Assembly: GCF_024006985.1 (NCBI RefSeq)
Contig: NZ_JAMXIB010000003.1
Coordinates: forward strand, 186,001-250,000
Reading direction: 5' to 3'
Source of the DNA: Robiginitalea marina
GTDB lineage: Bacteria > Bacteroidota > Bacteroidia > Flavobacteriales > Flavobacteriaceae
DNA length: 64,000 nt
Positions 1 to 64,000 of the stretch are shown in pieces (positions within the stretch are counted from its first letter, which is position 1; each line of letters starts with the position of its first letter). The notes beneath the pieces are model-generated. The model ran no database searches. It was not told the DNA's origin and worked only from the letters and a program-made list of their open reading frames with translations. A program made the translations under genes and the position numbers.

Positions 1-1
1 A

Positions 2-79
2 TGGATCATCCCCTACCCGGTGGGGTGGCTGATTTTGATGGTTTTGTTCTACCTGCGGCTTTTTGTTCAAAAAAAATAA
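2..79 (+). CDS. C-terminal end of a membrane protein (5' truncated by window edge)
   Basis: Reading from base 2 gives 25 residues and a TAA at 77-79. The peptide holds a hydrophobic stretch (GWLILMVLFYL) followed by RLFVQKK, the usual look of a last transmembrane helix with a basic cytosolic tail. The rest of the gene lies left of the window, so the family cannot be named. This is an inference from composition only; the reading frame has no other support. Confidence 0.45.
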   Translation, partial: WIIPYPVGWLILMVLFYLRLFVQKK

Positions 80-169
80 AGACTTTTTTGGGGGTACCCC
101 CCCTCCCCCCACTGCCAAGATAACAGGCATCCCTGCAAAACCCTCTCAGATTCCGCCCCAAATTTTTCC

Positions 170-177
170 TATCTTGG
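170..177 (+). promoter_or_regulatory. Near-consensus -7 element (TATCTTGG) of the P1 peptidase gene
   Basis: TATCTTGG differs from the Bacteroidota -7 consensus TANNTTTG at one position and lies 18 bases before the ATG at 196. No clear -33 TTTG is seen; the region upstream is a C/G homopolymer tract. A transcript starting about 6 bases downstream would begin at or beyond the first ATG (184), which favours the second ATG. Confidence 0.35.
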
Positions 178-195
178 GGGAAGATGCCCGAGCCC

Positions 196-1308
196 ATGCG
201 TGTCAGTTACCTTTTTGTTTTAGTCAGCCTTATTTTCATGTCCGAAGCCCATAGCCAAAGTAAAAGAATCCGTGCATACGGGATCGAACTGGGGGTATTG
301 CCGCCCGGACCCCTGAATGCCATTACCGACGTGCCCGGGGTTAAAGTGGGCCACACGACCCTGATTTTGGGCGATTCCGTCCGCACCGGGGTCACCGCTA
401 TCGTACCCCATCCCGGAAACCTGTTCCGGGAAAAGGTGCCGGCGGCGATCTATATCGGCAACGGTTTTGGAAAACTCGCCGGGTATAGCCAGGTGGAGGA
501 ACTGGGCACCGTCGAAACCCCCATCGTTCTCACCAATACCCTGAGCGTATCCGCAGCCATGGAAGGCCTCATCCGCTATACTCTGGACCAACCCGGGAAT
601 GAAACCGTGGGATCCGTAAATGCCCTGGTCGGGGAAACCAATGACGGGAGGTTGAACGATATCCGGGGGAGCCATGTGACGCCGGAGCACGTTTTGGAAG
701 CCATCCACAAGGCCGCTCCGGGCCCGGTGGCCGAAGGCAATGTGGGTGCGGGCACCGGGACGGTGGCCTTTGGGTATAAAGGGGGGATTGGGACCTCGTC
801 CCGAAGGGTCCCCGCGAAGGCCGGGGGCTATACGGTTGGGGTGCTGGTGCAGGCCAATTTCGGGGGTATCCTGACCCTGAACGGGATAAACCTTGCCAGG
901 GCTTTGGACAAGGTCCCCGACAGTTACCGGGAAGACACGGACGGTTCCTGCATGATTGTAGTCCTGACTGATGCCCCGTTAGACGCCCGGAACCTCAAAA
1001 GACTGGCCAAACGGTGTATGTTGGGCCTGGCGCGTACCGGGGGCATTGCTTCCAATGGCAGCGGCGACTATGTGGTTGCTGTTTCCACTGCACCGGAAAA
1101 CAGGGTGGCCCATACGCCCGATTCCATGTTGCTGAAAACCCTCACGCTCCATAATGATTACATGTCCCCGTTATTCCTCGCTGCGGCGGAAGCCACGGAA
1201 GAGGCTATCTGGAATGCCTTGTTTGCTGCGTCGACCATGGAGGGGAACGGGGGAGCGCGGGTGGAGGCACTCCCGGTGGAAACGGTATTGAAATGGGTCA
1301 GAGAGTAA
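196..1308 (+). CDS. P1 family peptidase (DmpA/L-aminopeptidase-D-esterase type)
   Basis: This is a secreted N-terminal-nucleophile aminopeptidase of the DmpA/BapA class, which matures by self-cleavage in front of a serine. An N-terminal signal peptide (MRVSYLFVLVSLIFMSEAHS) is followed by the family start motif around ITDVPGVKVGHTT. The motif SNGSGDYVVA holds the likely self-processing Gly-Ser bond, with Ser at about residue 289. Length (370 aa) fits the family. An upstream ATG at 184 would add MPEP; 196 is preferred because it gives a better signal-peptide N-region and leaves room for a transcript start. The 3' end overlaps the convergent MATE gene by 11 bases. Family assignment is strong; the natural substrate (short peptides or D/beta-aminoacyl amides) is not known. 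Confidence 0.9.
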   Translation: MRVSYLFVLVSLIFMSEAHSQSKRIRAYGIELGVLPPGPLNAITDVPGVKVGHTTLILGDSVRTGVTAIVPHPGNLFREKVPAAIYIGNGFGKLAGYSQVEELGTVETPIVLTNTLSVSAAMEGLIRYTLDQPGNETVGSVNALVGETNDGRLNDIRGSHVTPEHVLEAIHKAAPGPVAEGNVGAGTGTVAFGYKGGIGTSSRRVPAKAGGYTVGVLVQANFGGILTLNGINLARALDKVPDSYREDTDGSCMIVVLTDAPLDARNLKRLAKRCMLGLARTGGIASNGSGDYVVAVSTAPENRVAHTPDSMLLKTLTLHNDYMSPLFLAAAEATEEAIWNALFAASTMEGNGGARVEALPVETVLKWVRE

Positions 1309-2695
1309 CCCCAAGGGCAGGGTCCAGGTCCCTTTTAATTTCCTTCCTCAGGTAGTATCCCGTAACCAGGGTAGACAGCACGTCGGCGATGGCAAAGCTG
1401 ATCCAAACGCCTGTTTCCCCCCAAATAAGGGGTAGGATCAAAATCAGGGGGATAAAAAAGAACCCCTGCCGCGTCAGGGTAAGCAAGAGGGCGGGGATGG
1501 CTTTTCCAATGGCCTGGAAATAAGCGGCGCCAATCAGCTGCAAGGCGATAATCGGCGTGGCTGCAAAAACCCATCGCATGGCTGTAGGGGTATGGTCGAG
1601 CACATAGGCATTGGTGGCGAGCTCCCCGGCCGGAAGATCGGGCCGACTGCTCAGAAACAATCCGGCGATCTCACCCGGGAACACCATCAGGACCACGAAC
1701 ACCAGGGTGGCTACCAGCGCCGCGTATTTTATGGCGGTGTAAATCGATTCCTTTACCCGTCCGTAAAAGCGGGCCCCGTAATTGTACCCCGCAATGGGTA
1801 GGAATCCCTGTGTAACCCCGAAAACGGGGAACAGGGCGAACATCAGCATCCGCCCGATAATGGCGTATACGGCCACCATAGGTTCCCCGCCCAGGTCGAA
1901 GAGGATGTTGTTCATTAGCAGGTAGGTCACCGAGGTTACGGCCTGCCTCGCCAGGGTCACAAAGCCCAGGCCCCCGATTTCCTTCAACAGGTAGGCGCTT
2001 AATCCGAAATGGTGCCAGGTGATCTTCAATTCCGAATTCCGCGAAAGGAAAAACCAGGCGATGTAGCCGAAACAAAGCAAATATCCCCCCGTGGTTGCCC
2101 AGGCAGCCCCGTGCATGCCCCAATCCAGCACATAGATAAAGACATAGTCCATGACGAGGTTCCCCACGGAAGGGATGATCATGGCGATCATGGCAAAGCG
2201 GGGTTTGCCTTCCGCCCTGATGACGGTATTTCCCATCATGCAGAGCGCGAGAAAGGGGACTCCGTAGAGCACGACGGTGTAATATACCCGGGCAGGCTCA
2301 AAAATGGCCCCCCTCCCCCCAAAGGCGGGGATGAGGTCATCCACATAATAGAGCCCCAGCGCCACCATGGCGCAGGTGACCAGTACCGTAAGGGTAATTT
2401 GGTTCCCAAAGGTTTTCAGGGCTTTCTCCCTGTTTTCTGCCCCAAGGGCCCTGGAAATAATGCTGCTCCCGCCGATCCCGATGGCCATCCCCAGGGCAGC
2501 GATAAAAAACGACACCGGGAGCACCACATTGATAGCGGCAATAGCGATGGAGCCTATCCAGTTGCCTACAAAGACGGTGTCCACAAGGATGTTCAGGCTC
2601 ATCACCAGGATACCTATGGAGGCCGGGACGGCCTGTTGGACCAGCAGTTTGCCAATGGGTTGGGTGCCGAGTTGTTCTGAGCGGACTCTGGACAT
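1298..2695 (-). CDS. MATE family efflux transporter
   Basis: This is a 465-residue inner-membrane protein with about twelve hydrophobic segments in two similar halves, the layout of the multidrug and toxic compound extrusion family, which uses Na+ or H+ gradients to export cationic compounds. The N-terminal region (GTQPIGKLLVQQAVPASIG, then NILVDTVFVGNWIG) is characteristic of the NorM/DinF-type branch common in Bacteroidota. A perfect -7 element lies 20 bases upstream of the ATG. The substrate cannot be told from sequence. The gene stands alone, facing away from the gamma-glutamyltransferase gene's promoter side and converging with the P1 peptidase. Confidence 0.9.
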   Translation of the reverse strand: MSRVRSEQLGTQPIGKLLVQQAVPASIGILVMSLNILVDTVFVGNWIGSIAIAAINVVLPVSFFIAALGMAIGIGGSSIISRALGAENREKALKTFGNQITLTVLVTCAMVALGLYYVDDLIPAFGGRGAIFEPARVYYTVVLYGVPFLALCMMGNTVIRAEGKPRFAMIAMIIPSVGNLVMDYVFIYVLDWGMHGAAWATTGGYLLCFGYIAWFFLSRNSELKITWHHFGLSAYLLKEIGGLGFVTLARQAVTSVTYLLMNNILFDLGGEPMVAVYAIIGRMLMFALFPVFGVTQGFLPIAGYNYGARFYGRVKESIYTAIKYAALVATLVFVVLMVFPGEIAGLFLSSRPDLPAGELATNAYVLDHTPTAMRWVFAATPIIALQLIGAAYFQAIGKAIPALLLTLTRQGFFFIPLILILPLIWGETGVWISFAIADVLSTLVTGYYLRKEIKRDLDPALGVTL

Positions 2696-2715
2696 TTATC
2701 GATTGGGATGGGTTA

Positions 2716-2723
2716 CAAAGCTA
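2716..2723 (-). promoter_or_regulatory. -7 promoter element (TAGCTTTG) of the MATE gene
   Basis: Read on the minus strand, this is a perfect match to TANNTTTG. It lies 20 bases before the MATE start codon, a distance that leaves a short untranslated leader. No convincing -33 TTTG was found. Confidence 0.5.
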
Positions 2724-2773
2724 GGGTATCCGCCGACGCCACAAAATAACATGGGGGGTTAAATTATTCCTGA

Positions 2774-4468
2774 TCAGTACCCGGCGGCCTGTCCGTCTTT
2801 ACGGCTTTCAGAGGCCCCATGGTAGACCTTTTGGGCTGAATCCCACAGAATGGCCTGGTACCCCCCGTAGACCCCCCGGGCAAACCGTACCTGGTGCCCG
2901 CGGTCCATCAGGTCCCTTACCGTTTCATAAGGGATCCCGGATTCAATGCGTATGGCCCCGGTGCCCCCGGTTTCCCCGGTCGGGCTCGATCCCCCGGTAT
3001 GGTCCCAGCGGGGGGCATCTCCGGCTTCCTGCAGGTTCATCCCGAAATCGATCAGGTTCATCACGATCTGGGAATGCCCCTGCGGCTGGAAATCCCCGCC
3101 CATCACCCCAAAGCTCACCCAGGGCTTCCCGTCGCGGGTGATAAAAGCCGGGATAATGGTGTGGAAAGGGCGCTTCCCAGGGGCAAAGGTGTTTGCCTGC
3201 CCCTCTTTGAGGCTGAACAACTCGCCCCGGTCCTGCAGCATGAAGCCAAGGCCAGGGGGGACCATCCCTGAGCCCATGCCACGATAATTGCTCTGGATCA
3301 GGGAGACCATATTGCCAAACCGGTCAGCGGTGGTCATGTAGATGGTTTCCCCGGCACTGATTTCCCCGGCCTCATACTTTCCGGCCCTTTCCGAGATCAG
3401 GGACCGGCGGCTTTCGGCATAGGCATCGGACAGGAGGGTTTCCACCGGTACGTCGGCAAAATCGGGGTCTGCGTAATATTTGGCCCGGTCTTCGAAGGCC
3501 AGTTTTTTGGCTTCCGTAAACAGATGCAGGTGCTGGGGACTGCCGAATGGAATATTGGAAAAATCAAAACCCTCCAGGATTTGCAGCATCTGCAGGGCCG
3601 CAATTCCCTGCCCGTTGGGGGGCAATTCCCAAACATCGTACCCCCTGTAATTTACTGAAACCGGGGTCACCCATTCTGCGGTATGGGTGGCAAGGTCCTC
3701 CACGGAAAGAAAGCCCCCCTGGGATTGGATGAAATCTGCCATGGTTTTGGCGATCGCACCGTTGTAGAAGGCATCGCGCCCGCCCCGGGCAATGGCGCGA
3801 TAGGTGTTGGCCAGGAATGGGTTCCGGTAGATTTCTCCTTCGCCCGGGAGCCGGCCCCCATTTTGGGCGATATACGTTTCCCGGATGTTCGGAAAGCCCT
3901 GGCGCTCGAAAAAAGGAATGGAATTCCCCATATACCAGGCGATGAGTTGTGTGAGTGGAAACCCCTTTTCCGCATAGGTGATGGCCGGCTCCAAAAGGTC
4001 TGCCATGGGGAGGGTCCCGAATTTTTCGTGCAGGGCAAACCAGCCGCTTACCGCCCCGGGGACGCTTACCGGCAGCGGCCCGTGTGACGGGATTTTCTCC
4101 AGGCCTTCCTTCCTGAAATAATCGAGCGACAGGGCTTTGGGCGACCGGCCACTGGCATTCAGGCCATAAAGCTTTTGTGTTTTTGAATCCCAGACTATGG
4201 CAAAAAGATCGCCCCCAATCCCAGATCCCGTGGGTTCCATGAGGCCAAGGGCCGCATTGGCGGCAATGGCGGCATCTACGGCCGTTCCCCCTTTCTTCAG
4301 GATATCCAGCCCCACCTGCGTGGCCAGGGGGTGGCTGGTAGCGACCATCCCGTTTTGGGCAAGTACAGGAGAACGGGAGGCCTTAAGGTTTCCGGTGATT
4401 CGGTCCTGGGCGGATAGCAGGGAAAACCCGGCTATAAACAGCAAGCAGATTGCGGGAACGTGTTTCAT
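2774..4468 (-). CDS. ggt: Gamma-glutamyltransferase (secreted/periplasmic)
   Basis: This enzyme hydrolyses or transfers the gamma-glutamyl group of glutathione and related compounds, normally in the periplasm. The 564-residue precursor starts with a signal peptide (about residues 1-20). It then has the family N-terminal block MVATSHPLATQVGLDILKKG and the GGNA-type region around GSGIGGDLFA. The autocatalytic threonine is predicted at T375, in TIYMTTADRFGN, aligning with T391 of the E. coli enzyme (TTHYSVVDKDGN); the small subunit begins there. The family usually has a second Thr directly after the nucleophile, but here it is Ile, a modest deviation. The downstream GMGSGMVPPGLGFMLQDRG block is intact. 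It is transcribed alone on the minus strand, with a near-consensus -7 box about 25 bases upstream. Confidence 0.93.
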   Translation of the reverse strand: MKHVPAICLLFIAGFSLLSAQDRITGNLKASRSPVLAQNGMVATSHPLATQVGLDILKKGGTAVDAAIAANAALGLMEPTGSGIGGDLFAIVWDSKTQKLYGLNASGRSPKALSLDYFRKEGLEKIPSHGPLPVSVPGAVSGWFALHEKFGTLPMADLLEPAITYAEKGFPLTQLIAWYMGNSIPFFERQGFPNIRETYIAQNGGRLPGEGEIYRNPFLANTYRAIARGGRDAFYNGAIAKTMADFIQSQGGFLSVEDLATHTAEWVTPVSVNYRGYDVWELPPNGQGIAALQMLQILEGFDFSNIPFGSPQHLHLFTEAKKLAFEDRAKYYADPDFADVPVETLLSDAYAESRRSLISERAGKYEAGEISAGETIYMTTADRFGNMVSLIQSNYRGMGSGMVPPGLGFMLQDRGELFSLKEGQANTFAPGKRPFHTIIPAFITRDGKPWVSFGVMGGDFQPQGHSQIVMNLIDFGMNLQEAGDAPRWDHTGGSSPTGETGGTGAIRIESGIPYETVRDLMDRGHQVRFARGVYGGYQAILWDSAQKVYHGASESRKDGQAAGY

Positions 4469-4492
4469 GGGAGTAAGTAATTGTGTACCGTT

Positions 4493-4500
4493 TAAAGGTA
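4493..4500 (-). promoter_or_regulatory. Near-consensus -7 element (TACCTTTA) of ggt
   Basis: On the minus strand this reads TACCTTTA, one mismatch from TANNTTTG, 24 bases upstream of the ggt start codon. Support is by position and similarity only. Confidence 0.35.
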
Positions 4501-4754
4501 AAGAATTCAGGGCAGAACCCGGAATTGTATCACCGGGTCGGCAGGGAGGTCCGGGGGGGAGGGGGCTTCTGAGGATTTTTCAGATTGCATAAGGCGGTTG
4601 GGGCACCCCCGCCCCCCCAAATCCAAATTACCCAAGAAGGCTGAAAAAACCTTTCAGGCCATTGGAAATTTAAGGGTTCGATTTTCCGGGTACCGGCACA
4701 GGAACCACGGCAATCCAACTAGTTTGTCGCCTGAAGGTTCGACGCATTTCGGGT
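4501..4754. other. Intergenic region with poly-G/poly-C tracts between ggt and hemH
   Basis: No gene is seen here. The stretch holds purine/pyrimidine homopolymer runs (a G-rich tract near 4551-4565 and a C-rich tract near 4604-4618) and a weak inverted repeat CTGAAA/TTTCAG at 4641-4657 that lacks a T-run. It is the 3' side of hemH and the 5' side of ggt. A very similar C-rich tract sits at 90-115. Confidence 0.5.
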
Positions 4755-5786
4755 TCAGGCCGGCAGTGCCCCGGTGGAGGCCCATTCCCCGATCCATTTC
4801 CCCATCAGGGCCACCCATTCGCCCCGGTCGTTCAGGCAGGGGATATGCCGGTACTCTTTTCCGCCGGCTTCCAGGAACTCCTCTTCGCCTTCCATGGCAA
4901 TTTCCTCCAGGGTTTCCAGGCAATCGCTTACAAAAGCCGGGGTAATTACCGCCAACCGGGCCTTGCCTTCTTTGGCCAGGCGTTCGAATTCATAGTCGGT
5001 ATACGGTTTTAGCCACGGATCGCCGGCCAGTCGGCTCTGGAAGGAGGAACTCACCTTGTCCTCCGGCAAATCAAGGGCCTGTTTCACCAGTTCCGTGGTA
5101 TCGTAGCACTGGTGGCGATAGCAGGTATAATGGGCCACGGAGTTGGTCTGGCAGCATTGGCCGTCAATTTTGCAGTGGAAGCGGGTCGGGTCCGATTTGC
5201 GGATATGCCTTTCCGGGATGCCATGGTAGGAGAACAGCACATGGTCGTAGTCAAATCCTTTAAGGCCTTCGGCAATAGCGCCCGCAAGCACCCTGATGTA
5301 GTCCTTGTTGCTGTAAAAGGCCGGCATGGTGGTTACGTGCATGTGCGGAAATTTCGCTGCCTGCACCTCCAGGGCCTTGACCACCACGGTTTCATAGGAA
5401 CTCATGGCATAGTGCGGGTAAAGGGGCACCAGCAACACCTCATCCACCCCCTTTTCATTTAATTCGTTCAACCCCTCTTCGATGGATCCCGACCCGTACC
5501 GCATCCCCAGCGCCACAGGGAGCCTGGTTTGTTCCCTTACTTTTTCCAGGAAGCGGTTGGAGATAACAATGAGGGGGGAACCCTCCTCCCACCAGATTTT
5601 CTGGTACGCTTTGGCTGAGCGTTTGGGGCGGGTTTGCAGAATGATCCCCCTTACCAGGATGTTCCTAAGCCACTTGGGGGCATCGATAACCCTTTCATCC
5701 ATCAGGAATTCATCGAGGTAAGGTTTTACATCTTTCGGGGTGGGGCTGTCCGGGGAGCCCAGGTTAACCAGTAATACACCTTTCAT
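4755..5786 (-). CDS. hemH: Ferrochelatase (protoporphyrin/coproporphyrin ferrochelatase)
   Basis: HemH inserts Fe2+ into the porphyrin ring, the last step of heme synthesis. The 343-residue protein opens with MKGVLLVNLGSPDSPTPKDV. It has the SYHGIPERH motif with the metal-handling histidine and FVSDCLETLEEI with the partner glutamate. A cysteine-rich stretch (CKIDGQCC, CYRHQC) is seen in the middle. An in-frame ATG at 5882 would add 32 residues, but a perfect TATTTTTG promoter box at 5830-5837 lies between the two, so the start at 5786 is chosen. It stands about 5 kb from the main heme operon and on the opposite strand, so it is probably regulated separately. Confidence 0.96.
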   Translation of the reverse strand: MKGVLLVNLGSPDSPTPKDVKPYLDEFLMDERVIDAPKWLRNILVRGIILQTRPKRSAKAYQKIWWEEGSPLIVISNRFLEKVREQTRLPVALGMRYGSGSIEEGLNELNEKGVDEVLLVPLYPHYAMSSYETVVVKALEVQAAKFPHMHVTTMPAFYSNKDYIRVLAGAIAEGLKGFDYDHVLFSYHGIPERHIRKSDPTRFHCKIDGQCCQTNSVAHYTCYRHQCYDTTELVKQALDLPEDKVSSSFQSRLAGDPWLKPYTDYEFERLAKEGKARLAVITPAFVSDCLETLEEIAMEGEEEFLEAGGKEYRHIPCLNDRGEWVALMGKWIGEWASTGALPA

Positions 5787-5829
5787 GGCAGGGGTTCTGT
5801 TTTTAGGATCAGGTTGTTTGAAGGTATGG

Positions 5830-5837
5830 CAAAAATA
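5830..5837 (-). promoter_or_regulatory. -7 promoter element (TATTTTTG) of hemH
   Basis: This is a perfect TANNTTTG on the minus strand, 43 bases before the hemH ATG at 5786. It lies inside the longer open frame that begins at 5882, which argues that the extra N-terminal residues are not translated. Confidence 0.55.
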
Positions 5838-5927
5838 CACGTTCATGGGCAAGAAAGCCATCGGGAACCTCACGGATTCCATTATAGGTCCATAAGAAAA
5901 ACCAATTTCCGGCAGTTTCGGGGCCCC

Positions 5928-5935
5928 TAACTTTA
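5928..5935 (+). promoter_or_regulatory. Near-consensus promoter (TTTC-N18-TAACTTTA) of the MscS gene
   Basis: TAACTTTA is one base from TANNTTTG. A TTTC, resembling the -33 TTTG, lies 18 bases upstream. The box is 36 bases before the MscS ATG at 5972. Confidence 0.4.
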
Positions 5936-5971
5936 GAAATTAGTACTTTAAAGGGGTAAAAAGGTTTCCCT

Positions 5972-7039
5972 ATGGCAGACCAGCTTTTCCCTGATCCGAC
6001 CCAGCGTTCGATTTTTTACCTCAGCCTGACCCTGCTTTTGATGATTGGCGCCTATATCGCCATCGGCGCCGTGTTGCGGCATTTTGGAAAACACCCTAAG
6101 TATTTATTGCCCTCAGACTCCATCCGAAAAGTGGCCTGGCCCCTGGTACTGGTGCTTTTTTCGCTTTTCCTCAGGATGGAATCGCTTCGCAACCTGCTCG
6201 GGATGGAATCCTTTGGGGTGTATTTCCGAAGGGCGAGTACCCTGCTTTTTATTGCTGCTTTTGCCTGGTTGATTATCAGGGCGCTGGGGATTGTGAAAAA
6301 GTTGTTGATCGCCCGGTACGACATCGATGGCGATGACAACCTGAGGGCCCGGATTGTCTTTACCCAGTTCAATATCCTGGAGCGAATCTTTGTGTTTATT
6401 GTTGTGGTCCTGGCTATCGGGGCGGCCCTTATGAGTTTTGATAGCATCCGCGAGGTGGGGGTGAGCATCTTCGCCTCTGCCGGGGTGGCCGGGATCATTG
6501 TAGGATTTTCGGCACAAAAACTCATTGCCACCATCCTGGCCGGGATCCAGGTGGCCATTACCCAGCCCATCCGCCTCGACGATGTGGTGGTCGTGGAAGG
6601 GGAATGGGGCCGGGTGGAGGAGATTACCCTTACCTTCGTGGTGGTCCGGATTTGGGACAAGCGCAGGCTGGTGCTGCCGACCACCTACTTTATAGAAAAG
6701 CCATTCCAGAACTGGACCAGATCTTCCACGGACCTGCTTGGAACGGTTTTTATCTATACCGATTATACGGTGCCTTTCGATGCCCTTAGGGAAGAGCTCC
6801 ACCGCATTGTTGCCGCTGCCGACCAGTGGGACGGGGAGGTTGCCAATATCCAGGTCACCGATTCCAGGGCCGAATATGTCGAAATCAGGGCCACGGTAAG
6901 CGCCCCGGATTCTGGCAGGGCCTGGGAGCTACGGGTCCATGTCCGCGAGAAGCTCATTGCTTTCCTCCAGGAAAACTATCCCGAAAGTATAGCGCACCAA
7001 AGGATCCTGATCAATGGGGATGCGAAAGGTGCCCCTTAG
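5972..7039 (+). CDS. Mechanosensitive ion channel family protein (MscS type)
   Basis: This is a small-conductance mechanosensitive channel homologue that would release solutes on osmotic down-shock at the inner membrane. It is 355 residues long. Several N-terminal hydrophobic segments (about residues 15-35, 50-70, 85-105 and 140-160) precede the pore-lining helix and the conserved beta domain (AGIIVGFSAQKLIATILAGIQ, then QPIRLDDVVVVEGEWGRVEEITLTF). The C-terminal alpha/beta domain follows. There is no signal peptide or extra sensory domain. The next gene begins close behind, so the two may share a transcript. Confidence 0.9.
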   Translation: MADQLFPDPTQRSIFYLSLTLLLMIGAYIAIGAVLRHFGKHPKYLLPSDSIRKVAWPLVLVLFSLFLRMESLRNLLGMESFGVYFRRASTLLFIAAFAWLIIRALGIVKKLLIARYDIDGDDNLRARIVFTQFNILERIFVFIVVVLAIGAALMSFDSIREVGVSIFASAGVAGIIVGFSAQKLIATILAGIQVAITQPIRLDDVVVVEGEWGRVEEITLTFVVVRIWDKRRLVLPTTYFIEKPFQNWTRSSTDLLGTVFIYTDYTVPFDALREELHRIVAAADQWDGEVANIQVTDSRAEYVEIRATVSAPDSGRAWELRVHVREKLIAFLQENYPESIAHQRILINGDAKGAP

Positions 7040-7079
7040 TTCGCAGTTTCCGTTATTTTTACACAAACTGCCAAATGGT

Positions 7080-7934
7080 ATGATTCGCCTGTTGCTCTTT
7101 ACCTGCCTGCTCATTGGCGAAGGCCTTTGGGGACAGCCTCCGGCCGTCTCCTGCAGCCCTGATGACCGCCAGGCTTTCGATCGCCTGTTGCGTGACCTGC
7201 CGCCAAACAAAGGCTTCCCCGTGGGCCGGGCCACCGTAATGGCAGGGCAGGCGTTGCTGGGCACCCCATACACGGCCAATACCCTTGAAGTGTCGGAAGA
7301 GGAACCCCTGGTGGTCAATTTCTCGGGGCTGGACTGTACCACCTTTGTGGAGAATGCCCTGGTGTTGGGGCGTATGCAGGTCCTGGGGCAGACGGATTGG
7401 GAGGCTTACCTGCAGGCCCTGGAAGAGGTCCGGTACCGGGGCGGGGAAAGGGCGGGGTATGCCTCCCGCCTTCATTATTTCAGCGAATGGATCCACGACA
7501 ATGCGCGCAAGGGACTTGTTGCAAACGTCACGGCTGACCTGGGGGGCGTGTTGGTTTCCAAAACGATTGATTTCATGGGCACCCACCGGGAGCGCTACCC
7601 TTTGCTTGCCCGGGAAGAAAGTTATGCCCAGATCCTGCAAATGGAAAAGGACCTCCGGGATATCCCGGTTTATGTACTGCCGGTAAATGAGATAGCTGCA
7701 TGGGAACCGGACCTGACGGATGGGGATATCATTGCCCTGGCCACAGACATTCCCGGCCTGGATGTCACCCATACCGGAATAGCCCTGCGCCTTCCGGACG
7801 GCCGGATCCACTTGCTGCATGCCTCCACCCTGGGGCAGGTCATGATCACGGAGGAGCCCCTTGCTGCCTACCTGCAAAAAGTTCGCGGCCTTACGGGGAT
7901 CATGGTCGCCCGTCCGCTGCAACCATTCCCTTAA
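7080..7934 (+). CDS. DUF1460 family protein (N-acetylmuramoyl-L-alanine amidase-like, NlpC/P60 fold)
   Basis: The conserved motif FSGLDCTTFVENAL carries the cysteine that acts as nucleophile in this papain-like family. The C-terminal half has the matching histidine region (GLDVTHTGIALR, then LLHAST). Family members characterised in Bacteroides act on muropeptides, so a role in cell-wall turnover or recycling is inferred. The start at 7080 gives a clean signal peptide (MIRLLLFTCLLIGEGLWG). In-frame ATGs at 7014 and 7020 would overlap the MscS gene and place polar residues ahead of it. Mature length is about 265 residues, normal for the family. Confidence 0.85.
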   Translation: MIRLLLFTCLLIGEGLWGQPPAVSCSPDDRQAFDRLLRDLPPNKGFPVGRATVMAGQALLGTPYTANTLEVSEEEPLVVNFSGLDCTTFVENALVLGRMQVLGQTDWEAYLQALEEVRYRGGERAGYASRLHYFSEWIHDNARKGLVANVTADLGGVLVSKTIDFMGTHRERYPLLAREESYAQILQMEKDLRDIPVYVLPVNEIAAWEPDLTDGDIIALATDIPGLDVTHTGIALRLPDGRIHLLHASTLGQVMITEEPLAAYLQKVRGLTGIMVARPLQPFP

Positions 7935-7946
7935 ACCCAGACCGGA

Positions 7947-8738
7947 ATGGCGGAAACCACGTTTATCGCAGAACTGGTCGCGGGGGTAAACCCCTGGCAC
8001 CTGGCAGCGCTCTTTTTGCTTGGGGTTATTGCCTTTGTGTTCTCAACCCTTGCAGGCGGGGGAGGGGCCCTGCTGATGCTTCCCGTATTGAATGCCTTCC
8101 TGGGGGCCGGGGCGACGGCCCCGGTGGCAAACCTGGGGAATTTCATCGGTCGCCCGGCCCGGTTGCTGTTGTACTGGAAGCACATCCAATGGAAATTATG
8201 CGCCTATTATGCGTTTCCGGCCATGGCAGGGGCCTGGGTCGGATCGTGGGTTTTCGGCACCATGCAACTCCCCTGGCTTCAACTGCTTATTGGGCTTTTC
8301 CTGGTCAGCGCCCTCTTCCAGTTCCGTTTCGGGCAAAGGGAACGCTCCTTTGAAATGCCCGCCCCCTGGTTTGCCCCGCTGGGCTTTGTTACGGCCATTC
8401 TGGGAACCCTGGTAGGGGCCATTGGGCCAGTGCTCAACCCGTTTTACCTGAATGCCGGCCTGCAGAAGGAATCCCTGATCGCAACCAAAACGGCAAACTC
8501 CTTCTTTACCGGCCTGGCACAGGTTGGGGCGTATACTTTTTTTGGGATCCTCTCCGGCCCATACTGGGCCTATGGCCTCGTCCTGGGCCTGGGGGCGGTG
8601 GTCGGAAATATCCTGGGCAAGCAGTTTCTCGGAAGGATTTCCTCCCAGGGGTTTCGATTGCTCCTGCTCCTGTTTATGGTGCTTTCCGGGCTGATGATCA
8701 GCTATGCCGCCCTGGGGCAACTCCTGGGACGCTCCTGA
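7947..8738 (+). CDS. Sulfite exporter TauE/SafE family permease
   Basis: This is a 263-residue polytopic membrane protein of the TauE/SafE (DUF81) family, whose members carry sulfite, organosulfonates or related anions. About eight hydrophobic segments are visible. The repeated glycine-rich motifs ALLMLPVLNAFLGAGATAPVANL and GTLVGAIGPVLNPFYL mark the two half-repeats. It follows the DUF1460 gene by 12 bases and is probably cotranscribed with it. Its stop codon abuts that of the convergent ThuA gene: the two stops together form TGATCA at 8736-8741. The substrate is unknown. Confidence 0.88.
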   Translation: MAETTFIAELVAGVNPWHLAALFLLGVIAFVFSTLAGGGGALLMLPVLNAFLGAGATAPVANLGNFIGRPARLLLYWKHIQWKLCAYYAFPAMAGAWVGSWVFGTMQLPWLQLLIGLFLVSALFQFRFGQRERSFEMPAPWFAPLGFVTAILGTLVGAIGPVLNPFYLNAGLQKESLIATKTANSFFTGLAQVGAYTFFGILSGPYWAYGLVLGLGAVVGNILGKQFLGRISSQGFRLLLLLFMVLSGLMISYAALGQLLGRS

Positions 8739-9497
8739 TCAGGGCAACCCCAGGCAAAACCGGATGCCCCCCAGCAAGTGCTTTTGGAAATCCGGGTCGT
8801 CATATGCAGCCTCTGTGTGGCCCAAACCGGTGTAGAAGGACCTTCCCCCCTCGTATTCGCGGTACCAGGCTATGGGGTGGTCCTCCCCGTGGTTCCCTCC
8901 CTGGTAGCTGCTTTCATCGAGCCGGAGTACCACTTGCAACCCGGGTTGGATGTCCCTGAAATTGTACCATTCGTCAAAGTGTTCCCAGGAATCGCCCAGG
9001 TGCGCTGTGGACGGGTGGCCTGGGGGCACCACTTCCAAACGCGCCCGTTGTTGTTCCGGGTGGCTGTGGAACCAGGCCCCTACCAACCCGCCGTACCAGG
9101 GCCAGTCGTATTCCGTGTCCGTGGCTGCATGAATCCCCATGAAGGCCCCGCCTCCCCGGATAAACCCGCGGAAGGCTTCTTCCTGTTCCGGACCCAGGAC
9201 GTCCCCTGTGGTGCTCAGGAAGATGACCAGCCCGTAACCGGAAAGATTCTTCGGATTAAACTGCAGGGAATCTTCGGTGTGGTCCAGGGAAAGGCCTGCG
9301 GTCCGGGCGAGATCCCTCAGGGTGGCTACCCCCTTTTCGATGGATTGGTGGCGGTACCCGTTGGTTTGGGAATATACCAGGATGCGCTTGTCGGTTTCGG
9401 CCACATGGTCCGTGTTTCCCCCTGACTGGGAGCAGGCTGCAGAAAGGCCGAAGAACAGCAAAATGGAGGCGGAAAAGAGGGATGGGAATAGCTTCAT
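8739..9497 (-). CDS. ThuA domain-containing lipoprotein
   Basis: The first 21 residues form a lipoprotein signal with a lipobox ending LSAAC, so the protein is probably anchored in the periplasm or outer membrane. The rest is a ThuA-like glutamine-amidotransferase-fold domain (KRILVYSQTNGYRHQSIEKG, GGGAFMGIHAATDTEYDW, GLGHTEAAYDDP). ThuA proteins occur in trehalose and other sugar catabolism that goes through 3-keto sugars. In Bacteroidota these secreted versions are frequent, but the reaction is not established. A near-consensus TAACCTTA sits upstream at about 9524-9531. It is convergent with the TauE gene and has no sugar genes beside it. Confidence 0.85.
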   Translation of the reverse strand: MKLFPSLFSASILLFFGLSAACSQSGGNTDHVAETDKRILVYSQTNGYRHQSIEKGVATLRDLARTAGLSLDHTEDSLQFNPKNLSGYGLVIFLSTTGDVLGPEQEEAFRGFIRGGGAFMGIHAATDTEYDWPWYGGLVGAWFHSHPEQQRARLEVVPPGHPSTAHLGDSWEHFDEWYNFRDIQPGLQVVLRLDESSYQGGNHGEDHPIAWYREYEGGRSFYTGLGHTEAAYDDPDFQKHLLGGIRFCLGLP

Positions 9498-9545
9498 GGA
9501 GGGAGGTGTTGGGATCTTTCTTTTAAGGTTAGGAGTTTTCTGTAT

Positions 9546-10448
9546 TCAGGACCGCTGACGGGCCAGCGACAGCGTATATTTTTTTGGGGTAGTATTGTAT
9601 TTTTTCCGGAACGCGGCAATAAAGTGGCTTGCCGTGCTGTAACCTACTTTCAGCCCTACCTCATTCACGTTGTATTTCCCCGTTTCCAGCATTTTTCGGG
9701 CGGTTTCCATTTTGTAATCGAAAAGGAAACTGTACACGGAATCCCCATAGATTTGCCGGAAGCCTTCCTTGAGTTTTTTGAGGCTAAGGCCAATTTCATC
9801 GGCCAGTTCCTGCAGGCCCGGGGGTTCGGCCATCCGTTGGATAATGATTTCCTTGGCCAGCCGGATCCTCCGGATATTTTCCTCGTCGACCAGAAATGGA
9901 CATTGTTCCGAATCCGATTCAGGGTTCCGGTTGAAATACAGGGAGAGCAACTCGTAAACCTTTGCCCGGGAATACAGGAGGCTGGCCGACGGATGGGTGT
10001 GCTCGTTCCAAAGCTGGCTCAAAACTACCGAGATCCCGGGGCTGGTCGGATACTGCTGGTAATACTTTTTATCGCGGTTTTCAGGACTCAGGAAGGGGAT
10101 GTACGAGGCTTCGGCCGTGAACAGGGAATGGAATTTCCGGATGGTCATCAGGATGGAAACCAACCAGGTGTCGGGGCTGAGGTCGCACTGGATATCGAGG
10201 GGGGTCCTGGGGTTGTACAGCACCATGGACTGATCTCCCTGGATTTCCATGGTGTAGCGGCCCTGGTTGTACAAAAAGCGGGCCTGCCCTTTCAGGCAGA
10301 AATGCAACTGCAGGAACTGGCGTTCCGCAGTGCGCTCCACCCTTAAGGGCTGAGACCCGGGATTGGCGGCCTGTAGCATGAAGAACTCAGGTTCCAGTTC
10401 AAGTTCACAAAGCGCACTGCCAGCGACATTTTTTTCAGGGACTTCCAT
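9546..10448 (-). CDS. AraC family transcriptional regulator, divergent to the heme operon
   Basis: The C-terminal 100 residues form the AraC/XylS double helix-turn-helix (LQELADEIGLSLKKLKEGFR, then VNEVGLKVGYSTASHFIAAF and FRKKYNTTPKKY). The N-terminal part is a cupin-like sensory domain. The frame opens to 10517, but a perfect TAACTTTG promoter element covers 10515-10522, so the ATG at 10448 (MEVPEKNVAGS) is chosen, giving 300 residues. The gene stands back to back with hemA, a placement seen in many flavobacteria, so control of heme synthesis is a reasonable inference. Its ligand and operator are not visible. Confidence 0.88.
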   Translation of the reverse strand: MEVPEKNVAGSALCELELEPEFFMLQAANPGSQPLRVERTAERQFLQLHFCLKGQARFLYNQGRYTMEIQGDQSMVLYNPRTPLDIQCDLSPDTWLVSILMTIRKFHSLFTAEASYIPFLSPENRDKKYYQQYPTSPGISVVLSQLWNEHTHPSASLLYSRAKVYELLSLYFNRNPESDSEQCPFLVDEENIRRIRLAKEIIIQRMAEPPGLQELADEIGLSLKKLKEGFRQIYGDSVYSFLFDYKMETARKMLETGKYNVNEVGLKVGYSTASHFIAAFRKKYNTTPKKYTLSLARQRS

Positions 10449-10514
10449 GGGATTTCCAGGCTTTTTATTTAGAACACTTCTAAACTGTTTGACGCAAAAC
10501 GCCTGCTTTTTGGA

Positions 10515-10522
10515 CAAAGTTA
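10515..10522 (-). promoter_or_regulatory. -7 promoter element (TAACTTTG) of the AraC regulator gene
   Basis: This is a perfect TANNTTTG on the minus strand, 66 bases upstream of the chosen start at 10448. It overlaps the start codon of the longest open frame and so decides against it. Confidence 0.5.
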
Positions 10523-10605
10523 CGGAATTTGACCCTTATTTGGACATTTCACCCAAACCGGTATAAATTGGACTTCCAGCGTTATTTTTAGCCGGGGATT
10601 CCTGT

Positions 10606-10613
10606 TATTTTTG
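10606..10613 (+). promoter_or_regulatory. -7 promoter element (TATTTTTG) of the heme operon
   Basis: This is a perfect TANNTTTG 20 bases ahead of the hemA ATG, with a weak TTTA about 16 bases upstream in the -33 position. With the divergent AraC promoter at 10515-10522 it leaves about 80 bases in between where a shared regulator could bind. Confidence 0.5.
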
Positions 10614-10633
10614 CCGGTGTCCTAACGAGGTTC

Positions 10634-11890
10634 ATGAAAAAGTATCATATTTCGAGACACCATCGATTCCTGGTCGTGGGCCTGAGCTTCCAAAAGGCGG
10701 ATGCCGCCATGAGGGGGAAATTCGCTTTGGATGATGCAGCAGTCGACCGGTTAATGCTACAGGCGCGGAAGGAAGGCATCGATGGGTTGCTGGTCACCAG
10801 CACCTGCAACCGCACCGAACTTTATGGGTTTGCTTCTACCCCCGAACACCTGATCAGGCTTTTGTGCAAATACAGCAACGGTACCCCCGGGGATTTTGAT
10901 CAGGTTGGCTATGTATTTCAGGACCAGGAAGCGATTTCCCACCTCTTTCGGGTAGGGTCGGGGCTGGACAGCCAGATCCTCGGGGACTTTGAAATCATCA
11001 GCCAACTCAAAAAGGCCTTCATCAAATCAAGGGAGCAACACCTGGCCAACGCGTTTCTCGAGCGCCTGTGCAACTCCGTCATCCAGGCCAGCAAGCGCAT
11101 CAAGAACGAAACGGGGATTTCCTCCGGGGCCACCTCTGTGGCATTTGCCGCCGTCCAGTACCTCCTTGCCCGGGTACCTGAGATCAGCCAGCGCAAGATC
11201 CTCCTGCTGGGCACCGGAAAGATCGGCCGGAACACCTGCGAGAACCTCATCAAACATACCCGCAACCCCCACATCACCCTCATCAACCGCACCCGCGACA
11301 GGGCAGATGAAGTTGGCGGGAAATTCGACGTGAAGGTACGGCCCTACGAAGAACTGGAAGAAGCTATTGCGATGGCCGACATCCTGATTGTGGCCACCGG
11401 TGCCCCCCAACCGACCGTCCGCCCGGACATGATCCCCCCGGGATCGCCCAAATGGGTCATGGATTTGTCCATCCCCATGAATGTGGACCCCGAAATCGGG
11501 AACCAAGCCGGGATTACCCTGGTAAACCTCGACCAGCTATCCCGGATTACCGATGGCACCCTTGAAGCGCGGAAAAAGCATATCCCCCTGGCTGAATCCA
11601 TCATTGAAGCGGTGCATTCGGAATTCAACCAGTGGCTGGAAACCCGGCGGTACGCCCCGGTGATCAGGGCGCTGAAGCAGAAACTCAAAACCATTCAGGA
11701 AGAGGAGCTGGATTTCCAGTCCCGCAAAATCGAGGGCTTCGATGCTTTCCAGGCCGGACAGGTTTCTGACCGTATCATTCACAAAATCACCCGGCAGTTT
11801 GCGAATCACCTGAAAGATTCGGAGATTGATCCCGAAGAAAGCCTGGAACTGATTCGCAAAGTTTTCCAGTTAGAAATAGAAACTCCATGA
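10634..11890 (+). CDS. hemA: Glutamyl-tRNA reductase
   Basis: HemA reduces glutamyl-tRNA(Glu) to glutamate-1-semialdehyde, the committed step of the C5 heme route. The catalytic cysteine is C58 in TSTCNRTELYG. The NADPH-binding domain follows with ILLLGTGKIGRNTCENL (about residue 190). The C-terminal dimerisation helices begin near residue 320. Its length of 418 residues is normal. It is first in an operon of seven genes and its stop overlaps the hemC start (ATGA). The partner glutamate-1-semialdehyde aminomutase (hemL) is not in the window. Confidence 0.97.
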   Translation: MKKYHISRHHRFLVVGLSFQKADAAMRGKFALDDAAVDRLMLQARKEGIDGLLVTSTCNRTELYGFASTPEHLIRLLCKYSNGTPGDFDQVGYVFQDQEAISHLFRVGSGLDSQILGDFEIISQLKKAFIKSREQHLANAFLERLCNSVIQASKRIKNETGISSGATSVAFAAVQYLLARVPEISQRKILLLGTGKIGRNTCENLIKHTRNPHITLINRTRDRADEVGGKFDVKVRPYEELEEAIAMADILIVATGAPQPTVRPDMIPPGSPKWVMDLSIPMNVDPEIGNQAGITLVNLDQLSRITDGTLEARKKHIPLAESIIEAVHSEFNQWLETRRYAPVIRALKQKLKTIQEEELDFQSRKIEGFDAFQAGQVSDRIIHKITRQFANHLKDSEIDPEESLELIRKVFQLEIETP

Positions 11891-12801
11891 GCAAACGGCT
11901 CCGGATCGGAACCCGTGACAGTGAATTGGCGTTATGGCAGGCCCGCAGGGTCCAGTCCCTGCTTCAGGCGGGAGGGCAGGATGCGGAATTGATGCCGGTC
12001 AAATCCACGGGCGACCTCATCCTCGACAAACCCCTTTATGAACTGGGGATTACCGGGATTTTTACCAAGACCCTCGATGTGGCCCTGCTGCGCAAGGATA
12101 TCGACCTTGCGGTGCATTCCATGAAGGATGTGCCCACGGCCCTTCCAAAGGGCATTGTGCAGGCAGCGGTCCTGAAGCGGGCCAACCCCCTCGATATCCT
12201 GGTCCACAAAGGCCTCGACTTCCTGAACGCGGAAGGGGTGGTGGCCACGGGGAGCCTGAGGCGCAAAGCCCAGTGGCTGCACCGGTACCCCCTGCATGAG
12301 ATCGTCGATCTGAGGGGCAACGTCAATACCCGCATGCAGAAGTTGGCGGATCACGGTTGGGATGCCGCTATTTTCGCGGCAGCCGGCCTGGAGCGCATCG
12401 GGCTGCTCCCGGACCAGTTTTCGACCTTGCAGTGGATGTTGCCCGCCCCGGCCCAGGGCGCCATGATGGTGGTGGTCCGGGAGGGGGATACTCATGCCCT
12501 TGAAGCCCTTTCGGGGCTGAATGATCCGGAAACGGAACGGTGTACTGCCGTGGAGCGCGAATTCCTCCGGGAACTGGAGGGGGGTTGTACGGCCCCTATC
12601 GGCGCCCTCGCCGTGGAGGAACAGGGACGCATCCGGTTTCGGGGTGGCCTCTTCTCCCTCGATGGCGCCGACAAGGTCCTGGTGGAAAAGGATGCAAAGG
12701 CAGATGCCATCGCCGGGTTTGGTCGGCAATGTGCCAGGGAAATCCTGGACTCCGGCGGGGGGGCTATCCTGGCAGCGGTCAAAAAAAGCCTTTCCAGATG
12801 A
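11887..12801 (+). CDS. hemC: Porphobilinogen deaminase (hydroxymethylbilane synthase)
   Basis: HemC joins four porphobilinogen molecules into hydroxymethylbilane. The protein begins RIGTRDSELALWQARRVQ. It has LRGNVNTRMQKL and the cofactor-binding cysteine C234 in LEGGCTAPIGALA, to which the dipyrromethane cofactor attaches. Length is 304 residues, as expected. Start and stop codons overlap those of hemA and hemD (ATGA both times), so the three are translationally coupled. Confidence 0.97.
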   Translation: MSKRLRIGTRDSELALWQARRVQSLLQAGGQDAELMPVKSTGDLILDKPLYELGITGIFTKTLDVALLRKDIDLAVHSMKDVPTALPKGIVQAAVLKRANPLDILVHKGLDFLNAEGVVATGSLRRKAQWLHRYPLHEIVDLRGNVNTRMQKLADHGWDAAIFAAAGLERIGLLPDQFSTLQWMLPAPAQGAMMVVVREGDTHALEALSGLNDPETERCTAVEREFLRELEGGCTAPIGALAVEEQGRIRFRGGLFSLDGADKVLVEKDAKADAIAGFGRQCAREILDSGGGAILAAVKKSLSR

Positions 12802-13463
12802 AGTCCCTTCTCGCCACCAGAAAACTGGGAAGCGCACATCGCGAAATCCTCATGGCCGCCGGATGGCGGGTAACGGATTACGATGCCATTGCCATAACCC
12901 TGCTTCCCACCCCTTATGACCCAAAAGGGGATGCGGCGATTTTCAGCAGCAAGCACGCAGTGCTGGCGTGTTTCCCCGAGGACATGCCGGAAGCCCCGTC
13001 GGACAAGCCCTGCCTCTGCGTGGGGGAAACCACGGCGGCGTTGTTAGGCGAAAAAGGGGTCCGGGTGCTGGAAACAGCCCCCTCTGCCAGTGACCTTGCA
13101 ACGCGCATCGAAAAGCGTTATCGCGATTGGTCCTTCACCTACTATTGCGGCAACCGAAGGCTCGATACCCTGCCGCAAGCCCTCGATTCCCTGGGCATTC
13201 CCTGGGAAGAGGTTGTGGTTTACAATACCGGGTCGGTTCACAGGGCCTTTGACCAGGCTTTTGACGGCCTCCTTTTTTTCAGCCCCAGCGGGGTGGAGAG
13301 CTATGCCCGCATGAACCCTTTCGGAAAGGCGGTGGCCTATTGTATCGGCCCCACCACAGCAGCAGCGGCAAGAAAATATACCGAACGTATTTTAATTTCA
13401 GAAACCCCGGATGTCGGGGCCGTGATTGCACTGGCCCTGAGTCAGAAGGACCCCGTAAAATAA
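12798..13463 (+). CDS. hemD: Uroporphyrinogen-III synthase
   Basis: HemD closes and flips the D ring of hydroxymethylbilane to make uroporphyrinogen III. The true start is the ATG at 12798, inside the hemC stop (ATGA), giving 221 residues beginning [11 protein letters not shown]; the frame stays open upstream by chance. HemD is poorly conserved, but the pattern [15 protein letters not shown] followed by [14 protein letters not shown] is diagnostic, and so is its place between hemC and hemE. A threonine-rich nucleotide-like turn ([10 protein letters not shown]) is also present. Confidence 0.92.
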
Positions 13464-13471
13464 TATTGCAT

Positions 13472-14509
13472 ATGGCGCCATCGGTTAAGAACGACCTTTT
13501 CCTCAAAGCCCTCAAAGGCGAACCGGTTTCCAGGCCACCGGTCTGGATGATGCGGCAGGCAGGCCGCTACCTTCCCGAATTTCGCGAGATACGGGACAAA
13601 TATGATTTTTTCACCCGCTGCCAAACCCCTGAACTGGCCTCCGAAATTACGGTACAACCCATCCGCCGGTTTGGGATGGATGCCGCTATCCTGTTCAGCG
13701 ATATCCTGGTGGTGCCCCAGGCCATGGATATCGAGGTGGAAATGAAACCCGGGGTCGGCCCCTGGCTTCCCAACCCGGTTAGGTCCGTGCAGGATGTGGA
13801 CCGGGTGCGGATCCCGGACATACAGGAGTCGCTGGGGTATGTGATGGACGCCATACGCATGACGAACGAAAAACTCGACGGGGCGGTCCCCCTGATCGGT
13901 TTTGCCGGATCGCCCTGGACCATCTTTTGCTATTGCGTGCAGGGGCAGGGCAGCAAGAATTTTGACCTGGCCAAATCCTTTTGCTTTACCGATCCCACGG
14001 CCGCCCATGACCTGCTGCAAAAAATCACGGACACCACTATCGCTTACCTCAAAGCCAAAGTGGAAGCCGGGGTGCATGCGGTACAACTTTTTGATTCCTG
14101 GGGGGGGATGCTCTCCCCGGCCGACTACCAGGAATTCTCCTGGCAGTACCTGCAGCAGATCGTTACAGCCTTAAAGCCCCTCACGCCCGTTATCGTCTTT
14201 GGGAAGGGATGTTGGTTTGCCCTGGAAACCATGGCCCAAAGCGGGGCCTCCGCCCTCGGGGTAGACTGGACCTGTTCCCCCAAAACCGCCCGCATGCTGA
14301 GTGGCGGACAGATTACCCTGCAGGGCAACTTCGATCCGGCCCGCCTGCTTTCGCCCCCCGAGACCATCCGCAAAATGGTCCATGGCATGATCAGGGAATT
14401 TGGGGTGGACCGCTACATCGTCAACCTGGGCCATGGCATCCTGCCCAATGTTCCCGTATCCCACGCCGGGGCATTCATACAGGCCGTAAAGGACTACCAT
14501 GAAGGATAA
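13472..14509 (+). CDS. hemE: Uroporphyrinogen decarboxylase
   Basis: HemE removes four carboxyl groups from uroporphyrinogen III to give coproporphyrinogen III. The signature [17 protein letters not shown] is near residue 20. The aspartate-containing loop ([18 protein letters not shown]) and the second signature [12 protein letters not shown] are intact. An in-frame ATG at 13340 lies deep inside hemD and gives an unrelated leader, so 13472 ([10 protein letters not shown]), 8 bases after hemD, is taken; the protein is then 345 residues. Its 3' end overlaps hemF by 11 bases. Confidence 0.97.
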
Positions 14510-15391
14510 ATTTTACACCTATATAGAGGAGTTGCAGGACCGTATTACAGGGGCCCTGGAATCCGAAGACGGCGGGGCCCGTTTCCGGGAAGACCTTTGG
14601 CAGCGTCCCGAGGGCGGGGGCGGCCGTACCCGGGTGATCGAAAACGGGGCGGTATTTGAAAAAGGGGGGGTCAACATTTCTGCGGTGCATGGCCCCCTGC
14701 CGAAAAGCATGCAACAGTATTTCGGGGTGGGGGAGGTCGATTTTTTTGCCTGCGGGCTGAGCCTGGTCCTGCATCCAAAAAGCCCCATGGTCCCTACCGT
14801 GCATGCCAACTGGCGGTATTTTGAGATGTATGATAAAGGGGGCAAGGTCGTGGACCAGTGGTTTGGGGGCGGGCAGGACCTGACCCCGTACTACCTTTTT
14901 GAGGAAGATGCCCGCCATTTCCACGGGGTTTGCAAGGCGGCCTGTGATGCCCATGACCCGGGATTCTACCCGGAATACAAACAAAAATGCGATGCTTACT
15001 TCCGGAACCACCACCGCGGAGAGGCCAGGGGGGTCGGGGGCCTTTTTTTCGACTATCTCAGGCCCGGGGAGGGCCGCAGCGCAGGCGACTGGTATGGGTT
15101 TGTGACCGAAGTGGGGGATTCCTTCCTACAGGCCTACCTGCCTATTGTCAAACGGCGGAAAGGACTCCCTTATGATGCCCGGCACCGCGAATGGCAGGAG
15201 ATCCGCAGGGGGCGCTATGTGGAGTTTAACCTGGTCCACGACAAAGGGACGCTTTTCGGGCTAAAAACCAATGGGCGCATAGAAAGCATCCTGATGAGCC
15301 TGCCGCCCGCGGTGCAGTGGCGTTACGACCACTACCCGGAGCCCGGGAGTCAGGAGGCAGCCCTTATCAAAGTCCTTGAAACTCCTGTGGA

Positions 15392-15401
<10 letters not shown>
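14499..15401 (+). CDS. hemF: Oxygen-dependent coproporphyrinogen-III oxidase
   Basis: HemF carries out the oxidative decarboxylation of coproporphyrinogen III with O2. The 300-residue protein shows the family blocks [24 protein letters not shown] and [14 protein letters not shown], followed by [18 protein letters not shown]. Its presence, and no hemN in the window, points to aerobic heme synthesis. It overlaps both hemE (11 bases) and the next gene (10 bases). Confidence 0.97.
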
Positions 15402-17364
<1,963 letters not shown>

Positions 17365-17507
17365 ATAAAATTCCTTTTGAACGGCAGGATTGCCTGCTAT
17401 GGGTGCCAATTTTGCTTTGGGAATGCCGAAAGGACAAAAGGGGGTTGACCTGGATTTAGGGGAAAAACCAGTTCATGTTACCCGGTTTCACCCGACACAA
17501 TTTATTG

Positions 17508-17515
17508 TAACTTAG
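17508..17515 (+). promoter_or_regulatory. Near-consensus -7 element (TAACTTAG) of the CNNM gene
   Basis: TAACTTAG resembles TANNTTTG and is 18 bases before the ATG at 17534. Evidence is positional; the match is imperfect. Confidence 0.3.
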
Positions 17516-17533
17516 AACGATCAAAATACCATT

Positions 17534-18631
17534 ATGGGCCTTTTGTTTTTCTACGCCTTTCTGTCCATCTTTTTTTCTTTCCTGTGCTCCATCCTGGAAG
17601 CGGTTTTGCTAAGCATTACCCCTACATTCCTCAACCTTAGGAAAAAGGAGGGTAAAGCCTTTGCCGTTACCCTTGAGGAGCTCAAAAAAGATGTGGACCA
17701 GCCGCTTATCGCCATCCTGACCCTCAACACCATCGCCCATACGGTTGGGGCTATTTTGGTGGGGGTACAGGCCAAGGCGGTCTACACCGACCATTATGGC
17801 CAGCAAAGCCACAGCCTCCTGGGGTTTCGCTTTACGGAAGACCTCATGGTCGCGGTGGTTTCGACCCTGATGACCCTGTTGATCCTGATAGCTTCAGAGA
17901 TCATCCCGAAAACCATAGGGGCTACCTACTGGAAGCAACTGGCCGGATTTGCTGCCCTTGCCCTGAAGGCCATGGTATGGATCATGCGTGTGACCGGCCT
18001 GATGTGGATGCTGCAGCTTTTTACCCGGTTGATCGGGAAAAGCCACCACGGCAGTGTACTGAGTCGGGAAGATTTTACCGCTATGGCCGACATTGCCCAT
18101 GAAGAGGGGGTATTTGAAGAATCTGAATCCAAGGTGATCAAAAACCTGCTCCAATTTGAGGAGATCCGGGTAAAGGATGTAATGACCCCGAGGACCGTGA
18201 TGAAAATTGCCCCCGAAACACAAACCATAGAAGCCTTTTTTAAAGAGAATCCCAGGCTTCGTTTTTCGCGGATCCCCGTGTATGGGGAATCTCAGGATTC
18301 GATAACGGGTTTTGTGCTTAAGGACAACGTGCTGGAGGAGTTGATCAACGATAACGGGAAGATGACCCTGGCCGAGATCCGCCGCGACCTGCTGGTAACC
18401 CGAAGGGAAACGCCTATCCCCCAATTGTTCGATACCCTGATCCGCAACCGGGAGCACGTGGCCCTTGTGGTGGATGAATATGGGTCGGTTAGCGGCCTGG
18501 TGACCATGGAAGACGTCATTGAAACCCTCCTGGGGCTCGAGATCATGGATGAAAGCGACAATGTGGAAGACCTGCAGCTGCTGGCGCGCAAAAAATGGGA
18601 GGACCGGGCCAAGCGGTCGGGCATAATCTGA
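17534..18631 (+). CDS. CNNM-domain/CBS-pair membrane protein (HlyC/CorC-type)
   Basis: The N-terminal DUF21/CNNM domain has four hydrophobic segments (about residues 1-25, 60-80, 105-130 and 140-165) and the typical NTIAHTVGAILVG and ASEIIPKTIGATYW motifs. A CBS pair follows (VKDVMTPRTVMKIA; DEYGSVSGLVTMEDVIETLLG). The C-terminal CorC/HlyC transporter-associated domain is absent, so at 365 residues it is the short form. Relatives are linked to Mg2+/Co2+ efflux; older annotations call them hemolysins. The ion is not deducible here. It stands between hemB and a DNA repair gene with its own weak promoter. Confidence 0.9.
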   Translation: MGLLFFYAFLSIFFSFLCSILEAVLLSITPTFLNLRKKEGKAFAVTLEELKKDVDQPLIAILTLNTIAHTVGAILVGVQAKAVYTDHYGQQSHSLLGFRFTEDLMVAVVSTLMTLLILIASEIIPKTIGATYWKQLAGFAALALKAMVWIMRVTGLMWMLQLFTRLIGKSHHGSVLSREDFTAMADIAHEEGVFEESESKVIKNLLQFEEIRVKDVMTPRTVMKIAPETQTIEAFFKENPRLRFSRIPVYGESQDSITGFVLKDNVLEELINDNGKMTLAEIRRDLLVTRRETPIPQLFDTLIRNREHVALVVDEYGSVSGLVTMEDVIETLLGLEIMDESDNVEDLQLLARKKWEDRAKRSGII

Positions 18632-18636
18632 TACAT

Positions 18637-19133
18637 ATGGAACAGGCGCACCTGCAGACCCCCCTGGGTTGGATCACCCTCCACGGAAGCCCCAGGGGAC
18701 TTGCTTCGCTCCGGTGCTGCGCGGAGCCTTCCGAAAGGGGCCTGATCCCTCCTTCACTGGCCAGGGCTTGTGAGCAGGTGCATGAATATTTTCAGGGCGG
18801 CAGGAAATGGTTTGACCTGCCCCTGGACCTTCAGGGTACCACCTTCCAGAAAAAGGTATGGGAAGCCCTCCTTGAAATCCCCTTTGGGGCCACCTGTTCC
18901 TATGGGAACTCGCTACGAGGGTGGGCGATCCCGGGGCAGTGCGGGCAGTCGCTGCCGCCAATTCCCGGAACCCGGTTTGGATAGTGGTACCCTGCCATAG
19001 GGTCGTGGGTGCTGATGGTTCCCTTACCGGCTATGCCGGTGGGCTTGCACGAAAAAAATGGCTGCTGGAGCACGAAAGCCCCTCGACACAGACCTCGCTT
19101 TTTAGCGAGTCGGGCTTTCCCGGAGCCGTCTGA
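18637..19133 (+). pseudogene. ogt: Methylated-DNA--[protein]-cysteine S-methyltransferase, broken by a one-base frameshift
   Basis: The gene repairs O6-methylguanine by transferring the methyl group to its own cysteine. Frame 1 from the ATG at 18637 encodes the N-terminal part through [23 protein letters not shown]. The family sequence then continues only in the next frame as [38 protein letters not shown] and KKWLLEHE, with the acceptor cysteine in PCHR. Adding one G to the run in TATGGGAACT (18901-18910) would restore [15 protein letters not shown] and a single protein of about 165 residues. So one G is missing, either a real inactivating mutation or a homopolymer sequencing error. The first frame alone would stop near 18984 and lack the active site. 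It begins 5 bases after the CNNM gene. Confidence 0.88.
19074..19119 (+). repeat. Nested inverted repeat at the 3' end of the ogt-like gene
   Basis: GAAAGCCC (19074-19081) pairs with GGGCTTTC (19112-19119), and inside it CTCGCT (19094-19099) pairs with AGCGAG (19104-19109) around a TTTT loop. It covers the non-conserved tail after the KKWLLEHE end of the family domain. It could be a stem-loop terminator or decay-stability element overlapping the gene end. Confidence 0.4.
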
Positions 19134-19210
19134 GCAGCCTCCCGGGGGCAAATCACGTCCCCTGAGGGCGAATTTCAGAAGAAACGCTTATTTTGTGATA
19201 AACCTCTCGC

Positions 19211-19924
19211 ATGATTGCCAAAGTTCCGTTGGGCAATATCCTCTTCCTCGACATCGAAACGGTGCCCCAGGCCGTGGCCTATGACCAGCTGCCAGGGGAG
19301 GCCCGGGAGTTATTTGCACTCAAGACGCAGTACCAGCGGAAAGAGGAATACACCGCTGAAGAATTTTATGAACGGGCAGGGATTTGGGCGGAATTCGGGA
19401 AGGTTATTTGCATTTCCGTCGGGTATTTCCAGGGGACCGGCAGCAACCGGAAGCTCCGGATACGCAGTTTTAGCGGGGAGGAAAGGCAGTTGCTCCTGGA
19501 GTTCAGGGATCTGCTGGACACGTATTTTAACCGGCCGCAACACCTGCTATGCGCACACAACGGAAAGGAATTCGATTTTCCCTACCTGGCCAGGCGTATG
19601 GTCATCCACGGGATCGCCCTGCCCTCCAGGCTTTCGCTTTTTGGGAAGAAACCCTGGGAAGTGCCCCACCTCGATACTATGGAGCTTTGGAAATTCGGCG
19701 ACTTCAAGCATTACACCTCCCTGAAATTACTGGCCCATGTACTGGGGATCCCCTCCCCCAAGGAAGACATTGATGGGAGTATGGTCCGGGATGTGTATTA
19801 TGAAGAGAACGATCTGGAGCGAATAGTAAAGTACTGCGAACAGGACGTGATAACTGTAGCTCAGGTCTTCCTGAGGCTGCGGAATGAGGAGTTGCTTAAG
19901 GAAGACCAGATCGTTAAGGTGTAG
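19211..19924 (+). CDS. PolB-like 3'-5' exonuclease (DEDD, ribonuclease H-like fold)
   Basis: The protein starts with the first exonuclease motif as FLDIETVP (Asp and Glu metal ligands). The second motif region is LLCAHNGKEFDFPYLARR, and the third is IVKYCEQDVITVAQVFLRL (Tyr/Cys...Asp). This matches the predicted PolB-like exonuclease family (PF10108 type), which stands alone without a polymerase domain. The 237-residue length fits. A role in DNA repair or nucleic-acid trimming is inferred. It follows the broken methyltransferase gene by 77 bases in the same direction. Confidence 0.85.
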   Translation: MIAKVPLGNILFLDIETVPQAVAYDQLPGEARELFALKTQYQRKEEYTAEEFYERAGIWAEFGKVICISVGYFQGTGSNRKLRIRSFSGEERQLLLEFRDLLDTYFNRPQHLLCAHNGKEFDFPYLARRMVIHGIALPSRLSLFGKKPWEVPHLDTMELWKFGDFKHYTSLKLLAHVLGIPSPKEDIDGSMVRDVYYEENDLERIVKYCEQDVITVAQVFLRLRNEELLKEDQIVKV

Positions 19925-20152
19925 ATCTGTGCCGTCAGCCCTCCAGTGATGACCTGTTCGGGCAGAATGCGTTTCATATATCCCCATAATAAGAGAGCAT
20001 ACAAAGCAAATGGATCGGATACATCTGTAACAATACCCCCTGATTTTCGTCAAAACGTAGCACCCCCATTCAGAAAGGCTACCTAATCGAGCCTCCAAAA
20101 ACCCCATCCTGAATCACTCACCGATTACAGAATCAACATCAAAATCAAATAA

Positions 20153-20746
20153 ATGAAAAGACAAATTGTACTGTTTTTTGCCTTAGCCATGTTCAGCGCC
20201 TGTAACAAGTCAACAAAATCCAATGCCACCCAACAACCCACTTTAGCGGATTATAGAGTTGGCGAAAAATGGGTTTGGAAATATAAAGGTGTAACAACGC
20301 AAGGAGAAATACGTTCCGAAGGAGAGGATACAAGAGAAATAGTAAGCGTTGACGGAGAATTGGGAATGACCATAGGAACTGATACTATTCCGGTAGCAGA
20401 TATGGTGAAACCAGATGAAAGTGAAACCCCTAAATATGACTGGCCTCTGGAAGTGGGCAAAAAGTGGAAATTTGAAAATAGCTGGACAAGTCAAGATGGC
20501 ACAAAAGGCACGCAAAGCCAGGATGTTGAGGTTTTATCCTTTCAGGAAGAGACGGTAGAAGCGGGAACATTTATGGCCTACAAAATTCAATACAAAGGCA
20601 CAATCTCGAATTCGAGAGGATATAGTGCCGACACGGATGAGGTTTGGTGGTATGCCCCGGAAGTAAAAAATTTCATTAAGCTCACGCAAACCCAGGAAGA
20701 TTTTTTTTACGAAGAGGAATTGATCGAATATTCAAAACCTCAATAA
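20153..20746 (+). CDS. Hypothetical lipoprotein, AT-rich
   Basis: This is a 197-residue protein with a lipoprotein signal ending in FSACNK, then a polar segment and a region rich in Trp, Glu and Lys (VGEKWVWKYKGVTTQ; WPLEVGKKWKFENSWTSQD). Such W-K-Y repeats look like a secreted beta-sandwich, but no family is recognised. The gene and its leader are visibly richer in A and T than the surroundings, with many AAA and GAA codons, which suggests recent acquisition. It begins a patch with two membrane-protein genes. Confidence 0.75.
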   Translation: MKRQIVLFFALAMFSACNKSTKSNATQQPTLADYRVGEKWVWKYKGVTTQGEIRSEGEDTREIVSVDGELGMTIGTDTIPVADMVKPDESETPKYDWPLEVGKKWKFENSWTSQDGTKGTQSQDVEVLSFQEETVEAGTFMAYKIQYKGTISNSRGYSADTDEVWWYAPEVKNFIKLTQTQEDFFYEEELIEYSKPQ

Positions 20747-20893
20747 ACCACTGACGGCGCAAGTGCCTGGGATACGCTGTACAAAATCAGGTGATGTGGA
20801 CAGGAAGTGATGGAGGCTTCCACAAGCATACCGTTTGCCCTAATGAACATCGGCTCCGGGACAGCCCTGAAATCGGGGAGTCTGTAACAATCC

Positions 20894-21382
20894 TTGCTAT
20901 TTATCGTCTTACAAGGACACCAACTACAAAAAACACTCAAAATCGGGAGTAAGAAGACAGGTTCCAAACCATTGGTCGATGACAGGGTTGATATAAAGAT
21001 CAAGCTGGCCTTTCTCTGGACAACCCTCATGTTCCTGTACATCTATGCCGACTATTTCCGGCTGATGACCCCTGGGAAACTGGAGAAAATGATGGCACTC
21101 CAGACACCGATGGGGCCGACATCGCCACAGCTTTTGGTGATTTTCTCCGGAATTCTGATCCTCCCGGCCCTGATGATCCTCCTTTCGGTTTTTCTAAGGC
21201 CCCGAATCAACAAGTGGCTGAATGTTCTGGTTGCCTTCCTGTATGCATGCATGTCCATCCTGATCATAACTACCAGTTTCGGGAATGACTGGCAGACCTT
21301 CTTCGTGCTATTCAACTTCGTGGAACTTTTGGTTTTTGCAGCGATCGTATCGCAGGCGTGGAAATGGCCGGGGACGGGATAA
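20894..21382 (+). CDS. DUF6326-like small membrane protein (start uncertain)
   Basis: Four hydrophobic segments (FLWTTLMFLYIYADYF, ILILPALMILLSVFL, WLNVLVAFLYACMSILII and FVLFNFVELLVFAAIVSQ) and the ending AWKWP resemble the DUF6326 family of flavobacteria. No ATG precedes the first segment; the frame opens with TTG at 20894. Relatives usually begin close to a sequence like LVDDRVDIKIKLAFLW, so another TTG at 20972 may be the real start. Function is unknown. It belongs to the AT-rich patch between the exonuclease gene and hflX. Confidence 0.65.
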   Translation: MLFIVLQGHQLQKTLKIGSKKTGSKPLVDDRVDIKIKLAFLWTTLMFLYIYADYFRLMTPGKLEKMMALQTPMGPTSPQLLVIFSGILILPALMILLSVFLRPRINKWLNVLVAFLYACMSILIITTSFGNDWQTFFVLFNFVELLVFAAIVSQAWKWPGTG

Positions 21383-21444
21383 TTGGAAAAAGAGAAGCAT
21401 CGAAATACGCACAGGGTTTGTAGCCTTCTTCAAACCGATAAACT

Positions 21445-22137
21445 ATGCATATGAATGACAAACAAAGGGAATTGGTCAAAACGGCAAGAGTTGCCGGAAT
21501 TTGGTATTTGCTCCTGGCGGTATCCGGGATCCTCGGGTTTATGGTATTCCACCCCCAGGTCTATTCAAGTGACCCGGTAGAAACCCTGACCAACCTGACC
21601 GACCCGGATTCTCTTGCAAGGCTGCGGCTCATATTTGAATTGTTGTTGGTCCTCTCACAGGCGCTTGCAGCCTTATGGTTTTACAGGTTGTTCAGAAGCA
21701 TCAGTGACTGGAAGGCCTGGGCAGTGGGAATTTGGGGTACGATAAACGCGGTGGTTATTATGATCAGCGCCATTTCAATGGCGGCGGCCATCCAAATCGC
21801 AAATTCCTCAGCCCAATCGTATGATGACAAGATGGTACTGATAGCGCTTTTGGGAGAATTGATAAAGCATTCGTGGAATATTGGAGGTCTTTTCTTTGGG
21901 CTTTGGCTCATTCCAATGGGACACATTGTTGTCACCTCAAAAAGATGGCCGCTTTGGTTGGGCCGCGTGCTGGTCCTGGGAGGGGTGGGGTATATTGTAA
22001 GCACGCTGCTGTATTATGCGGGTGTCAAACATTCCCTGTTGGACGTTTTGACTATTCCTGCGACCCTGGGAGAATTCTGGATGATAGGTTATTTGCTGAT
22101 TTATGGGATTCGGCCAGGGGATGAGCCGGAGCAATGA
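21445..22137 (+). CDS. DUF4386 domain-containing membrane protein
   Basis: The 230-residue protein has six or seven hydrophobic segments. Its pattern RVAGIWYLLLAVSGILGFM at the N-terminus, then LVLSQALAALWFYRLFRSI and NIGGLFFGLWLIPMGHIV, is typical of the DUF4386 family. The biochemical role of the family is not known. The start is MHMNDKQR; a second ATG two codons later is equally possible. It is the last gene of the patch that contrasts in composition with its neighbours. It is 62 bases after the DUF6326-like gene. Confidence 0.8.
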   Translation: MHMNDKQRELVKTARVAGIWYLLLAVSGILGFMVFHPQVYSSDPVETLTNLTDPDSLARLRLIFELLLVLSQALAALWFYRLFRSISDWKAWAVGIWGTINAVVIMISAISMAAAIQIANSSAQSYDDKMVLIALLGELIKHSWNIGGLFFGLWLIPMGHIVVTSKRWPLWLGRVLVLGGVGYIVSTLLYYAGVKHSLLDVLTIPATLGEFWMIGYLLIYGIRPGDEPEQ

Positions 22138-22321
22138 TGCCAACCGCCGCAGGGCATTTGCCAGGCGGGGGATGGGTGCCTGGGCCGGGACTCCTTAGTG
22201 CACGACCCGGGGGGCAGCATGGCCCGCAAAGGGTAATCCGGGAGAGGGTTGCGGCTCCCTGATCATGGCCCCCTCGTCCTGACCAGGGACCAGGGCACAT
22301 CCAAACTTGGCTTTGTTTGCG

Positions 22322-22329
22322 TAGTTTTG
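22322..22329 (+). promoter_or_regulatory. -7 promoter element (TAGTTTTG) of hflX
   Basis: This is a perfect TANNTTTG, 17 bases ahead of the ATG at 22347. It lies downstream of the alternative TTG start at 22317 and so rules that start out if this is the only promoter. Confidence 0.45.
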
Positions 22330-22346
22330 CACCATACCAATCCTAT

Positions 22347-23570
22347 ATGCTCGAGAAGAAAGACATTTCCTATGAACGCGCCATCCTGGTGGGGATCATC
22401 ACCCGCGAACAACCTGAAGAAAAGGTTGAGGAATACATGGATGAGCTGGAGTTCCTGACCTATACGGCCGGGGGCGAGGTGATGAAGCGTTTTGTGCAAC
22501 GGGTGGAGATCCCCAACCCGAAAACCTTTATCGGCAGCGGCAAATTGCAGGAAATAGAAGACTACGTAAAGGAGCATGAAATTGGCGCGGTCATCTTCGA
22601 CGATGAACTGAGCCCTGTACAACAGCGCAATATTGAACGGCAGCTCCGGTGTAAAATCCTCGACCGCACCGGGCTGATCCTCGACATTTTCGCACAGCGG
22701 GCTACCACCAGCTATGCCAGGACCCAGGTGGAACTGGCCCAGTACGAATACCTCCTGCCAAGGCTTACCGGCCTTTGGACCCACCTCGAGCGCCAGCGGG
22801 GGGGTATCGGGATGCGAGGCCCCGGGGAAACGGAAATCGAGACCGACCGGCGTATCGTCCGCGACCGGATTGCCCTGTTGAAAAAGAAGCTGGATAAAAT
22901 CGACCGCCAGATGGAAACCCAGAGGGGGAACAGGGGCGCCCTGGTCCGTGTGGCCCTGGTCGGGTATACCAATGTGGGCAAGTCTACCCTGATGAACGTA
23001 ATCAGCAAAAGCGAGGTCTTTGCAGAGAACAAGCTGTTCGCCACCCTCGACACCACGGTGCGCAAGGTCGTCCTGGGGAACCTTCCGTTCCTGTTGAGCG
23101 ACACCGTGGGGTTTATACGAAAGCTGCCCACCCAGTTGGTCGAAAGTTTCAAAAGCACCCTCGACGAGGTCCGGGAAGCCGACTTGCTGCTCCATGTGGT
23201 GGATATTTCCCACCCCAGTTTTGAAGACCATATCGAATCGGTCAACCAAATCCTCTCGGAAATCGATTGCGCCGATAAAAACATCCTTATGGTGTTCAAC
23301 AAAATCGACCAGTACCGGGCTGAGGTGCTGGACGCCGACGACCTCGTAACAGAACGGACCTCAAGGCACTACTCCATAGGGGAGTGGAAAGACACCTGGA
23401 TGCAAAGAATGTCGGGCAATGTGGTCTTTATTTCTGCCCTCAACAGGGAAAACCTCGATGAATTCCGGAAAATGGTCTACCGGGAGGTTCGCAAAATCCA
23501 TATAGGGAGGTTTCCATACAATAACTTCCTGTATCCCGAAAACCTCGACGAGTACTCCCCGGAGAATTGA
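22347..23570 (+). CDS. hflX: Ribosome-associated GTPase HflX
   Basis: HflX binds ribosomes and splits stalled 70S particles under stress. The N-terminal HflX domain includes the glycine-rich linker RGGIGMRGPGETEIETDRR. The GTPase domain has Walker A VGYTNVGKSTLMN, the G3 motif SDTVGFIRKLP and the G4 motif NKID. The coiled-coil helix before the G domain (VRDRIALLKKKLDKIDRQ) is present. The chosen ATG gives 407 residues (MLEKKDISYERAILVGI). It is monocistronic, followed by tandem terminator-like hairpins. The usual partner hfq is not beside it. Confidence 0.95.
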   Translation: MLEKKDISYERAILVGIITREQPEEKVEEYMDELEFLTYTAGGEVMKRFVQRVEIPNPKTFIGSGKLQEIEDYVKEHEIGAVIFDDELSPVQQRNIERQLRCKILDRTGLILDIFAQRATTSYARTQVELAQYEYLLPRLTGLWTHLERQRGGIGMRGPGETEIETDRRIVRDRIALLKKKLDKIDRQMETQRGNRGALVRVALVGYTNVGKSTLMNVISKSEVFAENKLFATLDTTVRKVVLGNLPFLLSDTVGFIRKLPTQLVESFKSTLDEVREADLLLHVVDISHPSFEDHIESVNQILSEIDCADKNILMVFNKIDQYRAEVLDADDLVTERTSRHYSIGEWKDTWMQRMSGNVVFISALNRENLDEFRKMVYREVRKIHIGRFPYNNFLYPENLDEYSPEN

Positions 23571-23659
23571 AGGCTTCCTGGAAGTTGGGGAAAATGGGGC
23601 CTGGGGAGGCAAAGGTGGATTTGCGGACAAAAAATTCGGGAATTCTGGTCCCGGCTGCG

Positions 23660-23742
23660 TATCTTTACAAGTGTTTAAGTGATAGTGTTTATCCCCAGAT
23701 CTGAATTTTATCTTTCGCACCCCCGGGAGCGAAACGTTTTTT
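23660..23742 (+). ncRNA. Possible small RNA unit: promoter-like box and hairpin-T-run within 85 bases
   Basis: TATCTTTA at 23660-23667 resembles the -7 promoter element. About 45 bases on, TTTCGC (23713-23718) pairs with GCGAAA (23729-23734), followed by six T at 23737-23742. No open frame lies between. The unit could be a short transcript, but the hairpin may simply terminate hflX, and no clear -33 element is seen. Low confidence. Confidence 0.25.
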
Positions 23743-23745
23743 CTT

Positions 23746-23782
23746 AAAAAAAGACCCCCGAAGCTTGCTTCGGGGGTCTTTT
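23746..23782. terminator. Bidirectional rho-independent terminator between hflX and the DUF3078 gene
   Basis: A 13-bp perfect stem (arms 23751-23763 and 23768-23780, sequence AAGACCCCCGAAG) with a CTTG loop is flanked by a run of seven A on the left and four T on the right. It can therefore stop transcription in both directions between the convergent hflX and DUF3078 genes. Confidence 0.85.
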
Positions 23783-23801
23783 GCCAAAGGCCTCTGCCGG
23801 A

Positions 23802-24737
23802 TCAGAAATCATAGGTCAACCCAAAGAGCCAATACGTTTGCAGCTTGTTGTCCACACTGTCAAAAGTGGGGGTCGGATCGGTATCCGGGGTGTTCTGGAT
23901 GGCAAAATTGACAGCTTCCTGTTTGTTGTCCCTCAGCCCGAATTCAAACCCGAGGCCGATATCGTTCCAAACCTTGTAGGCTAAGCTGTTGGTCCAGGTC
24001 CAGTTTGACAGGTTACTGCTTTTATAGCTCTGGAAGCCCGAAAAGGTCGATTTCCAGTCAAAGCCGCTAAAGGATTTTTCGTAGGTGGCCAGGATCTTGG
24101 TTCCGAAGGACGACTCAAACACATCGTTCCCGTCTTTGCTGAACACGAAGTTGTAGTTCAGGGGATGGATCACCACCACCAGATTGGTAATCGGCTTCCA
24201 GGTAACCCCGACCCCAAGGTCCAGATATCCGGGGTCGTTGAAATTGTTCAGCAGGGTGGTCCGGTATTCCATAAGGGCGGAAGCGGCCAGTTTCTCGGAA
24301 AGTTTATACCCGTACAGGGAAGACAGGTTGAACACGTCGTTCGACTGCCGGAACCCTTCTTCGTCAGCCGGGTCGTCCTTGTCGTCGAATTTTGTCCAGG
24401 CCAGGTTGATCTGGGCGTTGTTGTACCAGAAAAACTTCTCGCGATCGAGGCGGGCATAGGGGTTTATCGTGATGCCGATCCGCCCTGAAGAGTTGTTTGG
24501 GAAACCCTGGGCATACCAGTTGTTGAATTCGGAAATACTTCCCCCAATGGTGCCGAAAGCGCCTATTTTCCAACCGGGGAAGGCATCGATTTGCTTGTTC
24601 AGATCATCGATCCGGCCCTGTATGGCACTTACGGAATCTTCTTTTTGTTTTTTGAGGTCCTTCAGTTCTTCAAGGGTCTGGCCGAAGGAAGCCATCCCGG
24701 TCAAAAGAAGGATCAGGGTACATGCTAGGTTTTTCAT
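23802..24737 (-). CDS. DUF3078 domain-containing protein (predicted outer-membrane barrel)
   Basis: A signal peptide (about residues 1-19) is followed by a short coiled coil (LEELKDLKKQKEDSVSAIQG). The body is rich in alternating aromatic residues (EKFFWYNNAQINLAW, SFSGFDWKSTFSGFQSY) and ends in a terminal aromatic (TYDF), as in outer-membrane beta-barrels. The pattern matches DUF3078, found in flavobacteria near the SUF operon. Function is unknown. It has its own perfect promoter box and is separated from the SUF operon by 64 bases. Confidence 0.85.
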   Translation of the reverse strand: MKNLACTLILLLTGMASFGQTLEELKDLKKQKEDSVSAIQGRIDDLNKQIDAFPGWKIGAFGTIGGSISEFNNWYAQGFPNNSSGRIGITINPYARLDREKFFWYNNAQINLAWTKFDDKDDPADEEGFRQSNDVFNLSSLYGYKLSEKLAASALMEYRTTLLNNFNDPGYLDLGVGVTWKPITNLVVVIHPLNYNFVFSKDGNDVFESSFGTKILATYEKSFSGFDWKSTFSGFQSYKSSNLSNWTWTNSLAYKVWNDIGLGFEFGLRDNKQEAVNFAIQNTPDTDPTPTFDSVDNKLQTYWLFGLTYDF

Positions 24738-24764
24738 CGGGTCTTAAGTTGTATTTAGGAGCGC

Positions 24765-24772
24765 CAAAGGTA
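24765..24772 (-). promoter_or_regulatory. -7 promoter element (TACCTTTG) of the DUF3078 gene
   Basis: This is a perfect TANNTTTG on the minus strand, 27 bases before the start codon, in the gap after the DUF2480 gene. It implies that the DUF3078 gene can be transcribed apart from the SUF operon. Confidence 0.5.
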
Positions 24773-24801
24773 AGGATTATGCCGTTTCGGTAAAAAAGGG
24801 C

Positions 24802-25308
24802 TCAACTTTTTTTGAAGAGGGGTACCGCGGAACAGGCCTCCCCGAACATCACGCTTCTGGCCACATCCTGCAATCGTTGCAGGGACCAGAGGTAAGCCGA
24901 CAGGGGCACGGGGAGCTTACTGCAGCCCTTGATGACCACCGGGCGGTCCCGGTAGGGTTCCAGGTCCAGCTTTTCAAGGCATTCATTGAACAACAGGGTT
25001 TCCATCGCCTCGGAAGACCCCACGACCACTTTCCTGGCCACCGGTTTGAGGTATGAGCCGATCAGCATATAGGCCCACGCGGGTACAATAGCATCTGAAC
25101 TGCACGAAAGCGCTACAAACCCGTCGCGGTAGATTTCCCAGTCATGCGCCTTCAGGGCATTCCGGAATTCTTTTTCCCGCAAGATCAGGCCTTCTTCCAG
25201 CCATTGGCTCAGGTCCACCCGAAAGCGTTGCCCCCGGGGGTAGAGTTCTTCCAGGTCCAGGGTAAGGAGTTTGCTGCCGGCCACCCGGTTGACGATTTCC
25301 TCTTTCAT
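24802..25308 (-). CDS. DUF2480 family protein, end of the SUF operon
   Basis: This is a 168-residue cytosolic protein without membrane segments. It shows the DUF2480 pattern (ALSCSSDAIVPAWAYMLIGSYL; VVGSSEAMETLLFNECLEKL; PVVIKGCSKLPVPLSAY). This family is nearly always the last member of flavobacterial SUF clusters, yet no role has been shown. Two conserved cysteines (in LSCSSD and KGCSKL) could touch metal or a cluster. It starts 12 bases after the sufT-like gene, so it is in the same transcript. Confidence 0.87.
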   Translation of the reverse strand: MKEEIVNRVAGSKLLTLDLEELYPRGQRFRVDLSQWLEEGLILREKEFRNALKAHDWEIYRDGFVALSCSSDAIVPAWAYMLIGSYLKPVARKVVVGSSEAMETLLFNECLEKLDLEPYRDRPVVIKGCSKLPVPLSAYLWSLQRLQDVARSVMFGEACSAVPLFKKS

Positions 25309-25320
25309 ACCGCTTACCTC

Positions 25321-25650
25321 TCAGAGCAATCCCAATTCCAGTTTGGCTTCTTCACTCATGAGATCCTGGGTCCAGGGCGGATCGAAGGTAATCTCCACCT
25401 CGGCATCCTTCACCATATCCAGGGACTTCACCTTTTCTTCCACCTCCACCGGAAGGGATTCGGCCACGGGGCAATTGGGCGAAGTGAGGGTCATCAAAAT
25501 CTTCACTTCCTGGTCTTCATTGACAAAGACGTCGTAGATCAGCCCCAGTTCATAAATATCCACGGGTATTTCCGGGTCGTAGATGGTCTTTAAAACCCTG
25601 ACGATTTTTTCGCCGAGTTCCTGGGTGTCTATTGCCGTGTGCGGGTCCAT
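25321..25650 (-). CDS. sufT: SufT-like iron-sulfur assembly protein (DUF59/MIP18 family)
   Basis: The 109-residue protein has the MIP18/DUF59 core: TIYDPEIPVDIYELGLIYDV, then LTSPNCPVAESLPVEVEEKV with the conserved cysteine, and the terminal TFDPPWTQDLMSEEAKLELG. Relatives help insert Fe-S clusters into target proteins. It follows sufE by 18 bases and precedes the DUF2480 gene by 12. The symbol is given by family and position. Confidence 0.9.
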   Translation of the reverse strand: MDPHTAIDTQELGEKIVRVLKTIYDPEIPVDIYELGLIYDVFVNEDQEVKILMTLTSPNCPVAESLPVEVEEKVKSLDMVKDAEVEITFDPPWTQDLMSEEAKLELGLL

Positions 25651-25668
25651 ACGTTTTTGTTTAGGCGG

Positions 25669-26106
25669 TTATCCCTTCTTTTCGGGCTGCCTTTGTGTTT
25701 CAAAGGCCAGGGCGTAAAGTTTCAGTTGTTTGACCATGCTGACCAGCCCATTGGCCCGGGTGGGGGAAAGGTGTTCCTTTAGCCCGATCTCATCTATAAA
25801 GTCAGTTTTGGCCGCCAGGATGTCGGCTGGTTTCTGGTTGCTGAAGGCGCGGATCAGGATGGCAATAATGCCTTTGGTAATGATGGCATCGCTGTCGGCG
25901 GTGAATACCACCTTGTCGTCCTCCAGGTCGGCATGTACCCAGACCTTGCTTTGGCAGCCCTTGATCAGGTGGTCGTCGGTTTTGTATTGCGCTTCGATCC
26001 GGGGAAGGGATTTCCCGAGTTCGATCATATACTCATAGCGCTGCATCCAATCCTCGAACATCGAAAATTCGGCGATGATATCCTCCTGTATTTCCTCAAT
26101 CTGCAT
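25669..26106 (-). CDS. sufE: Cysteine desulfuration protein SufE
   Basis: SufE takes the persulfide sulfur from SufS and passes it to the SufBCD scaffold. The start at 26106 (MQIEEIQEDIIAEF) places the acceptor cysteine at residue 51 (LIKGCQSKVWV), the same number as in E. coli SufE. A GTG-led extension upstream to 26142 is unlikely. The protein is 145 residues. It lies 69 bases after sufS. Confidence 0.95.
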   Translation of the reverse strand: MQIEEIQEDIIAEFSMFEDWMQRYEYMIELGKSLPRIEAQYKTDDHLIKGCQSKVWVHADLEDDKVVFTADSDAIITKGIIAILIRAFSNQKPADILAAKTDFIDEIGLKEHLSPTRANGLVSMVKQLKLYALAFETQRQPEKKG

Positions 26107-26175
26107 GGCCTCAATTTTTACCAAACTTACAATAAGTCGCACGCATAGTCAACTGCCCGCTCCAAATCTGCCTCC

Positions 26176-27390
26176 TTATGACAGCATTTGACGGGCTTTT
26201 TCGACCCCCGCCACCAGGCGGTCCACTTCTTCGCGGGTGTTATAAAAACTGAAACTGGCCCGTACCGTCCCGGGGATGCGGTAAAAATCCATGATGGGTT
26301 GGGCGCAGTGGTGGCCCGTGCGCACGGCAATGCCCAGTTTGTCCAGGATGGCCCCCACGTCGTACGGATGGATCCCTTCCAGGTTGAAGGAAATCACCGG
26401 GGTCTTCCCGGGGGCCTGCCCAAAGATTTTCAGCCCGTCGATCTGCAGGAGTTCCGCTGTGGCGTAGTCGAGCAATTCGCCCTCGTAGGCGGCAATGCGC
26501 TCCATTCCGATCGCATTCAGGTAGTCCAGGGCGGCCCCGAAGGCGATCCCCCCGCAAATATCCGGGGTGCCTGCCTCAAATTTGTGCGGCAGGGCGGCAT
26601 AGGTTGTTTTTTCGAAGGTTACCTCCGCGATCATTTCACCGCCGCCCTGATAGGGGGGAAGGCGGTTCAGCCAGGCTTCCTTGCCGTAAAGGGCCCCAAC
26701 CCCCGTGGGCCCGCAGAGCTTGTGGGCCGATATGGTGTAAAAATCGGCGTCCAGGGCCTGTACATCGGCTTTGATATGGGGGGCTGCCTGGGCCCCGTCG
26801 ATCAGCACCGCGGCCCCTGCGCTGTGCGATAGCGCGATTAGCTCCTCTATCGGGTTTATGGTGCCCAGGGCATTGGAAACATGGTTGCAGAACACGAGTT
26901 TGGTTCGTTCTGAAAGCCCATCCCTGAAAGGCTGCAGCACCAATTCCCCGTTTTCGTCCATCGGGATGATGCGCAGGATCGCCCCGGTGCGCTCACAGAG
27001 CATCTGCCAGGGCACGATATTGGAGTGGTGTTCCATGGCCGACACCCAGATTTCATCGCCGTTATCCAGGAAAGTGGAAAAACCGCTGGCCACGAGGTTG
27101 ATCCCGTGGGTGGTGCCCGAAGTCATGATGATTTCATGTGCATGGGCGGCATTGAAGTGCTTTTGTATCTTAGTCCGGGCCTGCTCATAGGCATCCGTGG
27201 CTTCCTGCGACAGGGTATGCACCCCCCGGTGGATGTTGGCGTTGTATCGGGAATAGTAATCGACGATTACATCGATGACCTGCCGAGGGGTCTGGGACGT
27301 TGCCGCATTGTCGAGGTAAACCAGCGGGTATCCGTTGACCATGCGGGCCAGGATGGGAAAGTCTTTTCGTATTTCAGCTACATCGAACAT
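26176..27390 (-). CDS. sufS: Cysteine desulfurase SufS (group II)
   Basis: SufS is a pyridoxal-phosphate enzyme that removes sulfur from L-cysteine to give alanine and an enzyme persulfide. PLP binds at K224 in TISAHKLCGPTG. The persulfide cysteine is C362 in RTGHHCAQPIMD, on the short loop that marks group II (SufS) rather than IscS. The 404-residue length is normal. It lies between sufD and sufE in the operon, with gaps of 98 and 69 bases. Confidence 0.96.
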   Translation of the reverse strand: MFDVAEIRKDFPILARMVNGYPLVYLDNAATSQTPRQVIDVIVDYYSRYNANIHRGVHTLSQEATDAYEQARTKIQKHFNAAHAHEIIMTSGTTHGINLVASGFSTFLDNGDEIWVSAMEHHSNIVPWQMLCERTGAILRIIPMDENGELVLQPFRDGLSERTKLVFCNHVSNALGTINPIEELIALSHSAGAAVLIDGAQAAPHIKADVQALDADFYTISAHKLCGPTGVGALYGKEAWLNRLPPYQGGGEMIAEVTFEKTTYAALPHKFEAGTPDICGGIAFGAALDYLNAIGMERIAAYEGELLDYATAELLQIDGLKIFGQAPGKTPVISFNLEGIHPYDVGAILDKLGIAVRTGHHCAQPIMDFYRIPGTVRASFSFYNTREEVDRLVAGVEKARQMLS

Positions 27391-27488
27391 GGTATGCGGG
27401 TTGCGGGAGGGTTATACGGCAGACGCAACAAAAACAACCCTCGCCGCCAGGCGTCAGGAGGCTATGGGCAGTGGGGGCGGGCAATGGG

Positions 27489-28805
27489 TTATAATTCAAA
27501 CCCCAGGCGTACCCCAAGCTTTTGGGCGATCAGTTTATTGATGCGCAGCTTGAGTTCGGGCAGGCGCACGCTTTCCAGGACGTTGTTGGCAAAAGCGTAC
27601 ATCAGCAGGGCCGCCGCTTCCTTTTTGGGGATACCCCTGGCCTGCAGGTAGAACAGGGCATCCTGGTCCAGCTGGCCGATGGTACAGCCGTGGGAACACC
27701 GCACGTCATCGGCAAAAATTTCCAGTTGGGGCTTGGTGTTCACGCTGGCCTTATCGCTGATCAGCAGGTTGTTGTTTTGCTGGAACGCGTTGGTTTTCTG
27801 GGCCAGGCGGTCTACAATGATTTTTCCGTTGAAGACCCCGGTGGAGCGTTCCCCGTATATGCCCTTGTAATCCTGGTGGCTTTCGCAATGGGGTTGCTGG
27901 TGGTGTACCAGGGTATGGTGGTCCACATGCTGTTTTTCCCCCAGGATGGTGACCCCCTTCAGGGTCGATTGGATGTGTTCCCCGTCCTGGTAGAAATTCA
28001 GGTTGTTCCGCGTTAGTTTGCCCCCGAAGGAAAAGGTATGGACACTTACCTGGCTGTTGTCTTTCTGCCTGATGTAGGTGTTGTCGATCAGGCTGGCCGA
28101 TTCGCGGTCATTCTGCACTTTGTAGTAATCCACAATGGCATTTTTAGCAGCGAAAACCTCCGTAACCGAATTGGTAAGGGTTTCGTTCCCGGTAAGGCTT
28201 TGGTGCCGCTCAATGACCTGGAGTTCCGCATTTTCTTCCACGATAATGAGGTTCCGGGGCTGCAGCATCAGGGCCGCTTCATTTCCCGTGGAAAAATGCA
28301 CGATCTCTATGGGCTTCCGCGGGGCCTTGTGCTTTGGAATATAGATATAAGCCCCCTCCCGGGTAAAGGCCGTATTGAGGCTGGTAAGGGTTTCTTCGCG
28401 GGAAGCCGCCTTGTTGAAATAAACGTCGATGATGGGCTTATAAATCGGCTTGCTCAGGGCAGAACTCATCAGGCAGATATCCACCCCGTCGTGGGTGGTC
28501 TCGGAAAGGTAGGAACTGTAAATCCCGTCGATAAAAACGATCTTGTACGTATCTACCTCATGCAGGAAATACTTTTTTACATCCCGGTATTCCAGGTCGT
28601 TGTCCTTTGAGGGAAACAGGCTGAAGTCGACTTTCTGAAGTCGGTCCAGGGAGGTGTATTTCCAGGCTTCCATCTTCCGGTGGGGAAAGCCCTTTTGTTC
28701 AAAGTTCCGTATGGCTTCTGACCGTATTTCATGCACCGGGTTATCCAGGTCTACCTGGTTCTCAAACGCGATAAAGGAAGCGATCAGCTTTTCTTTCAAA
28801 TTCAT
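27489..28805 (-). CDS. sufD: Fe-S cluster assembly protein SufD
   Basis: SufD is the scaffold partner of SufB in the SufBC2D complex. It has the right-handed beta-helix core (TAENAELQVIERHQSL-like repeats) and the conserved C-terminal region DDVRCSHGCTIGQLDQDALFYLQ, then RGIPKKEAAALLMYAFANNV. The start at 28805 (MNLKEKLIASFIAFENQV) gives 438 residues. An upstream ATG at 28847 would overlap the end of sufC. It follows sufC by 42 bases. Confidence 0.95.
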   Translation of the reverse strand: MNLKEKLIASFIAFENQVDLDNPVHEIRSEAIRNFEQKGFPHRKMEAWKYTSLDRLQKVDFSLFPSKDNDLEYRDVKKYFLHEVDTYKIVFIDGIYSSYLSETTHDGVDICLMSSALSKPIYKPIIDVYFNKAASREETLTSLNTAFTREGAYIYIPKHKAPRKPIEIVHFSTGNEAALMLQPRNLIIVEENAELQVIERHQSLTGNETLTNSVTEVFAAKNAIVDYYKVQNDRESASLIDNTYIRQKDNSQVSVHTFSFGGKLTRNNLNFYQDGEHIQSTLKGVTILGEKQHVDHHTLVHHQQPHCESHQDYKGIYGERSTGVFNGKIIVDRLAQKTNAFQQNNNLLISDKASVNTKPQLEIFADDVRCSHGCTIGQLDQDALFYLQARGIPKKEAAALLMYAFANNVLESVRLPELKLRINKLIAQKLGVRLGFEL

Positions 28806-28847
28806 GTCTTGGACGATTATCCCATTGGGGTTCCGTAAATCAGGCAA

Positions 28848-29600
28848 TTACAGGACTGCTTCCTGTTTGATCCAGTCATAGCCCTTTTCCTCGAGCTCAA
28901 GGGCCAGTTCCTTGGTGCCGGACTTCGCGATCTTGCCATTGTGCAACACATGCACGAAATCGGGCACGATGTATTCCAGGAGCCTCTGGTAATGGGTGAT
29001 TACAATGACGGCGTTTTCAGGGGTGCGCAATTTGTTCACCCCATTGGCCACGATGCGCAGGGCATCGATATCGAGGCCGGAATCCGTTTCATCGAGGATG
29101 GCCAGTTTGGGTTCCAGCATGGCCATCTGGAAGATTTCATTCCGTTTTTTCTCCCCACCCGAGAACCCTTCATTGAGGGATCGGGAGAGGAACTTGCGGT
29201 CGATATCGAGCAGTTCGGCTTTCTCCCGGATCATCTTGAGCATCTGGTTGGCGGGCATTTCCTCCAGGCCCCTGGCTTTGCGGGTTTCGTTGATCGCCGT
29301 GCGGATAAAATTGGTGACCGTTACCCCCGGGATTTCCACGGGATACTGGAAGGAGAGGAAAATCCCTTTATGGGCCCGCTCTTCAGGGGCCATATCATCG
29401 AGGTCTTCCCCATCAAATTCGATCTTCCCACGGGTAATTTGGAAGTCCTCCCTTCCGGCTATCACAGAAGCCAGGGTACTTTTACCCGAGCCGTTGGGGC
29501 CCATGATGGCATGGATTTCTCCGGGGTTTACTTCCAGGTTGATCCCTTTCAGGATCTTTTTGTCCTCTACACTGGCGTGCAGGTTTTTTATTTTCAACAT
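28848..29600 (-). CDS. sufC: Fe-S cluster assembly ATPase SufC
   Basis: SufC is the soluble ABC-type ATPase that drives SufBCD. Walker A is [16 protein letters not shown], the family signature is [15 protein letters not shown], and Walker B is [16 protein letters not shown], the SUF version with DETDSG. The H-loop is [11 protein letters not shown]. Length is 250 residues. Unlike most SUF operons, it is separated from sufB by an extra gene, with only 5 bases between that gene and sufC. Confidence 0.96.
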
Positions 29601-29605
29601 AGCGA

Positions 29606-30499
29606 TTACTTTAAATAGTTTGGCGCCTTCGGCATTTTTTCAAAATCGTCCCTGCTGTGTTGCAGGATTACCCTCGCCCCTGTCGAATCGGCAAAAGCCT
29701 CAAAGACTTCCATGCTGGCAAGGGTTTGTTTTACATCCGTATTGAAGATGGGGACCCGCTTGTGGAGCCTGTTCAGCGACAGGTGGTACAGGTCACCACT
29801 CAAAAGTATCGGCCCGGCCTCCGGGAGGTTTAGGAACAGGGCGCAATGGCCTGGCGTATGGCCCGGCAGGAACTTGATCACTACCGTCCCGTCCCCGAAA
29901 ACATCGTGGTCCCCGGTAAACTTGCGGATCTTTTTCAGGTCGTTTACCGCATTGTACATGTCGGGTTGCTGTTCCCGCACTTCTTTGCTCATCACCCAGT
30001 CATACTCCTGCTTTTGAACAAGCCAGGTAGCCCCGGGCAGGGCTTCCGCATGCCCGCTATGGTCAAAATGGGTATGGGAAAGCGCCAGGAAGTCAATATC
30101 CTCCGGCGACATCCCTATCTGCGCCAACTGGGTGTGCACGGAATCGGATCGCGACACGGTAAAGCTGCCGTCAGGGGAGGTGAATGGTTCCTTCATGGCC
30201 ACCAGGGCCTCGGAAAGGCCTGCATCCCACATCAGGGTCCCTTTGGGGTGTTGCACCACATAGAAGGCATCAGCAAATTTACTGGTCTGTCCCCGGTAGG
30301 CAGAGTCCTGCGCAAAGAGCTCCAGGTTGTTTACCTGTACGGTGCCCCCGTCGAAGGTATACAGCCTGATCCCGGGTCGCTGCCCGGTACCGGCGTCGGC
30401 CATTGAGAGGTCCTTTGCCCCTCCCTGTTTGCAGGAGGCCAGGGTTGCCAGGAGGGCCATCCCCCCAAAAATTATGTTCAGGCTCAGCTTCATAGTCAT
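29606..30499 (-). CDS. MBL-fold metallo-hydrolase lipoprotein (AHL-lactonase-like) lodged between sufB and sufC
   Basis: The zinc motif [14 protein letters not shown] (HxHxDH) and the further ligands [13 protein letters not shown] and LLSGDLYHL place it in the metallo-beta-lactamase superfamily, nearest to N-acyl-homoserine-lactonase-type hydrolases. The N-terminus is a lipoprotein signal with lipobox LASC, so the enzyme is exported, unlike the cytosolic SUF proteins around it. The start lies 2 bases after sufB and its end 5 bases before sufC; cotranscription is nearly certain. ATGs at 30499 and 30493 are both possible. The substrate is unknown; lactonase activity is a family guess. Confidence 0.88.
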
Positions 30500-30501
30500 G
30501 G

Positions 30502-31947
30502 TTATCCTACAGATCCTTCCAGGCTGATTTCCAATAATTTTTGTGCTTCCACCGCAAATTCCATCGGCAGTTTGTTCAGGACTTCCTTGCTGAAGCCGTT
30601 CACAATCAGGGCAATGGCTTTTTCGGTGTCGATCCCCCTTTGGTTGCAGTAAAAGATCTGGTCTTCCCCGATTTTACTCGTGGTCGCCTCGTGCTCAATT
30701 TGGGCGGTCTTGTTCTTTACCTCGATGTACGGGAAGGTATGTGCCCCGCAACGATCGCCCATCAGCAGGGAATCGCACTGGGAAAAGTTCCTCGCGTTGG
30801 TTGCCCTGGGGTTGATCTGCACCAGGCCCCGATAGCTGTTCTGAGACTGGCCGGCAGAGATCCCCTTTGAAATGATCGTACTGCGGGTGTTTTTCCCAAG
30901 GTGGATCATTTTGGTCCCGGTGTCGGCCTGCTGGTGGTTATTGGTAACGGCGATGGAATAGAATTCCCCGATGGAATTATCGCCTTTCAGGACGCAGGAG
31001 GGGTACTTCCAGGTAATGGCAGAACCGGTTTCGACCTGTGTCCAGGAAATTTTCGCATTGGTTTCGCAAAGGCCCCTTTTGGTGACGAAATTATACACGC
31101 CCCCGCGGCCTTCCCGGTCGCCGGGAAACCAGTTTTGTACGGTGGAGTACTTGATTTCAGCGTTGTCCAGGGCGATGAGTTCCACCACGGCTGCGTGGAG
31201 CTGGTTTTCATCCCGGGACGGGGCAGTGCAGCCCTCAAGGTAGCTCACATAACTCCCTTCATCAGCGATGACCAGGGTGCGTTCGAATTGCCCGGTACCC
31301 GCCTGGTTGATGCGGAAATAGGTCGAGAGTTCCATGGGGCAGCGCACCCCTTTGGGGATATAGCAGAAGGAACCATCTGAAAAAACGGCGGAGTTAAGGG
31401 CTGCGTAGAAGTTGTCTTTCTGCGGCACCACGCTGCCGATATATTTCTGCACCAGTTCGGGGTGCTCCTTTATCGCCTCGGAAATGGAACAAAAGATGAT
31501 CCCTTTTTCCGCCAGGGTCTTTTTGAAGGTGGTGGCGACAGAAACGGAATCCATCACCACGTCCACGGCAACCCCGGCCAGTTTTTTTTGCTCCTCCATC
31601 GGGATTCCCAGCTTTTTGAAGGTTTCCAGCAGTTCCGGGTCCACTTCGTCCAGGCTGTCGTATTTCGGCTTTTTGTTCGGGGCCGAGTAATAAGAGATGT
31701 TTTGGAAGTCGGGTTTTTTATAGCGGATGTTTGCCCACTCCGGTTCCTCCATTTCCTTCCAGGCCTTGAAAGCCTCCAGGCGCCACAAGGTCATCCACTC
31801 GGGTTCCTCCTTCTTTTTGGAGATGGCGATAACGATGTCTTCATTCAGTCCTTTGGGGAAGGTATCCGACTCGATGTCGGTATAGAAACCATATTCGTAT
31901 TCCTTGGTCTCCAGTTCCTTCTTCAGTTCTTCTTCGGTATAAGCCAT
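30502..31947 (-). CDS. sufB: Fe-S cluster assembly protein SufB
   Basis: SufB is the main scaffold on which SUF builds Fe-S clusters. Diagnostic segments are [20 protein letters not shown], with the cysteine that accepts sulfur, and [20 protein letters not shown], with the cluster-ligand cysteine. Its C-terminus reads [20 protein letters not shown]. Length (481 residues) fits. It lies downstream of sufA. Confidence 0.97.
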
Positions 31948-32015
31948 ATTCTCTGGGTTACTGGGGGGCCTTATTCACAGGGCGGCCTGCCCATGGGTTA
32001 TTGTATACCTGACGG

Positions 32016-32345
32016 TCAGAGGGAGAAACTCTCCCCGCACCCGCAGGTGCGTTGTGCGTTGGGGTTGTTGAACACAAAGCCCTTGCCGTTGAGCCCGCCG
32101 GAATATTCCAGGATCGTGCCCACCAGGTAAAGGAAGCTTTTCTTGTCTACAATGATCCTCACATCGTTGTCCTCGAAAACTTTATCCGTCTCACTCAGGT
32201 CGCGGTCGAACCGCAACTCATAGGACAAACCACTGCAGCCACCGCTTTTCACCCCTACCCGCACATAATCGGTGCTGATGTCAAAGCCTTCCTCCTGCAT
32301 GAGGGAAACCACTTTTTTCCTGGCGGTATCGGAAACCTTGATCAT
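32016..32345 (-). CDS. sufA: Iron-sulfur carrier SufA/IscA (HesB family)
   Basis: This A-type carrier hands Fe-S clusters to target enzymes. The three conserved cysteines are C37 (VKSGGCSGLSY), C101 and C103 (TCGCGESFSL at the very end). Length is 109 residues. It is first in the minus-strand SUF operon, 29 bases downstream of a perfect -7 element, and 68 bases ahead of sufB. No Rrf2/SufR repressor gene is next to it. Confidence 0.95.
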   Translation of the reverse strand: MIKVSDTARKKVVSLMQEEGFDISTDYVRVGVKSGGCSGLSYELRFDRDLSETDKVFEDNDVRIIVDKKSFLYLVGTILEYSGGLNGKGFVFNNPNAQRTCGCGESFSL

Positions 32346-32374
32346 TCTTAATTGGATTTAATCTAAATAGCTTA

Positions 32375-32382
32375 CAAATATA
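32375..32382 (-). promoter_or_regulatory. Promoter of the SUF operon (TTG-N21-TATATTTG)
   Basis: On the minus strand a perfect TANNTTTG (TATATTTG) lies 29 bases before sufA, with a TTG 21 bases upstream in the range accepted for the flavobacterial -33 element. This is the only good promoter found for the eight SUF genes downstream. Confidence 0.6.
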
Positions 32383-32568
32383 GCAAGAACAGCGGATTCT
32401 ACACAATCCCTAACATTAATATAACGTATCCGGATATTGGCAATCGTTATAGGTGTCTTTGGGGAAATGCCGCTTCGCCGGCCAGGGCCATCCTGCCTTT
32501 AGCCCGGGAGTAAGGAAGGGCCTTTTTCTTTTTGAGGCCCTTATGCCTGTTGTACCGCGCAAGGGTAT

Positions 32569-32576
32569 TATTTTTG
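32569..32576 (+). promoter_or_regulatory. -7 element (TATTTTTG) 4 bases before the thiL start
   Basis: This is a perfect TANNTTTG, with TTG about 16 bases upstream. The start codon follows only 4 bases later, so the transcript would begin at or next to the ATG: a leaderless message, or a sign that translation starts further in. Confidence 0.5.
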
Positions 32577-32580
32577 CCTT

Positions 32581-33630
32581 ATGCTGGAAAACAAAGACCC
32601 CAACCGTACCGACCTCCGGGAACTTGGAGAATTCGGGCTCATCGACCATCTGACCCAGGGCCTTACGCAGTCGCAGCCATCAACCATAAAAGGGGTTGGG
32701 GACGATGCCGCCGTAGTGGACATCGGCGGCAAATACCTCGGCATCACCACGGATATGCTGGTGGAGGGCGTTCATTTTGACCTTGGCTACACGCCGCTGA
32801 AGCATCTTGGCTACAAGGCAGTGGTGGTGAACCTCAGCGACGTGTATGCCATGAACATGCAGCCCACCCAGGTTACCGTGTCCCTTGCGGTTTCCAATCG
32901 CTTTCCCCTCGAGGCGCTGGAGGAGCTTTATTCCGGTATCGCGCTGGCTTCGCGGATCTACGGGGTTGATGTGGTGGGCGGGGACACTACGTCATCCAAC
33001 AAGGGGATGATCCTTTCCATTACGGCTCTGGGCTTTGGAAAGCCGGAAAAAGTGGCCTACCGCAGCGGGGCGAAGCCCAATGACCTGCTGGTGGTCAGCG
33101 GCGACCTGGGCGGGGCCTATCTCGGCCTGCAGGTCCTGAAGCGGGAACACGAGGTCGTAAAGGTAAACCCGGCGCACCAGCCAGACCTCGGCGCGTACCA
33201 CTACCTTGTGGAAAGGCAGTTGAAACCTGAAGCCCGCAAAGATGTTATCGCCCTGCTGGAGGGACTGGAGGTTACGCCCACTTCGATGATCGATATCAGC
33301 GACGGCCTTTCCTCGGAAATCCTCCATCTCTGCAAATCAAGTGGAACGGGTTGCCGGTTGTATGAAGACAAAATCCCGCTCGACCCTATGGTAATCAGTA
33401 CCTGTGAAGAGTTCAGCCTCGACGCCACCCTGGTCGCCCTAAGCGGTGGCGAGGATTACGAATTGCTGTTTACGATTGACCAGAAGGATTTTCCGAAGGT
33501 AAAGGGCAACCCAAACCTTACGGTAATCGGACATATGACGGATCAGGGGGAAGGGGCAAATCTGGTTTCAAGGAGCGGTTCCAGTATTCCGCTCACCGCC
33601 CAGGGCTGGAACGCTTTTCAGGGCGAATAG
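32581..33630 (+). CDS. thiL: Thiamine-phosphate kinase
   Basis: ThiL phosphorylates thiamine monophosphate to the active diphosphate cofactor. The first block is LGEFGLIDHLTQ, then GVGDDAAVVDI (ATP/Mg aspartates), TTDMLVEGVHFDL, and VVNLSDVYAMNMQPTQ. The C-terminal SGGEDYELLFT closes the family pattern. Length is 349 residues. The ATG lies directly behind a promoter box, with no ribosome-binding site visible, so initiation may be leaderless. The other thiamine genes are elsewhere. Confidence 0.95.
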   Translation: MLENKDPNRTDLRELGEFGLIDHLTQGLTQSQPSTIKGVGDDAAVVDIGGKYLGITTDMLVEGVHFDLGYTPLKHLGYKAVVVNLSDVYAMNMQPTQVTVSLAVSNRFPLEALEELYSGIALASRIYGVDVVGGDTTSSNKGMILSITALGFGKPEKVAYRSGAKPNDLLVVSGDLGGAYLGLQVLKREHEVVKVNPAHQPDLGAYHYLVERQLKPEARKDVIALLEGLEVTPTSMIDISDGLSSEILHLCKSSGTGCRLYEDKIPLDPMVISTCEEFSLDATLVALSGGEDYELLFTIDQKDFPKVKGNPNLTVIGHMTDQGEGANLVSRSGSSIPLTAQGWNAFQGE

Positions 33631-33633
33631 GGA

Positions 33634-33855
33634 TCAGGCCACTTGCTGCGGCCTGTGGCTGTGCCTTTTTTGATAGATATTTTCCAGGGTTTCGTTGATT
33701 TCCCTGAGTTCGGGGGTGAGGAGGGAGAGGTTGCCGCTGGCATCTGTGGTCACCTGTTTCCCGCAGTGGACACAGGAGTATTCCTTGATGTGGGAGGTCA
33801 CACTTTTGGAGATCCTGAAGTGGTGGCCGAAAAGGGAGCAGAAGAATTTCTTCAT
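33634..33855 (-). CDS. Small zinc-ribbon-like protein
   Basis: This is a 73-residue protein with the pattern FFCSLFGHHFRISK, then YSCVHCGKQVTTDASGN. The CxxC pair and an N-terminal Cys/His pair could bind zinc. The C-terminal part (LTPELREINETLENIYQKR) is helical. Similar short proteins occur in flavobacteria without known role. It converges with thiL, three bases separating the ends. No good promoter element was found in front of it. Confidence 0.75.
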   Translation of the reverse strand: MKKFFCSLFGHHFRISKSVTSHIKEYSCVHCGKQVTTDASGNLSLLTPELREINETLENIYQKRHSHRPQQVA

Positions 33856-34058
33856 GGCGTAGGTGTTTGGGTTCGAAAGTCCTCCGGGGGGTTGAACCTT
33901 TCAGCGGAGGCGGGGATTTAGTTCACAAGTAGGCATGTATTTCCGTTAAACTAACATTCAACGTACGGAATCGCGGAATTATTGGACCACACCGACTGTT
34001 TTTTATAATTTTTCGACAAAGGGGCGTGAAGTTAAAAAAGATTGGCGTAATTCCAAAA
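33856..34058. other. Divergent intergenic region between the zinc-ribbon gene and brnQ
   Basis: About 200 bases hold no gene. On the plus strand TTG (33982-33984) is followed at about 21 bases by TAATTTTT (34006-34013), a weak promoter candidate for brnQ. Nothing else was recognised. Confidence 0.35.
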
Positions 34059-35330
34059 ATGAAACGAAGCGCAGACTGGATCCTGGCCCTGGCCCTGTTT
34101 TCCCTTTTTTTCGGGGCAGGAAACCTGATCCTTCCCCCCCAGCTCGGATACCGGTCCGGGGCCCTGTGGTGGCTTACCGGGATCGGTTTCAGCCTTTCAG
34201 CGGTTTTGATCCCCATGTTGGGGATCCTCGCCCATGCCCGGTTGCAGGGGGGTATGTATGACTTTGGCCGGAAAGTTTCCCCGGCCTTCAGCCTGGGGTA
34301 TTGCTTCCTGGTTTACGGCATTTCCATCGCTCTCCCTTCCCCCCGGACGGCCTCCGTTACCCATGAAATGGCCATTGCCCCTTTTTTTGGGACCCCCTCT
34401 CTGCTGACCAGCCTGGTGTATTTTGCCCTGGTTTACCTGTTGGTGATCAGGAGGTCGCAGATCGCCCCCCTTATCGGAAAGCTCCTTACCCCGGCCATCC
34501 TTTTGGTGCTCCTGCTGCTTATCGGCAGTGTGGTCTTCCTGGCTCCTGGAGGGCCGGGGCCGGTTACCATAGCGCACCCCCTTAGCGAAGGGCTGCTGGA
34601 AGGATACCAGACTTTTGATGCCATAGGGGCTGTGGTGGTAGGAGGGGTTATCCTGGTTTCCCTGAACCTCGAGCACCCGGGCCTCGGAGTGCGGGAGCGT
34701 TTCCTGCACCTTTCAAGGGCTGGCTGGCTCGCCGGGCTGGGGTTGTTCCTGCTGTACGCCGGGCTCCTGTTTTCAGGGGCCCTCCTCTACGGGTCGGTGG
34801 ACGGAAATGGGAGCCGCACAGAAATCCTCCGGGGCATGAGCACCTGGGCCCTGGGGCATTCCGGAAATATCTTCCTGAGCATCCTGATCAGCCTGGCGTG
34901 TTTTACCACCGCGGTGGGCATCATAACCGGCACCGCGGATTTCATGCAATCGCGTTTCCGGGGGTCTTCAGGGGCATACCGGCTTACCGCCCTGGCCGGA
35001 TGCGCCCTGGGGGTGCTGATGGGGCAGCTCCCGGTAGATTACATCATCGCCGTGGCCCTTCCTGCCCTGATGTTCATCTACCCCCTGACCATTGCCCTGA
35101 TTGTACTGAATGCGCTTCCAGGGGAATGGTCCCCCCCGGGGGTTTTCAAAATCGTGGTCTTTACCGTCCTGGTCTTCAGCGTTCCCCCTTTCCTGCAAAG
35201 CGTGGGATGGGATGCAGCCGGTGACTGGGGCTCCGGGTGGTTGCCCCTTGAGCAATATCAAATGGGCTGGGTATTACCCGGGATTGTGGCCTTTGCCGCA
35301 GGCCACCTCCTTGTCCGAAGCAAACCTTAG
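34059..35330 (+). CDS. brnQ: Branched-chain amino acid transporter BrnQ (LIVCS family carrier II)
   Basis: This Na+- or H+-coupled importer of leucine, isoleucine and valine spans the inner membrane about twelve times. The start block FSLFFGAGNLILPPQLGYRSG is the family hallmark, with the glycine-rich region FTTAVGIITGTADFMQ later. The ATG at 34059 (MKRSADWILALAL) gives 423 residues; a GTG at 34026 would add eleven basic residues without family support. Confidence 0.93.
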   Translation: MKRSADWILALALFSLFFGAGNLILPPQLGYRSGALWWLTGIGFSLSAVLIPMLGILAHARLQGGMYDFGRKVSPAFSLGYCFLVYGISIALPSPRTASVTHEMAIAPFFGTPSLLTSLVYFALVYLLVIRRSQIAPLIGKLLTPAILLVLLLLIGSVVFLAPGGPGPVTIAHPLSEGLLEGYQTFDAIGAVVVGGVILVSLNLEHPGLGVRERFLHLSRAGWLAGLGLFLLYAGLLFSGALLYGSVDGNGSRTEILRGMSTWALGHSGNIFLSILISLACFTTAVGIITGTADFMQSRFRGSSGAYRLTALAGCALGVLMGQLPVDYIIAVALPALMFIYPLTIALIVLNALPGEWSPPGVFKIVVFTVLVFSVPPFLQSVGWDAAGDWGSGWLPLEQYQMGWVLPGIVAFAAGHLLVRSKP

Positions 35331-35416
35331 TACAGTTTTAATTGCTCCCGGAGCGCCAGGGCCCATTTTACGGTTTTGCGTTTATGGATTAAGTTTACCA
35401 AAACATTGAACCCGGT

Positions 35417-35962
35417 ATGATCGCATATTACGGCTATATCAAGGCCCTCCACCTGATTTTCATGGTAGCCTGGTTTGCAGGCCTCTTCTATATGCCCAGA
35501 TTGTTTATCTACCATATTGAAGCCGGGGCGAGGCCCCAGGCGGAAGGGAAAGTGCTTTCAGACCAGTTCCGCATCATGGAGCGCCGCCTGTGGTATATCA
35601 TTACCTGGCCTGCAGCCGTGCTGTGCACCTTCTTCGCCCTGTGGCTGCTCTGGATCAACCCGGCCCTGCTCCAGCAGGGCTGGATGCACCTGAAACTGGG
35701 CTTTATCGCGCTGTTGTTTGCCTACCATGGAAAAACCCACCAAATGTACCTCCGCTTCCAGGGGGATGACATCCGTTACACCTCCGACTTCATGCGGATC
35801 TGGAATGAAGGGGCCACCCTGGTCCTGTTCGCTGTGGTCTTCCTCGCGGTGTTGAAAAGCAGTTTGCAGTGGCTTTACGGACTGGCCGGCCTGTTCGTGC
35901 TCGGGGGGCTACTGATGCTTGGGATCAGGGCCTACAAAAAGGTGCGGGAGCGCAAAGGCTGA
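35417..35962 (+). CDS. hemJ: Protoporphyrinogen IX oxidase HemJ (CopD-like family)
   Basis: HemJ oxidises protoporphyrinogen IX to protoporphyrin IX in the membrane. The 181-residue protein has four or five hydrophobic segments. Conserved histidines are in the first (YIKALHLIFMVAWFAGLFYM) and in LGFIALLFAYHGKTHQ, with the basic motif MERRLWYIITWP. It is close to the family length. It supplies the step between HemF and HemH. It stands 18 kb from the hem operon beside brnQ. Confidence 0.9.
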   Translation: MIAYYGYIKALHLIFMVAWFAGLFYMPRLFIYHIEAGARPQAEGKVLSDQFRIMERRLWYIITWPAAVLCTFFALWLLWINPALLQQGWMHLKLGFIALLFAYHGKTHQMYLRFQGDDIRYTSDFMRIWNEGATLVLFAVVFLAVLKSSLQWLYGLAGLFVLGGLLMLGIRAYKKVRERKG

Positions 35963-36032
35963 TCCGTCCCGGCCCGAACGGGGCAGGATCTTCAGGCTGG
36001 GGATAACCCCCTTATTTTGGCGTGATTATTGC

Positions 36033-36040
36033 TATCTTTA
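36033..36040 (+). promoter_or_regulatory. Near-consensus promoter of the NtrY-like kinase gene (TTTG-N-TATCTTTA)
   Basis: TATCTTTA is one base from TANNTTTG, and a TTTG lies upstream at 36016-36019. The predicted transcript start (near 36046) excludes the frame opening at 36029 and leaves the TTG at 36059 as the first usable start. Confidence 0.5.
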
Positions 36041-36058
36041 CGGGTAAATCCAAAGAAC

Positions 36059-37531
36059 TTGTTCAGGAAGGTATCATTGCGGTCGAGGATCTTTGTTTCC
36101 ATGATCCTGCTGGTCCTGATCGCTTCGGTCCTGATTGCCGGGGTTACGGTGTTCCAGTACAAGGAACAGTCGAGGGACTACCACGAAGACCGGCTGGGCA
36201 GGAAGGAGGACCAGATTCGGCAGTCCATCACCTTCGCGCTGCAACGGACCACCTACCCGATCAATACCAAAAACCTCGCCCTGATCTTCAGGGACGAAAT
36301 CTATCGCATCGCCATCACGGAAGATGCCAATTTCAATATCTATGACCTGGAAGGAAGGCTGATCAAAAGCTCCCGCCCCAAATTCGAGAATGATTCGGTT
36401 TCCCTGCGCCTTGAGCCCTATGTGCTGGATTCCCTCAAACACCGCCTCGACAAGCGCTATGTCGAAGCCAGTGCGGCGGCAGGCTATAAATACCAGGCGT
36501 CCTATTCCTACATCACCGACAGCCATTTCAAGCCCATTGGGATCCTGAACCTCCCCTACTTCGAAGAGAACAGCTTTTACGACAAGGAGCTCAGGCAATT
36601 CCTGATGCGTTTGGGCGGGGTTTACCTGCTGATGCTGCTGCTGGCTATTTTGCTGGCGTATTTCATTTCCAAGTATATCACCCGTTCCCTGCAGACCATT
36701 TCCGATAAGTTGCGGGAAACGCGTTTGGCCCGGACCAACGAGAAAATCCTCATCAACGACCCGAGCCCCGAGATCGCCCAGTTGGTTGAGTCCTATAACG
36801 GGATGATCGACGAACTGGAACTCAGCGCTGCGAAGCTGGCCCGAAGCGAACGCGAACAGGCCTGGAGGGAAATGGCCAAACAGGTGGCCCACGAAATCAA
36901 GAATCCGCTGACCCCCATGCGGCTGAGCGTGCAGAGCTTTGAACGGAAATTCGACCCGTCGGACCCTGAGGTCGGCCAGAAAGTGGAGGAATTTTGCAAG
37001 ACCCTCATCCAACAGATCGATACCCTTAGCAGTATTTCCTCCGCGTTCTCCAATTTCGCGCAAATGCCCGCCCAGCAAAATGAAAACCTCAATGTAGTGC
37101 AGGTGGTCAAGCTCGCCCTCGATATCTTCAATGAACCCTTTATCCATTTCATGGCCGGGGAAGAAAGGGTGATAGCGAGGATGGACCGCACCCAGCTGAT
37201 CAGGGTAATCACCAACCTTGTCAAAAACGCCATACAGGCCGTGCCGGAGGTGGAAGACCCGAAAATCCTGGTCTCCGTGGCCTCTGAGGGCGACATGGTA
37301 AAAATCTCTGTGGCCGATAACGGGAAAGGCATAGGGGAGGAATTCAAGGACAAGGTCTTTGAGCCGAGGTTTACCACCAAGACCAGCGGCATGGGGCTTG
37401 GCCTGGGAATGGTCAAGACCATTGTGGAGACCTACAGGGGAAGCATAGACTTCACCTCCCAACCCGGAATGGGGACGGTGTTTACCGTAAGGATCCCTAA
37501 AACAAAATCACCCATAATCCAGTCTACATGA
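36059..37531 (+). CDS. Sensor histidine kinase, NtrY-like (TTG start)
   Basis: A basic N-terminus and a first membrane segment (IFVSMILLVLIASVLIAGV) are followed by an extracytoplasmic loop of about 130 residues and a second segment (YLLMLLLAILLAYFIS). A HAMP linker follows. The kinase core has the H-box VAHEIKNPLTPMRLS, N-box ITNLVKNAIQAV, G1 VADNGKGIGEEF and G2 TSGMGLGLGMVKTIVE. The phospho-acceptor is the His of VAHEIKNP. No ATG precedes the first membrane segment; the TTG at 36059 fits the promoter position. There is no adjacent response regulator, so the partner is unknown. The stop overlaps the next gene (ATGA). Confidence 0.9.
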   Translation: MFRKVSLRSRIFVSMILLVLIASVLIAGVTVFQYKEQSRDYHEDRLGRKEDQIRQSITFALQRTTYPINTKNLALIFRDEIYRIAITEDANFNIYDLEGRLIKSSRPKFENDSVSLRLEPYVLDSLKHRLDKRYVEASAAAGYKYQASYSYITDSHFKPIGILNLPYFEENSFYDKELRQFLMRLGGVYLLMLLLAILLAYFISKYITRSLQTISDKLRETRLARTNEKILINDPSPEIAQLVESYNGMIDELELSAAKLARSEREQAWREMAKQVAHEIKNPLTPMRLSVQSFERKFDPSDPEVGQKVEEFCKTLIQQIDTLSSISSAFSNFAQMPAQQNENLNVVQVVKLALDIFNEPFIHFMAGEERVIARMDRTQLIRVITNLVKNAIQAVPEVEDPKILVSVASEGDMVKISVADNGKGIGEEFKDKVFEPRFTTKTSGMGLGLGMVKTIVETYRGSIDFTSQPGMGTVFTVRIPKTKSPIIQST

Positions 37532-38310
37532 AATTCCAGAATGTTGCCCTAGAAATCGAAGGAAAAATTGCCCTGGTGCGGATTGACCGCCTCGAAAAAC
37601 TCAATGCCCTCAACCGACAAACCATTGAAGAGCTTGGGAAGGCCTTTAGCCGGTTGGAGGCCGACCCGGAGGTGCGGGTGATTATCCTCACGGGCTCCGG
37701 CCCCAAGGCTTTTGTGGCCGGGGCGGATATTGCCGAATTCGCCGGTTTCGATGCCCGTGAGGGAAAGGACCTGGCCCGAAAAGGGCAGCAGACGCTTTTT
37801 GACCGGGTGGAACACCTGAGAACCCCCGTCATTGCTGCGGTCAACGGGTTTGCCCTGGGGGGTGGCCTTGAACTCGCCATGGCCTGCCATATCCGGGTAG
37901 CCAGCCAGAATGCGCGGATGGGCCTGCCTGAGGTTTCCCTGGGGGTCATCCCCGGCTATGGGGGAACGCAGCGCCTTCCCCGGCTGGTAGGGAAGGGCAG
38001 GGCCCTGGAGATGATCCTCACAGGAGGGATGATCGGGGCCGAACGCGCCAGGGAATACGGCCTGGTCAACCACGTTACGGAACCCGGGGAACTGGTGGAA
38101 TTCTGTAAGGGCCTTGCCCGTGACATCGCCAAAAATTCCCCGGCGGCCATCGCCTCTGCAATAAAAGCCGTAAATGCCGGTTTTAGTAGTAACCAACCCG
38201 GTTTTCAGGCGGAAATTGAAGCCTTTGGAAATTGTTTTGCAACGGCTGACTTCCGGGAGGGCACTACGGCCTTCCTGGAAAAGCGGCCGCCTGAGTTTCC
38301 CGGGTGCTGA
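37528..38310 (+). CDS. Enoyl-CoA hydratase/isomerase family protein
   Basis: This is a 260-residue crotonase-fold protein. The oxyanion-hole segment is GPKAFVAGADIAEFAGF. The catalytic region ALGGGLELAMACHIRVAS, then GLPEVSLGVIPGYGGTQRLPRLVG, retains the two glutamates expected for hydratases. It probably hydrates enoyl-CoA in fatty-acid or amino-acid degradation. It is translationally coupled to the kinase gene (ATGA overlap), although no functional link is evident. Confidence 0.92.
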   Translation: MKFQNVALEIEGKIALVRIDRLEKLNALNRQTIEELGKAFSRLEADPEVRVIILTGSGPKAFVAGADIAEFAGFDAREGKDLARKGQQTLFDRVEHLRTPVIAAVNGFALGGGLELAMACHIRVASQNARMGLPEVSLGVIPGYGGTQRLPRLVGKGRALEMILTGGMIGAERAREYGLVNHVTEPGELVEFCKGLARDIAKNSPAAIASAIKAVNAGFSSNQPGFQAEIEAFGNCFATADFREGTTAFLEKRPPEFPGC

Positions 38311-38326
38311 ATGCAAATCGGACCCT

Positions 38327-39889
38327 ATGTTGCGCACCCTCTTCACCATAGGGGTTTTCCTGGTTGTCGGGCTTGCCCCGGCCCAGGAAATCCCCCTGGA
38401 ATACCACCTGGGCAAGGCCTATAACGACCGGCACCCGTATTCCAACCTCCTGCTCTTCGCCGAATCGGGGCCCGGGGGCGAAAAAGTCGTGGTTCGCTCC
38501 TATTTTTCGGGCCTTGTGCTGAAACCCAAAGGCTACCTTATCGAGCGCTATAACGCAGGGCTTGAATTGATAGATGACTTTGAGTATGCCTTTACCGACG
38601 GGGATTTTGTGAGGGGGTTTGTGGCAAACGGGCAGCTCTACCTCCTGTTCCTGACCTATGACCAGGAAGGGGGTGCCTATTTATACACGGTCCACCAGGC
38701 CCCGCTCGGCAGCGACCGGTTCACCCAACAGGAATTGCTCAGGCTTCCCGGCGAGCCGGTGGAAAATCCGCTGGACCGGAACTATTACAACCGGAATTTT
38801 GAAAGCGGGTTTACCACTACCGTTCTGGCGGACCCCGGAAACAGGGCATTTGCCATTAGCGTGCTGCGACGGGAGGGGGAGATGCACCTGCACCGGATCC
38901 TGGTTTTTGACAACCGCCTCCAACGGCTCATGGACCTCGACTTTTCGGAATCGGGTGCGGAAAAAAACTACGCTTTTGAAGAAATGGAAGTGGCCCCTGA
39001 CCTCTCTGCCGTGTATCTGGTCGGAAAGGCCTATTTCAGGAAACGGAGGTTCAGGCCTGAGGAGCGGAAGTTCCAGTACGAGTTGCTGCGGCTGCACCCG
39101 GGGGGGATCCGCTCCCGGGTCTTTGACCGGGAAGGGACCTATTCGGAAGCGCTCAGGCCGCTCTGGCACCATGGGAAGCTGATTTGTGCGGGGTTTTACG
39201 CAGACCGGAAAGATAACCGCTACAACGGCATCCAATACGCCGAACTCCATCCGGAAACCCTGGAAATTACCAAAAGCGTCTACAACCCCTTTTCGGAGCA
39301 ATTCATGCGCGACAAGTTCGGGCAGGAAACCGATAAGGACGTCAGGAATTTGGTCTTTAAAGGAATGCATGCCGCGGAGGATGGCTCCCTGCTGTTCAAT
39401 GCCGAGGAATATTTTATGACCGAGGGGATGCAGGCCAGCCCCAGCGGAGGCCGCATGCGCGTGGAACGGTTCCACCACAACGATATCGTGAGCGTGCGGC
39501 TCGATGCTTCGGGAAGGCTCGAATGGGCGAGGAATATCAACAAAACGGAGGTGACCCAGGGCGACGGGGCCTATGTTTCCTACAGTTCATGCCTCCTGGG
39601 CGGGCAATCGTACTATTTTCTTTGTTCTTCCATGGAGCAGCCGCAAAAAATCGGAAATGACCGCCTGATGTTTAAACAGGGCAACAGCAGGAACCGGCAC
39701 CTTTTTGCCATCGGCCTCGACCCGTCAGGAACCATGACCTATCGCAAACTGATCGATAACAAAGAGGCCCGTCTCCCCCTGATGGTCTCCCGGCCCCTTA
39801 TCGATGAAGATCAGGGGAACCTGTTTTTCTATGCCCGGAAAGGGGGGAAAAAACAACTGCTTTCCGTGGGCCTTCCCCAGGGGCAATAA
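38327..39889 (+). CDS. Large secreted protein of unknown function
   Basis: From ATG 38327 the protein has 520 residues with a signal peptide (MLRTLFTIGVFLVVGLAPAQ). The remainder has no membrane segment and alternates short strand-like blocks (GGAYLYTVHQAPLGSDRFT, AFAISVLRREGEMHLHRILV, YAFEEMEVAPDLSAVYLVG), compatible with a beta-propeller. No family is recognised. It begins 16 bases after the enoyl-CoA hydratase gene. A longer frame opens at 38174 but it runs through that gene, and the signal peptide fixes the start. Confidence 0.8.
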   Translation: MLRTLFTIGVFLVVGLAPAQEIPLEYHLGKAYNDRHPYSNLLLFAESGPGGEKVVVRSYFSGLVLKPKGYLIERYNAGLELIDDFEYAFTDGDFVRGFVANGQLYLLFLTYDQEGGAYLYTVHQAPLGSDRFTQQELLRLPGEPVENPLDRNYYNRNFESGFTTTVLADPGNRAFAISVLRREGEMHLHRILVFDNRLQRLMDLDFSESGAEKNYAFEEMEVAPDLSAVYLVGKAYFRKRRFRPEERKFQYELLRLHPGGIRSRVFDREGTYSEALRPLWHHGKLICAGFYADRKDNRYNGIQYAELHPETLEITKSVYNPFSEQFMRDKFGQETDKDVRNLVFKGMHAAEDGSLLFNAEEYFMTEGMQASPSGGRMRVERFHHNDIVSVRLDASGRLEWARNINKTEVTQGDGAYVSYSSCLLGGQSYYFLCSSMEQPQKIGNDRLMFKQGNSRNRHLFAIGLDPSGTMTYRKLIDNKEARLPLMVSRPLIDEDQGNLFFYARKGGKKQLLSVGLPQGQ

Positions 39890-39915
39890 ATCTCAATGGG
39901 CCGGCCGCGCAAAGC

Positions 39916-41340
39916 CTAGCCCAGTTCCCAGCCCTTCCGGTACGAACCGGTAACCCAGTCGTTCGCCTTGTCGTAGTTTGTAACCCGCATATTGGCCCCG
40001 TCCCACTGGATTTTTCGCCGTCCGGGATACATGAACGGATCCCAGTCGCCCAGTTTTTTGCCGGGCTTCAGGGTCTTGTGCTGAAAGGCACGGATGGCGA
40101 GGTTCCCCATGAGGACGGCTTCGGTAAGCGGTCCGGAACGGCTGAAATCCGAGGAGGTCGACACCCCGTTCAGGCAGCCCTCAACCCAGTTGCGCTGATG
40201 TCCCGCTACATCCCCGGCTATCCGCGGGTATTTGGGTTCAGGGGGGTTCAGCAGACCCATCATTTGTGAAGGCAGCAGGCGGGCATTCCTCGAATACACG
40301 TCGCAGACCAGGATGCCTTTGCTTCCGTAAAATATAGTCCCTCCCCCGGTATCCCCGATGGTCTCACCGTCTTTGAGTTCGTCCGGCAGGTCGGGCAGGA
40401 TGCCTCCGTCGTACCAGTTCAGCGCTACCTCCCCGTGGGCCGGGGTATCGAACTTCAAACGCACAATGGAGGAAGAGGGGCAGGAGGCGCTGTAATCGGC
40501 CTCCACGAAATCACCCACCCAGTTGGTGGTGCAGCTGGCTTCTGCCTCTTTTGGGTACATCAGGTCAAGCACGGTAAACGGGGTCTCCATGATATGGCAG
40601 CCCATGTCGCCCAGGGCCCCGGTGCCGAAATCCCACCACCCCCTCCATTTAAAGGGGAGGTAGGCGTCGTTGTAATCCCTCATTGATGCCGGGCCCAGCC
40701 ACAGGTCCCAGTCGAGCCCTTCGGGGATGGGGTGTTTTTCGGAAGGGAGGGGGATTCCCTGTGGCCATACCGGCCGGTTGGTCCAGCAATCGACGCGCTG
40801 CACCGTGCCAATGACCCCAGCTTCCACCCATTCTTTGGCCTTGCGGCTGTCGTCGCTTGAGGCCCCCTGGTTCCCCATCTGGGTAACGATCCCCATTTCG
40901 CGGGCTACTTGCGTCATCAGGCGGGCCTCCCTGATGTTGTGGGTAAGGGGTTTTTCCACATAGGCGTGCTTTTTTTCCCTCATAAAGGGGAGCGCGATGG
41001 CGGCGTGGGTATGGTCAGGGGTAGCCACCATGATGGCGTCGATGTCTTTCAGGCGCTCCTCGAAGACCTTCCTGAAATCGGTGTAGCGGGGCACTTTGGG
41101 GTATTTTTTGAAACTCCCTGCCGCCCGCCGCTGGTCTACGTCGCAAAGGGCTACGTACTTTACTTTTCCGGTCTCATCCAGCCCGTTCATTACGCCGGCG
41201 CCCCGACCGCCCACCCCGAAGGCGGCCACATATAGGGTATCGCTCGGGGGAACGTGCCCCTTTCCAAGGACGTAGCTCGGGACAATGGTAAAGGCGGCCG
41301 TACTGGCTGCAGCATTTTTCAGGAAAGATCTTCTTTGCAT
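39916..41340 (-). CDS. Gfo/Idh/MocA family oxidoreductase, Tat-exported
   Basis: The N-terminal MQRRSFLKNAAASTAAF is a twin-arginine signal, so the enzyme is folded with its cofactor and sent to the periplasm. The NAD(P)-binding fold follows (VAAFGVGGRGAGVMNGL), and YVEKPLTHNIREARL carries the EKP motif of this dehydrogenase family. From ATG 41340 the protein has 474 residues. Periplasmic members of this family in Bacteroidota act on glycosides or 3-keto sugars and carry bound NAD. The substrate is not known. It is third on the minus strand behind plsC and the HD gene but separated by 81 bases. Confidence 0.9.
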   Translation of the reverse strand: MQRRSFLKNAAASTAAFTIVPSYVLGKGHVPPSDTLYVAAFGVGGRGAGVMNGLDETGKVKYVALCDVDQRRAAGSFKKYPKVPRYTDFRKVFEERLKDIDAIMVATPDHTHAAIALPFMREKKHAYVEKPLTHNIREARLMTQVAREMGIVTQMGNQGASSDDSRKAKEWVEAGVIGTVQRVDCWTNRPVWPQGIPLPSEKHPIPEGLDWDLWLGPASMRDYNDAYLPFKWRGWWDFGTGALGDMGCHIMETPFTVLDLMYPKEAEASCTTNWVGDFVEADYSASCPSSSIVRLKFDTPAHGEVALNWYDGGILPDLPDELKDGETIGDTGGGTIFYGSKGILVCDVYSRNARLLPSQMMGLLNPPEPKYPRIAGDVAGHQRNWVEGCLNGVSTSSDFSRSGPLTEAVLMGNLAIRAFQHKTLKPGKKLGDWDPFMYPGRRKIQWDGANMRVTNYDKANDWVTGSYRKGWELG

Positions 41341-41421
41341 CAGGACAATTTTAGAATTGGCGCAAGGAAGATACAAAAAGTATGGCGCTCCGTCCTAATG
41401 CCCGGGCAGCAGGAAGCAGGC

Positions 41422-42081
41422 TCAGGACTCTCCGTTCCATTCCCCGAAGAATTCTTCCAGGAAATCCAGCATATACTGGTGCCGCCGTTCTGCCAGTTTT
41501 TTTCCGGTCGGGGTATGCATCCGGTCTTTCAGCAACAGGAGCTTCTCGTAAAAATGGTTGATGGTGGGGCCTTTGGAATTTTTATAGGCCGCTTTGTCCA
41601 TGGCCGGGTTAGGGCTGATATCGGGGTCGTAGAGCTTCCTGCCCGCATGCCCCCCATAGCTAAAGGCCCTGGCAATCCCTACAGCCCCCATGGCATCGAG
41701 GCGGTCGGCATCCTGCACCACTTCCAGTTCCCGGGAATGGAAGCCCTTTTTCTCAGCCCCCAGGCTATGCCTGAACGACATGTTGCGGATGATATTGACC
41801 ACGTGCTTCCGTGTCGCTTTGGGCACCTTCAGCGACCGCAGGAATTCATCGGCCTTCCGCGGGCCCAGTTCCTCGTCCCCCCCGTGGAATTTGGCATCCG
41901 CAATGTCGTGTAGCAGGGCCGCGAGGCTCACCACCAGCACATCCACGGATTCTTCCCTGGCGATTCGCAAGGTATTTCGGAAGACGCGCTCTATGTGGAA
42001 CCAGTCATGGCCACCTTCAGCCTTTTCGAGCCCGGTCCTGACATAGGCAATGGTCTTCTCGATAAGTTGGGCGTCGTTCAT
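41422..42081 (-). CDS. HD-domain phosphohydrolase
   Basis: This is a 219-residue protein with the HD metal motif (GHDWFHIERVFRN; SLAALLHDIADAKFHGG) and a downstream conserved aspartate (VQDADRLDAMGAVGIAR). This is the pattern of the YedJ-type HD hydrolases, which are thought to act on nucleotides. The exact substrate is unknown. It overlaps the end of plsC by four bases and is translationally coupled. Confidence 0.88.
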   Translation of the reverse strand: MNDAQLIEKTIAYVRTGLEKAEGGHDWFHIERVFRNTLRIAREESVDVLVVSLAALLHDIADAKFHGGDEELGPRKADEFLRSLKVPKATRKHVVNIIRNMSFRHSLGAEKKGFHSRELEVVQDADRLDAMGAVGIARAFSYGGHAGRKLYDPDISPNPAMDKAAYKNSKGPTINHFYEKLLLLKDRMHTPTGKKLAERRHQYMLDFLEEFFGEWNGES

Positions 42082-42818
42082 GGCTTCCAGCGTATGTGGG
42101 AGGTTATGGTCTGCTCCACCGCGGCCAGGGTTTCCGCTGCACGGGTGGGGTCTACGGGCATGGCCGGGTGCAGGGTAAAGGAGATGCAGTTGCCCAGCCC
42201 AAGGGGGAACTTCCCGAACCGGAGCATCTTCCAGGAGTTGTTGATCGTGACCGGGAGGATCTGCGCCGAGGGGGAAGCCTTGATAAGGGCTTCCAGCCCG
42301 ACTGTGCGAAAGGGTTTGGGCTCCCCGGTGCGGCTTCGGGTACCTTCGGGGAAAATCACCGCGCTGCGCCCCGTTTTTTCAATGTATTCCCCCAGCGACC
42401 GGATGGCCTGCAGGGACTGCCTTCGGTCCTTCCTGTCGATAAGCACTGACCCGCCGTGCCTTAAATTGAAGGAAACGCTGGGGATCCCCCGGCCCAGCTC
42501 TTTTTTGCTCACAAACTTCGGGTGGTATTTCCTGAGGTGCCAGATGATCGGGGGGATGTCGTACATGCTCTGGTGGTTTGCCACAATGATCAGGGGCCCT
42601 TTTTCGGGCATGGGGGCACGGGTTTCGAACCGGTACCCGGTCCCCAGGATATGGGTACAGCGCATCAGGCATAAATTCAGGAGGCTTACGCTCCTTTTAT
42701 GGGCCTCATAGCCGAAGAGGTTCAGGCACAGCCACTGCACAGGGTGGAAGGCGAGCAGGGCAAGCCCGAAAAAGATCAGGTAAACCGCGGAAACCGGATA
42801 CGACAGTACTTTTTGCAT
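42078..42818 (-). CDS. plsC: 1-acyl-sn-glycerol-3-phosphate acyltransferase (PlsC family)
   Basis: PlsC-type enzymes add the second acyl chain in phosphatidic acid synthesis at the inner membrane. The catalytic HX4D motif is in VANHQSMYDIPP, followed by VLIDRKDRR and the substrate-binding motif VIFPEGTRSR. One N-terminal membrane segment is present (SAVYLIFFGLALLAF). The start at 42818 gives 246 residues. It has a perfect promoter box just 6 bases upstream, which overlaps the terminator of the preceding gene; an upstream frame to 42890 would read through the terminator. Confidence 0.92.
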   Translation of the reverse strand: MQKVLSYPVSAVYLIFFGLALLAFHPVQWLCLNLFGYEAHKRSVSLLNLCLMRCTHILGTGYRFETRAPMPEKGPLIIVANHQSMYDIPPIIWHLRKYHPKFVSKKELGRGIPSVSFNLRHGGSVLIDRKDRRQSLQAIRSLGEYIEKTGRSAVIFPEGTRSRTGEPKPFRTVGLEALIKASPSAQILPVTINNSWKMLRFGKFPLGLGNCISFTLHPAMPVDPTRAAETLAAVEQTITSHIRWKP

Positions 42819-42824
42819 GGAGTA

Positions 42825-42832
42825 CAAAAATA
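42825..42832 (-). promoter_or_regulatory. -7 element (TATTTTTG) of plsC, next to the brxA terminator
   Basis: This is a perfect TANNTTTG on the minus strand. Its T-run adjoins and continues the T-tail of the terminator at 42839-42855. The plsC ATG follows 6 bases later. Confidence 0.5.
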
Positions 42833-42862
42833 AAAAAACCGCTACGGGATAGCGGCTTTTTT
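42833..42862 (-). terminator. Rho-independent terminator after the bacilliredoxin gene
   Basis: A six-base stem CCGCTA/TAGCGG (42839-42844 and 42850-42855) with a CGGGA loop is flanked by A- and T-runs on both sides. On the minus strand it ends in a run of seven T, closing the bacilliredoxin transcript. Confidence 0.75.
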
Positions 42863-42883
42863 CTTCAGGGATCCCCGGGGGGA

Positions 42884-43294
42884 TCAACAAAATTCGTCAA
42901 AGGCCTGGATGAGGTTGTCGGCAATGATTTCCGCCGGCCGTCCCTCGATATGGTGCCTTTCGATCATGTGTACGAGTTCCCCATCCTTGAACAGCGCCAT
43001 ACTCGGCGATGAGGGCGGGAAGGGAACCATAAGGTTGCGCGCGGCATCCACGGCCTCCCGGTCCACCCCGGCAAAAACAGTGACCAACCGTTCAGGCGTT
43101 TTGGCGTTTTGCAGGCTCATCTTGGCGGCAGGCCGTGCATTGGCTGCAGCGCATCCGCAAACGGAATTGACCACTACCAATACAGTGCCCTCGGCTTTGA
43201 TGGCGTTTTCAACGGCTTCTGCACTATATAATTCTTCGAACCCGGCCATGGCCAGATCCTCTCGCATGGGTTTAACTAACTCAGCTGGGTACAT
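42884..43294 (-). CDS. BrxA/BrxB family bacilliredoxin
   Basis: The 136-residue protein carries the CGC active site at residues 46-48 (VNSVCGCAAANARPA) in a thioredoxin-like fold (formerly DUF1094/YphP). Bacilliredoxins remove bacillithiol from proteins after oxidative stress; relatives in Bacteroidota are annotated the same way. The C-terminus is FDEFC, adding one more cysteine. It has a perfect promoter upstream and a terminator directly behind, so it is a single-gene unit. Confidence 0.9.
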   Translation of the reverse strand: MYPAELVKPMREDLAMAGFEELYSAEAVENAIKAEGTVLVVVNSVCGCAAANARPAAKMSLQNAKTPERLVTVFAGVDREAVDAARNLMVPFPPSSPSMALFKDGELVHMIERHHIEGRPAEIIADNLIQAFDEFC

Positions 43295-43319
43295 ATGTTT
43301 TTCTTTTTAGTAAGTGGGG

Positions 43320-43327
43320 CAAAGTTA
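43320..43327 (-). promoter_or_regulatory. -7 promoter element (TAACTTTG) of the bacilliredoxin gene
   Basis: This is a perfect TANNTTTG on the minus strand, 25 bases before the start codon. The divergent gene has its own box at 43397-43404, about 70 bases away. Confidence 0.5.
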
Positions 43328-43396
43328 CAAAAAGAAGCCAAGATAACTAACCCCTCCGGGCCAGGCTCCTGCGGGCAATATTCATGGGGAAACCCC

Positions 43397-43404
43397 TATC
43401 TTTG
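43397..43404 (+). promoter_or_regulatory. -7 promoter element (TATCTTTG) of the TerB/J-domain gene
   Basis: This is a perfect TANNTTTG, 15 bases before the ATG at 43420. It lies inside the longer frame opening at 43384 and so favours the shorter protein. Confidence 0.5.
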
Positions 43405-43419
43405 CCCAAATTTTCTAAA

Positions 43420-44145
43420 ATGGCCAGATGGGTTGGCGCCCTGGTGGGTTACTTATTGTTCAGATTGCCCGGGGCCCTGTTGGGGTTCTTCCTGGGATCC
43501 CTCATCGATAGCATGGGCAGGAAGGAAGGTTCTGTTTTTCAGGATTTCGGCCGCGCCCGGGTATCGCCCCAGGACTTTGAACTCCACCTGATTTCCCTTT
43601 GTTCCATCGTGATCAAGGCCGATGGGAAGGTAACCCAGCAGGAGCTGGATTACGTCAGGCGGTATTTTTTGTCTACCTATGGCCGGGAGAAGGCCAATGC
43701 CATCTTCAGGACGTTCAACGAAGTAGTGAAGAAGAGGGAGGTTTCGGCCGAGAAGATCTGTTCTCACCTCGCCCAGCGCACCCGGTATGAGGTCCGCCTG
43801 CAGCTGGTGCATTTCCTGTTTGGGATTGCCGGGGCAGACGGGCGGGTCAGCCCTGCGGAAGTCGAAAAACTGCTGGAAATAGCCCGGTACCTCAGGATTG
43901 GGCCGCGCGATTTCGAAAGCATCAAAGCCATGTTTTTCGAGTCTGCGGATACGGCTTATACCATCCTCGAAATCGAGCGCACGGCCACGGATGAAGAGGT
44001 TAAAAAGGCCTACAGGAACATGGCCAAAAAATACCATCCCGACCGGGTAAATACCCAGGACGAAGCCATCCGCAAGGGGGCTGAGGAAAAGTTCAAACAG
44101 GTGCAAAAGGCCTATGAGCAGATACAGCGCGATCGGGGCCTTTAG
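43420..44145 (+). CDS. TerB-like plus J-domain protein (DjlA-like co-chaperone)
   Basis: From ATG 43420 the protein has 241 residues. A hydrophobic N-terminus with a glycine-zipper pattern ([21 protein letters not shown]) can anchor it in the membrane. A TerB-like helical domain (about residues 50-165) contains [19 protein letters not shown] and [18 protein letters not shown]. The C-terminal J-domain (about residues 175-241) has [19 protein letters not shown] and the DnaK-activating HPD in KKYHPDRVN. The layout equals DjlA of proteobacteria, a membrane DnaJ that stimulates DnaK. Confidence 0.9.
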
Positions 44146-44168
44146 TGTGCCGTTAAAAAGGTGATTCC

Positions 44169-44744
44169 ATGAATGATTTTTTGTTTTACACAGACCTCGG
44201 TTTTTTCCATGTGCTGGACCCTGCCGGATACGACCACGTCCTGTTCCTTACGGCCCTGGCCCTTCCCTTTTCGTTCGGGGAGTGGAAGAAAGTCTTCTGG
44301 CTGGCCACCCTCTTTACCCTTACCCATTGCATCTCCCTGGCCCTGTCGGCTTACGGGGTAGTGGAGGTCGATTCCGGCCTGGTGGAACTGCTGATCCCGA
44401 TCACGATTTTAATCACGGCCCTTTTCAACCTTTATGTGGAGGGGAGGGGCGAAACCCTTTCCCGGGCCTTCCACCTCGATTTATGGGCCACGGGTTTTTT
44501 CGGGTTGATCCACGGGCTGGGGTTTTCCAATTATTTCAGGATGCTGATGGCGGGGGAAGATGAAAAAACAGGCCCCCTGCTGGGGTTCGCGGCGGGGATA
44601 GAGCTGGCCCAACTCCTGGTCCTGGTCGTGGTTATGGGGCTTACCTACGCCGTAACCGAATGGCTTAAAGTGAAGCGAAGTTATTACGTGTGGGGGGTGA
44701 GCCTGCTGATTGCCGCCATTTCCCTGACGCTCATTTTTTCCTGA
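44169..44744 (+). CDS. HupE/UreJ-2 family membrane protein
   Basis: This is a 191-residue inner-membrane protein with six hydrophobic segments. The motifs GYDHVLFLTALALPFSFGEW, TLFTLTHCISLALS and FGLIHGLGFSNYF hold conserved histidines and an aspartate in membrane segments. Family members HupE and UreJ import nickel or cobalt, but this subfamily has not been tested and no hydrogenase or urease gene is nearby. It follows the J-domain gene by 23 bases and may be cotranscribed. Confidence 0.85.
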   Translation: MNDFLFYTDLGFFHVLDPAGYDHVLFLTALALPFSFGEWKKVFWLATLFTLTHCISLALSAYGVVEVDSGLVELLIPITILITALFNLYVEGRGETLSRAFHLDLWATGFFGLIHGLGFSNYFRMLMAGEDEKTGPLLGFAAGIELAQLLVLVVVMGLTYAVTEWLKVKRSYYVWGVSLLIAAISLTLIFS

Positions 44745-44857
44745 GCCTCCCTTTTTCACTAAAAATTAACCCGGTAAAGGTTGCCGGACTTCCTGAAAGC
44801 CGGTATCTTAGTCCATTAGCGCAAGAAACGGCCGGCCGGCGGCGTTTAAGCATAGAG

Positions 44858-45295
44858 GTGAAAAAGAAAAAGCAGGAGAAATACGACCGCGCATACCTGA
44901 GGATGGCCCATGAATGGGGAAAACTATCCTATTGCACGCGCAAGAAAGTCGGGGCGATCATCGTCAGGGACCGCATGATTATTTCAGACGGGTATAACGG
45001 CACCCCCACGGGGTTCGAGAATATCTGCGAGGATGACAGCGGATATACCAAGTGGTATGTCCTTCATGCGGAGGCCAATGCCATTTCGAAAGTGGCGGCC
45101 TCCACCCAATCCTGTGAGGGAGCCACCCTCTATATTACGCTCTCGCCCTGCCGGGAATGCAGTAAACTGATCCATCAGTCCGGCATCCGTCGGGTAGTCT
45201 ACCAACACGCCTACAAGGATGGTTCCGGGCTGGATTTCCTGGAGCGCGCCGGGGTGGAACTGCTCCACCTCCCGCACATCGAAGACCTGGTTTAA
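44858..45295 (+). CDS. Deoxycytidylate (dCMP) deaminase, GTG start
   Basis: The enzyme turns dCMP into dUMP, feeding thymidylate synthesis. Zinc ligands are H70 with the proton-shuttling E72 (LHAEANAIS) and C98/C101 (SPCRECSKL). The nucleotide block GYNGTPTGFENICED is intact. No ATG fits; the GTG at 44858 (VKKKKQEKYDRAYLRMA), preceded by AGAGG, gives the usual 145 residues. A frame open from 44690 lies within the HupE gene. The S41 protease follows by 4 bases. Confidence 0.9.
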   Translation: MKKKKQEKYDRAYLRMAHEWGKLSYCTRKKVGAIIVRDRMIISDGYNGTPTGFENICEDDSGYTKWYVLHAEANAISKVAASTQSCEGATLYITLSPCRECSKLIHQSGIRRVVYQHAYKDGSGLDFLERAGVELLHLPHIEDLV

Positions 45296-45299
45296 ATGA

Positions 45300-46919
45300 A
45301 TGGGGAATAACATGAAAAGGAATTATTACCTGGCACCTGTAGTTGTGGCGGCCGCCCTTGCCCTGGGGATTTTTATGGGGGGCAAGCTTCATTTTGGGGA
45401 CACCCCCGAAAAGCTGTTCAGCACCAACTCCAAAAAAGACAAACTCAACCGGCTGATCGATTACATCGATTATGAATATGTCGACCAGGTCGACACCGAT
45501 AGCATTGTGGATGTTACCGTCAACAACATCCTCGACAAGTTGGACCCACATTCGGTGTATATCCCCAAAGAGGAAATGCAGCGGGTATCGGAAAACATGA
45601 AAGGCGATTTTGTGGGTATTGGCATCAATTTTTCGATGTATCGCGATACCATAACCGTCACCCGGCTGATCCGGGGAGGGCCCAGTGAGCGGAGGGGGTT
45701 GCGCCCCGGGGACCGGATCCTTCTGGCCGATGGCGACACCCTTTACGGCAGGGACCTGATGAACGAGGATATCGTAAACCGGCTCAAGGGCCAGCAGGGC
45801 AGCGAAGTGGTCCTGACCGTATACCGCAAATCGGAAGGCCGCACTTTCCGCGTCCGATTGCAGCGGGACCGGGTGCCCATCAGGAGCATTGACGCCTTTT
45901 ACATGCTCCGCCCTGGCCTGGGGTACATCCGGATGAACCGCTTTGCGGAATCCACCTTCGATGAATTCAATGAAGCCCTTGTCTCCCTTTCGGCCGACGG
46001 GGCCCAAAAACTGGTCCTGGACCTCAGGGACAACCCGGGCGGATACCTGAATGTGGCCGAGCAAATTGCCGATGCCTTCCTGCCCGGGGGCAGGCTGATC
46101 CTGTTCACCAAAAACAAAAAGGGGCAGGTCGAAAAAACCTATGCCACTTCCCGGGGGGGGTTTGAAGGCAAGCCCGTTTTTGTCCTGATCAACGAGCGCT
46201 CCGCTTCGGCATCGGAAATTATCGCCGGGGCCTTGCAGGACAATGATGCGGGGACCATCATAGGCAGGCGTTCTTTCGGGAAGGGCCTGGTGCAAAGGGA
46301 GATGGCGCTGGGGGACGGATCTGCGGTACGGCTGACGGTCTCCCGGTATTATACCCCAACCGGCCGCTCCATACAACGCGACTATCAGAATGGAACCGAA
46401 GACTACTACCACGATTTTGTGGAGCGTTTCCATAACGGGGAGCTCGAGTCCGTGGACAGCATCAGGGTGTCGGATTCCCTGAAGTACGTTACCCCGGGAG
46501 GCAAGGTGGTGTATGGGGGAGGCGGCATAATCCCGGATGTCTTTGTCCCTATCGGCAGCAATGAAGAGGAAGCCCTGGCTGCCCTGGATGCCCGCGGGTA
46601 CTTCTCTTCCTTTGCCTTTGAACACCTCGAGGAAGACCGCACCCGGTATGACGCCTATGGGGCCGAAGACTTCGTGCGCGATTTCAACACCGATGACATC
46701 TTATTCGAACGGGCGATCGATTTTCTGACCCGCTATAATTTCAGGCTCGATTTCTATGCCTATAAAGACCTGCTGAAACGCTATGTGAAGGCCGCTATTG
46801 CCGAACAGCTGTTTTCCCCCGACCTGAAAGCCGAAATCCTGGCACCTGCAGACCCCATGCTGCAGAAAGTCCTGGAACTGGACAGCCCCACCCTCAGGGG
46901 CGGGCAGGAAGAATCCTGA
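45300..46919 (+). CDS. S41 family C-terminal processing peptidase
   Basis: This is a 539-residue tail-specific protease with an N-terminal membrane/signal segment (YYLAPVVVAAALALGIFMGG). A PDZ domain follows (about residues 85-165: VGIGINFSMYRDTITVTRLI, GLRPGDRILLADGD). The peptidase core has the catalytic serine in INERSASASEIIAGAL and lysine in IIGRRSFGKGLVQ. The C-terminal extension of about 150 residues is helical. It probably trims periplasmic proteins. It sits 4 bases after the dCMP deaminase gene; the ATG at 45312 is also possible. Confidence 0.95.
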   Translation: MGNNMKRNYYLAPVVVAAALALGIFMGGKLHFGDTPEKLFSTNSKKDKLNRLIDYIDYEYVDQVDTDSIVDVTVNNILDKLDPHSVYIPKEEMQRVSENMKGDFVGIGINFSMYRDTITVTRLIRGGPSERRGLRPGDRILLADGDTLYGRDLMNEDIVNRLKGQQGSEVVLTVYRKSEGRTFRVRLQRDRVPIRSIDAFYMLRPGLGYIRMNRFAESTFDEFNEALVSLSADGAQKLVLDLRDNPGGYLNVAEQIADAFLPGGRLILFTKNKKGQVEKTYATSRGGFEGKPVFVLINERSASASEIIAGALQDNDAGTIIGRRSFGKGLVQREMALGDGSAVRLTVSRYYTPTGRSIQRDYQNGTEDYYHDFVERFHNGELESVDSIRVSDSLKYVTPGGKVVYGGGGIIPDVFVPIGSNEEEALAALDARGYFSSFAFEHLEEDRTRYDAYGAEDFVRDFNTDDILFERAIDFLTRYNFRLDFYAYKDLLKRYVKAAIAEQLFSPDLKAEILAPADPMLQKVLELDSPTLRGGQEES

Positions 46920-46927
46920 ACCAGGGC

Positions 46928-47131
46928 CTATTCCTCGTCGAGCCTTTTCTGGATTTTTCTGGAAGTGTGGTAGATGAGGGTCAGGACCAGGGCGCACAGG
47001 GCGGCGAGTACCCCGATCAGTGCAATCAGGCTGTCCCCCTCCAGTGGGTTTTCAAAATCCACAAGGGTCACATTATAGGCCACCAGGGCCAGGGCCAGGA
47101 TAATGATGGTGAGGAGTACAGGCTTTTTCAT
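46928..47131 (-). CDS. Small two-segment membrane protein
   Basis: The 67-residue protein has two hydrophobic segments (VLLTIIILALALVAYNVTL and LIALIGVLAALCALVLTLIY) and a basic/acidic tail (RKIQKRLDEE). No family is recognised; proteins of this size and look are frequent in flavobacteria. It begins 18 bases after marC, so it is probably its operon partner. It converges with the S41 gene. Confidence 0.7.
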   Translation of the reverse strand: MKKPVLLTIIILALALVAYNVTLVDFENPLEGDSLIALIGVLAALCALVLTLIYHTSRKIQKRLDEE

Positions 47132-47149
47132 AGGGGAGTGTTCAGCGCC

Positions 47150-47722
47150 TTAAAAAAGGCCGTTGATGTTGGTGGCAAAGAGTTTTACCGCAATGGCCAG
47201 CAGGATTACCCCAAAGACCTTGCGAATGACACTAAGCCCGCTTTGTCCCATCACGCGGGCTATACGGGACGACGATTTCAGGACCAGGTAAACAAAGATG
47301 ATGTTCAGGATGATGGCGATGATAATATTGACCACATGGTATTCCGCCCTGATCGAAAGCAGGGTGGTCAGGGTGCCGGCCCCTGCGATAAGGGGAAACG
47401 CCAGGGGCACTATGGAGGCGGTTTGGGGCGCATCGTCCTTGTAAAGGGTCACTCCCAGAATCATCTCAATAGCGAGGAAAAAGAGCACGAAGGACCCTGC
47501 CACGGCAAAGGAATTCACGTCGATCCCAATGAGGTTCAGGATCTCTTCCCCGATAAACAGGAAGGCCACCATAATGATCGCAGCCACCACGGAGGCCTTT
47601 TCGGACTGGATATGCCCGGCCTTTTTCCTCAAGTCGATTACGATGGGGATGCTCCCCACAATGTCGATCACGGCAAAGAGAATCATGGTTGCCGAAATGA
47701 TTTCCCTTAAATCAAGGTTCAT
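47150..47722 (-). CDS. MarC family integral membrane protein
   Basis: From ATG 47722 this is a 190-residue protein with six hydrophobic segments. Its start (SATMILFAVIDIVGSIPIVI) and the motif VPLAFPLIAGAGTLTTLLSI match the MarC/UPF0056 family. Despite the name, a role in multiple antibiotic resistance was not upheld and the function is open. The frame opens to 47815, but a perfect promoter element at 47745-47752 fixes the shorter start. Confidence 0.9.
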   Translation of the reverse strand: MNLDLREIISATMILFAVIDIVGSIPIVIDLRKKAGHIQSEKASVVAAIIMVAFLFIGEEILNLIGIDVNSFAVAGSFVLFFLAIEMILGVTLYKDDAPQTASIVPLAFPLIAGAGTLTTLLSIRAEYHVVNIIIAIILNIIFVYLVLKSSSRIARVMGQSGLSVIRKVFGVILLAIAVKLFATNINGLF

Positions 47723-47744
47723 GGACGTTGCATAAAGTTCGGGG

Positions 47745-47752
47745 CAAAGGTA
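47745..47752 (-). promoter_or_regulatory. -7 promoter element (TACCTTTG) of marC
   Basis: This is a perfect TANNTTTG on the minus strand, 22 bases before the ATG at 47722. Confidence 0.5.
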
Positions 47753-47815
47753 CGGTGATCGCGCAAACCGGAAAACACCTTTCCGTGGATTTGCGCAGGC
47801 AAAGGGCAGATTCAA

Positions 47816-47823
47816 TATCTTTA
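47816..47823 (+). promoter_or_regulatory. Promoter of the DUF3109 gene (TTTG-N22-TATCTTTA)
   Basis: TATCTTTA at 47816-47823 is one base from TANNTTTG, with a TTTG at 47790-47793, 22 bases upstream. It lies 28 bases before the ATG. Confidence 0.5.
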
Positions 47824-47851
47824 CCCCGACAACCCCATTTATTTAGCAACC

Positions 47852-48421
47852 ATGTTCCAGCTTGGGGAAACCCTGGTTTCTGAAGAAATCCTGGAAGAAT
47901 CCTTCGTATGCGACCTGCAGGCCTGCAAAGGGGCCTGTTGCATTGCCGGCAGCTCGGGTGCCCCGCTGGAGCAGGAGGAAACCCAAATCCTGAAGGAACT
48001 CTACCCAAAGGTCAGGCCCTTTTTACGGCCCGAAGGCATCAGGGCGATTGAGGCCCAGGGGACCTATGTCAAAGGGGAAGACGGGGAATGGGAAACCCCC
48101 CTGGTAGATGGAGAAGAGTGTGCCTATGTCGTTTTTGTGGGCGGGGTGGCCCAATGCGGTATCGAAAAGGCCTTCAATGAGGGGGCGGTACCGTGGCGAA
48201 AACCGGTATCCTGCCACCTGTACCCGGTCCGGGTAAGGGAATATACCCGCATAACCGCGGTAAACTACCACCAGTGGCATATTTGCGACCCGGCCTGTTC
48301 CCTGGGCACCGCCCTTAAGGTTCCCATCTACAAATTCGTCAGGGAAGCCCTGATCAGAAAATTCGGCCAGGCCTGGTATGCCGAGCTGGAGGCGGTTGCC
48401 GGCGAACACCTCAAATCGTAG
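47852..48421 (+). CDS. DUF3109 family protein (cysteine-rich, YkgJ-like)
   Basis: The 189-residue protein shows the Bacteroidota DUF3109 pattern. VCDLQACKGACCIAG is followed by EECAYVVFVGGVAQCGIEKA, then KPVSCHLYPVRVRE and WHICDPACSLG. The many spaced cysteines suggest a metal or Fe-S site. Function is unknown. Its 3' end overlaps the convergent kinase gene by 11 bases. Confidence 0.88.
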   Translation: MFQLGETLVSEEILEESFVCDLQACKGACCIAGSSGAPLEQEETQILKELYPKVRPFLRPEGIRAIEAQGTYVKGEDGEWETPLVDGEECAYVVFVGGVAQCGIEKAFNEGAVPWRKPVSCHLYPVRVREYTRITAVNYHQWHICDPACSLGTALKVPIYKFVREALIRKFGQAWYAELEAVAGEHLKS

Positions 48422-50345
48422 GGATGGTAAGCACTACTTCCGTACCCTCCACGGCGCCATCGTCCCCATAAAGGTCCCTGATGCTGAGGTCAAAGGAGTT
48501 CTGAAAGATCCTGGAAAAATTGGCAAGGCGTTCCCTGGTAATGGAAATGCCCACCGATTTGCGCTTGAGTACTTTGGATTCCTTTAATATTTCCGCGGCC
48601 TCCCGCCCAATGCCATTATCGCGGATGGCAATGCGGATCAACCCTGGATGGTCCTGGGAGACGACGATCCGGATCCTCTTTTCCCCCTCTTTGGAAGAAA
48701 GCCCGTGCCAAAGCGCATTCTCGAGGAATGGCTGGAGGATCAGCGACGGGATTTTCACCAAGGCCGGGTTCACCTCCGGGTCGATTTCCACCCCAAAGTC
48801 GATTTCATCATTGAAGCGGATGTTTTCAATGTTCATGTAGAGGGTAATGGTTTCCAGTTCTTCCTCCAGTGAAATTTCCTTCATGGAAGAGGTTTCCAGG
48901 ATTTTCCGCACCAGCTTCGAGAACTTGTTCAGGTAATGGACCGCGTTTTTCTGCTCGTTGTTGATGATGTAATGCTTAATGGAATTCAGGGAGTTGAAGA
49001 GGAAATGGGGGTTCATCTGGCTGCGCAGCATGGTTTGCTCCAGCGTCATCATTTTCTTCTCGCTGGTAAGCTGGTACTGCCGGTAGATGATATAAAGGAT
49101 CAGGGTAAAGAGCACCAGCAGCAGGGCCCCGATCAATAAGGTGGTCCGGTTGCGCCTCAATTTCAGGTTGATGATCTCGTTTTCCTGGGCGAGAATAGCG
49201 AGTTGGTTTTTTTGCTTTTCGGACCCATACCTGAGGATGATGTCATTGACGTATTTGTTGTTGACGTCATTGGCGATCTGGTGCTGGAACTCCTCAGACT
49301 GCCTGAAGTATTGCAGGGCCTTTTGGTAGTCGCCCTGATCGGCAGCCAGGTCGGAAAGCAGGGAGTAGCTCTGCGAAATGTCGCGAAGCAGCCCAAGTTC
49401 CTTTCCTTTCTCGATGGCGGTTTGCAGGAACTCTCCAGCCCTTTTATGGTTGCCGGATTTCAGGTGTGCCCATGCCAGGTTGTTGTATATGGGGACGATG
49501 ATGTGCTGGTCTTTGGTCTTTTCAGATACTTCCAGGGCCTGTGCCAGGAGTTCAAGGGCTTCCCCGAAACGGTTTTGCTTGATGTAGATCCTTCCAATGC
49601 TGTTCTGGCAAATGGCAACCCCCCGCTCCGACCCGATTTCACGGTCATAGGTTGCGGCCCTTCGAAAACTTTCCAGGGCCTCATCCATCTTCCCCTGGGC
49701 CTCGAGGCATTCCCCGATGTTCTGGAGGTTAACGGCCATGCCATACTTGTTGTCCAGTGCCGCTTCCAGCTCGAACGACCTCTGAAAGTGTTCAATGGCC
49801 TGGCCATACTGTTCCAGGGCCTGGTAGATATTACCGATGCTGTTAAGGGAAACATTGCGGCTCCGGCGTATCCCCAGCGAAGGCTCTTCCACATTGTCGG
49901 CCAGGCTAAGGGCTTCCTGGCTGTAATCCAGGGCGGTTTTGATGGCATCCAGCCTGCGGTACACCACCCCCAGCATGTTCAGGCTAAAGATCCTGAATTC
50001 AAGGTTATTGGCTTGTTTGGCGGCATCAAGGGCCCGCTCGTGGAATTCGATGGACCTGGAGTAGTCGGAGGTATTCCGGTAAAGGATGCCGGTTTGGTTG
50101 TAGCTGTATGCAAGGCCGTCCAGGAAGCCTTCCTCCTGGCAGCGGCGGGAAAAGTATCCCATCAGCACGGTATCCCTCCGGAAAGGCCTAAGGGCGGCAT
50201 CCAGTTCCTCATAGGTCTTCGGACCCAGGTCGATCACGCTGTCGGCCAGGCGTGCGAAGTCTGCCGGAACGTCCTGGGCCGGGCCCTCCAGCCACAGGCC
50301 AAGGGCCATAAGCAACAGGAAAATTCGGGAAACGCGTGGCGGCAT
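48411..50345 (-). CDS. TPR-containing LytS-type sensor histidine kinase
   Basis: A signal peptide (VSRIFLLLMALGLWLEG) leads into about seven tetratricopeptide repeats (residues 70-350), which would lie outside the membrane. A coiled region and one membrane segment (TTLLIGALLLVLFTLILYII, near residue 400) follow. The C-terminal LytS/His_kinase domain has the phospho-acceptor in QMNPHFLFNSLNSIKHYI, and the ATP site includes RDNGIGREAAEILKE. The first frame codon is TTG (50354); the ATG at 50345 is taken, giving 644 residues. It follows the response regulator by 12 bases. Confidence 0.92.
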   Translation of the reverse strand: MPPRVSRIFLLLMALGLWLEGPAQDVPADFARLADSVIDLGPKTYEELDAALRPFRRDTVLMGYFSRRCQEEGFLDGLAYSYNQTGILYRNTSDYSRSIEFHERALDAAKQANNLEFRIFSLNMLGVVYRRLDAIKTALDYSQEALSLADNVEEPSLGIRRSRNVSLNSIGNIYQALEQYGQAIEHFQRSFELEAALDNKYGMAVNLQNIGECLEAQGKMDEALESFRRAATYDREIGSERGVAICQNSIGRIYIKQNRFGEALELLAQALEVSEKTKDQHIIVPIYNNLAWAHLKSGNHKRAGEFLQTAIEKGKELGLLRDISQSYSLLSDLAADQGDYQKALQYFRQSEEFQHQIANDVNNKYVNDIILRYGSEKQKNQLAILAQENEIINLKLRRNRTTLLIGALLLVLFTLILYIIYRQYQLTSEKKMMTLEQTMLRSQMNPHFLFNSLNSIKHYIINNEQKNAVHYLNKFSKLVRKILETSSMKEISLEEELETITLYMNIENIRFNDEIDFGVEIDPEVNPALVKIPSLILQPFLENALWHGLSSKEGEKRIRIVVSQDHPGLIRIAIRDNGIGREAAEILKESKVLKRKSVGISITRERLANFSRIFQNSFDLSIRDLYGDDGAVEGTEVVLTIPTI

Positions 50346-50357
50346 GTTCAGCAAGGC

Positions 50358-51092
50358 TTAAATAAGGTCCAGGAAATCGGACTTCTTCTGACGGGAAACC
50401 GGGATTTTGTGATTCGATTCAAGGACGACATACCCGTCGGTTTTGAGGAACTCCTTCACTTTGTTCAAGTTGATCACATAGGAATTATGCACCCTGAAAA
50501 AAGTGTCTTTGGGAAGGATTTGGTCTATTTCTTTTAGTTTTTTGGTCAGCACGATCTTGCGGCCATCGGTCAGGAAAAGGGTGCTGTAGTTCCCGTCGGA
50601 TTCCGCGAACAGGATGTCTTTGTTTTCCAGGAATACGAGCTTTCCATCGGTATTCAGGGTGATTTTCCTGTGCTGCGATCCAGAATGCTGCGACATCAGG
50701 AATTTTTCGAGGCGTTCCGCGGTCAGGTGGCGGGCGTTGTGCTTCTGGATTTTGGCAATCGTTTCCTGGAGGTCGTCGGCATCGATGGGCTTGAGCAGGT
50801 AATCGATCGCTTCATTTTTCAGGGCCTTGATGGCATATTGGTTGTAGGCCGTGGTAATGACCACGGCCACATCCTTGTTCTGCAACTTCTGGATGAACTG
50901 AAAACCATCCATGGTCGGCATTTCGATATCCAGGAACAGGCAGTCGGGGGTATTTTCATGCAGGTAATCCAGGGCCCTGAAGGGGTCAGTAAAGGAGGCG
51001 ACCACTGCAATTTCATTCGAAAAATGGGTGAGTTCCCATTGAAGACTTTGCAGTGCTTTTTCCTCATCATCAACAAGTACGGCCTCAATCAT
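50358..51092 (-). CDS. LytTR response regulator, partner of the TPR-LytS kinase
   Basis: The N-terminal receiver domain has the phospho-accepting aspartate in DCLFLDIEMPTMDGFQFI, and the conserved lysine in DYLLKPIDADDL. The C-terminal LytTR DNA-binding domain (about residues 145-240) includes ILFAESDGNYSTLFLTDG and FFRVHNSYVINLNKVKEF. From ATG 51092 the length is 244 residues. It is transcribed before the kinase gene from a perfect promoter element. Confidence 0.93.
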   Translation of the reverse strand: MIEAVLVDDEEKALQSLQWELTHFSNEIAVVASFTDPFRALDYLHENTPDCLFLDIEMPTMDGFQFIQKLQNKDVAVVITTAYNQYAIKALKNEAIDYLLKPIDADDLQETIAKIQKHNARHLTAERLEKFLMSQHSGSQHRKITLNTDGKLVFLENKDILFAESDGNYSTLFLTDGRKIVLTKKLKEIDQILPKDTFFRVHNSYVINLNKVKEFLKTDGYVVLESNHKIPVSRQKKSDFLDLI

Positions 51093-51119
51093 GTCAAAAG
51101 GGGTGACAGTGCTAATAGT

Positions 51120-51127
51120 CAAAGTTA
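51120..51127 (-). promoter_or_regulatory. -7 promoter element (TAACTTTG) of the LytTR-LytS operon
   Basis: This is a perfect TANNTTTG on the minus strand, 27 bases before the ATG at 51092. It lies downstream (in transcript terms) of the palindromic repeats at 51144 and 51251. Confidence 0.5.
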
Positions 51128-51143
51128 CATCAAACTTCCGATT

Positions 51144-51263
51144 CTCCCCGGGGAAGATGTGCCCCCAGCTTTAAATACCTTACCATGGGGCGTTATTCAT
51201 GTGAAATTGGCCAGGGGGGTCCCTATAAGGAAAGGTTTCCCGGGGAGGGGCTCCCCGGGGAAG
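51144..51263. repeat. Direct repeat of the palindromic motif CTCCCCGGGGAAG in a divergent promoter region
   Basis: CTCCCCGGGGAAG occurs at 51144-51156 and again, identical, at 51251-51263. A third, imperfect inverted copy (TTTCCCGGGGAGG) lies at 51237-51249 and can pair with the second. The core TCCCCGGGGA is a perfect palindrome. The 300-base region between the LytTR gene and the small exported protein gene holds no other feature. Such paired palindromes could be operator sites. Confidence 0.45.
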
Positions 51264-51430
51264 TATTTGCCGTGCAGGCAGTCCGGCCCGTTGGTTGGGG
51301 GCTGCGTTTTATACATTATTTAACACGGTCTGTACATTTACCCCAATCCCTGAGGGGTAAAGCCCGTAGTTTCGAACCGTTAATTCAAAACAAGCCCTTT
51401 CTATTTGAAGGGGTTAGAGTAAACCAAACG

Positions 51431-51634
51431 ATGAAACGCTGTTGCTTCTTTTTTATCGCTTTTCTGGCAAGCCTCGTCCTGGCGGTGGTCAGCGATTCCG
51501 AGCGGCGCCAGGGGGTCTCGGGAACGCCCATGGCGACTGCGCATCAGGCCAGGCCCACACAGCAACCCGCCGACATGCCCGGGAAGGGACTTCAATCCCC
51601 AGGGGGACCCCAACAGAAAAACCGTAAGCCATGA
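51431..51634 (+). CDS. Small secreted peptide of unknown function
   Basis: From ATG 51431 it encodes 67 residues: a signal-like segment (CCFFFIAFLASLVLAVVS), then a low-complexity tail rich in Pro, Gln and Gly (QARPTQQPADMPGKGLQSPG). No family is known. The stop overlaps the next start (ATGA at 51631-51634), so the two proteins are made together. Nearby upstream sequence TAGTTTCG (51367-51374) may be its promoter. Confidence 0.6.
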   Translation: MKRCCFFFIAFLASLVLAVVSDSERRQGVSGTPMATAHQARPTQQPADMPGKGLQSPGGPQQKNRKP

Positions 51635-52212
51635 ACCAGCCTTCAAGTCGTGTATGGCGCTGGATACTGCCTGTCCTTGCCGGGGTGGTGTTGATAGGAA
51701 TCCTGTCTTATATGGCCCCCGGCCGCGCTTTAGATGGGGATGACCTGGCCCCCGGGAAGTATGCGCTCAATGCACTTCAGGAAGGGCAAAAGGAAATTTT
51801 CCGCGGGCCAGCCTATTTTGAATATGCAGGGCGCAAGGGCCTGATGGATTCCCGGGTCTTTAAGCTTCGTTTAGTAAACCCGTCAGCCGATGACGGCACG
51901 GGGTTTGGTTTTCTGATCCCCCTGGCGGGTTCCGGGGAGGCGATACGCCCGGAAGAATATCGCACCAGCCGCAAGGACAAGGGGTCGATGAACGGATTCA
52001 GCACAGTTTTCGGTTATGCAGATCTTCGGGGCGATGCCCCGACCCTGTATTTTACGGAATCCGGAAAAATAATGATTACAGAAGCCGGCCCGGATGCGGT
52101 ATCGGGTAACCTCGACATCATTTTGAAGGATGAAGAGGGGCGACAGATCCATCTTACCGGAGGGTTCAGGGCCCTGGCTCTGTCTTTGGAGAGGAGGGTC
52201 GATGAAATGTGA
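51631..52212 (+). CDS. Hypothetical membrane-anchored protein
   Basis: This is a 193-residue protein with one N-terminal membrane segment (WILPVLAGVVLIGILSYMA) and an exported domain of about 160 residues (KEIFRGPAYFEYAGRKG; LYFTESGKIMITEAGPDAVS). It might be a small beta-sandwich. No family is recognised. It is coupled to the preceding secreted peptide and followed by a long hairpin with T-run. Being divergent from the LytTR-LytS pair, it could be one of its targets; this is speculation from position. Confidence 0.7.
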   Translation: MNQPSSRVWRWILPVLAGVVLIGILSYMAPGRALDGDDLAPGKYALNALQEGQKEIFRGPAYFEYAGRKGLMDSRVFKLRLVNPSADDGTGFGFLIPLAGSGEAIRPEEYRTSRKDKGSMNGFSTVFGYADLRGDAPTLYFTESGKIMITEAGPDAVSGNLDIILKDEEGRQIHLTGGFRALALSLERRVDEM

Positions 52213-52400
52213 TATGCGGTCAAACAATCGGGTACGGCTCCCTGTGTTTTGAAGCAAAGGGTGTAGTCGGGCCAGTGAAACGCCTGGGCTGGAAAAAGCC
52301 TCCTGGCGGGTTCGAATTCAGGTTTCGGGGGAACTACCTGGATCGGCATGCTGGCCCGCTTCCAAATGGATGCACCCTGGAGCCGTACCGTTTGACGCAT

Positions 52401-52451
52401 AAATAAACCGAAGAGTACGTTTAGATAAACTACTGTTCGGTTTATTTTTTT
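52401..52451 (+). terminator. Long hairpin with T-run downstream of the 51631 gene, upstream of nrdB
   Basis: AAATAAACCGAA (52401-52412) pairs perfectly with TTCGGTTTATTT (52436-52447). Inside, AGTA-GTTTA (52414-52423, one bulged C) pairs with TAAAC-TACT (52426-52434). About 20 pairs form around a tiny loop, and the right arm continues into a run of seven T (52445-52451). It probably ends the upstream transcript, but it could also be a regulatory leader structure for nrdB, 219 bases further on. Confidence 0.65.
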
Positions 52452-52670
52452 GTTGAGGCTTGTTTTCTTTGACAGATTTTTTTTCACCTGCGCCAAACAT
52501 CGGCCCAACGGCTCTTGAGCCTAGATTTCAACAGGTTGTGTTAAAAACTTTGAAGCGGATTTGGGCAAACAACCTTTACTTTCCCACTTCGTTTTTAAAT
52601 ATTTGTTAGTCCCTACGGGACACCGTTTTCACACCTAATTTTTTGGCACCAAAACCCTAAAGAAATCCGT
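52452..52670 (+). promoter_or_regulatory. nrdB upstream region
   Basis: This stretch has no gene. It contains an AT-rich segment with TTTAAATATTTG near 52594-52605, which resembles but does not match the -7 element. A short hairpin GTCCC-TAC-GGGAC (52609-52621) follows, 50 bases before the nrdB ATG. No cobalamin riboswitch signature was seen. An NrdR box could not be assigned with confidence. Confidence 0.35.
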
Positions 52671-53657
52671 ATGTCAGCAGCCGTTGAACCCATCTTGCAA
52701 GAGAACGCCGATCGTTTTGTGATTTTTCCCATCCAGCACCACGACCTGTGGGAATGGTATAAGAAATGCGAGGCCTGTTTCTGGACGGCTGAGGAAATCG
52801 ACCTCCACCAGGACCTGAGCGACTGGAACAACAAGCTCAACGACGACGAGCGTTACTTCATCAAGCATATCCTTGCCTTTTTTGCTGCCTCAGACGGGAT
52901 TGTAAACGAAAACCTGGCGGAGAATTTCGTAAACGAGGTACAGTATTCCGAAGCAAAGTTTTTTTACGGGTTCCAGATCATGATGGAGAACATCCACTCC
53001 GAAACCTATTCCCTGCTCATCGACACCTATGTGAAGGATGAGAAGGAGAAGAATGTCCTGTTCAAGGCCATCGAAAATTTTCCCGCCATAAAGAAAAAAG
53101 CAGACTGGGCCCTGAAGTGGATTGAATCCCCCAGTTTTGCGGAGCGGTTGATCGCCTTTGCCGCCGTGGAGGGGATATTCTTTTCCGGGGCATTCTGTTC
53201 CATCTTCTGGCTGAAAAAACGCGGCCTGATGCCCGGCCTGACCTTCTCAAACGAACTCATTTCGAGGGATGAGGGGATGCACTGCGATTACGCCGTACAC
53301 CTTCATAACCACCACCTGGTGAACAAGGTGCCGAAAGAGCGGATTACGGAAATTATAGTGGATGCCCTGAACATAGAACGGGAATTCATTACCGAATCCC
53401 TGCCGGTCAGCCTTATCGGCATGAACGCCAAGCTCATGACCCAGTACCTGGAATTCGTCACCGACCGGTTGCTGGTGGAGTTGGAGTGCGAAAAGGTCTA
53501 TAATGCCACTAACCCGTTCGATTTCATGGACATGATATCCCTGCAGGGCAAGACCAATTTCTTCGAGAAACGGGTTTCCGAGTACCAGAAGGCCGGGGTG
53601 CTGAACAAGGAAAAGGACCAGGATGCCCAGAAGATCAGTTTTGACGCGGATTTCTGA
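52671..53657 (+). CDS. nrdB: Ribonucleoside-diphosphate reductase beta subunit (class Ia)
   Basis: NrdB carries the di-iron-tyrosyl radical that powers deoxyribonucleotide synthesis. Metal ligands D75 (AASDGIVNE), E106 and H109 (ENIHSETYS), E167 (AVEGIFFSG), E201 and H204 (RDEGMHC) are all present with the spacing of mouse R2. The radical tyrosine is Y113, four residues after H109 as in that enzyme. Length is 328 residues. It starts 100 bases before nrdA. Confidence 0.96.
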
Positions 53658-53757
53658 ACCACTGCCACCCGGCGCACTCCAATGCGTCACCGGAAGGCTT
53701 ATCGATAACAACAGGAACTAGGAGCAACTCAGCAACCACTAAACCAATAGCAGCAAC

Positions 53758-56229
53758 ATGTATGTAGTAAAGAGAGATGGACGGAAAGAGCCGGTGATGT
53801 TCGATAAAATCACTGCGCGCATTCGCAAATTGTGTTACGGCCTTAACGACCTGGTCGATCCGGTTAAGGTGGCCATGAGGGTCATCGAGGGCCTCTACGA
53901 CGGGGTAACGACTTCCGAACTGGACAACCTGGCAGCGGAAATCGCGGCGACCATGACCACCACACATCCCGACTACGCCAAGCTCGCGGCGCGCATCTCG
54001 GTGTCCAACCTGCATAAGAACACCAAGAAGTCCTTCTCAGAGGCCATGAAGGACCTTTACGAGTACGTGAACCCGCGCACGGGCAAAAAGGCCCCGTTGC
54101 TTTCCGACGAGGTGTTCGCCGTGGTGAGCCGGCATGCCGAGGAGCTCGATTCCACCATCATCTACAACCGCGACTTTGGCTATGATTACTTCGGGTTCAA
54201 GACCCTGGAGCGCTCCTACCTGCTCAAGATCAACGGAAAAATCGCAGAGCGCCCCCAGCATATGCTGATGCGGGTGGCTGTGGGCATCCACCTCGATGAC
54301 ATGGAGGCCGTAAAGGAGACCTACGAGTTGATGAGCAAAAAGTATTTTACCCACGCCACCCCGACCCTGTTCAATTCGGGTACGCCCAAGCCCCAAATGT
54401 CGTCCTGTTTCCTGCTGGCCATGAAAGAAGACAGCATTGACGGGATTTACGACACCCTGAAGCAAACAGCCAAGATTTCCCAGTCTGCAGGGGGCATTGG
54501 GTTGTCCGTGCATAATATCCGGGCCACGGGATCTTACATCGGGGGGACCAATGGCACCTCGAACGGCCTCGTACCGATGCTCCGGGTTTTCAACGATACC
54601 GCCCGGTATGTTGACCAGGGCGGAGGAAAGCGCAAGGGGAGTTTTGCCATCTACCTGGAACCCTGGCATGCCGATATTTACGACTTCCTGGAATTGAAGA
54701 AAAACCACGGGAAAGAGGAGATGCGGGCCAGGGACCTGTTCTACGCCCTCTGGATCCCAGACCTTTTCATGAAGCGGGTGGAAGCAGACGGGCAGTGGAC
54801 CCTGATGTGCCCGAACGAATGCCCCGGGCTATTTACCACCCATAGCGAAGAATTTGAGGCCCTATACACCCGGTACGAAGAGGAGGGAAAAGGGCGCAAG
54901 ACCATCCGCGCCAGGGACCTTTGGGAAAAAATCCTCGAATCGCAGATAGAGACGGGTACCCCGTACATGCTCTACAAAGATGCCGCCAACCGCAAAAGCA
55001 ACCAGAAAAACCTGGGGACCATCCGCTCCTCAAACCTCTGTACGGAGATCATCGAATACACCGCCCCTGATGAGGTAGCCGTCTGTAACCTGGCTTCCAT
55101 TGCCCTGCCGATGTTTGTCAAAAACGGCAGTTTTGACCACAAGGAGCTCTTTAAAGTGACCAAGCGGGTGACCCGCAACCTCAACCGGGTTATCGACCGG
55201 AATTATTATCCGATCAAGGAAGCGGAGAACTCCAATATGAGGCATCGCCCGGTGGGCCTTGGGGTGCAGGGCCTGGCGGACACGTTTATAATGATGCGCC
55301 TGCCCTTTACTTCCGATGAGGCCAAGAAACTGAACCAGGAAATCTTCGAGACCCTGTATTTTGCCGCGGCAACCGCCTCTATGGAACTGGCCAAAGAGGA
55401 GGGCCCGTACTCGAGCTATTCAGGTTCCCCGATTTCCCAGGGCCTCTTCCAGCACAATATGTGGGGGATTAAGGACGAGGAACTTTCCGGGCGCTGGGAC
55501 TGGGACAAATTGCGCAAGAGCATCAAAAAGCACGGCGTCCGCAATTCCCTCCTGGTGGCCCCAATGCCCACGGCTTCCACCTCCCAGATCCTCGGGAATA
55601 ATGAATGTTTTGAGCCCTATACCTCCAACATCTATACCCGCAGGGTGCTTTCCGGCGAATTCATCGTCGTAAACAAACACCTTTTGGAGGACCTGGTGAA
55701 CCTTGGCTTATGGAATGAGGAACTAAAGCAGGAGTTGATGCGGGCAAACGGTTCCGTACAGGACATCGATGGGATCCCTGCGGAGATCAAGGAGCTGTAC
55801 AAAACCGTATGGGAGCTCAGCATGAAGGATATCATCGATATGAGCCGGCAACGGGGCTATTTCATAGACCAGAGCCAATCCCTTAACCTGTTTATGGAAA
55901 ATGCCAATTACGCCAAGCTCACTTCCATGCATTTCTACGCCTGGAAGAGCGGCCTGAAAACCGGGATGTACTACCTGAGGACCAAAGCGGCCGTGGATGC
56001 CATTAAATTCACCCTCGACAATTCGAAGAAAAGTGAACCCGTTGCCGTGGTGCAGGCCCAGGAAGCGGGAGCAGACCTGACGCTGGCCGGGAACCTCAAG
56101 GTAGAGGCGACCCCCGTTCAGGCACAGGAAGGAGATACGGCGCCGATGAGCGAAGACGAAATGAAAGCCCTTATCGCACAGGCCCGGGCTGCACAGGGAG
56201 ACGATGACTGCCTGATGTGCGGCTCTTAA
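53758..56229 (+). CDS. nrdA: Ribonucleoside-diphosphate reductase alpha subunit (class Ia)
   Basis: NrdA reduces ribonucleoside diphosphates. The N-terminus is an ATP-cone ([20 protein letters not shown]), which switches the enzyme off with dATP. The active site has the redox pair ([12 protein letters not shown] and [12 protein letters not shown]) and the catalytic [10 protein letters not shown] (Asn-Cys-Glu). The radical-transfer tyrosines are near [10 protein letters not shown]. The C-terminal CLMC pair, for thioredoxin-type reduction, comes after a linker of roughly 60 residues rich in Ala and Gln. Length is 823 residues. A strong terminator follows. Confidence 0.96.
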
Positions 56230-56290
56230 GCGAAGTCCCTCCCATCAGGGGCTGAAAAGGGAGAAAGTTTAGTGTTTATTTCAAGTGAGG

Positions 56291-56333
56291 ATGCCTCAGC
56301 AAGGCCGGATCGGCTTTCTGGGGCATTCTTTTT
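56291..56333 (+). terminator. Rho-independent terminator of nrdBA
   Basis: ATGCCTCAG (56291-56299) pairs with CTGGGGCAT (56318-56326) and, inside it, AAGGCCG (56301-56307) pairs with CGGCTTT (56311-56317) around a GAT loop. The right arm runs into TCTTTTT. This gives about 16 base pairs, including G-U pairs. Confidence 0.8.
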
Positions 56334-56355
56334 GGCCCGGTTGGGGGGCAGCACC

Positions 56356-56442
56356 TTATTTTTCCAACAGGGGTTTTATCAAGTTTCGCCCGGCCAGGAA
56401 GATAAGGAGATAGACCATCAAAAGGATGAGGTAGTGGTCCAT
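56356..56442 (-). CDS. 28-residue hydrophobic peptide
   Basis: ATG at 56442 to TAA at 56356. The peptide is almost wholly one membrane segment (YLILLMVYLLIFLAG) with the charged end RNLIKPLLEK, the form of small single-span membrane proteins such as KdpF or CydX-like subunits. It is too short for family assignment. It lies downstream of another small membrane protein on the same strand. Chance cannot be excluded. Confidence 0.35.
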   Translation of the reverse strand: MDHYLILLMVYLLIFLAGRNLIKPLLEK

Positions 56443-56516
56443 GTCAGCAATACCTAAAAGGGTTTAATTAAATACGGTAAAAAACCCCGATTTGGATTAC
56501 CGCCTTTCCATTTTGC

Positions 56517-56669
56517 CTACTCCGGGCCCACTCGCTGGTCTGAGGCGGACTCCCTCACAGGGCCGGAAGGGGAAGGCTCCTGGAAAAAGGAACGATAGAC
56601 AAAACTGACTAACAGGTAGAGGATGGCATAGCTGGCCAGTACCAGCAGGTAGGTGTTCATTGGGTCCAT
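56517..56669 (-). CDS. 50-residue single-span membrane protein
   Basis: From ATG 56669 it has a membrane segment (TYLLVLASYAILYLLVSFVY) and a polar C-terminal tail rich in Ser, Pro and Glu. An upstream in-frame TTG at 56705 would add twelve residues. No family is recognised. It begins 112 bases after the TIM-barrel gene on the same strand and could be cotranscribed with the GMC operon. Coding is plausible but unproven. Confidence 0.45.
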   Translation of the reverse strand: MDPMNTYLLVLASYAILYLLVSFVYRSFFQEPSPSGPVRESASDQRVGPE

Positions 56670-56781
56670 AAGCAGGATAGATTTGGGTTCTATCGGTTCC
56701 CCCAAACCCCATATCGGGCCGGGTTACCAGGGGCAAAGTAGCACAAAAATCGTTGCGATACCGAACTTTTCGATAAACTGC

Positions 56782-57693
56782 TCAGGGGTCCACGTCCCTG
56801 TAGGCCCTGATTACTGCTGTTTCCCCTTCCCTGCCTTCGATGGAATTTCCGTGCTCCATACCCAGGATACCGGCATACCCTTTCTCATGGAGGAATCGGA
56901 ACACATTGGCGTAATGGATTTCCCCGGTTCCCGGTTCCTTACGCCCCGGATTGTCCCCAATTTGGAAGTAGGCGATTTCATCCCAGCAGGCGCTGATGTT
57001 TGGAAGGAGATTCCCTTCCTGTACCTGCTGGTGGTAAATGTCGAAGAGGATTTTGCAGGAGGGTGAAGCCACCGCCCTGCAAATTTCATAGGCCTGGGGG
57101 GAGCCTGTAAGGAAAAGGCCGGGGTGGTCCCTGAAGTTGAGGGGCTCCAGGACCATGACCAGGCCATGGGGCTCCAGGATTTCCGATGCCCTTTTCAGGC
57201 TTTCGATAACGTGGGCAGTTTGGTAGCCCATGGACTGACTTAGGTCCACATGCCCCGGAACCACAGTCATCCAGGTCGCACCCACCCGTTTTGCCACATC
57301 CACCGAGGATTCGATTTCCTTCAGGAAGGTTTCGCGGCCTGAGGGGTCGCCAGAAGCCAGGTTGGCCTCGCTCCAGGCGATGGTATGGGCCACAAAGACC
57401 CCCATCCTGATCCCCCGTTCCGCCATAACCTTCCCCATTTGCTCCTGTTCGGCCACGGGCCGCAACCGCATGTCGTTGTCCTCGAAAGCCGTGAAGCCCT
57501 GGTCTGCCATGAAATGCAGCTGGTCGAGGAGGTTATCCCCGGCATGGGCACGGAACATCCCGGGATGGGGGGCGAATTGCAACCGGAAGGGGTCAGCGGG
57601 GGGTATTCCGGGACTCCCAAAAACAAAAGGGCCCCCCGCCGAAACAAAGCCGGCGGCAAGCCCTGAATTCTTCATGAAGTTCCTGCGTTTCAA
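56782..57693 (-). CDS. Hydroxypyruvate isomerase-like TIM-barrel protein, Tat-exported
   Basis: The N-terminus MKRRNFMKNSGLAAGFVSA is a twin-arginine signal. A xylose-isomerase-like TIM barrel follows, with metal-site residues in VMVLEPLNFRDHPG, ILFDIYHQQVQEGN and HYANVFRFLHEKGYAGILGM. Its closest named relatives are hydroxypyruvate isomerases (Hyi). As an exported member it more likely acts on a sugar or keto-sugar. It is the third gene behind the GMC oxidoreductase and its small subunit (11-base gap), so a shared pathway is inferred. Confidence 0.87.
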   Translation of the reverse strand: MKRRNFMKNSGLAAGFVSAGGPFVFGSPGIPPADPFRLQFAPHPGMFRAHAGDNLLDQLHFMADQGFTAFEDNDMRLRPVAEQEQMGKVMAERGIRMGVFVAHTIAWSEANLASGDPSGRETFLKEIESSVDVAKRVGATWMTVVPGHVDLSQSMGYQTAHVIESLKRASEILEPHGLVMVLEPLNFRDHPGLFLTGSPQAYEICRAVASPSCKILFDIYHQQVQEGNLLPNISACWDEIAYFQIGDNPGRKEPGTGEIHYANVFRFLHEKGYAGILGMEHGNSIEGREGETAVIRAYRDVDP

Positions 57694-57704
57694 ATGCGGT
57701 TTCC

Positions 57705-58355
57705 CTACAGTGACCAGGCTTTGCCGCCGGTTAGTTCATCGAGGTCACCACACCCGATATACTGCCCCGGGATGGAAAGGTAGGCCAATACCTGTTCCCC
57801 TACCTGTTCAGTGTTTTTGTAGGCCCAAATCACGGCATCGCGGTACTGGGTGGCGAAGGCCGTGCGGGACACTTCCTCGTCCAGTTCGGCCGTCCTCCCT
57901 TCCGCTACGGCCTTGTTGTAGGTCATGAGCGTATCGAAGAGTTGTTTTTCCTCCTCTTTTTCCCGCTTTTTCAGGCCGGCGGCCAATACGGGCTCGAGGT
58001 CTTCCGGTGTCAGGTCGGCGGCGGCTGCCTTACCGGAATCGGCCAGCGCTTTTTCTATGAACCGGCTTAACCCCATTTTCATAAACTCCTGTTCCTGAAT
58101 CTCGGAAACCTCGTTCATATACTGGTCGATAAATTGGGGTACCCCTACTTCCGAGGCTGATGGGGTATCGGTTTTGGGCAGGATCAGGTCGGCCAGGCCA
58201 CTGAGGACCATCCCTTCCTCAGGACTGAAAAAAACAGGGATCCAGTCCGGGGTGGTTTCCTGCCTGCAACTTTGCATCAGGCTGATGAGCGTCGGGGTCG
58301 CCACAGTATACCCCAGGGCAAGCCCCATATTTTTAAGTGCTACTCTTCTGTCCAT
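57705..58355 (-). CDS. Gluconate 2-dehydrogenase subunit 3 family protein (Tat signal)
   Basis: The protein starts MDRRVALKNMGLALGYTVA, a Tat-type signal, then has the small-subunit domain (MVLSGLADLILPKTDTPSAS, VPQFIDQYMNEVSEIQEQEF). Such subunits pair with a GMC flavoprotein and carry it through the Tat pore. The start at 58355 overlaps the GMC stop by one base (TAATG), giving 216 residues. The longer frame opening at 58508 has no support. Confidence 0.9.
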   Translation of the reverse strand: MDRRVALKNMGLALGYTVATPTLISLMQSCRQETTPDWIPVFFSPEEGMVLSGLADLILPKTDTPSASEVGVPQFIDQYMNEVSEIQEQEFMKMGLSRFIEKALADSGKAAAADLTPEDLEPVLAAGLKKREKEEEKQLFDTLMTYNKAVAEGRTAELDEEVSRTAFATQYRDAVIWAYKNTEQVGEQVLAYLSIPGQYIGCGDLDELTGGKAWSL

Positions 58356-60073
58356 TATATCGTTCCTTTTTTGAGTTCTTGAATGGCGTGGCTGGCAGCC
58401 CGGGCCGTGAAGGCCATATAGGTCAGGGAAGGGTTCACGCAGGAGGCAGAGGTCATAAAGGCCCCGTCGGTCACATACACGTTCTTCACGGCATGGATTT
58501 GGTTCCATCCGTTAAGCACGGAGGTTTTGGGGTCGCGCCCCATCCGGGCCGTCCCCATTTCGTGGATCCCAAGGCCCAGGGCCCCGGGGTTGTCGAAGGG
58601 CTCCACATCGCGGAGGCCGGCTTTTTCGAGCATGGCCACCGCCTGTTCTTTCATGTCTTCCCGCATTTTCCATTCGTTCTCCCTGAATTCGGCATCGAAG
58701 GTTACCGTGGGCATCCCCCACTGGTCAAGGTTGTCGTAATCGAGGTACATGCGGTTGTCTTCATAGGGCAGGACTTCGCCGAACCCGCCGATGCCGAAGG
58801 TCCACCCCCCGGGTTTCAGGATAGCTTCCTTCAGGTCTTTCCCGTGGGAAAGTTCTTTGATGGTGTCTTGCCAGTCGCCCCGGCTGGCGCCGCCCTGGTA
58901 GCCATACCCGCGGATGAATTTGTCGGTATCAGAGTTCCCGCCCAGGTTGCGGAACCGTGGGATGTAGACCCCGTTGGGCTTGCGGCCCTTGTAATATTTG
59001 TCATCAAAACCGTCGAATTTGCCGCCGGCGCCCACCCCGAGGTGGTGGTCCATGATGTTGCGGCCCAGCTGGTCGGAATCGTTCCCCATCCCGTTCGGGA
59101 AACGGTCCGATTTGGACTGCATCAGGATGGCGGTGGAGGCCATTGAGGAGGCACAAAGGAAGATCACTTTCGCCCGGAATTCGTATTTCTCCTTCGTCAC
59201 GCGGTCGATCACCTTTACCCCGGTGGCCTTTTGGGTGTCCGGGTCGTACATCACTTCATAGACGATAGAGTCCGGGCGCAGGGTCATGTTCCCGGTGGCT
59301 TCTGCTGCCGGCAGCGTGGAGGAGTTGCTGCTGAAGTACGCCCCGAACGGACACCCGCGGATACAGCGGTTGCGAAACTGGCAACGCTGCCGGTTCTTCC
59401 CGCCGAATTCCTTGTCGCTATTGATATGGGCTACCCGCCCTGCGGTGATTACCCGCCCGTCAAAATGCTCAGCAACCTTTTCGCGCACGTGCTGTTCCAC
59501 ACAGTTGAGCTCCATCATGGGCTCAAAGATGCCGTCTGGCAGTTGAGAAAGCCCCAGGTTTTCACCGGAGACCCCGATGTAGGCCTCCACCTTGTCGTAC
59601 CAGGGTGCAATATCTTTATAGCGGACGGGCCAGTCCACGGCGATCCCGTCCCTCAGGTTGGCCTCGAAGTCCATGGCACTCCAGCGGTAACTATGGCGCC
59701 CCCACATGATGGAGCGTCCCCCAACGTGGTATCCCCGCATCCAGTCGAAGCGTTTGACCTCGTTGTATGGGTGTTCAATATCATCCACAAACCAGAAATT
59801 ATGGGGGGCCTTCACGGTGTACCCGGTGCGGGCCTGCTTTTCCTGTCGCGCCTTTTCTTCTCGGGGCAGTTCCCCCCCGTTTGGGAAATCCCAGTTATCC
59901 ATATGGGCGGTGGGGTAATCCTTGATGTGCTCCACCATCCTGCCCCGTTCCAGGACCAGGGTTTTCAGGCCGCCTTCGCACAATTCCTTGGCCGCCCAGC
60001 CCCCGCTGACTCCGGTACCCACCACAATCGCATCGTAGGATTCCTGTTCTTCGTTGTAATAGAACTTGCTCAT
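58355..60073 (-). CDS. GMC oxidoreductase (sugar 3-dehydrogenase type, probable [3Fe-4S] cluster)
   Basis: This is an FAD enzyme of 572 residues: dinucleotide motif DAIVVGTGVSGGWAAKELCE, substrate-side histidine in GLGIHEMGTARMGRD, and asparagine in ASCVNPSLTYMAF. Cysteines C231, C237 and C241 (CQFRNRCIRGCPFGA) match the [3Fe-4S] loop of FAD-glucose dehydrogenase of Burkholderia. It has no signal peptide but is followed by the Tat-borne small subunit, so the pair probably crosses together. It is likely to oxidise a sugar C3 hydroxyl in the periplasm. The electron acceptor is unknown; no cytochrome gene is in the window. Confidence 0.9.
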   Translation of the reverse strand: MSKFYYNEEQESYDAIVVGTGVSGGWAAKELCEGGLKTLVLERGRMVEHIKDYPTAHMDNWDFPNGGELPREEKARQEKQARTGYTVKAPHNFWFVDDIEHPYNEVKRFDWMRGYHVGGRSIMWGRHSYRWSAMDFEANLRDGIAVDWPVRYKDIAPWYDKVEAYIGVSGENLGLSQLPDGIFEPMMELNCVEQHVREKVAEHFDGRVITAGRVAHINSDKEFGGKNRQRCQFRNRCIRGCPFGAYFSSNSSTLPAAEATGNMTLRPDSIVYEVMYDPDTQKATGVKVIDRVTKEKYEFRAKVIFLCASSMASTAILMQSKSDRFPNGMGNDSDQLGRNIMDHHLGVGAGGKFDGFDDKYYKGRKPNGVYIPRFRNLGGNSDTDKFIRGYGYQGGASRGDWQDTIKELSHGKDLKEAILKPGGWTFGIGGFGEVLPYEDNRMYLDYDNLDQWGMPTVTFDAEFRENEWKMREDMKEQAVAMLEKAGLRDVEPFDNPGALGLGIHEMGTARMGRDPKTSVLNGWNQIHAVKNVYVTDGAFMTSASCVNPSLTYMAFTARAASHAIQELKKGTI

Positions 60074-60269
60074 GAAAAAGGTTTGTTTAGCTTCTAAAAG
60101 TATTAAATATTAAATTAATTTTCTACATTTAAAATCTGTTAAATCAAAGGGCAAACCATTCAAAAGGCCCAAAAAACAAGGGCCTGTGATGGTTGGGGAA
60201 CAGTTTTCCCCTTTTGTATCCCCCATTGGGAAAGCCCGCGCCAACGCGTAAAAAAAACCAGATACCTCC
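60074..60269. promoter_or_regulatory. AT-rich divergent promoter region between the GMC and isomerase operons
   Basis: About 200 bases between two divergent operons. Near 60095-60102 the minus strand reads TACTTTTA, one base from TANNTTTG, 21 bases before the GMC start. The next 30 bases are almost pure A/T (ATTAAATATTAAATTAAT at about 60102-60120), unusual for this GC-rich region. The AT stretch could bind a regulator for both operons, but no known operator was recognised. Confidence 0.45.
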
Positions 60270-61274
60270 ATGAAGCGAAGAGATTTTGTATCCCGTAGCG
60301 CCCAGGCCGGCGTCGCGATTTCCCTTGTGGGCCTGGCGGCCTGCAAAGATCAGAGCAAGGCGTCCGGGGCCGGGGAGGAAACGGATGCCAACCCAGAGGC
60401 GGAGACCGGGCCATTTTTTACCTTGTCCCTGGCCCAGTGGTCCCTCCATCGTATGATACGGGAAGGAGGGGTAGACCCTTACCAGTTTGCGGAAAAGGCA
60501 AAAGCCTGGGGATTCAGCGGGCTTGAATATGTCAGCCAGCTGTACAGCAAGGAACTAGAGGCTGCCACCTATTCCCCGGAAGCGATGCAGCGATTTGTGG
60601 ACCGCTGCAATGAAGAGGCCGCGAAACATGGCCTGAAAAACGTACTGATCATGATCGACGGGCAGGGGGACCTGGCCACCTCGGAGGAACCCGCAAGGAT
60701 AGCGGCCGTGGAAAACCATTACAAATGGGTCGACGCCGCTGCAGCCATGGGGTGCCATTCTATTCGCGTGAACCTTGCCGGCAGCAGCGATCCCGAAGCC
60801 TGGGTCCCTAATTCGGTGGATGGCCTTACCCGCCTGGCGACCTATGCAGCGGGAAAGAACATCAACGTACTGGTTGAGAACCACGGGGGGCTTTCGTCCA
60901 ATGCGGCCCTGCTGGCAAGGGTCATGGAGCAGGTAGGGATGCCGAATTGCGGTACCCTGCCCGATTTCGGCAATTTCTGTATCCGGCGGAATGACCCGAA
61001 AGACTGGGGCTCCGGTTGTGCTGAGGAGTACGACCGCTACCAGGGGGTCAGGGAGCTGATGCCCCATGCCAAAGCCGTCAGCGCCAAGTCGCACGATTTT
61101 GATGCTTCGGGGAATGAAACCCACACCGATTATGTGAAGATGTTGCAGATTGTAAAAGATGCCGGGTATACCGGGTTCATCGGGGTGGAATATGAGGGTT
61201 CTGTTTTGGGGGAGGAAGCGGGCATCCTCGCCACCCGGGACCTGCTTCTGAAAGCGGCAAAATCGGTATCCTAA
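60270..61274 (+). CDS. Sugar phosphate isomerase/epimerase-like TIM-barrel protein (Tat lipoprotein)
   Basis: MKRRDFVSRSAQAGVAISLVG is a twin-arginine signal, and GLAAC directly after is a lipobox. The xylose-isomerase-like barrel shows metal-site segments LVENHGGLSSNAALLARV, GTLPDFGNFCIRRND, AVSAKSHDFDASGNETH and GFIGVEYEGSVLGEEAG. It has 334 residues and is first in a four-gene plus-strand set. Its substrate is unknown; a keto-sugar is inferred from the neighbourhood. Confidence 0.87.
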   Translation: MKRRDFVSRSAQAGVAISLVGLAACKDQSKASGAGEETDANPEAETGPFFTLSLAQWSLHRMIREGGVDPYQFAEKAKAWGFSGLEYVSQLYSKELEAATYSPEAMQRFVDRCNEEAAKHGLKNVLIMIDGQGDLATSEEPARIAAVENHYKWVDAAAAMGCHSIRVNLAGSSDPEAWVPNSVDGLTRLATYAAGKNINVLVENHGGLSSNAALLARVMEQVGMPNCGTLPDFGNFCIRRNDPKDWGSGCAEEYDRYQGVRELMPHAKAVSAKSHDFDASGNETHTDYVKMLQIVKDAGYTGFIGVEYEGSVLGEEAGILATRDLLLKAAKSVS

Positions 61275-61289
61275 GCCAGCAGGAGGTCT

Positions 61290-61733
61290 ATGAAAGCATT
61301 TCTGAACGAGCTTTACGATTACAATTATTATTGCAATAAAAAGCTCATTGAGGCCTGTACCGGGCTCGAGGTGGTGCCAGACGGCATTCAACGCCTTTTC
61401 TGCCATGTCCTGAACGCCCACCATAACTGGAACGCCAGGATCATGGACGTAGCGCCCCAGTTCGGGCCCTGGCAGTTGCACGAGGTGCCCGCCTGGGCAG
61501 ACCTGCATTACGACAACCAGCGCAATTCTTTCGAGATCATCACCAATGCCGATCCCCTGGGAAGGCGGGTGAATTATGAGAATTCGGAAGGACGGGTTTT
61601 TTCAAATACGCTCCAGGACATCCTGTTCCACATCATCAACCACTCGACCCACCACCGCGCTCAAATCACGGCAGCTTTGCGGGCGGAGGGCCTGGAACCG
61701 CCATCCCTGGATTATATTGTCTACAAACGCTAA
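61290..61733 (+). CDS. DinB family protein
   Basis: This is a four-helix-bundle protein of 147 residues with the three histidines of the DinB/YfiT metal site (VLNAHHNWNARIM; IINHSTHHRAQITAAL). Family members are thiol-dependent transferases or have unknown function. It lies 15 bases after the isomerase gene and 13 before the permease gene. Confidence 0.88.
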   Translation: MKAFLNELYDYNYYCNKKLIEACTGLEVVPDGIQRLFCHVLNAHHNWNARIMDVAPQFGPWQLHEVPAWADLHYDNQRNSFEIITNADPLGRRVNYENSEGRVFSNTLQDILFHIINHSTHHRAQITAALRAEGLEPPSLDYIVYKR

Positions 61734-61746
61734 ACCAGCCAAACAC

Positions 61747-62976
61747 ATGAAAACCGCTGTTAAGTTCCAACTCTCCCTGATGATGTTCCTGGAGTTTTTT
61801 ATCTGGGGGGGGTGGTTCGTCACCCTGGGCACCTTTTTGGGCGACAACCTTAAAGCCAATGGGGGCGAAATATCCATGGCTTTTTCCACCCAGTCCTGGG
61901 GGGCCATCATCGCCCCGTTTATCATAGGCCTCATTGCAGACCGCTATTTCAATGCCGAACGCATCCTGGCGGTACTCCACCTGACCGGGGCAGTACTGAT
62001 GTACCAGATGTACAGCGCCCCTGATTTCGCCGGGTTTTACCCTTATGTCCTCGGCTATATGATCATTTATATGCCCACCCTGGCCCTGGTGAATTCCATT
62101 TCCTTCAACCAGATGAAGGACCCTGCCAAGGAATTTTCCTTCGTCCGGGTTTTTGGTACCGTCGGCTGGATCGTTGCCGGGTTGCTGATCAGTTATGTGT
62201 TCCTGTGGGATTCCCCCGAAGCCAGGGGGGAAGGCATGCTTAAAAACACCTTCCTGCTGGTCGCTGTAGCTTCGGCCTTCCTGGGGCTCTTCAGTTTTTT
62301 CCTGCCCAAAACCCCCCCAAAGGCCAACCGGGAAGGGAAAGCGAGCATTTCTGAACTGCTCGGCCTCGAGGCCCTGGGCCTGCTGAAGGACCGGAATTTC
62401 CTGATCTTCTTTATCTCATCCATCCTGATCTGTATCCCCCTGGCTTTTTACTACCAGAATGCAAACCCGTTCCTGGCCGAAATCGGGGTGGAGAACCCCA
62501 CCGGGAAGATGACCATTGGGCAGGCCTCCGAGGTGCTGTTTATGCTGCTGCTGCCCTTTTTCTTTAAAAAATTCGGGTTCAAGAAAACCATTATGGCCGG
62601 GATGCTCGCCTGGACCCTCCGCTATGCCCTTTTTGCTTATGGCAATGCCGGGGACCTGGCCTTTATGCTGATCCTGGGGATTGCCCTGCACGGGATCTGT
62701 TATGATTTCTTTTTTGTCTCAGGTCAGATTTATACCGATTCCAAGGCCGGCCCTAAATACAAAAGTGCAGCCCAGGGCCTGATCACCCTGGCGACCTACG
62801 GATTCGGGATGCTGATAGGGTTTTGGGTGGCCGGCAAGATCTACGACATGAACCTCCTTTCGGAAAACATGCACGACTGGAACACCATCTGGACCTTCCC
62901 GGCTATTTTTGCCCTGGGGGTCTCCATCGTTTTTGCGATTTTCTTCAGGAATGAAACCATAGAATACAAAGCGTAA
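61747..62976 (+). CDS. NupG-type MFS permease (nucleoside/sugar symporter family)
   Basis: This is a 409-residue protein with about twelve membrane segments. The opening FQLSLMMFLEFFIWGGWFVT and FSTQSWGAIIAPFIIGLIAD belong to the nucleoside:H+ symporter (NupG/XapB) branch of the MFS. In Bacteroidota these permeases often lie in sugar clusters with Gfo/Idh/MocA genes, so import of a small sugar derivative is more likely here than nucleosides. The start is ATG 61747 (MKTAVKFQL). Confidence 0.88.
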   Translation: MKTAVKFQLSLMMFLEFFIWGGWFVTLGTFLGDNLKANGGEISMAFSTQSWGAIIAPFIIGLIADRYFNAERILAVLHLTGAVLMYQMYSAPDFAGFYPYVLGYMIIYMPTLALVNSISFNQMKDPAKEFSFVRVFGTVGWIVAGLLISYVFLWDSPEARGEGMLKNTFLLVAVASAFLGLFSFFLPKTPPKANREGKASISELLGLEALGLLKDRNFLIFFISSILICIPLAFYYQNANPFLAEIGVENPTGKMTIGQASEVLFMLLLPFFFKKFGFKKTIMAGMLAWTLRYALFAYGNAGDLAFMLILGIALHGICYDFFFVSGQIYTDSKAGPKYKSAAQGLITLATYGFGMLIGFWVAGKIYDMNLLSENMHDWNTIWTFPAIFALGVSIVFAIFFRNETIEYKA

Positions 62977-62994
62977 CTATTAAAGAGAAAACTT

Positions 62995-64000
62995 ATGCCA
63001 AGGAAAATACGTTTGGGTATCCTGGGCGGCGGGGGTGACTCCCTTATCGGGGTCCTCCACCGGGTAGCCGCCCACATGTTTGACAGTTATGAAATTGTGG
63101 GGGCGGTATTCAGCCCGGTACATGAAGAAAGCCTTGCCTTCGCCCGGCAAATAGACCTTCCCACCGACCGGATTTACCCAGATTTCGACACCCTGGTTGC
63201 AGAGGAGATGAAGCTCCCGGAATCGGAGCGCATGGAGGTTTGCGCCGTGCTTACCCCGAACTTCCTGCACTTCCCTATGGCTAAAAAGCTCCTGGAACAC
63301 GGGTTCCACGTCATTTGCGAAAAACCGATGACCACCACCTACGAGGAGGCGAAAATCCTCGAGGACGCACAGCGCAGTGCGGGCACCGTATTTGCCGTTA
63401 CCCATACCTATACGGGCTATCCCATGGTTCGCCAGATGCGGGAAATGATACGGGCGGGGGAACTCGGAAGGATCCATAAGGTCGATGCACAGTACTACCA
63501 GGGGTGGATCAACCCCATTATCCACGACAAGGAAAAGCGCTCCTCCGTATGGAGGCTCGACCCCAAAAAAGCAGGGATCAGCTCGTGCATGGGCGATATC
63601 GGGGTGCATGCCTTTAACATGGTTGAATATACCACCGGTCTGAAGATCAGGTCATTGCTTTGCGATTTCAATTACCTCTACGATGATAACCAGATGGACG
63701 TGGACGGCACTGTTTTGGTCCGGCTCGACAAACACGTGAAAGGGGTCATCAGGGCAAGCCAGGTGGCCACCGGGGAAGAAAATGGCCTGGCCATTAGTAT
63801 TTACGGGGAAAAGGGCGGGCTGCGCTGGGAACAGGAACGCCCCAATTTCCTGTACCGGCTCTCCGATTCAGGCCCCCTGCAGGTGTACAAGCCCGGGCAT
63901 GCCTACAATTCCCCCCTCTCCCTCGACGGCACCAAGCTGCCCCCCGGCCACCCCGAGGGCATTTTTGACGCCATGGGGAATATCTACCGGGGCGTGGCCA
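62995..64000 (+). CDS. Gfo/Idh/MocA family oxidoreductase (3' end beyond window)
   Basis: From ATG 62995 the frame stays open to the window edge (335 residues seen). RKIRLGILGGGGDSLIGVLH is the NAD(P)-binding fold, and HVICEKPMTTTYEEAKILED is the EKP motif of the family. SSCMGDIGVHAFNMVEYTTG is the C-terminal substrate-side block with its histidine. Unlike the gene at 39916 it has no signal peptide, so it works in the cytosol, perhaps on the sugar brought in by the adjacent permease. It is 18 bases downstream of the permease gene. Confidence 0.9.
   Translation, partial: MPRKIRLGILGGGGDSLIGVLHRVAAHMFDSYEIVGAVFSPVHEESLAFARQIDLPTDRIYPDFDTLVAEEMKLPESERMEVCAVLTPNFLHFPMAKKLLEHGFHVICEKPMTTTYEEAKILEDAQRSAGTVFAVTHTYTGYPMVRQMREMIRAGELGRIHKVDAQYYQGWINPIIHDKEKRSSVWRLDPKKAGISSCMGDIGVHAFNMVEYTTGLKIRSLLCDFNYLYDDNQMDVDGTVLVRLDKHVKGVIRASQVATGEENGLAISIYGEKGGLRWEQERPNFLYRLSDSGPLQVYKPGHAYNSPLSLDGTKLPPGHPEGIFDAMGNIYRGVA

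Follow-up and report, generated by a model that had tools for sequence, protein, structure and literature searches.

A predicted MomL-type lipoprotein lactonase encoded between sufB and sufC in Robiginitalea marina and in many other flavobacteria

The closest described counterpart of the locus considered here is momL of Muricauda (Flagellimonas) olearia Th120, which was found to sit between sufB and sufC (Wang et al. 2017; PMC5484670). MomL was reported as a secreted activity that degrades acyl-homoserine lactones (AHLs) by hydrolysis of the AHL lactone. The momL and suf transcripts were present at similar levels, and the published co-transcription is based on these similar qPCR levels and not on junction-spanning RT-PCR; joint induction of momL and suf by indole under iron chelation or H2O2 was observed by qPCR and RNA-seq. 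A co-cultured AHL-using bacterium was put at a disadvantage, a momL deletion could not be made, and the location of the gene in suf was termed unique in 2017 (PMC5484670). MzmL of Mesoflavibacter zeaxanthinifaciens and Aii20J of Tenacibaculum were placed in the same marine lactonase cluster as MomL by published phylogeny, and MzmL was verified as an AHL lactonase (PMC11112094). Both MomL and MzmL are efficient AHL hydrolases in vitro (PMC5484670, PMC11112094), and single mutations at MomL residues E238 or L254 lower activity.

The published arrangement was found again, now in another genus, in a preliminary description of Robiginitalea marina DNA that was made from the sequence alone. The stretch analysed is a 64,000-nucleotide segment of contig NZ_JAMXIB010000003.1 (the window). 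Open reading frames and direct reading of the sequence gave, on its minus strand, the gene order sufA-sufB-[metallo-beta-lactamase (MBL) lipoprotein, 297 aa]-sufC-sufD-sufS-sufE. The run opens with a sufA-type A-domain carrier gene (32016..32345; PF01521; TIGR00049, 112 bits), followed by sufB (30502..31947; NF008773, 921 bits; TIGR01980, 650 bits), the predicted momL ortholog encoding an exported lipoprotein lactonase of the MBL fold (29606..30499; Pfam Lactamase_B, E=1.2e-16), sufC (28848..29600; TIGR01978, 375 bits), sufD (about 27489..28796; TIGR01981, 290 bits), and the cysteine desulfurase gene sufS (26176..27390; TIGR01979, 565 bits), with all of these bit scores lying above their cut-offs. 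The sufE gene (25669..26142; PF02657, E=3e-48) comes next, and the same minus-strand gene run continues with genes for a SufT-like SUF-associated protein of the DUF59 type (25321..25650; PF01883, TIGR02945) and a DUF2480 protein (24802..25308; PF10652, E=2.8e-71). The hydrolase gene is separated from sufB by 2 nt and from sufC by 5 nt; these gaps, the placement between the two genes, and the motif HTHFDHSGH, all given in the preliminary description, were confirmed from the sequence.

The motif HTHFDHSGH occupies residues 142-150 of the hydrolase, whose N-terminus carries a lipoprotein signal with the lipobox L-A-S-C23. In an alignment of 49 MBL orthologs, in which a few species are present twice, Cys23 and all seven metal ligands (H142, H144, D146, H147, H218, D236, and H281) were invariant, pointing to an HxHxDH...H...D...H dinuclear metal site in the window protein. 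The conserved lipoprotein signal supports export, as had been proposed, and argues against the cytosolic Fe-S-related hydrolase that had been named as the alternative. An AF2 model of the protein (pLDDT 85.9, confident from residue 41 onward) gave the AHL lactonases AhlX and AiiA, together with 4-pyridoxolactonase, as top Foldseek matches. These enzymes and AttM/BlcC have the fold and metal site in common with the window protein but bear no lipoprotein signal, whereas the window protein combines such a signal with a suf context. Its identity to the structure-matched MBL lactonases is about 21-26%, none of them above NCBIfam cut-offs. Against the NCBIfam AHL lactonase equivalogs (AiiA, AttM, AhlS, AidB, and YtnP), the hydrolase scored far below every cut-off, with AttM the best (118 bits; cut-off 390).

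The relationship to MomL was established through a 293-aa protein of Flagellimonas (Muricauda) olearia CL-SS4 (L109), which is encoded in the same sufB-sufC slot and is 58.9% identical to the window hydrolase over 292 residues. This protein was taken as MomL at the species level because of its length and because it matches the published MomL at 11 of the 11 residues checked (N51, K82, T84, I144, V149, N179, K205, M228, D232, E238, and L254). By sequence comparison, the window hydrolase is a MomL ortholog, resembling MomL of strain Th120 in the kind of lipobox, in the active site, and in the placement between sufB and sufC (PMC5484670). The species is a different one, however, and two activity-sensitive positions of MomL are changed, E238 to L242 and L254 to Q258 in the window protein, so that the substrate range of the window enzyme may differ from that of MomL. 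By analogy with MomL, whose AHL hydrolysis is published (PMC5484670), AHLs are the likely substrates of the window copy, and the preliminary suggestion of acyl-homoserine lactones fits the family; thioester hydrolysis, proposed alongside it, found no support. Another of the loci compared (L045) encodes, also between sufB and sufC, a protein that shares 52.9% identity with the window protein and has the published MzmL signal peptide at its start. Unlike the window, this slot additionally holds the gene of a small OB-domain lipoprotein, located between the lactonase gene and sufC. Aii20J was not located among the loci compared.

Orthologs of the MBL gene were found in 44 of 397 Flavobacteriaceae genomes, representing 33 of 237 genera (E<=1e-40). 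All but one lie directly 3′ of sufB, 42 with both sufB and sufC as flanks and on the same strand as these, and one at a contig end. A second, named collection, which shares species with the first, gave the same picture: all of the best 80 loci lie directly after sufB (both flanks are present at 79, and the contig ends at one), and the carriers include Robiginitalea, Eudoraea, Maribacter, Muricauda/Flagellimonas, Croceitalea, Aquimarina, Winogradskyella, and Olleya. A search of other Flavobacteriaceae thus returned the gene order of the preliminary description at 43 of 44 family orthologs and at 80 of 80 loci of the second collection, and for this reason the placement is not due to chance. The momL-suf arrangement is not unique to one species, but is conserved across many flavobacteria. 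Beyond the family, 395 class-level genomes yielded one distant MBL (G580), with no suf gene in the 1.5-kb flanks examined. The sole exception among the family genomes sampled is G028 (L055 and L169), in which the MBL ortholog lies away from suf; the sufB-sufC slot of this genome is occupied by the small lipoprotein gene instead. Two further loci showed individual features: in a Croceitalea metagenome-assembled genome (L099), a different predicted protein of about 150 aa is encoded in the gap between sufB and momL, and in L074 (G034), the sufC match contains one in-frame TAA, from either a sequencing error or a broken gene.

The small lipoprotein (about 130 aa) is unrelated to MomL, and its gene lies between sufB and sufC in genomes without momL and in some with it. 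A profile built for it matched 210 of 397 Flavobacteriaceae genomes and 135 of 237 genera, with none in the genome of the window; among 295 class-level genomes, no clear match was found outside the family, the one exception belonging to the same family. The order sufA-sufB-lipoprotein-sufC was present at each of 40 loci sampled down the ranking, and the gene was located at the sufB-sufC junction in L044-L049, L051, L053, L054, L056, L057, L059, L060, L064, L066, L068-L070, L072, and L155-L194. It lies 3′ of momL in Winogradskyella and Olleya, and 5′ of momL in Aquimarina. Nine of 10 members weakly matched the C-terminal OB domain of NlpE (PF17185; best E=6.3e-6). The AF2 model (pLDDT 76) showed a small beta-rich domain, for which all Foldseek matches were weak, including OB folds and NlpE 2z4h/2z4i (TMq 0.36-0.46), with none at E<=0.001, and a sequence search of the PDB returned signal-peptide look-alikes only. 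No description of this lipoprotein in suf was found in the literature searched on suf with lipoprotein or NlpE in Bacteroidetes.

The occupancy of one junction by two unrelated lipoprotein families, together or alone (40 of 40 small lipoproteins sampled and 43 of 44 MBLs), and the resemblance of the smaller one to the NlpE OB domain, raise the alternative that the sufB-sufC junction serves throughout the family as a site for envelope lipoproteins of the stress regulon. According to this explanation, both proteins would serve the cell's own envelope under iron or oxidative stress, in sensing or in the handling of metals or damaged products, and AHL degradation would be a side activity. The efficient AHL hydrolysis by MomL and MzmL in vitro (PMC5484670, PMC11112094) and the weakness of the fold matches of the small lipoprotein, none of which reached E<=0.001, count against it, and this alternative is considered unlikely. 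The occurrence of an unrelated lipoprotein at this junction in a far larger number of genera still argues for the hypothesis, given less than even probability, that SUF may be tied to the envelope by more than quorum quenching.

The distribution within the genus bears on the age of the arrangement. The MBL gene is in the same place in seven of nine other Robiginitalea congeners, and a SufBCD tree puts the two congeners without momL within the carriers, with support of 0.90 for G009 beside the window species and of 1.00 for G002 beside another carrier. In G009 (L061), a 29-nt stretch consisting of the 26 nt before sufC and the sufC ATG is identical at 24 positions to the end of the window gene, and the match covers the last codons and the stop of that gene. 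In a control with 52 other MBL-less loci, the mean was 11.3 of 29 and the maximum was 15. The match is the scar of a momL deletion, and the genus has seen at least two losses of momL, one of which left such a scar. The family-wide slot and the losses among congeners, one of them scarred, therefore indicate an old, retained operon member, and not the recent tolerated insertion that the preliminary description had entertained.

Insertion by recent horizontal transfer in this strain would account for the conflict between the MBL and SufB+SufC trees, which was seen at many supported splits. However, SufB conflicts as strongly with its own partners SufC (r=0.16) and SufD (r=0.17), its distance correlations with MBL, SufC, and SufD all being 0.10-0.17, whereas MBL agrees with SufC (0.56) and SufD (0.59) nearly as well as these two agree with each other (0.71). 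With the placement shared by seven of the nine congeners, and with the two that do not have the gene nested among carriers, one of them scarred, recent transfer retains almost no probability; recent insertion as such was ruled out by the family-wide synteny and the deletion scar. The MBL and suf trees agree in part, and strict vertical inheritance is only partly supported. Because SufB is discordant with all of the others, we do not claim that the block was inherited strictly as a unit. On these comparisons, sufB may have been replaced, with a breakpoint close to the slot. The SufB proteins of L075-L154 fall into two rough groups by identity to the window copy (about 85-88% and 90-94%), which cut across genera.

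The suf operon does tolerate inserted genes. Four-helix-bundle genes, which we take to be of the 23S rRNA intervening-sequence type, were found in single species at the sufC-sufD junction (L086, L114, L130, and L131) and at the sufA-sufB junction (L110, L112, and L153). This tolerance would suit a position without function, in which momL entered early as a neutral insertion, was kept by inertia, and is co-expressed by accident; the two congeners that lost momL with suf undisturbed would suit it as well. The four-helix-bundle inserts are sporadic and occur at varying junctions, however, unlike both lipoproteins: almost every carrier has momL in a single slot, separated from its neighbours by short gaps and with active site and lipobox intact across some 30 genera, and the small lipoprotein was in this slot in every carrier sampled. 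Neutral persistence is accordingly judged improbable.

The reading preferred here, that the window gene is a momL ortholog, a regular member of the suf operon, and the source of an exported lactonase that is co-induced under stress and directed against competitors, is considered highly probable as a whole. Points against it are the changed residues at the E238 and L254 positions, the qPCR basis of the published co-transcription, the low scores with the NCBIfam lactonase models, and the merely partial agreement of the MBL and suf trees. A candidate operon promoter precedes the sufA start by about 30 nt on the minus strand (32375..32382), where TATATTTG matches the Bacteroidota -7 element TAnnTTTG. 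Its assignment as the promoter before sufA is a weak prediction; the full two-part Bacteroidota consensus was not found at TATATTTG, and its single match, at chance level, lies far away. No TAnnTTTG was found between the sufA leader and the hydrolase start, and a promoter of the hydrolase's own was rejected for this reason. An arrangement confined to this strain, with the hydrolase under its own promoter, which the preliminary description had set against its proposal, therefore does not hold.

One transcript starting before sufA would carry sufA-sufB-momL-sufC-sufD-sufS-sufE, and iron shortage or peroxide would raise Fe-S assembly and the lactonase jointly. The lactonase would be exported by Sec, lipidated at Cys23, and held at the outer membrane or released. 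Its two-metal HxHxDH site would open lactone rings, most likely those of AHLs from neighbouring Proteobacteria, and AHL cleavage would weaken competitors during the cell's own stress. In this scheme, AHL hydrolysis, co-expression with suf, induction, and secretion are extended to the window copy from MomL, for which others have demonstrated all four; AHL hydrolysis is published for MzmL as well. The coupling to Fe-S or oxidative-stress demand in the preliminary description stands insofar as the gene lies in the suf transcription unit and the co-expression and induction of its ortholog MomL are published; its purpose, a competitive benefit to the cell, may be supposed, but is unproven even for MomL.

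Published as a peculiarity of a single species, the arrangement proves to be fixed across many genera and is on that account a stable trait of the family. The independent losses within one genus allow comparative tests of the tie between quorum quenching and Fe-S stress. To judge from the second lipoprotein family, SUF would be linked to the cell envelope by more than quorum quenching alone, and the genera that have the small lipoprotein but no momL offer material for testing such a link. Tentatively, and at less than even probability, the sufB-sufC junction may be a conserved place for exported lipoproteins, with the small NlpE-like OB lipoprotein in roughly half of the Flavobacteriaceae and MomL in about a tenth; rather than being simple passengers, the two would form an envelope arm of the Fe-S and iron-stress response with quorum quenching as one of its outputs.
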